A stretch of DNA of 29,724 bases from Plicaturopsis crispa FD-325 SS-3 (taxonomy: Eukaryota; Basidiomycota; Agaricomycetes; Amylocorticiales; Amylocorticiaceae), in the NCBI GenBank assembly GCA_000827205.1, contig KN832577.1, forward strand, positions 103,469-133,192. Reading direction: 5' to 3'. This document shows positions 1 to 29,724 of this stretch, one piece after another. Made by a program: the position numbers and the translations under genes. Every line of letters starts with the position of its first letter. Positions within the stretch are counted from its first letter, which is position 1. The notes beneath the pieces are model-generated. The model worked only from the letters and a program-made list of their open reading frames with translations, had not been told where the DNA came from and made no database searches.

Positions 1-225
1 TTTGCATTTACGGCAACACCTGCGCTTCTGCACCCCGCGAGTCCACAGTATCAGCCAACGCCGGCCCATGTACATTGCACGCTCCATCAACACCGACCCG
101 CACATCAGCAGCGCCCGCACTTACCCGCACTTTGTCGTTTGAATGTGTACATGTACTTCCAAACATGATGTATTGAGTATACAGTGTATACTTTACATGC
201 GTGAAACACCATAGCTGCCACCTAA

Positions 226-413
226 AGCTATTATATCCTAAACATAGAATGGTGTTGAGAATGTGGTTTTTAGCTATAAGAGCTATTAGAGCACCTCTAC
301 TTATTAACTGCATTTCCATATATTGACGCTCAAATTCACTAAAAGTCAAGCTAGCTATAGGTCGTATTTGGAGCTATAAATGCACCATTCTAACTATATG
401 TGCTATTACAAAT
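226..413. repeat. AT-rich inverted-repeat element (MITE-like)
   Basis: This AT-rich stretch carries a 9-bp inverted pair, AGAATGGTG at 246-254 and CACCATTCT at 383-391. Each side also holds copies of the motif AGCTATA/GCTATTA. The layout resembles a small non-autonomous element, but no clean terminal repeats or target duplication could be fixed. Its right part overlaps the last codons and stop of the kinase-like gene at 406-2043. Positions 1-225 hold no recognisable gene. Confidence 0.35.
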
Positions 414-2043
414 TTTGTGTTTCTATATAGCAAAAGGGGTTTTCCTGATGCACTAGGCAGCACAGAGTGTGCGCGGCATATTGAACCGTATACGGAGAAC
501 CGCGGCGCTTGCGAGAGAATGTCCGAGGGTAGACATTTTCAAAGCGGTCGACAGTCTCGTCGTCAAACAACCCTATGATTTTCTCCAGTAAGGAAAGCCT
601 TTCCCGGAGGCTCCCCGTCTGATGAAAGATGACATGTCCTGCGTGCAGTTCTGCCAAAACGCACCCCGCTGAGAATATATCGACCTTCTCATCCCAGAGC
701 ATATCTACGGGATATGAGGGGAATATCAGTAAGCATTTTACAGAATAGGAAAAAGAGCAAACCGTAGTTCAATTCCGGAGCTGCGCAACGGTTCATGCAA
801 GTTGTAGGGCAGTCCCGTTCAGAATCAACCGATGCATGCCCAAAATCGACTATGCGGATTTGAAGATGATTGAGTGTGATCTATGATAAAATTCAAAATG
901 TGAGATTTGCAGGAGATTGACGCGGAAACTCAACTATTGGTTTGTCATTGACCCTAGCTTGTATGCTGACGTCGTCATTTTCTAGGACAATGTTCTCCGG
1001 CCAGATAGCAGTATGGACGATACCGATCCCATGAAGAACTTAAAAAGTACTGTCAGCGTACTCCCATTGATAGCATTCGCAAATGAACGCACATGCAAGA
1101 CCCTCTAGGAGCTGGCGAGATATCGCTTTGACATGATCCGCTGGAAGGGGAAATAATGTTTTCAGATGTAGCAGGCCTCGAAGGTCAATACCATAAGCAT
1201 TGAATATTAAACCGCGTTGCCCTCGATATGTAGTTGTGCCCAAGATGTCTGCGAGCACACTGAATGTCAACGAGGATTAGCACTGTCACCCATCGTGACG
1301 CTAGAACCATGAAGTACTCACTCAGAACTTGCTCCATTATGCTCGCGGACAAACTGTAGGATACGAAGCTCACGCTGAGCGGCTGAGGCAGAGGTAAACT
1401 TCATAAGAACTAGGAGTTTGTTCACCGCAGTGCCGCCACAGATCGGCGACACATCGTACGACTTTGTCACGACGCTCGTGGTAGTCTTCGAAGCAACGAC
1501 ATGGTTCACATCTGGGAAAAATATGTTAACCTGCTCTTTTTTCGGATGTGCGAGTCTAGTTCTGGCTCCTCACATCGTCTTGCAACGACCTCGTCGTAGT
1601 CAGGGTAAAAAACGTCCGTCCTGAAGCTTGTTAATCAGATCATAGAACAAATCGGCCTCCTCGCATATACTTACAAAACACCCTCGTTCGATACAACTGT
1701 AGCCCTGTGTGACAGAACGGGGACGGAGACTTTTGCTGAAGCTTCGCGGCAGTAATGTCAGTGATAATATTTTCTTCCAGCGAATAGTTAGGCTTACGTT
1801 TGAGGCTAAGACGTGCACTCCTACGTAGGTGTGAACGGGGGAGTCCATGCATTCTTTGGCTCGAGTGGTGTCGGTTTGAGAAGGTGGCCATAAGTGATTA
1901 TGCCAACGTCGTATGTTGGCCTGATACCTAAATACTAAGTAGTATGGAATGAGTGAGAATAAGGGGAAAAGACATACCGATGAGAATGCTCGGGAACATA
2001 GACGGCCGGATTGCTCTAGCCCACTGAAAATGTCAACTATCAT
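406..2043 (-). CDS. CMGC-like pseudokinase, catalytic Asp replaced, C-lobe end missing
   Basis: This is a multi-exon protein-kinase-like gene on the minus strand. Read through predicted introns it shows a beta-3 strand LVLMKF, then RELRILQFVREHNG, a hinge region GLIFNAYGIDLRGLL and the helix HVKAISRQLLEGLAFLHG. Next come the catalytic loop IVHTAIWPENIVL (about 970-1020), IVDFGHASV (about 850), the APE-type AAPEL, and VDIFSAGCVLAEL (about 670). In active kinases the loop reads HxDxKPEN. Here Asp is Ala and Lys is Trp, so phosphotransfer is unlikely although the DFG and beta-3 Lys remain. Likely introns include 1249-1313 and 724-780. The C-lobe stops soon after FENVYPRTF, without the final helices seen in the neighbour at 3714-5224. 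The last codons fall in the AT-rich repeat. The ATG at 2043 is plausible, but exons upstream of about 1510 are uncertain. A binding or scaffold role is inference. Confidence 0.7.
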
Positions 2044-2541
2044 GCCGGCAAAAAGTACCAGGGAAACACGAACTTCACATATAGGGCATACAGGGCATGA
2101 GCATTGCTCACACGGAAGTCAGCTTAGAGTAGCATGTTATCAGTATCGTGCCGTTATATGGAGCGGAGAGAGGTCACGACGTTCGAAAACATTGATGCAG
2201 ACGGAGAGGATGAATGGGCTGTGATCCATTGAGCGGGAAGTCAGCTGCTGCGCTTTGGAAGTGTTGCTTGATACACTCTGGAGCACTTCGGTGAATGATT
2301 GTGAATCGTCAGAAAAAGGGGCCACAAGCAGTGCTCAATGACCGGTGAGTACCTGAGCGTGTTCAAGTTCGTATCGTCCTAACTTTGAGCTTCGGCCTTT
2401 CTCTCACGCCCAAGAAGGAAGGTCTTGTATACAGCTGGAGCACAAAGACTTAGATCTCGATTTCTCCCTAACGCGTATACACACATCAAATGACTAACTA
2501 CCATACGGCATGAGCACACATGGTCAACGTTAAATTCCGAG
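2044..2541. other. Intergenic, no gene seen
   Basis: About 500 bp between the pseudokinase start and the 3' end of the next minus-strand gene. Both lie on the same strand, so the pseudokinase promoter should be here. I saw no clear TATA box, repeat or convincing exon. Confidence 0.5.
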
Positions 2542-3320
2542 TCAAGGCCAAGAGGTATACAACGGGATGCCAACGGGGCCAATATTCACTCCCAATGAAG
2601 CTCTAGTTTCGTTAAGGACCCACCTGAATCAATGAGGATCAGTACATTAGGAATCATGCGGCGCAAACACATATGCCGCGACTCACATCGCAACGACGAG
2701 GTTGATGTACCTCATTTCTGTCGAGGAAATATCCTGCAGCTGAGACTGGAAACGATCTCTGTGACTGTCGTCCGTCTCCTCCGGGCATCGCAAGGCAACA
2801 AGGATGTTGCCTCGCCACAGCCGGTTGAACACAGCCATCATGCACGCATTTGGAGGAGCGTCTCCAAAATTTCTGGAGACCAATATCTCCATGCCATTAA
2901 AGAGGCGTAGTGATGTGCTGGGTACGTCGTACAACGTGACACGGCGATATCCAAATGGAAACCAATCTCCAACATCGAGATCCGTAACAGCGTCGACGAG
3001 CTGTCTATCTTCGTTGCCGGGGTATGCGGGCACGCCCACAAGTTTAGGTTCTTCGTGGCCAGTTGCATAGATTGCACAAGTATAAACCCGCACACCCGTG
3101 CGCTATCGGTACACATTCATTGACGCAGCGGATTGCCATGGATACTAGTAACTTACCTGCCCGCGTTCTCTTGCATGCCTGCTGAGAGTGGCGATAACAT
3201 TGAGGTCGTGGATCTCGTAGTAGTCGAGGACGTCACTCTGTAGAATCAGGTCAGTGGAGCTTTCGAAAAAGGAGATAGCACGCTCGAGCTCACCTCAGCC
3301 TGGGCAACGATTGATGACAT
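2542..3320 (-). CDS. Short unknown protein, paralogue of the gene at 10527-11287
   Basis: A predicted four-exon minus-strand gene of 201 aa: exons 3320-3294, 3237-3157, 3102-2687 and 2623-2542. All introns are GT-AG, of about 54-63 nt, in phases 0, 0 and 2. The product starts MSSIVAQAE. Exon 2 is a helical segment (DVLDYYEIHDLNVIATLSR) that faintly recalls an F-box-type helix pair. Exon 3 holds a beta-rich domain with FPFGYRRVTLYDVP, EILVSRN and WRGNILVAL. The protein at 10527-11287 has nearly the same length and intron phases, with matching segments VYDKKTLSAINARS, EVIVAEN and WRGNIVVGL. I do not recognise a named family. No signal peptide or membrane segment is apparent. The start was chosen because it gives a first exon like that of the paralogue. 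The 390 bp between this gene and the next kinase (3321-3713) hold nothing else I can support. Confidence 0.7.
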
Positions 3321-3713
3321 TTCGAGCAGGTAGATCGCTGGTAAGGTGCCAGCTGCGACCGGGAAGGTCTCAGGTATTAATGTATCTTTCCTAGACTGTA
3401 CGGAGAGGACTTTTGAGTCACAGGGACGAGAGCATGCGGTAAAGACCTGCGCATAGATGCTGCTTAGCACCGAAGGCCGGGGAACACCCTACACCGAGAT
3501 TATAATCAATTTTGGCGGCTTTAGGGATGACGCAAATTACAGCATGCGTGCCTGGAGGAATCCGGTGTAGTCGATGACCGGGGACTCTTCATACTGTTGG
3601 TACAAGCACGTCAATTGCACATGATATACAGAAACATAAACCACTATCATATACCAAACAATCGTACATTAGCAGGCTGCAAGCATGGGGATGGGGGTGG
3701 GAGGATCGAACCC

Positions 3714-5224
3714 TTAGTGCCCTGCTGCGGGGGAGAGGTACTCGTGAGCAAGAGCATCCGTTACGCACATGCGCCGCCTAGGATCCAAGTTCAACAGGCA
3801 AAGGAGAAATCTGTACAGGGGTAGATCGGGGACGAGCGCCTGACGGGTCCGGATTCAGGATCACTCAAATGAAGGCTACTCTGAGACACGTTACCTTGAT
3901 ATTCGACAAAGTAGAACGATCCACAAACTGGGATGTTTCCTCGCTATCCCCACCAGCATACACAATTTGAGCAGGTATAGTCTTGGTGTACGTTCCCGGA
4001 AACACCTTCTCGATCTTCCGACGGTAGTCAGGAGGAAAGCTGGACACGATTGTCTCCAGCACACCCAGCTTCTCCACAACATATCCCGTGTGTGGAAAGA
4101 GGGGGCGCCCAATGAAGAATTCGGCAGCTATGCACCCGATAGCGAATAGGTCGGCAGGGTAAGACCACGGAAAGCCTAAAGCAGCATGTCAACCACCGTA
4201 AAAACTAATATACGGCTTCAACCGAGGTTCACCTAACGTGATTTCTGGAGGGTGATAGCGGTTCGTTCCATAAATGACACTATTCGTGTCGGTCACAAAC
4301 GTAGCATTGCCGAAATCTATGAGACGAATTGTCGGATTCTGGATGGTCCTCTACGAACAGAGTGTCGGTGAGTAGCTGCGATGCAAGTATAAATGACCTC
4401 ACCCTAGCGACAACTGTGCCGGTCACATCGACGATCATAATCGTGCACATATCTGACCTCTCCAATACGACATTTGCCGGCTTCAAGTCGCCGTGTATAA
4501 TTCCGAGACTATGAAGATCTACAGTATTTTGTCAGTAAGAATATTAGCGCCTGTGCAATGTGTGAACTTACAGCGAACGCCGTGAAGGATCTGGGTAATG
4601 ATACCTCGCTGATGGGCTTTGAGTAGAATGAAATCTGTATCACTGAAGGGTAGTTGAGATAGATCCCATCCGTAGAGCGGATAAACAAGGCATGCGTGGT
4701 GTTTGTAGTCGAAAGATTCCAATAGTTGGGCAAAATGCCTGTTGCTCGTTTGAGCACGACGGAATCTCAAAGAGAAAGTTGAGATATATGCCGTACCTAA
4801 TTTCCGTGCCGTGACCTTTGACCAACTCGTCGTAGTAGCGCTCCTCAGGCTCGAGTTGCCCTGGATCTCTGTCTGGATGGATCACTTTTATGGCCACCAG
4901 TGTGTTTGCGACCAAGTCCACGGACTGGATGATTGTACCACCGCCGCCATAATCGATTGACTTTTCTGTAAGATCTGTACCAAAGCAAAAAGCATGAGAT
5001 TAATCCACATTGATTCAGGGTACGCACATCGGCTTCGGAGCACAACACCTTCAACAGGCACAAAGTCGTTGCTCCTAACGTAACACATTTTCAGTCGGCA
5101 TGTCATGCAGCTACAGGAGAGCAACACACTCTTCATGTGCCTTTGTAGTAAGTGCATGGGCATTGAGAATCAATTGAAGATAAGCGGTGGGCGACTCTGG
5201 GCCCTGGGGAGACGCCCCGCTCAT
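3714..5224 (-). CDS. Protein kinase, CMGC/LAMMER-SRPK-like, apparently active
   Basis: A multi-exon minus-strand protein kinase ending at a TAA at 3716-3714. In order it shows LRSRY, a glycine loop YGGGGTI (about 4945), the beta-3 motif VAIKVIHPD, a helix-C EERYYDEL, the hinge HACLVYPLYGWDL, the catalytic loop IIHGDLKPANVVL (about 4470), LIDFGNATF (about 4310), an APE equivalent PPEITL, and DLFAIGC. The C-lobe ends with LLNLDPRRRMCVTDALAHEYL. The key Lys, Asp (HGD) and DFG are all present, so Ser/Thr kinase activity is expected. The substrate is unknown. Predicted introns include 5075-5114 (40 nt), 4975-5027 and an unusually short 4766-4796 (31 nt). The start is taken at ATG 5224, but an in-frame ATG at 5356 would add 44 residues. 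The neighbouring pseudokinase has a similar fold but low identity, so these are related rather than recent duplicates. Confidence 0.8.
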
Positions 5225-5474
5225 CGCTTGGGACACACGTCGGAACACGTGTGATTTCCCTTGATGAGTTGTTGTTGAAGCTATGAGAATATGTGAATCA
5301 GTGCCGAAAACCGAACCCAGATCTAAGAGGTCAGACGTCACCTTTACGAGAAACATTCTTGACACGCATTGCACAGTGAAGGAGATACACAGATCGAAAC
5401 TGCACGCAAGAGATAGAAATATCAACGGCTTTGAAAGATTTCAAGTGTGCACAGGACCATACCACAATGGAGGA

Positions 5475-5482
5475 CTTTTATA
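5475..5482 (-). promoter_or_regulatory. TATA box upstream of the kinase gene
   Basis: On the minus strand this reads TATAAAAG, a good TATA match, about 120-250 bp upstream of the two candidate start codons of the kinase at 3714-5224. A short upstream ORF may begin near 5363 (ATGCGTGTC on the minus strand). Assignment is by position only. Confidence 0.45.
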
Positions 5483-6306
5483 CCCGTGCACCCTAAGCTC
5501 CCAGGTCACCCTGAACAGTCAACGCAATACGAGTAACGACGGTGAGGCCGAGCTGCGCCTGGTGAGCCATGCCGTAGCAGCGTACTATCTTCTATGCCGG
5601 CACGATAACCGGTCGCAAGACAAGTAATTTGCATCTGACATGAGAGAACTGAGACGGGTGCCCGGATTGCAAGGGAAAAAAAACATGGTGGCGCAACATC
5701 ATTGTGGTCGAAGCTGGTGATGAGAGCATCGTGGTTGACTTCGGTAACTAAACTTGAAACCTTCTATCCCGATTTGGTAGGGCAAAAGTTGAACCTACCG
5801 AATACATCGACCATCGGTATCGTCTGACACTGGTGTGCATGGGCTCTGCTCAACCCCTGTGAGTTGTGGCTTTGTATAAGCCTCCCGCAGTCGATTCCAA
5901 ACTCGCTCGTGGCCCGACCCTTGCCTTTTGGACCAGTAGTTCCCGAGCAGGTGAGATTTACACCGGCGGATTATCGATCCACTCAGATACAGCTCCTTAC
6001 AGACAACAGATATCTGACCCACTGACTGATGCTCACTCTCACGTCTCCTGAAGGAACACGGAGGGCGAGCTGCTCCCCATCGAGGTAAGCATGTATATGT
6101 CAATTCAACGGCGATTGCTGACCTTTTTGTCGACACTCCATCTTGTCAGACGCCGAATGTAGGAAGGCAGACTTCCGGCAACATCCCAGTGCTTGCTGAG
6201 ATGCAACACAGAACGTGCGAAGGGCGTAAGTTTCTTACCGTTTCGTTCTACGGTTTAAAGGAAAGGAAAAGCAGGATGTCAAACCGCCGCACTTCACAGG
6301 TTTACA
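5483..6306. other. Intergenic between divergent kinase and R2-like genes
   Basis: About 820 bp between two divergently transcribed genes, so it should hold both promoters. Several reading frames are open for 60-110 codons on either strand, but none shows motifs or consistent splice sites. I see no supported gene, repeat or RNA here. Confidence 0.45.
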
Positions 6307-7431
6307 ATGCAAGAGGACATCGAGCCAATACTCTCCCCCAGACACCGAAGGCTGGATTTGTTTCCTATACAATACACTAATGTATGTCTTACATGCTTGT
6401 CCGTACAGTCATGGATCTGATTCGTCTTTCGCAATAGATGTGGACAATATACAAAGGAGCACAACGCAGCTTTTGGGTAGCGGCACCCGCTACCTTCAGG
6501 CGTCTTGACGTGCTCGAATGGCAAGAAAGCCTCACGAACGTCGACAGACGCTATTACTCGCGCCTTCTCTGCATTCTCGCAGTATGGGACGGCCTCTCCG
6601 GTACCTTGAACGCAGTCGCACGTTTCGCATCAGAAATTCAAGTTCCGGAGGCCCAGTTCTTTTATACCTTTCAGATGGCAGTGTACGTGCCTCTGTTGGT
6701 GTGATACTATCCACTTTTTGCTTACTGTAATCTGTCCTCAGGAGCGATGTGCATACTGAATCATACTTCCAAATGCTCTGCGACGTTATACCGGATCCAC
6801 AGGAGCGCTCTATGTTGAAGGAATCCGTCCTCCCTCTCCCCTCCGTCCAACTGAAAGCTGCCTGGTGCAAGAGGTGGATCTTTGACCAGGAGGCTCCTCT
6901 TGCGACAAGGCTGATAGCCTTCGTATGCATGAATAATATATTCTTCTCCTCCTCCAGTGCGGCCATATGCTGGATCGCTTGGGAACGCGGGCTTATGCTC
7001 AGTATGACCACACGCAACGAACGCATACTGCAACACGGAGAAGCACACTTACAATTTGCCGCCCTGCTTTACAACGACTACTTGCAGATCAAACCCACCC
7101 CAGATGCAATTGGTCGCATTGTCGGAGAGGCGGTAGAGCTGGAGAAGCATTTCAGCCAAGGTACGTCGCAACGACGCTTTGCAAATACACTTAAGCGGAT
7201 CATATTTCTTGTTTCTAGAACTCTTGCAAGAACCAATCTTAGACCTCAACGCGACGTCTATGGATATGTTCATAGAACACTTTGCCAACCGCATCCTTCG
7301 CATCTGTGGTCTACCTCCACTATACGAGTATGCGATAAACCCGGTTCGTCTAAGCACTACATGTAGCTAAAGAGGACGTGGACTGACCGACTACACAGTT
7401 TCCCTTCATGTGTCCCTTTGTAGACACGTAG
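6307..7431 (+). CDS. Ribonucleotide reductase small-subunit (R2) homologue, degenerate metal site, no R1-binding tail
   Basis: A five-exon gene: 6307-6381, 6438-6682, 6742-7160, 7219-7343 and 7399-7431, predicted 298 aa. All introns are 55-59 nt GT-AG. R2 family matches run along the whole length: EPILSPRHRRLDLFPI, MWTIYKGAQRSFW, WDGLSGTL, IQVPEAQFFYTFQMAVSDVH, NIFFSSSSAAICW, RGLM, AHLQFAALLYNDYL, EAVELEKHF and the final NPFPFM. In class I R2 proteins six residues bind the di-iron centre (mouse D139, E170, H173, E233, E267, H270). Here D76, H111 and H209 are kept, but the three Glu are S108, N171 and G206. The tyrosyl-radical position is kept as Y115, while the D266 equivalent is H205. The protein stops just after NPFPFM, so the roughly 40-60 residue tail that docks on R1 is absent. 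It probably cannot make a normal radical. A regulatory or scaffold role like yeast Rnr4, or relaxed decay, are the main options. The open frame with good splice sites argues for a live gene. Confidence 0.85.
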
Positions 7432-8159
7432 CACAGGACAAGTAACGCCGTGGATAGTATGTTTGTGTGAAAAAGAGAAAATATATTGCTTTGACTTCGG
7501 ACCAATAGATCACGACAGATACTTGAGCGTTGTATGAAGTGAGGTCACCTTAATCTTAGGGGCCAAAGTCAGTACAAATCATGTACCAGCCAATATACTG
7601 CCAGTGGCGGCACGTCCAACGGCCTAGGAACGCAGAAGCGTATATGCCTATGGCATCCTAGCTAAAGATATCCCGTGTATGCACAACCAGAAGGCTAGTG
7701 CAGCTTATGGATACGAGCAAGGCAAAGGCGACAAATCAATATTGACGCCTGAACGACTACTGCTGTCGATACATGATAATACTGCAAAGAGAAGTTACAA
7801 CCCTCAGTCGAGCAGGGAAAGGGTACAAGAAAACACCTGATGGGGACGCGGTCCCAAAGCTACGTAGAAAAGCGGGCAACATGTGTAACAAGGAGAGAAA
7901 AAGGCCATATTTTTTCGTGGTTTCGTAGGTTTTCTGCTTTTTTTATGAGTAGTGAAAGGTTTTTCTGAGGGGAGGGAGGGAAGAAACTATGGTTCAAGCC
8001 AAACTCGAAAACGGGTAAGCCAAACAAAGACTTTCAGGGTAAAGACAACAAGAGTCCCCGATAACGAAGAGCAGAGAAAGAAGAAATAATGTGGAACAAA
8101 GAACGAGGAACAGGGAGCACAGGATGAGAAGGGACAATCTGGTCGGGGAAAGGAGCTCA
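7432..8159. other. Intergenic between convergent genes
   Basis: About 730 bp between the 3' ends of two convergent genes, so it should contain both polyadenylation regions. It holds poly-T and polypurine runs (7908-7946, 7965-7990) but no open frame or repeat I can support. Confidence 0.5.
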
Positions 8160-9837
8160 CTAATGCTTGCTCTTTTTTTCCTTGGCCGCTCTGGTCTTTC
8201 TCTTTGGAGGTGAAGGGGCATGCACCGCATCGTCAACGTCATCCGTGGCCCGTCTCTTCCCAGCAGCGACGTCTGCAATCTGGGGGTGAAGGTTTTCCTT
8301 GTTAGCGTCGGACATCTCGACGTCTTTTGTAGTCGCCTCGGGATTGCCTTTAGCATCCGTCGCTGGATCAGGTTCGGATGAGCTGGAGTCGGAGGGTTTG
8401 TTGGATGGACCTAATGCATGCCGGTATTGAGGTCAACACGATGTATACGGTGATCCACATGCTGATTCACTCACCCGTTGTGGTTGCCAAAACGTTAGTA
8501 TCGTGGCTTTCACCCGCGGCAGGTTCCCTGGATCGGTCCTCGCAATCCATAGTCATCTCTGAGCCCGCGGCTGGAGCGTCGATGTCGTGATCAAGCGTCT
8601 TCTTACTGGTAGATGCCGACGAGGCGCCGTTCCCCGCCTGCTCATTTCCCAACTCCACGTCGTCGGGGGGAGGAGAGACGTGATTCCAATAAAGCTTGTC
8701 ATCTTCGTCCTCGTCTTCGTTTTCGGCTATTCCGAGTGGCAAAAGGGGATATTGGTAAGCTGGGTAGTCAAAAGTTCATGTCAAGAGACTTACGAATAGT
8801 ATTCAGGACACCCTCAGGGTGAAGGGGCGGACGGGCACCGTCCAGTCGCATATCGAGTCCCTCTGAATCAGGTGGGGGAGAGAAGACACGTGTGATCTCC
8901 CTGGGGCAGATCTCCGGAAACCACTCGTCCTGCCCGATGACATACGATATGGTGAACGATATCCAGACGATGTCACCTTCGAGGAGCTCGGGCTGCGCGG
9001 TGGACTTCAACAGAACAAGGGATTTCGTTGACCCCTCCCATTTGACGGCCATGAGACGAGCCGGAGGGACAAAGCTTGGGACGTACTCCGAGGAGCCCTC
9101 AACGGCTTGACGTATAACGGGGTGGGGCGTGTAAGGAAATTTGTTCTGCTCGACCAGATTTGCATTCCGTTTGGTCTTGCGGGAAAACAAGGGACAGGCC
9201 ATTTGAAATTGATTGCCGACACGGCACTGCCAGTTACTTCTCGTTCTACTGACGCGCGCAATGTTATCTTCATCATGTGCTAATTGCTCAATCGCCTTCA
9301 AGAACATCGCCGTCAGATATGGTGCGGTAGACCGCTCGAGAAGTATTGGCTCACACCAGTATGTCCTCGTAGAGTGATTTATCCTTAGAAGTATCGAAAG
9401 TGTATGTGACTTTGCAAGACCAACTGGGCGCGCGCTGTCTGATGAATATTTATCGTCATTCACCATAGTTGTGGAGAATAATCTTGAATGCGACCTACAT
9501 AGTGGCTGTGGGGATAGACCGCGAGGCAGTCGCGCGAGGCGGAACATAATTTCCAGTCTCTGGGGGTGTACCGCGCAACCATACAGCGGCATGCTTGAAA
9601 ACGGCTGGCTCTTTGTTGTTGATTCTGTTTACCTGTTGGCGAGTAAGTCAGTAGCGAGACCTGAGGCAATGTGGCCATCGTACGCACAGTGAAGCGTTCT
9701 GCTCCCTTGACACGTTGAAGGGTGACAAGCGGTCTTTCAGATTCGACAGACCTAGCTGCCTTGCTGAGCGTAATCTCGAGACCACTGATACGCTCATGCT
9801 TCCATCGTTTCAGAGCGGAAGGTGCATCAGCGTCCAT
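8160..9837 (-). CDS. Unknown protein with acidic region and basic nuclear-type C-terminus
   Basis: A multi-exon minus-strand gene from ATG 9837 to TAG 8162-8160. The product begins MDADAPSALKRWKHERISG. It continues through EPAVFKHAAVWLRGTPPETG, a segment SWSCKVTYTFDTSKDKS, then NWQCRVGNQFQMACPLFSRK, and a beta-rich part with ARLMAVKWEG and GDIVWISFTISYVIGQDEW. After that comes an acidic low-complexity region (ENEDEDEDDK) and a Ser/Pro/Ala-rich tail ending PPKRKTRAAKEKKSKH, which resembles a nuclear localisation signal. Introns are inferred near 9689-9635, about 9505-9445, 9355-9300, about 8785-8752 (short, about 34 nt) and 8476-8411. I do not recognise a named domain. The even pattern of splice sites and the disordered charged tail suggest a real nuclear protein. 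Its function is unknown. Confidence 0.7.
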
Positions 9838-10470
9838 TGTGATGAGTAGCGAGTATCGACAGAAAAGAAAAAATGATTTGATCCGACAGATACTGGACCG
9901 GACATAGAGGTCAGCTTTTGAAGTCAAGGATTATTTGGCTTTGTTGAGACTTGGATTGACGATGAGAATTGAGAGCATCTAGGAGTAGAAGGTACTCACT
10001 GAATTGCATGCAACTGAGTGACTGCACGGGCGACATTTTGTTCCGAGTATGGAGACGAGCACCTCGATGAATGACAGCTGAATCTACACGCCAGAGATGC
10101 AGTGGGGTTCTTTGCTCGCAAGACACAGGAGCTTACAGAGCAGCAGTAGACTGGATAGGAGTTGAACTCTCTACCCACAGAGGCGTAGGAGCGCTTTGCT
10201 TGCACCGGTGACTGTTAACGTAACACATTGAACGGTGAAGCGTATGGAAAAAGGAGTCAGCCGTAAAGACGAGACGGAGAGCACTTGCAGTGCTCTGGGA
10301 AATCCTGAGGGAGACACTTGATTTTCCGGGAGCATGAGGGCATTGAACGAACTCTATACACATTGGCGTTGTTCATTTGCTGCGGAAGACAAAAGGAGCA
10401 TACCTCTACGCAAAGCCTCCCGGTTATCACACGCAGGACAATCCTGATTCCCGCGCATGTCGGATGTGCA
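9838..10470. other. Intergenic with a degenerate short duplication
   Basis: This gap lies between the divergent genes at 8160-9837 and 10527-11287. Two segments, about 10066-10119 and 10151-10203, are loosely similar (both end with a form of CTTTGCTYGC) and may be an old tandem duplication. No convincing gene was found. Confidence 0.35.
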
Positions 10471-10477
10471 TATAAAA
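10471..10477 (+). promoter_or_regulatory. TATA box of the short unknown gene
   Basis: TATAAAA lies 50 bp before the ATG at 10527. Spacing and orientation fit a core promoter for the gene at 10527-11287 with a short 5' leader. Confidence 0.55.
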
Positions 10478-10526
10478 CGGCGAAGGCACATATGAGAGGA
10501 TATTGTAAGCTTTTCAAAGTACGACC

Positions 10527-11287
10527 ATGGGGAAGCAGGTATTAGTTAATTTTTGTTCAGGTTGTAAACGATACTGATACACGAACCTCGCACAGAGCGT
10601 TTCCGGCAACAAAGGACGGAAAGGGACCAAGCGTCGAACTGGCTTCAAACACCGTTCATCCACGGCTGACCGCGTGTATGATAAAAAGACTCTATCGGCA
10701 ATAAATGCTCGGTCTGTCGAAAAAGCGAAGGTAAGACAATATAACATGAGCGTGCGCAGTGAGACTTACGCACTCTCAATAGAAAAAGGGACATTTCATG
10801 GAGCGTTGTGTTGTGTTTGCGACCGACTGTACGCAGCCAAAGGTTGTCAGTATACCGGCCAAGCAATACACGTACTTTGGTGCAGAGCCTCCATTTACGG
10901 CCTGGGACCTGGATTGCCGCCGATTATTCCCGGGTGGATGGAGGCACAAAAGGATTACACGCGTACCTGGGTTACGTGTCTTCCTGCCGAGCAGTGTGGA
11001 AGTGATCGTTGCAGAGAACCCCGACAACGAGCGCACTAATCTGTGCATTGCCTCTATGTACCCGGGTAACTCTTGGAGGGGAAACATTGTGGTTGGACTG
11101 TCGGGAAAGCGAGACAGTTCGGTGTTGAGGCACGCCAACCATCCCGACATAGAACTCGTCACTGTGATCATGGCTTTGTGAGTCACATTTGACAACAGGC
11201 AACAAGCTGCTTGACTGACCCTTCTGTAGGTGGATCGAAAAGATGAAACCCGTGATTGAGATGGCGGAGAGCGAGATGTCTGTTTGA
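10527..11287 (+). CDS. Short unknown protein, paralogue of the gene at 2542-3320
   Basis: A four-exon gene: 10527-10538, 10596-10730, 10783-11177 and 11230-11287, 199 aa. The ATG sits in CGACCATGG, a strong start context, downstream of a TATA box. Introns are 52-57 nt GT-AG in phases 0, 0 and 2, the same phases as in the paralogue on the other strand. The N-terminus is basic (SGNKGRKGTKRRTG). A helical segment follows (VYDKKTLSAINARSVEKAK), then a beta-rich domain with WDLDCRRLFPGGWRHKRIT, EVIVAEN and SWRGNIVVGL. The last intron splits the codon before WIEKMKP, exactly where the paralogue splits before WVLNE. The shared core includes FPxGxRRxT-like, EI/VxVxxN and WRGNI motifs. I know no named family for it, and no transmembrane segment or signal peptide is visible. 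Its basic N-terminus is not shared with the paralogue. Confidence 0.75.
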
Positions 11288-11939
11288 ATAGAGTCAATAC
11301 GCTCCCATCCTGTCGAACTAAACATGTACGAACCAACATTCTGAGCCCTGGGAAATCAGGGCAAAAGCCACTAGGGGTAAAGATGAGACGCACAGTACCC
11401 TTGCTTAAGTCGATAGTCACAAGATCCAAGCTAGACTCGACGTCGTGGGTGAGATATCCGTGGCCTCCGAGTCCATTATCTGCAACGTCGTTTTTGGCAT
11501 TACGTAAGAAGCAAACCCCTGTGCGATCGTACTGCTCAGACCCAACTCAGACCCGGTTATTCTACAGTCGTGGTCCTCCTGCTCCTTGTCATTGGCCACG
11601 ATCAGAACCTCTTGCCATGGTCGTTCGAGGGAAAATCAAATGGCGTACACTTTGGCGATGCCGTTTACGAGGAGCATGCCTCCACGCTGCTCACTGCCCA
11701 TACCGTTGCCAGTAAGGGACTTCCCGGTGTGACCTCAGGGCGATAATTCCGACACAACTCACATTTAAAAGCTGGGCGGAATAATGAGTATCGTACCGTA
11801 TAGCATCTCTTAGTGTAACGTGCAAGTGCCTCTTTCCACTGGAGAGCAAAGCAAATCGCTCACTCGTCATCTACAGTGGAAATGGCGCTAATCTGCTTGC
11901 GAAGTGGCGGAAAGCCCTCCCATCGACTGCCTAGCGTAC
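11288..11939. other. Intergenic with a possible coding remnant
   Basis: About 650 bp. On the plus strand about 11555-11746 one frame reads like protein: a hydrophobic run VVVLLLLVIG, then FGDAVYEEHASTLLTAHTV, ending at TAA 11744-11746. It has no supported start or splice site and I do not recognise it. It could be a fragment of a lost gene. Confidence 0.3.
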
Positions 11940-13197
11940 ATGTGCCCAGGGCTTCGCGCAGGTATTCTCCCAATAAGCTTCTAGTCTATATCCTGGTACT
12001 GATTGTAAAACTGCAGTACTAGGCACGACAACTCAGGCAGTGGAGCGATATACAGCGCACCCGTGGAGACGATCACACTCATATGCAGCTACATGGACGC
12101 CCCATCTATGATCTCTCTCATGCAGACGTCAAGATGGATGTTTCATGTTGTCGTCCCCTACGCCTACGAATCCGTCGATGTGGAAGGAGGAGACGCCGAA
12201 CGATGGTGCAATACTATGTGCGAATCTGGCCAAGCGTCTGCTCCCTATGCTGATTATGTACGGCGTATCACATATCATTTCGGGTCTCTAAAGGGATTTC
12301 CTCACCAGCTCTTGATTATCGGCAAAGCATTATCGGCCATGCCCAACGTTGAATGTGTACGCTTTACGGAAAACCTCCGGCGGAGTCGCTACTACCGCAT
12401 TCCCGTGATCTTCAGATGCATCAAGTACTGCGCTGGATATCTACGCTACCCTTCCGTCCGGGACGACAACAGCCATGAACCCCCCTACGTTCGTGTCATG
12501 TCAGCAGTTTTCGGTAAAGAGGTCACGGCGGCCCTTTTACTTCACGACTTGTCTGTCATCACCCTTGGCCACTACGACGCGAGACTAGGCAGAGAAGGTG
12601 TTCTCCCCATAGTTCGAGGCGGTAACGTCTATGGACGATCCATCTTCATAATGGTTTCGATTACCAAACCGAAGCCATTGAGTGCCGGCTTGGACCATAT
12701 CCTCACTCAGTTTCCCCCATTCAACACGCTGGAATATTACCGACGTATAGCGATGCCCTCGGTGAGGTTTAATACCAACCGAGACTATTCATTACTCAAC
12801 CTTCTATTTTGTCAAGGGTCTCTTTGAACGCCTGGAAAAAGTTAAAATCCCACGTCTACCAGTGACATCCTTGTGCATCAACCCGCCCGTGGACGAGAGA
12901 ACGCACGAATACTTCTCCACACCCGAATACATCTCCGCGCAGCAGCAAGCCCTCCACTCGCTGAGCATGATATCGCCAACGCTACGACTAGTCCGCTACG
13001 GCCGGATTCTATGGAAGAGGGATAGGGAGGCTGAGATGTGGACGCCAAAACCACAACCTGTAACCATGTCTTGGTGGAGGTGCATCGACATGGACCGGAT
13101 CGAGAACGGAGTGGCTGCACTCAAAGATACGGAGCACACAAATGAGGTGGTGCGGAGGATGATGGCGAGATTTTGGCGTAAACCAATTTTACTTTGA
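11940..13197 (+). CDS. F-box-type protein
   Basis: A plus-strand gene whose coding part is clear from about 12037. Near the start it has an F-box-like segment PVETITLICSYMDAPSMISL followed by MQTSRWMFHVVVPYAYESV. This matches the fungal F-box pattern in which a proline-led helix pair binds Skp1 of an SCF ubiquitin ligase. The rest (about 330 aa) is a poorly conserved region of the kind that follows F-boxes in mushroom gene families, with RRITYHFGSLKGFPHQLL and SLSMISPTLRLVRYG. The frame change near 12800 is explained by a 55-nt intron at 12762-12816 (GTGAGG...CTCAAC...AAG). The C-terminal exon 12817-13197 ends FWRKPILL. The first exon is uncertain. ATG 11940 with an intron at 11962-12036 keeps frame, but a longer upstream exon is possible. 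The target is unknown. Confidence 0.65.
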
Positions 13198-14461
13198 CCG
13201 GAACTGCACTGTATGCTTACGGGACGTACATATACAGGTTGAATCGCTTAACACAATGACAGTCCCAACTACTTCCAACTTCCACGCCACCTCGTCGACG
13301 AATAGCCTACGTAGACATGTACTTTTACAGTCACAAGTGTAGGCATTGGCCCAATTATCTAGACTGTCCTTTCTTGCACGGCTTTCTCGCAGACTGACAT
13401 ATTTCCATACTGGCTGCAGAGTACTCAGCCCTTAGCATAAAGACGGATCGGTCGTTCCCTCGAAATGTACTGATCGGCCGCGGCGCATGAAAAGGGCTCA
13501 TCTCATATGTTGGCGCCAACGGGGATTGGACTCAAACCGACGTCAGCGACGATACATGCCAGAAAACGAGCTCAGGGTACGATTTAAACAGCGTAACAAG
13601 TACAATAACAGCACCTAGTACAGAGCAAAGTCCACCTCCAGCTGCACTTGGCGGCGTGCTAACGATTGCAGAATACAATATGAATCTGCCGTCCAGATAG
13701 ATCAGAACGACGGGGAGGACAAGGTGAACTGGTCATTGACCATGACTGTAGCGAGTATTGGCGTAGTAGATATTGTTTGAGTATGCACTGATCTGTACGC
13801 ACCTAGTACCGTGCACTGTCCGCCCTCCGAGAAACGCCTTGCACGTTTTGTGTTGGATGAAAGGATTCCCGGTGATCCAGTCAGTCAACACATCGTCTCC
13901 TGAAGTTGCTTAATTAACATGGACGTGTCGACGACGATGAAGCAAAGGCTCACCAAACAAGCGGCGCGCATACAGGTTGTAATAGAGGAAGTTGCAGTAG
14001 CCGTGGATCGCACCGTCGCAATGTCATACTGTTTTGGTGCCTATTTTCCTGCTTGCGCTCGGACCACTTGGGACGGAACTGCAGATATCATGTTAACACG
14101 TTGTCCTCATTGCTACGGATAAAAATACCTGGGACTCTGCGCAATAAATGCAGTCTATGACATTGATAACACAGACTTCGGACATCCCAGGGCCTTCCCG
14201 TAGAAACCTACAATAGACGACACCCGTTTCTATTGACAATGCCTGAACGACAAGGTGATGAGACCCGGGGTGCCAAGTAGGTAGACTGAATAGCACGGTA
14301 CCTTGGTCATGGAGTTTGTGCTCCTGTAGAGCTGGTCACTCTGAAGATTTGAGGCCCTCGGGGTGCCTTCGCAACATCCTGTGTCCGGTGGGCTGAAAGG
14401 GTGGGTTTATTCCATTAGAAAAACAGATATTAAGCGAGACAAATGTAGAGAAATGGTATAC
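13198..14461. other. Intergenic, no supported gene
   Basis: About 1.26 kb between the F-box gene and the SNF2 fragment. It contains a perfect 12-bp palindrome GTTGGCGCCAAC near 13509-13520. No long open frame has recognisable motifs. If the Helitron includes the SNF2 fragment, its 3' end should lie here, but I could not find a hairpin followed by a CTRR end on the minus strand. Confidence 0.4.
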
Positions 14462-14823
14462 CGAATAAGCGGGGTGCGCGGACATGACAATTTACTGTAC
14501 GTCGCGCCGTCCCGGCGCGGGCGCGTCGGGAGTGGACGCGCCACAGACAGATCCTGCTGCAGCACTGGGTACGTCGTTATGCAGACATCAAACGTGTTCA
14601 CGTATGAGCACCAATCCATCGGAAGGTCCGCGTCGTCGTTATCTACGTCCATGGGGTCTGGTTCGGGCTCCTTGTCTTTCACGCGACGCCCCTTACTGTT
14701 TGCGGGCGCTGCTTTGGCTGGGGCGAGTTTCTTACTGCTGCTCCTCAACACGATGGCGTCCTGCTTTGTGATGGGCACCTGGAGCTTCGACCAGCCGTCG
14801 TAGATGAGCACTTTCAGGCTGCG
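14462..14823 (-). pseudogene. Exon-like fragment of an SHPRH-type SNF2 helicase
   Basis: On the minus strand this segment reads SLKVLIYDGWSKLQVPITK, then a charged linker with a KGRRVKDKEPEPDPMDVD run, then WCSYVNTFDVCITTYPVLQ, DLSVARP, RPRRDGATYSKL and CPRTPLI. This fits the stretch of SHPRH/Irc20-type SNF2 ATPases between the first helicase motifs and the DEAQ box (human SHPRH has a matching ITYDVL and a PSPLVAVEWW segment). The segment stops right before the expected VEWW and DEAQ part. A TGA lies just upstream at 14829-14827. The left edge has a CTGACAG acceptor and the right edge a GTATAC donor, so it looks like one exon with scraps of intron. Neither Walker A nor DEAQ is present, so it cannot be functional alone. 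It lies 540 bp past the Helitron helicase stop in the same orientation, which suggests capture by the element. Confidence 0.6.
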
Positions 14824-15360
14824 CTGTCAGAGATTGGGCATTTCTTCGTATGCTTCTGCACGGGTATGATCAGATAGCCCTATGGTCGACGTGCAATGTG
14901 AACACGGTCGAGTTGAACCTTGACCAGAGACATGCTCACCAGCAGGCTGTTTTATCCGACTAAAGTTCGAGATGATGTCCTGGCGGTCCTCCCTCAGCCC
15001 TACTCGAGTGGGTCCCTGCCCAAGCGTCTTCCCATGCAGCAGGACTGATGCATGGAATGAAACAAGATGACACTTATTACGAACAAAGCCTAGCACGGCG
15101 TTGCGAGACGTCAAGACTTCCCGTATGGTCAAAACGTCTATCGAAGGACTGACCTTCAAATCTACGTCCTGCACTCCACCACACGACGGAGTTTGCGTTG
15201 GGCATGATATGCCCGAGATGAAAATGTAGAGTGCCACGAGACGAATGGAAGCGAGACCGATCTGCCTGGATGAAGAGTAGTGGAACGTTAGCAGTCAGAT
15301 TGACGAGGAAGAGACAAGATATTTCTTTGCTTACGTAATATTGTTCGCCCAAGACCGAAA
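14824..15360. other. Spacer between SNF2 fragment and Helitron helicase
   Basis: About 540 bp with open frames on the minus strand (for example 14827-15237) but no motif I recognise. It may be part of the Helitron 3' region. Confidence 0.35.
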
Positions 15361-16311
15361 TCACCGTGACCGTGTTCTGTTCAGATACAGCTCTTTAGTC
15401 GCCACATTCAATTTATCTATACGGTCCAATTCACTTCTCAGTTGCTGCGAAAGTCTCTTTCCACATATTGCATTGTCTGGAAACCACCGCAAGATTGCTA
15501 GCCCTCGCAAGCTCCTGACACGCGATAACATCACGTACATGCCTTGCAAGCTGCGAGCGCTGCCCAAATCAACAATTGCACGATCTAGTGACCTGCCTTG
15601 GCTTTTATAGTCCGTCAGGCAATAGGCAGGAATAAGGGGCATTTGCGTACGTGTTGCCGAGCGTCGCCCACGAGCTGTCTGAAATTTCATGGTAGTTTTC
15701 ATAGGAAATATGGGGACGATGTCTTCGTCGAGATCATCAGCAAAACGGCCAGATCCCTCGACGCGCACATAAACGACATCGGCAAATCGGTGCCCGTCGT
15801 CATCCGTCGTATACTTGATGCTGTGCACAATTCCTTCTGTGCCATTGACAATCGATTTACTGATTGCTTCGTTGGCAGTAATCATGACTTTCATCCCAAC
15901 AAAAAGTGGTAGTTTACCCAAGTGGCTCTCTGTCTTGGACGATGCCATGTTCCAAAAAGCGCGCTGAAGCCATCCCGATTCCACCGGTTTTCGAGAAAAC
16001 ACGTCTTTGGAATGGTAAAACTCGAGTGTCCTTCCCAGGCGTTTCGCATGCTTACTACTTTTTTTCAGATTGAGGGCATCCCGAAGGGCTGTTGATCCTA
16101 CAATAATGGGAGCATCTCGGAACAGATGTGCCTCTGCAGGAGTTTTCTTCCAAAGAGTAGAAAAATCGCGCTCGCGCAAAATCGCTACGTCACTCAACTC
16201 TTTTCCACCAGCTCTTTTCATTGAGCGTGTATCTGTACAGTTCCCGACACGCAATCGCGCAAGGAATTCCGTATACCAGGGGTCATTTTTCTGACGCTGA
16301 TTCTTGGTCAA
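15361..16311 (-). pseudogene. Helitron helicase, C-terminal part
   Basis: This continues the helicase after the nonsense codon at 16360. It contains LTKNQRQKNDPWYTEFL, PLFVGMKVMITANEA, LTDYKSQGRSLDRAIVDLG and YVMLSRVRSLRGLAIL. These match motifs IV to VI of the Pif1 and RecD-like helicases in Helitrons. The methionine start of the open frame is an artefact of the upstream stop. The frame is intact to its end at LYLNRTRSR. Confidence 0.8.
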
Positions 16312-16359
16312 CGTGACGACTGTGTTTACTTTCCTCCACAGGTATGCACCGTACAGCGA

Positions 16360-18633
16360 TCAAACATGGAAATCGTTTGATCCAGCCGAATACTGAGGCT
16401 TGTCAACAAGGTCAAATGCATACAGAGCCTTCTGTTTCACAGGCTCCAACTGACCAAAATCCCCAGTGAAGATGATATTCAGACCACCGAAAGGCACGTC
16501 GTCAGTGTAGTATTCATCTCCTTTCGCTTGTCTCAGCCGGTCCGAAATTTTGTCCAACAGATGAGCGCCAATCATGGACACTTCGTCGACGATCAGATAC
16601 TTGACGCCGGCCCAAAGTGCTTTCAAAAGGGTGTAATCCGGTTTCTCGCCGCTTCGACTCAACATGACTAAAGAGTGAATCGTATACCCCCCTATACCAA
16701 TTGCTGCACAACCGGTAGGGGCACCCAGCATAAGTTGATCGGCGCGTGATACTTTCTCAAAGAGACGTACAATGCTTTTAATGACATGCGACTTTCCAGT
16801 TCCACCTACACCGGCAATGTACATCAGCAACTGTTCTGTTCCCATACGCATGTGGTCTGCGACAATCCGGAATGCTCTTTCTTGTTCCTCGTTATCGGAA
16901 AGTTGCATTTCACTAATCACACTCTCGACAGCATCCTGAAAGATTTCATCTTCAGATTTTTCCTCGTCGCCAAGGGCATCCTTCTCGTGTGTCGGGGTTT
17001 TTTCGAGCGACGTCACCGCGAGGGAAGGCATTCCCTCATCGAAAGTTTGGAAACCCGTCTTTTTCTTCTTATTTCGCTTCCCGACTTTGTGCTGAGGCCG
17101 CTTGTTCTTTGACAAAGCATGCATCACATCAGCATGCTTATCGACTACGGGAATATCTTGTGGAAGCAGGACAGTACTATCATCAATACATGCTACGGTT
17201 TCCATGACTGACCGATCTTCGCATTCTTCAAGGGCCTGACGGCAGTGTTTATCTACGTGAAAACGCAGCACGTCAAAATCAGGGTTCCTATCGCCAGACT
17301 CAAGATCGACGGCCTCGTTGAGGACAAAATCGATCTCGTCGGCGTCTGGATCATCACCACCCCTTCGAGAGTATTCCTCGAGGAAGAAGTCCGGTCCAAA
17401 AGATGCATTGCCAGTACCTTTTCCTTGATGCTGCCGAGATTGTAAAAGGTTGTCTCTCGCATCTTTGCATTCGGACATTACAGTCATGTTTCTAATGATC
17501 TGTAGGTGTCTGTCCCTGATCGAGTGTTCGTACTCAAGAAAGGCATTGTACCAGGTTTCATTCGGTGCCCGTAAGTCCTGCGGATGCCTCCATGGTTTGA
17601 ACAATATCAGCATGGATCGTGCCCAGTCATCACGCTCCTGTTCGGTTCTATCCCGCCGAGATATGGATTCTCCTAGGATAACTGGGATCTGAAATACATC
17701 CCATCGTCTAAATTTCATCCTATGTGTTTCGTACTGAGGATGATTAGGCGAGGACATGCGGCCCTGGTTTTGGATTTGTATCGGCGTCCCATCGAAATTA
17801 GCTAACCCTGACTGTGATTGCTCAGGTATTCTCGTTTTATTCACTAGGCCAACAAAGTCATACAGACACAGTGAGTCCGCATTAAAATCCTTTGTTCTGT
17901 ACATATAATCATACTGCTGGTTTGTAGCCGTTATCGACCCTGATCCAAGTGTCAAGACGCATCTGTCTTTGTGGGCAGCATCATCGGTCTCGCTTCGGAA
18001 ATCCACCGCCAGCTGCGGGGAGTCATCTTCCTCGTTTATGTGGGAGTTCGCCTCTCCGCGACCAGCTTGAACGCTCGCAAGTCTTTCCAACGTTGCCAGC
18101 GGATCGCTAGAATCTGGTATGTCTACGTCTTCGCCGTCAAAGTGATTGTCGTCGATGTCTATTTCGTCGCGGTTGACTGATTCCCTGGGAGCTAAGAAGT
18201 CATCGGAAACATCCATCATATCATCCTGCGCGCTTGCGCTTTGGTTCGCGTCTTCGTTATTCTCGCCATCAACATCCATCGGAGGATCACTGTCAGACCG
18301 CGGGAGGTTGGTATCATCGCCAGTACCCAAGTTATCTTCAAGGTTCGTCGTGTTCTGGTCATGAAGTACTGGAGCGTCTCCGTCATTACCATCAACCACA
18401 GGGTTATTTGCCGCGGGGCGACTGAAACGGTAAGGTTCTCCAAACCAATTAGCAAATAACCTCTGAAATGGCGACCAGAACAAGATAGCAAATTTCTCGG
18501 AAGTGTAATGATCGCCACCACCGATCAAATATGACATTACTTGTTGGTGAGAGATTTCCTGCCTCCCCATCAGCCCGTTAACGAGAGTTACGAGCAGATT
18601 TAGGTGCTTTGCCGCCGGATTCAACAGATTCAT
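16360..18633 (-). pseudogene. Helitron helicase, N-terminal part
   Basis: A 757-codon open frame. Its start (HLNLLVTLVNGLMGRQEISH) joins the end of the Rep domain. A long acidic linker follows (rich in DDxxxDxD), then the Pif1-type helicase. It shows Walker A GVGGTGKSH, motif II VDEVSMIG and motif III FTGDFGQLEPV. The frame stops at TGA 16362-16360, after GSNDFHV. The very next in-frame codons (SLYGAYLWRKVNTVV) continue the helicase, so this is a nonsense mutation rather than a natural end. Confidence 0.8.
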
Positions 18634-19155
18634 CTGCTTCAGCTTTACGATCTTGACTTGCTTTTTCGTTGGTGCGCTTTATGGCGTACTGAAGCGCACC
18701 CAAGCCCACATGTGTCGGTAACGACGGCTTCGTGATATAGTCCGTACAATAATACAGTAAGGCTTTTGCTGCTTCGCCAGAACCAATAAATTTCACATCG
18801 ACGTTGCATTGCAGTAAAAATATCAAGACATCATTATACGCTGCTATCCGCGGGTGCAGTCAACGCAAAACTATTGACCGTGTATCTTCATCGATGTACG
18901 TCTTTGGATTAGTCTTCCCGTTCATTCTCATCCTACAATTGCGGTCACGATCGACATTTTCATCAGGAGGTTTTCCTCTCTTCAAATACTTCCAGCAGGT
19001 TGAGTTATGCTCATGCCAATTGTACGCTTCGAGTAACTGATTGACAAAATCAATGTAGCTCTTGTTGAAATCTTCACGTCCTAGCTCTGATATAAGTGGC
19101 TGTGCAACTGTACCAGGATGGGGGTGGTCCTCTCGCTCCTCTGTGAGGTCGCGGG
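18578..19155 (-). pseudogene. Helitron Rep C-terminal part with catalytic tyrosines
   Basis: This continues the Rep domain after the first frameshift. It reads through FVNQLLEAYNWHEHNSTCW and NGKTNPKTYIDEDTRS to an in-frame TGA at 18862-18860. It then goes on in the same frame as HPRIAAYNDVLIFLLQCNVD, and includes ALLYYCTDYITKP. The paired Tyr of YYCTDY fit the two catalytic tyrosines of Helitron Rep. The frame is lost again near 18630, where it overlaps the start of the helicase ORF in a different frame. Confidence 0.75.
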
Positions 19156-22043
19156 AAAATAACCCCCGGAGGTTCTACCACCACTTCGTCCGTGCCCATG
19201 AGCTCACATCTTATAATGCTTTCGAGCCAATTTATCATGGCGTCCTTGTACTCTGCAGAATGCTCCATTCGATCGCGGAGGCCTTGCGGCGACGGATGCC
19301 CTTCAAGCCAAATCAGTAAATGAAGGTGAAGTGTTCCCTTTCCTTGCGCCTCGACAGTGCCATAGTAACCGACACACTTCCCAAATATGCCCTTGCCGTC
19401 ACGGCCATAACGCAAGATAATGGCCAAGAACTTTTTCACCATTGTATCAAAGAACACGGCGCATGACCCAGGGTTGTCAGCGACAAGTACATTTCGGTGC
19501 CAGTCATCTAGGTCATCGCCGCGCATAGCATCCTGGATATCAATGTCCTCGCCGGTGAGCAGTCTAACAATTGGATTTTTTACATCAGATGGATTTATGG
19601 TTGCGAATATAGTCGCAGTGCCTCGGAAATTCATCATCGCTCTTATCTCGTTGCGGAGTTTGACCTTGTACGCAGCAGTTCCGGGTAGGTTATGTCCAAC
19701 CAGATTAACTCGCCCTAAAAGTTTCATGATGTGCTTCTCCGCAGGATACGCGGGCTGATAGGAGGGATCTGCTTTGAATCGATCCTCTAAGGTCTTGATC
19801 TCGTCGACATTAATGCTCAACAATTCACGAGTGATGCTCTCGTGGAGGCCTGTGGGGACCGTGAAACGTACGTTGTCAAACACCGTCTTCTTCTGGATTA
19901 TATTAAAATAGACAAAAGCAAATTCAGGATCGCGCTCAAACAAATTCCCTTCGATTCGAAGGATATGACTCAGTTGGTCTGTGATCGACAATGGGATTTT
20001 TCTACGAGGCTCATAAAAAGCACCTATACCCCAAGGATCAAGGTGGGGAAATAGCCACGACAACAGTTTCGGGTTATTGAAATCGGGAACCAGTGTACTT
20101 CCAGCGGTAGACTTAAGGAAACGTTTGCCCTCAAGGCAGTGAGTAAGTGCTCTGGTTTTCATCTGAGTGTAGCTGAACGCGCTTGTATCCCCAGACGTGA
20201 ATCCGACGTTCTCCATCAGCAAATCTGACCCGTCGCCTGGAAACTCTTCGATGTCGTTTCTAGTTGAATAATCAGATGTGGCACTGTCAGCAGCGGCATT
20301 TCGAGGTATGTGCCCAAGCTCCATAGAACCGGCAACACCCTCGTCATCCATTGAAAATTCGCCCTCAAATAGATCATCCAAATTCTGCTGGCTGAAACCA
20401 TGAAAGTCGTGTGAAGGTGCGTAATGTGGGTTGTTTTCGACCAAGAACTTGATCATGGTCTTTACTCTACTCTTCCTAGTCAGGACAGGCCCCAGTTTCC
20501 TTATGGATTCCATGGTTGGCTTTTCCGAACCCACAAAGACCGTGCATATTGTGTCCGCGACGGTGGTAGACGGTGCCGGCAAAACATTATTAAAGTGAGT
20601 CACATCCTGTGGCATGATCATAACATTGCCCCTAACAAAGCGCTGCTGTTCCTCCCATGTGTCCCCATACATCTTCTTCAGTTTACTCTTCGGATCGTCA
20701 GGATCCACGCGGTTACTTGGTAACTGATTGACCTTGATACAAATTTTGCTCGCCCTAGCTCGCGACGATAGAACCTTGTCGCACACTGTGGCAGACGAGA
20801 AAGCACTCTTTGCAGTATCTGGTAAGCTATCAATTCCATAGTATAACCAGTTTGCTAGTGCATGCTTCGGCATCTCTGACGTCCCAATCACTTTGCCGTG
20901 ACAGGTTTTGCACATGCGCATTTTTCCTAGTCGATCATTATCGAACAAGCCCTTTGGGTGCAATATGGCACGATTGTAAGCGTCCAAATCATAGGTCTTA
21001 GGCAGACAGGCTTCGGGAAGCTCATCATTTCTCAGTAGAGATAAATCAACGTCTGTTCCCTCCACAATGATGATTTCAGCAGGGCTCGTTTTTTGCCCAC
21101 AAACAGCGCACACAGACGTGGAAAGACGACTCGTGCTCATTTGTTCCTGCCATTCCTCGATGATTACGTTGCGGGACTGCTCGTCCAGGACTCCAAGATG
21201 AGCTGTGTCTAGGTCAGACAACGAAGGATAGGGGATTTGGTCTGCAAAGTTGTCTACGTTGGTGTTGTCGTCATCATCTACAGTCTGTAGGCCTTGAGAT
21301 GCGACCGACACAGGTACTATTTCTTCTAACATCCGTGCTAGCCCATTGCGTCGTGGGTATTTTAAGGTGCTAAAGACATAGACAATTTGACGGCAAGAGT
21401 AGGAACAAGTATGGTTACTCAACAGGTCACGCATCTCTGCCTTCGTATTGGAGAAACGATACTGAACTCCGTGTTGACGGCAAAGTTTCACAAAATCCAA
21501 GCGCTTAAAGAACAAGAAGCGGTTCGCTAGGATGGCTACGTCAACCTGCAAAAGCAAATACACAGCGGACTCTGAGATTCCCGAGGGACAGTGGTCGTGA
21601 GACTTGTAAAATGTCTTATATTCATATCTAGAATTAAGGTCAAGGACAGGCACCCCTTCGATGATATCGTCCACAACATCCGCTACTAAGGAGACATATT
21701 CCATATTCCATATAATTATATCAGGTGAGGTCAAACGACCGGAGGGAGCAATGGATGGATCAGCATAGGAGGGAGCCAGTGAAGGTAAGACGACGCACAC
21801 TGTCGACGGGGTACCTCTTCGGAAGGACAGGCAGATGGACGAGCATCTGGTAACAGTTGTGTCAAGACGACAACGATCATTGACGAGATCCACTAGAAAC
21901 TTACCTATTGGAGCGGGGAAATCGAGTGCCGGTGTAAGAATACGCGGAGGCTGTCCTACGAGATGTGAATTGCCACGATTACGATGTCCAGAGGGAGAGC
22001 CTTGGACATGCGGGGGAGAAGCAAGTTGAAACGATGAAAACAT
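19074..22043 (-). pseudogene. Helitron Rep N-terminal part
   Basis: A long open frame of 989 codons that leaves the true frame near 19155. A Cys/His-rich section includes CAVCGQKTSP and CKTCHGKVIG. After it comes the Helitron-like N domain with SWLFPHLDPWGIGAFYEPRR, NPSDVKNPIVRLLTGEDID and the Rep motif YYGTVEAQGKGTLHLHLLIW. The two His of HLH are metal ligands in HUH-type nucleases, so the nuclease half is recognisable and this motif is intact. The N-terminal 70 codons are low-complexity and may be partly intronic. The frame is lost just after GVIFPR: the matching sequence (EEREDHPHPGTVAQ onward) continues in another frame. The last roughly 25 codons of this ORF are therefore out of register. 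Confidence 0.8.
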
Positions 22044-23070
22044 AGAGAGCTAGACGGGGGAGTCAACAAAGTGTCAGCGTCAGCGAGACATGCATATATA
22101 TATATCACATCCGGAGGCAGGGAAAACATTTACCGGGGTACGCAATGAGTGGGAGCACATGCACATCGCCACAAAGTCCACAGAGCATGCTGGCATGTAT
22201 GGGTGTGCTTCTTGGGTCAAGTGAGGTCGTGCTCCGCAGTGTTGAGAGGAGTTTGGCCGAGAAGATTTGTACATTGAAGAGTAGCCTGCGCAGCTCGGCT
22301 TCGGTCGCTTCAGGGGCAAGGGGTGTAAACCTTCGTTTGTGCTCTGGAGGTTGAGCTCACCTCGCGACCTAATCTGGCCTGATGATTGATCGTGCCTATG
22401 GAGCGGGAGACATGTCCTTCTTGTGCTCCTTCAAGACCGTCAGCTGCTTGGCCGCAGGCGTCCTGCTCACATCATTCACAGGGGTTCCGGTAAGAATCAG
22501 CTAGTCCATCTTCGCGTGGTAATCTATGATAACCGATAAGATGGATGATCGATAAGATGGACTTGCTTTCTTGGCGTTGTGATTGCTGGACGTTATCGCG
22601 TGCATTTATCGACGAGCCACATGAGACCGTATCTTTGAGGGACAAGTTAAAAGCACAACCTAAGGAGCTTGGCCTACGATGCTAATTTAGACAGAATGCT
22701 TTCAGTCTCTTTCCACCGGATGTCTGCAGTACCTTCAAGAGTAAAGACCGCAACACGTGTATGTGGCGTCCTTCTGAACCTTAACAGACCCGCGATTGAC
22801 GCTTCTACAAGGGTGTTGTGACTCAATTATACAGTGGACATTTAGTGCTTATAGCTCCAATGCATGAGGCACCAGTGCGGTGATCGCCTTCACCTGAGGT
22901 TGCACATACACGAGGCTGATAGCCGTGATTCCAGAATGTATGGCTATGCCGTGAAATTTGGGTTTGGATAAGTCAATACCTCAGAGAGGCATTCCATTCG
23001 AAATGGGCTTACGTATAGCCTGGAGAGTGGCAGTCAGTGGCGGAATTAGGAAGACCGTTTTATCAGTATC
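22044..23070. other. Intergenic, Helitron 5' side
   Basis: About 1 kb upstream of the Helitron frame. It has a short TA repeat at 22094-22105. On the minus strand at 22140-22350 there is an open segment with a CGLCG motif that might be an N-terminal Helitron exon, although I could not join it in phase to the ATG at 22043. From 22371 to 23070 I see nothing recognisable. Confidence 0.35.
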
Positions 23071-23141
23071 ATGGCAAGGACTGTGCTCTGTTTGTGTACA
23101 TCATGCCGGTACACACAAACAGAGCACAGTCCATGGCATGG
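23071..23141. repeat. Long hairpin with near-perfect arms
   Basis: Left arm 23078-23099 and right arm 23109-23132 are reverse complements over 20 perfect pairs (GGACTGTGCTCTGTTTGTGT). A 2-nt insertion near the loop separates them from a further short GTAC match. The outer part (CATGGCAAGG against CATGCCATGG) extends the stem to about 30 bp. The loop is about 9 nt. The right arm shares GAGCACAGTCCATGGCA with the element at 24638-24727. It may be a tiny MITE or a local inverted duplication. Confidence 0.75.
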
Positions 23142-23468
23142 TACTGGTGAACACGGGGACTTGCCGTAATGACTGCCGCTCATTGTGCGCACGGTGTGCC
23201 TTACACATCTCACGTCAAAGAAACTGACCCGCACCCCGTGTAGACTGAATCCACAGCTAAATTACATATAATACGGAAAGCTGAGTTGGGCGTACCCAGT
23301 CCCATACCCCACTGCTTTTCTAACGTACCGTCAACAGTGTCTCGAGATGGTCATCTACTCCCCAAGCGCAATATGGCGCTACCGATCCAGCGGTGGATTG
23401 ACGCTCCCGCGCAGGAATCCCCAGGAGTAAGCAACCTTCACATTTTTTCCTCGGTGCACACGCTTACA

Positions 23469-23858
23469 ATGTCTAGAACTCACGACGAGCATAACGCTCG
23501 CATGGCTGCGGTCATTGCACAATTCAGAGAGAAGCCGATACCTGAGAGAACACACTTTCTACGAATCCAGCGTGCGCGCCGGATGATGGATAGACAGCTC
23601 CTCTACCAAAGGAATTTCCGCCCAGTCAACAAAGACGTCGAGCACTGGATGACCGATGTCTATGATATATGGGAGAAATATCAGTATTTCTCAGTGGGTG
23701 AGACGGTGGTCGGGCTAATCGGTGGTGACCCAAGCGGCGTGTTGGCGGGGACGATCAAATCCATTACCGCTGCAGGACCACAGGTTATAAATCTGGAGCT
23801 TTCTCTTGAGCACCCATACGAATACTGTGACTGTCACTTCATCACCGTTCAACTGTGA
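23469..23858 (+). CDS. Small unknown protein, possible KOW-like C-terminal segment
   Basis: An intronless open frame of 129 aa beginning MSRTHDEHNARM and ending HFITVQL. The first half is charged and helical (RTHFLRIQRARRMMDRQLLYQ, about residues 29-49). The second half (VGETVVGLIGGDPSGVLAGT, then GPQVINLELS) has the G-V-G spacing of a small beta-barrel such as a KOW or SH3-like fold, but the match is weak. The same frame is open upstream, so an in-frame ATG at 23373 would add 32 residues. I prefer 23469 because the added residues are less protein-like. No homologue is recognised and the function is unknown. Confidence 0.5.
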   Translation: MSRTHDEHNARMAAVIAQFREKPIPERTHFLRIQRARRMMDRQLLYQRNFRPVNKDVEHWMTDVYDIWEKYQYFSVGETVVGLIGGDPSGVLAGTIKSITAAGPQVINLELSLEHPYEYCDCHFITVQL

Positions 23859-24319
23859 CAGCTAGAGTCGTACGTCCCTGCCCCATTGCTTTGTTCTCTA
23901 CTGATGAAGTGTGCTTAGCTTGTACGCAAATCAGCTAAAAGTCGTCCCTGGAGAACCGTGAAGTCAGTTGTCACCAAGGAGGTGGGAGACGCTGGAAAAC
24001 GGTCAGTTTCAGTACTGCTGAAAAGGCGAACTATGGCTCATGTGTACTGCTGGCAGTCATAGGTGCAAAATGCCGCATTTCTTGTTTTCTCTCTTTGTCA
24101 TTTGTAATGCTCGTCACTCGGAACCGCCTGCTGGAATACTATCACATTTCTTGCGCACCGTTCTTGTAGCCTAACACCAAGAGTACACAGCAAATCTGAG
24201 AGTAGGCGCCAGGAAGTGACTCGCTCCTTCCGAAATCGCCGAAAACGACTGTGAAATATGCTATCCGGAGTCCGGACCACAGGTTACTATATATATATAC
24301 GGGTAAAGGGCAGTGCAGC
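23859..24319. other. Intergenic, no gene seen
   Basis: About 460 bp ending in a TA-rich run at 24286-24299. No open frame with features and no clear repeat of its own. Confidence 0.45.
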
Positions 24320-24380
24320 GTGGACGTTGCCGGGGTGTGAGATTGCAGTAGGCGTTTTAAGATAGGAGCCTTAGCCTGAT
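24320..24380 (+). repeat. 61-nt direct repeat, copy 1
   Basis: This copy starts GTGGACGTTGCCGGGG and ends CCTTAGCCTGAT. It matches 29099-29159 over 61 nt with three mismatches and no gaps, in the same orientation 4.78 kb away. Flanks differ at once on both sides. Confidence 0.85.
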
Positions 24381-24525
24381 TCCTGGATACTTTATGTATC
24401 CAAGGTTTTGGGGCCCAAATTAGGACACGGTCTGGACTGACCTTATGGACCGCAGTTGTTCTCCCACGGTCACTTGATCAGTATGGGGCGGTTTTTATTT
24501 TATTTTCTTCTTCTCCTCTACACCG

Positions 24526-24554
24526 GCCCGCGTAGCGGGCACTCTTTGGTCTGG
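24526..24554 (+). repeat. GC hairpin followed by CTGG (Helitron 3'-end-like)
   Basis: GCCCGC (24526-24531), loop GTA, GCGGGC (24535-24540), then 10 nt, then CTGG at 24551-24554. Helitron 3' ends have a short GC hairpin about 10-12 nt before a CTRR end, so the geometry fits. It is on the opposite strand to the Helitron body, so it would mark a different element. The next base is A, not the usual T. Confidence 0.35.
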
Positions 24555-24637
24555 ACTTAGTTCCCCTACTTCGGCCTGTGATCCCACGGTCCGCGGGCGT
24601 CTATCTTCATTTGATCGCTATGCAAAACTAACGTGCT

Positions 24638-24727
24638 TTGCCGTTATTTTGCCATGGTCCGTATTCAATATACACGTATTTTTACCGTACCTGGCTATGG
24701 AGCACAGTCCATGGCAAAATACCGGCA
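24638..24727. repeat. 90-bp inverted-repeat element
   Basis: Left arm 24638-24666 and right arm 24699-24727 are reverse complements over about 29 nt with around five mismatches. The terminal TTGCCG and CGGCAA and the inner TATTTTGCCATGG match well. The loop is about 32 nt. The right arm contains GAGCACAGTCCATGGCA, also found in the hairpin at 23071-23141. The small size and terminal symmetry suggest a miniature element. Confidence 0.65.
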
Positions 24728-24918
24728 ACCCTCTGCAAGGGCAACAATGTTTCCCGTTACGGTTACGCCACACCTGCCGTTCAAAGTACGTCACGGACGG
24801 TTGCGCGGCAGGGTCGTGGTGTTCTCAGATGGTAAGTCCTGTCAAACCCCATCACCACGTTCAGTGTTTTACTATTTATTGGCCGTATGCACTCTGCCAC
24901 CCATGTCTCTCTCCCACT

Positions 24919-26309
24919 ATGTCTGCGTACCCCCATCATCTCTTCTCTCGTCCTGTTTATGAGGTAGATTTTGTTGGATCGGACGATTCTGCTCTTTTTA
25001 GGACAGTTCATGGTATGAGGTTCAATGCGACGAATCCAAGGTGAGTATGGTACCTCCAAGCCCGGCGTCTGTTTCGTGCCGCTGACTGGGATTTTTTTTC
25101 TAGATATATGATACCTGCCGACGAGGATGCCAGACGTGTTTGTCTCGTCCGACCTTCTTCAACTGTGATCATTCCTCATCTTGACCCTGCTCCTAGCGCT
25201 CCTATCTCCTCCATAACATGGTTTGGTTCATGTTTAATGGTAAGGCCTACATTGGTCCAGTTGCCGATGTACTTCGATCCCGTCGGGACCACGGTCAGCG
25301 TCATATCATTGATTTAGGTACTGGTGGCGGAGACTGGTTGGTCGCTCAAACTTCCCTCCACCCGATGTATTTGACAGGATTTCTGCACGATTAGGGCTAT
25401 CTCCATTGCTGACGAGTTTCCTCGGGTCGAAGTCACTGGTGTCGACCTGGCGCCCATCCAGCCCAGGTAGTTAATTTTCACTCTTCAGTTGTATAATCAG
25501 TAGTCATTTATTTCGCAGACTGGTGCCGTCGAACTGCACGTATGCCTTCTCCACTCTGTTCTGTTTCCTTGTTGAGTTCTGACCAACGATTCTAGCTTTG
25601 ATGTATGCGACCTAGACTTTTTTGAACTTTTGTATCCCCCGTCTACGTACGACTTTATCCATGCTCGTGCAATGCACACGGGGGTGAGTCTCTTTCCGTT
25701 TCCATCTCGTTTGCTGACTCTTGAATTCACAAACTTTTTCTTTACCAGATCTCTAATTATCCACGCTTTCTCAAGGAAGTGGGTCGTATGCTACGTACAG
25801 GTGGTATGGTCCTTCTCATCGAGCTCGACCTCGAGCCAATGGCGGATGGTAGGATGGAATCCGAGTTGCAAGGTTACTCGGGTCTGTCTGGTTGGTTTGC
25901 CCTCTGGCGCGCATACCATCATTGCCTTCATCGTCTCGGAGGTATCGACGTGACCGTTCCTCAACACCTGGGTGAGCTTTTGGCAGAAGCTGGACAGTTC
26001 GAGCATATCAGTACTAGGGTGGGAGATGTTCCTATAGGCTTTTGGCCTCGCGGTACCTACCTATTCTTCTGGCGTACTCTTCCGGATGATCTAATTTCAT
26101 TTTCTGTAGACCCTTTGAGACTGACCATCGGGGAGATTGCTTGGATGTACTTTGATTCTTTGCTCCCCTCCATGTTGCCTCTCTTCATCGATTCCGGGTA
26201 TTCGGAGGGTCATGCGAAGGTCCTTATCCGTAGCGCTCAGGAGGACTTGTACCACCCCATAGTCCACATGTCGACTCGTCTTCATATCGCATGGGCTTTC
26301 AAGAAGTAG
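24919..26309 (+). CDS. Class I SAM-dependent methyltransferase
   Basis: A seven-exon gene: 24919-25040, 25104-25137, 25197-25336, 25395-25466, 25519-25539, 25596-25683 and 25749-26309, predicted 345 aa. All introns are 52-65 nt GT-AG and all phases join. Motif I is IIDLGTGGGDW (about residues 89-99), the SAM-binding glycine loop. It is followed by ISIADEFPRVEVTGVDLAPI with the acidic residue that binds the ribose (motif II). FDVCDLDFFELLYPPSTYDF (motif III/IV region) and YPRFLKEVGRMLRTGGMVLL (motif V-VI) follow. The N-terminal NPRYMIPADEDARR resembles the YMLPxD lead-in of mushroom methyltransferases. The C-terminal half carries GFWPRGTYLFFWR and ends HIAWAFKK. It should transfer a methyl group from SAM to a small molecule or protein. 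The substrate cannot be told from sequence, and no biosynthetic cluster lies beside it. No targeting signal is visible, so a cytosolic place is assumed. Confidence 0.85.
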
Positions 26310-27184
26310 TATACAACTGTGGACATATACGATCGCCGGCACAAAAGCATGCTTGACGTATTTTATCCCTCCAGAGTGCGCGCCCGCAGACTGCGAGATC
26401 TTTTACACCCTCGATACAAGTAAACCTCTCGAGGCTCTCGTCAGCAAAAAAAAAAAAAGGAAAATCGTCAGACGACATGGGATTATGTAGATTATCTTGC
26501 ACCTGTAGACCTTTAGGTAGGTCCCGAGTTTATAGCATGCTGTAGCATTCTATGATCACTCTGTACCAACTTATAGACATATATACAAGGCTGGAGCAGT
26601 ATAGCGGTGTAACTACAATATATATACATAGTAGATATAAGTACTGCGTGGAGATATACTACCTTCCACCTCTACAGACAGCCTAGTAAGGGCAAGGAAA
26701 CGTCTACCCGCGCACAGGGCGTCTACAACATGATGTTGAGAGCGGACTTTCCTTCTATCACAACCGAAGATGCGAGCCTACACAACTCGGATACTCAGCA
26801 ACAGCATAGAAACAAACAATGATGAACGTACATGGTAGCCTACGTTGACGCGGGGGGGGGGCAATGTGGACGGGCAGACGAACCCCGCGGGTTCCTAGCC
26901 CACCAGCGACAGGGACACCCACCACTTCAGCGTTGCTATACCTTCGGAATGTATGACCTCGGGTACGGTTATGTAAGGAGACGCCACTTACAATTTCCCA
27001 TGGTATGGGGACGAGGCAGACCACAGCACCACTGGTTGCTCGACAGACACTGTCGACCGAATCGGTGTTGACGCGGGTGGCGGCACTGCTGCATATATGA
27101 GGGGGGAGGACACGCTTCAGCAATACACGCCATCGGGGGCAAAACATACGCACCTTGGTAACCGAACTGCGCGTCGCGCAACTC
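26310..27184. other. Intergenic, AT-rich then GC-rich, no gene seen
   Basis: About 870 bp after the methyltransferase. It has a run of 12-13 A at about 26446-26458 and several TATATA tracts at 26577-26640. A run of nine or so G lies at about 26852-26860. Open frames here lack motifs. The first part should hold the methyltransferase 3' untranslated region. Confidence 0.45.
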
Positions 27185-27330
27185 CGTAGCACGCGAGAAA
27201 ATCCTCGATGAGGCGGGTCCCGATCGTATAGTCCGTCTTCTCGAGCTAGGTCCTCACCACGGGGTAGTCGTCGTAGTCTTGGATGTTGTCAGCAAAGTGC
27301 GAGTGCAAAGCGCTCAACGTGATGGTAGGA
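27185..27330 (-). pseudogene. Remnant of TRAPP subunit Bet3 (TRAPPC3)
   Basis: On the minus strand one frame reads NIQDYDDYPVVRT, then a TAG at 27248-27246, then LEKTDYTIGTRLIEDFLA. Bet3 proteins have a matching QDYED.....QLEKMGYNIGxRLxEDFLA stretch. The TAG stands where Gln is usual, so a single C-to-T change (CAG to TAG) explains it. Sequence upstream and downstream of this block no longer matches. Bet3 is an essential core subunit of the TRAPP vesicle-tethering complex and normally single-copy, so an intact gene should exist elsewhere and this is a dead partial copy. Confidence 0.6.
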
Positions 27331-27686
27331 GGTAAACAAGTGGGTTGCCGCTCCCACCGCGGTTGATCGTGCTTGACTTTAGGGCCGGTCAGTGCAAACT
27401 TGTGACATAGGCGCCGGTAAGGCAAGCGATGGGCCGGGTTAAGCGAGCGATGGCTCTCGGTCAGGTAGTTTGATGATGCTACAACTATATATACCGACTC
27501 GGACGAACGATAATGATCCCTTCCCATAAAACAAGAAACCGTCTGATTACATTAAGTACAACAAGATGTCGAAGCGCGTTTTGAGGTTCCAAGAGAGCAG
27601 AAGAACGGTGTAGAAAAAAAAAAAAGTGGGACCAAAGAAAAATACGACGGTGAAGATAGAACCAGTGAGGGGATGTGGCGACGGTG

Positions 27687-28908
27687 TTAAGTATCATGTG
27701 TCAGGGTCTCGTACTGGAAACTGGTCATTTGCGAACGCTTCATACAATCGCGAAAAAAGAATCGCCGATCGTCCATGGTTGTACACAAAAAACAATTCCA
27801 TCGTTCCAGCTTACCGAAACCCTCGCGTATGAAAAGGTCGTATAGCTCCACCATGCTCGGGGTTCGAGAGGAGAGGTACTGATGGATATGATTCGGGTCT
27901 TCTGGTTTCGCCGAGGGCGGGATAGGTGGGGCTGACCGAGAGGCCTCTTCCGTCCTCTGGAGGAGTATGATCTGATCAAAATCCGTCAACGCCCACTTGG
28001 TCTTCAAGCGCGTGAAATAAGTCTCCCGTTCTCCGTGGGACCAATGAAGAAGGCCGATAAAATTTGTATCGGTGTCGATGCCTTCCTTCAAGAATCTATT
28101 TTCTAAATATCCCAACAATGTGTCGCGCAGGAATTTGCGGAGCATTGGGGACGTGTTCGATTTCGGGCCTGTCCTCAGGCTCGGCTGTTGATGACGGAGG
28201 ATCAGGGTTTTTCCCTTTTTTATGATCGGGGTGTTTGAAAGGTACTCACGTTCCTTTCTGCGTTCCGGCTTGTACCTGTCTCGACGTGGAGATCCTGGCC
28301 CTCGTCGCGTTGACGGGCATCATTGAGCGGTTCCTCGTGAATGTCCGCGTTTCCAGCGGGGGGGGTTGGATCTTTTTGTCGCGACGACGAATTTTTGATC
28401 TCCTGTCTCCCATCACGGCTGGGAAAAACACGCCTTGCCCTGAGATAGCGCGTAGTGTAGGCCACGATCGGCCAATCGTCCTTGTATCTGGTAAGTATGG
28501 GGCTGGCCTTGCAGGCCTGAATATGGACGCGCAATCAGCATTTTCCCACTGAAAGCGCCGCGACGAGGACTTTCCTTGGACACATAATTTCTCCACGCGG
28601 CGTCGGCTTGCTGTTTGACGGGTACCGATACATCTAAACATTCGTGTATCAAAGGGCGAAGGTTATCCTACCCGGAAATATCATTTTTCGCTCAACGACG
28701 TGTAACGATGATCGATGAACCGTACCGTAAGTTTTTTAAATTCATCAATGCCTCCCGATATCTTCATCGCATTGGCAAACATTGTGTTCGTGCCCTTCCC
28801 AGTGCACAATTTCCTGAAGTTTTTTGGTTTTGCAATGGCCATGTCGATACCCATAGTCGATGTCTTAGGGTCGGTGCCCGACTGATTATTGCGACGTTCG
28901 GGTGGCAT
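27687..28908 (-). CDS. Unknown multi-exon protein
   Basis: A minus-strand gene starting MPPERRNNQSG at ATG 28908. Exon 1 is 28908-28726 (61 codons, ending DEFKKLT). A 58-nt intron leads to exon 2 from 28667 (DNLRPLIHECLDVSVP, then KQQADAAWRNY). A third block (KASPILTRYKDDWPIVAYTT, then RRVFPSRDGRQEIKNSSS and a charged linker) follows. After an intron beginning GTGAGT near 28258 the last exon gives MLRKFLRDTLLGYLENRF and ends at 27687. The phases can be joined without error if an intron (GTGTCC to TTCAG, 67 nt) is assumed near 28590-28525. Without it the coding pattern jumps frames twice in that stretch (SG, ENADCASIF, ACKASPIL), which would mean frameshifts. I recognise no domain. It resembles uncharacterised proteins of mushroom genomes in style, but that is an impression. 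Confidence 0.5.
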
Positions 28909-29098
28909 TGTAAGATAAACTTGGGGAGAAACCCTCGTTTGGGCCTAGGAGGCGACGCGTCCACCAGCGCTAAACGACAATCCACCGTCGACGAGCAGAG
29001 GTAATCTGTAACCGGTTGACCGACGGGATAGATTTCTACAATAAGGTTCATTCACTGTCGGGATTCGGGCAGTGAAGCGCCCATCGGAGTAGGATAAG

Positions 29099-29159
29099 GT
29101 GGACGTTCCCGGGGTGTGAGATTGCAGTAGGTGTTTCAAGATAGGAGCCTTAGCCTGAT
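29099..29159 (+). repeat. 61-nt direct repeat, copy 2
   Basis: The second copy of the 24320-24380 repeat, with three substitutions (positions 10, 34 and 39 of the unit) and no indels. The flanks are unrelated to those of copy 1. Confidence 0.85.
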
Positions 29160-29358
29160 GTAAGCAGTATTCCCACGGGGTACCTTTTTGGGTGGTGTCC
29201 TATTTGGGACATCTGGCTTGCCCAGAGACCTGTTACTCCGTAAACTACGTATACAGGAACTGCACAGCAAGCAATGGGGAAATTGCAATGCACTGCACAG
29301 TAAGGCCAAGGGTACATTACAAAACTATTACAAGTACGCCTGGGAGTGCGCAGACAGG

Positions 29359-29433
29359 GTGTGTGCGGAGACGGCGTGCGCGGAGACAGCGTGCGCAGAG
29401 ACAGCGTATGTGCAGACAGCGTATGCGGAGACG
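29359..29433 (+). repeat. 15-bp minisatellite, five units
   Basis: Five tandem units of GCGTGCGCGGAGACA-type sequence, each 15 bp, with one to four differences between units. Because the unit is a multiple of three it encodes a five-residue repeat such as ETACA on the plus strand. I do not take this as a gene. Confidence 0.85.
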
Positions 29434-29520
29434 TTGGTTGGTGTCCCGCGTCGCTGAGAAATGCCACACATGTTAGCGTGCATCTGAATCACGGAGAAGA
29501 TGCAGACTTACGCGAAGCGC

Positions 29521-29711
29521 CCGTGCGCAGGGACAGTGTGCGCGGAAACGGCGTGCACGGGGTGCGGGGAGACGTCGGTCATCGTGGCGCTGATCATCGT
29601 ATGTGCGCGGAGACGGCGTGCGCAGAGACGGCGTGCGCGGAGACGGCGTGCGCGGAGACGGCATGCACGGGGTGCGGGGAGACGTTGGTCACCGTGGCGC
29701 TGATCATTGTA
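29521..29711 (+). repeat. 15-bp minisatellite with a 110-bp higher-order duplication
   Basis: A second array of the same GCGTGCGCGGAGACG unit. It also holds a longer block (GGTGCGGGGAGACGT, then GGTCATCGTGGCGCTGATC) that occurs twice, about 29551-29602 and 29661-29711, 110 bp apart with few differences. Between the copies lie four basic units. The array runs to near the window end, so it may continue. Confidence 0.8.
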
Positions 29712-29724
29712 TTTGAGACGCTGC

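Follow-up and report, generated by a model that had tools for sequence, protein, structure and literature searches.

The window analysed here, a 29,724-nucleotide stretch of the genome of Plicaturopsis crispa FD-325 SS-3, contains a small intron-bearing gene on the plus strand (6307-7431, hereafter C24) and, on the minus strand, a broken RepHel gene of a Helitron subfamily (15361-22049), recognised by Pfam matches to Helitron_like_N and PIF1 and by tblastn with the RepHel proteins of loci C10 and C2b. The C24 model has exons at 6307-6381, 6438-6682, 6742-7160, 7219-7343 and 7399-7431, and the four introns between them (6382-6437, 6683-6741, 7161-7218 and 7344-7398) all read GT..AG. It splices to 298 amino acids with no stop or frameshift, in line with the initial annotation, which had described five exons joined in frame by clean splice sites. 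Searched with PF00268, the R2 profile, the spliced product scores 202.2 bits against a cut-off of 33.6, and the match spans all 281 profile positions (1-281), the whole core by which the small subunit of class I ribonucleotide reductase is recognised. Its best phmmer matches in the PDB were chains of human p53R2 and yeast Rnr2 (~196 bits), with yeast Rnr4 lower at 142.9. Judged by its model and profile match, C24 is a real gene of the R2 family. Elsewhere in the window, a fragment on the minus strand (406-768) weakly resembles a protein kinase (E 2e-4, short of the Pfam cut-off).

All four carboxylate positions of the R2 metal site are occupied by other residues in C24 (T44, S108, N171 and G206), as seen when the protein is aligned to its paralogues and to the R2 proteins of mouse, human and yeast, and both His ligands (H111 and H209) are retained. 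The gene thus keeps two of the six metal ligands (four carboxylates and two His) of a catalytic R2, together with the radical Tyr (Y115). The codon for T44, at the Asp ligand position, lies at 6492..6494 (placed by MAFFT and phmmer alignments, with coordinates from the exon table); codons S108-Y115, in which Ser stands for the first Glu ligand and H111 and Y115 are kept, at 6743..6766; N171, at the second Glu ligand, at 6932..6934; and codons H205-H209 at 7034..7048, all on the plus strand. In this last group the third Glu ligand has become G206, H209 is kept, and H205 replaces the Asp neighbouring the Glu, D265 of the mouse protein. The same ligand set, in yeast numbering, is given in PMC3824934. 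The initial annotation had listed the three changed Glu ligands, the two His and the Tyr as we find them, and it had also counted the Asp ligand as retained. That count was wrong: the ligand is the sixth residue after a conserved Trp, which is T44 in C24. D49, eleven residues past the Trp, is matched by both MAFFT and phmmer to another Asp that is not a ligand, and by these alignments the earlier count must refer to D49 through an alignment slip.

The last exon (7399..7431, plus strand) encodes FPFM, six further residues and a stop in the gene model, so that the protein ends six residues past the NPFPFM motif, near the start of the R1-docking tail, as had been noted. C24 lacks the last ~45 residues of R2, the region from this point on to the tail. 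The lost tail was not found in 7411-8700, where the local scores of 28 and 21 stay below the highest values reached by 100 shuffles (37 and 41), positive controls scoring 118-131; it is therefore absent both from the C24 model and from the DNA just downstream. Human R2 chain 3olj likewise stops at the NPFPFM motif, which means that the usually crystallised part of R2 is complete in C24.

Our PF00268 search of the genome returned 19 matches, representing eight R2 genes, and R1 is encoded by a single gene. Two R2 genes on contig C1 are the ordinary host copies, a divergent pair that are 80.4% identical, with full ligands and with tails reading FSLDEDF and FTLDEYF. This pair occupies L009:1734-4890, with ~0.4 kb between the divergent genes. 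The other six (C2a, C2b, C10, C18a, C18b and C24) form one clade in the protein tree (100/100), lack the long N-terminus and, over the stretch that their models cover, carry one or two additional introns. C24, which had been set against a host R2 as a possible duplicate, belongs instead to this six-member lineage, found beside Helitrons, and is one of two members without a metal site. Three members, C2a, C2b and C10, have all ligands and the Tyr, and their tails read FSVHEDF, FSTTEDF and FSTAEDF, respectively. A frameshift in C2b was considered and is better read as an intron, since its third intron (L011:2572-2621) reads GC-AG, not GT-AG. C18b also has intact ligands, but the gene is interrupted, its first three exons lying ~4 kb from the last ones, in which the tail region is still readable (L021:5315-5928, minus strand, and L013, on contig C18); the gap appears to be either an insertion or an intron of unusual length.

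The remaining member, C18a, carries N, Q, N and S at the four carboxylate positions, keeps the two His and the radical Tyr, and ends where C24 ends, so that C24 is not the lone case it had seemed. Known R2 chemistry implies that C24 and C18a, without carboxylate ligands, would form no usual diiron-tyrosyl radical and, without the C-terminal region, would make no usual contact with R1. These losses support the prediction that C24 is an R2-family protein for which catalysis in the known way would be impossible. We regard it as extremely improbable that the ligands or tail of C24 are restored by different splicing or by an exon missed in the model: a single long exon holds three of the four changed ligand positions, the four introns sit exactly where C2a, C2b and C10 have theirs, no tail homology was found in 7411-8700, and the model of C18a has the same losses.

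C24 and C18a are paired in the protein tree of R2s (93.5/94), in a tree made after removal of eight ligand and neighbouring columns (88.8/91), and in a tree with viral R2s added (97/99). They have 14 exclusive states in common, compared with 0-3 when C24 is paired with any one of the other four lineage members. Four alternative placements of C24 are rejected (p 0.003-0.027), and one, outside C18a+C18b, survives (AU p=0.114). Both genes are on long branches, C18a and C2a have 9 exclusive states in common, and the sole replacement common to C24 and C18a at ligand sites is Asn at the second Glu. On these trees and shared states, C24 and C18a likely lost the carboxylates and tail by common descent, short of proof because of the rival placement of C24 and the states that C18a has in common with C2a.

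The pattern of retained residues could also be read as the basis of a new role, in which the two His and the Tyr would serve another metal or a ligand pocket, for instance, given that these residues are kept in both genes despite four changed carboxylates and that C24 keeps all 6 of 6 invariant Trp. We consider this very improbable. Invariant residues are kept at 71 of 109 positions in C24 and 75 of 109 in C18a, so that retention of these three is not rare by chance, and a conserved replacement ligand set is not seen between C24 and C18a, which have only N at one site in common.

A PF14214 search of the genome found at least eight Helitron loci. Five RepHel proteins are mutually 53.7-58.9% identical in a 776-column comparison and form one subfamily; those of C44 and C3 form a second group, with 76.3% identity between the two and 23.5-26.0% to members of the first (this comparison did not include the C7 RepHel, a fragment). 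An R2-like gene lies within 10 kb at all five RepHel loci of the first subfamily versus none of the three other Helitron loci, and the PF00268 genome search gave no R2 match on C44, C3 or C7. Likewise, all six lineage R2 genes are within 10 kb of a RepHel of this one subfamily. The Rep domain and a PIF1-type helicase occur in one protein at C10, C2a and C2b (Pfam), as expected of a Helitron; the C18 RepHel is readable only to the contig end, with the Rep part seen; and in the window the Rep and PIF1 parts are in separate open stretches of the broken gene, whose lesions comprise two frame changes and at least two in-frame stops. Four R2 genes are head-to-head with RepHel, at distances of 2.8 (C2a), 1.5 (C2b), 1.6 (C10) and 1.1 kb (C18b), four loci spread over three contigs. 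C18a, on the same side of its RepHel, is 9.4 kb away from it. C24 is not head-to-head and lies 7.9 kb beyond the 3' side of the broken window RepHel.

That five clusters would by chance all lie no more than 9.5 kb from one of the eight RepHel loci has a probability of ~9e-12, a figure that ignores the clustering of mobile DNA. Homology searches also found what we take, by eye and with no Pfam match, to be F-box-like genes at the C2a, C2b, C18 and C10 R2-RepHel pairs (L027, L021, L029 and C10:371307-371567), which are the four best of 14 matches. Several weaker F-box-like genes share these regions of C2 and C10 and, because the same islands hold them, part of the co-location of R2 and Helitron may reflect clustering of mobile DNA.

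The slot divergent from RepHel, which holds R2 at four sister loci, is filled in the window by a 204-residue open frame with no Pfam family (23244-23858, plus strand). A weak relative of this frame (27% over 111 residues, E 8e-5) is found at C18:620797-621129, beside C18a, and among the matches listed from a whole-genome search were the frame itself and one weak C2 match. A further gene (25390-26310, plus strand) is common to the window and the C10 Helitron locus (blastn, 67% over 939 bp) and is weakly methyltransferase-like (Methyltransf_23, E 0.02, below the cut-off). Just past the 3' side of RepHel, at 14407-14826 on the minus strand, is an open stretch that reads like an SNF2/SHPRH-type fragment; it gave no Pfam match. 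At C44 (L030) and C3 (L031), a different gene is divergent from RepHel, mutually related between the two loci at 35-43% identity in two stretches. Since C44 and C3 share this other divergent neighbour, a divergent accessory slot 5' of RepHel may be general.

The flanks of the R2-RepHel loci are largely different. The RepHel tree favours a pairing of C2b and C18 (80.7/65), and the three best of eight R2 trees hold the same pair, the others being worse by at least 5.6 log units; of the five R2 trees without it, only one is rejected (AU p=0.036), and the RepHel and R2 groupings are thus weakly concordant. Together with the head-to-head layout and the differing flanks, this concordance gives indirect backing to the suggestion that R2 lies inside the Helitron element. 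Neither a hairpin-CTRR end nor a common 3' motif was found at these loci; fungal Helitrons can have other ends, according to PMC5148889. Among the open-access PMC papers listed by our searches, none had a title or an opening of its abstract that dealt with an R2 gene near Helitrons, and no word beginning 'reductase' occurs in the main texts of PMC4289320, PMC12730594, PMC5148889 or PMC10799480.

Intron positions bear on the source of the element R2. The host pair, C2a, C2b and C10 agree exactly in having introns at columns 99 (phase 0), 320 (phase 1) and 406 (phase 2) of the alignment; C24 and C18a keep those at columns 99 and 320 and both lineage-specific introns, the third having gone with the tail. 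Because three positions are common with the host genes, the element lineage seems to have arisen from a fungal R2 gene with introns, by capture or duplication. The protein tree does not nest the six-gene lineage within the two host R2 genes, and the lineage would therefore be old or fast-evolving. We also considered a viral origin. The best viral R2 match (IMG/VR) is 59-61% identical to C2a, C2b, C10 and C18b over the core, and the tree link of element R2 to viral R2s is weak (67.2/56 and 58.9/58), but the three exact intron positions shared with host genes point to the fungal source. Of 54 IMG/VR stretches that fit the RepHel pattern, none was confirmed as a relative.

The ligand-intact element R2s are, by codon models, as constrained as the host gene and under strong purifying selection (omega 0.013 versus 0.016 in the host pair, with omega=1 worse by 303 log units). 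Saturated synonymous sites make all omega values rough, including the estimates from the eight-gene model for C24 (0.10), C18a (0.02) and the background (0.016). In this model omega=1 is worse for C24 by 3.7 log units (2dlnL 7.4), and 2dlnL is 7.1 for C18a; in a four-gene model C24 has an omega of 0.15 (2dlnL 4.7, or 2.4 log units) and C18a one of 0.02 (2dlnL 8.6). The same-genome dN/dS comparison proposed in the initial annotation thus argues against free decay in the eight-gene model and is only marginal in the four-gene model.

These data bear on whether C24 is decaying cargo, a transposon-borne R2 that has lost its function and is drifting, its open frame a leftover. We think this unlikely. 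Besides the rejection of omega=1 in the eight-gene model, a position test that works without synonymous sites indicates constraint at particular positions: C24 keeps the state agreed by C18a and C18b at 43 of 61 anciently invariant versus 25 of 57 variable columns (p=0.003), and that agreed by C2a and C2b at 68 of 101 versus 38 of 92 (p=0.0002). The corresponding tests of C18a gave 43/58 versus 25/40 (p=0.16) and 71/101 versus 50/92 (p=0.016). In simulations of neutral drift (0.3 substitutions per site, 400 runs from each gene), the frame stayed free of stops in 2 runs for C2a, 1 for C24 and 0 for C18a, and the frame of C18a, which has lost what C24 has lost, is open too; on the other hand, 0 lesions in the 0.9 kb of C24 against at least four in ~6.7 kb of RepHel could also arise under equal decay. 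Drift would also fit the broken state of the neighbouring RepHel, the fast evolution of C24 (branch length of 1.0 substitution per site in the protein tree, with omega ~7-10 times the background) and the stem to C24+C18a, where omega=1 is not rejected and the branch is near zero with omega at its bound. On balance, C24 is probably under relaxed purifying selection rather than in free decay, and it is possible that selection on it ended recently.

From these comparisons we lean towards viewing C24 as a non-catalytic, tail-less member of the R2 family that travels with, or lives beside, one Helitron RepHel subfamily. The ligand-intact element R2s, with their EDF-type tails, could use the single host R1 and so raise the dNTP supply for rolling-circle copying. 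Large DNA viruses use their own R2 to raise dNTP supply. Since the R2 core, which C24 and C18a retain, forms dimers in known R2s, the simplest function for a metal-site-less protein would be to pair with a catalytic R2, to which it would bring neither radical nor tail. We offer tentatively the idea that such a protein, if expressed, keeps the R2 core and acts by pairing in this way, most simply damping or tuning its partner. The fuller scheme, in which the Helitron subfamily carries its own R2 for use with the host R1 in making dNTPs, and some loci have bred a metal-site-less, tail-less R2 that binds a catalytic R2 and tunes or blocks it, is doubtful as a whole. If it were true, the constrained dNTP-making subunit of a transposon family would be cargo of a kind not seen before, plainly useful for replication, and dNTP provision of rolling-circle transposons would become a testable question.

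Among known systems, yeast Rnr4 (PDB 1jk0_B, 1sms) resembles C24 as an R2-fold paralogue with lost metal ligands and the radical Tyr position kept, and the Saccharomyces cerevisiae protein is 31% identical to C24 in our alignment. The losses themselves run nearly in reverse: in Rnr4 both His have become Tyr, one Glu has become Arg and the Asp has become Glu, whereas in C24 and C18a the R2 cofactor would be lost with the carboxylates gone and the histidines kept. Rnr4 also keeps its tail (ending NFDDDF), unlike C24, which stops soon after NPFPFM. Rnr4 groups with Rnr2 in all trees holding both (97.7/97, 97.7/96 and 95.6/100), consistent with the earlier proposal that C24 is an independent case, and C24 has neither the clade membership nor the tail of an Rnr4-type partner. 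Rnr4 is described as an essential host subunit in PMC9431586 and provides the precedent for a ligand-losing R2 partner (PMC3824934 and PMC9431586). By analogy, C24 and C18a, whose distances from RepHel (7.9 and 9.4 kb) exceed those of the intact copies, could be domesticated proteins that assist cofactor assembly in the host R2, the Helitrons being incidental; the absence of the tail that Rnr4 retains, and descent from the Helitron-linked lineage, not from host genes, make such a host-side partner improbable.

The reading of C24 as a non-catalytic companion of a Helitron subfamily has partial parallels in other systems. Like C24, apicomplexan R2_e2 (Plasmodium PfR4) is a second, divergent eukaryotic R2 with long branches and open frames, and it is thought to act beside a canonical R2 (PMC3824934). 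By description there, R2_e2 keeps the iron ligands and conserved C-terminus and has lost the Tyr in most taxa, the reverse of C24. Fungal Helitrons with accessory genes, such as HELPO1 with its captured genes and the TET/JBP-bearing elements, likewise combine RepHel with an adjoining non-transposase gene, but differ in that their descriptions, in the main texts of PMC4289320 and PMC12730594, mention no R2. The R2 genes of large DNA viruses (IMG/VR) resemble the element R2 in being carried by a genetic parasite, from which the element genes differ in having introns at three host-gene positions.
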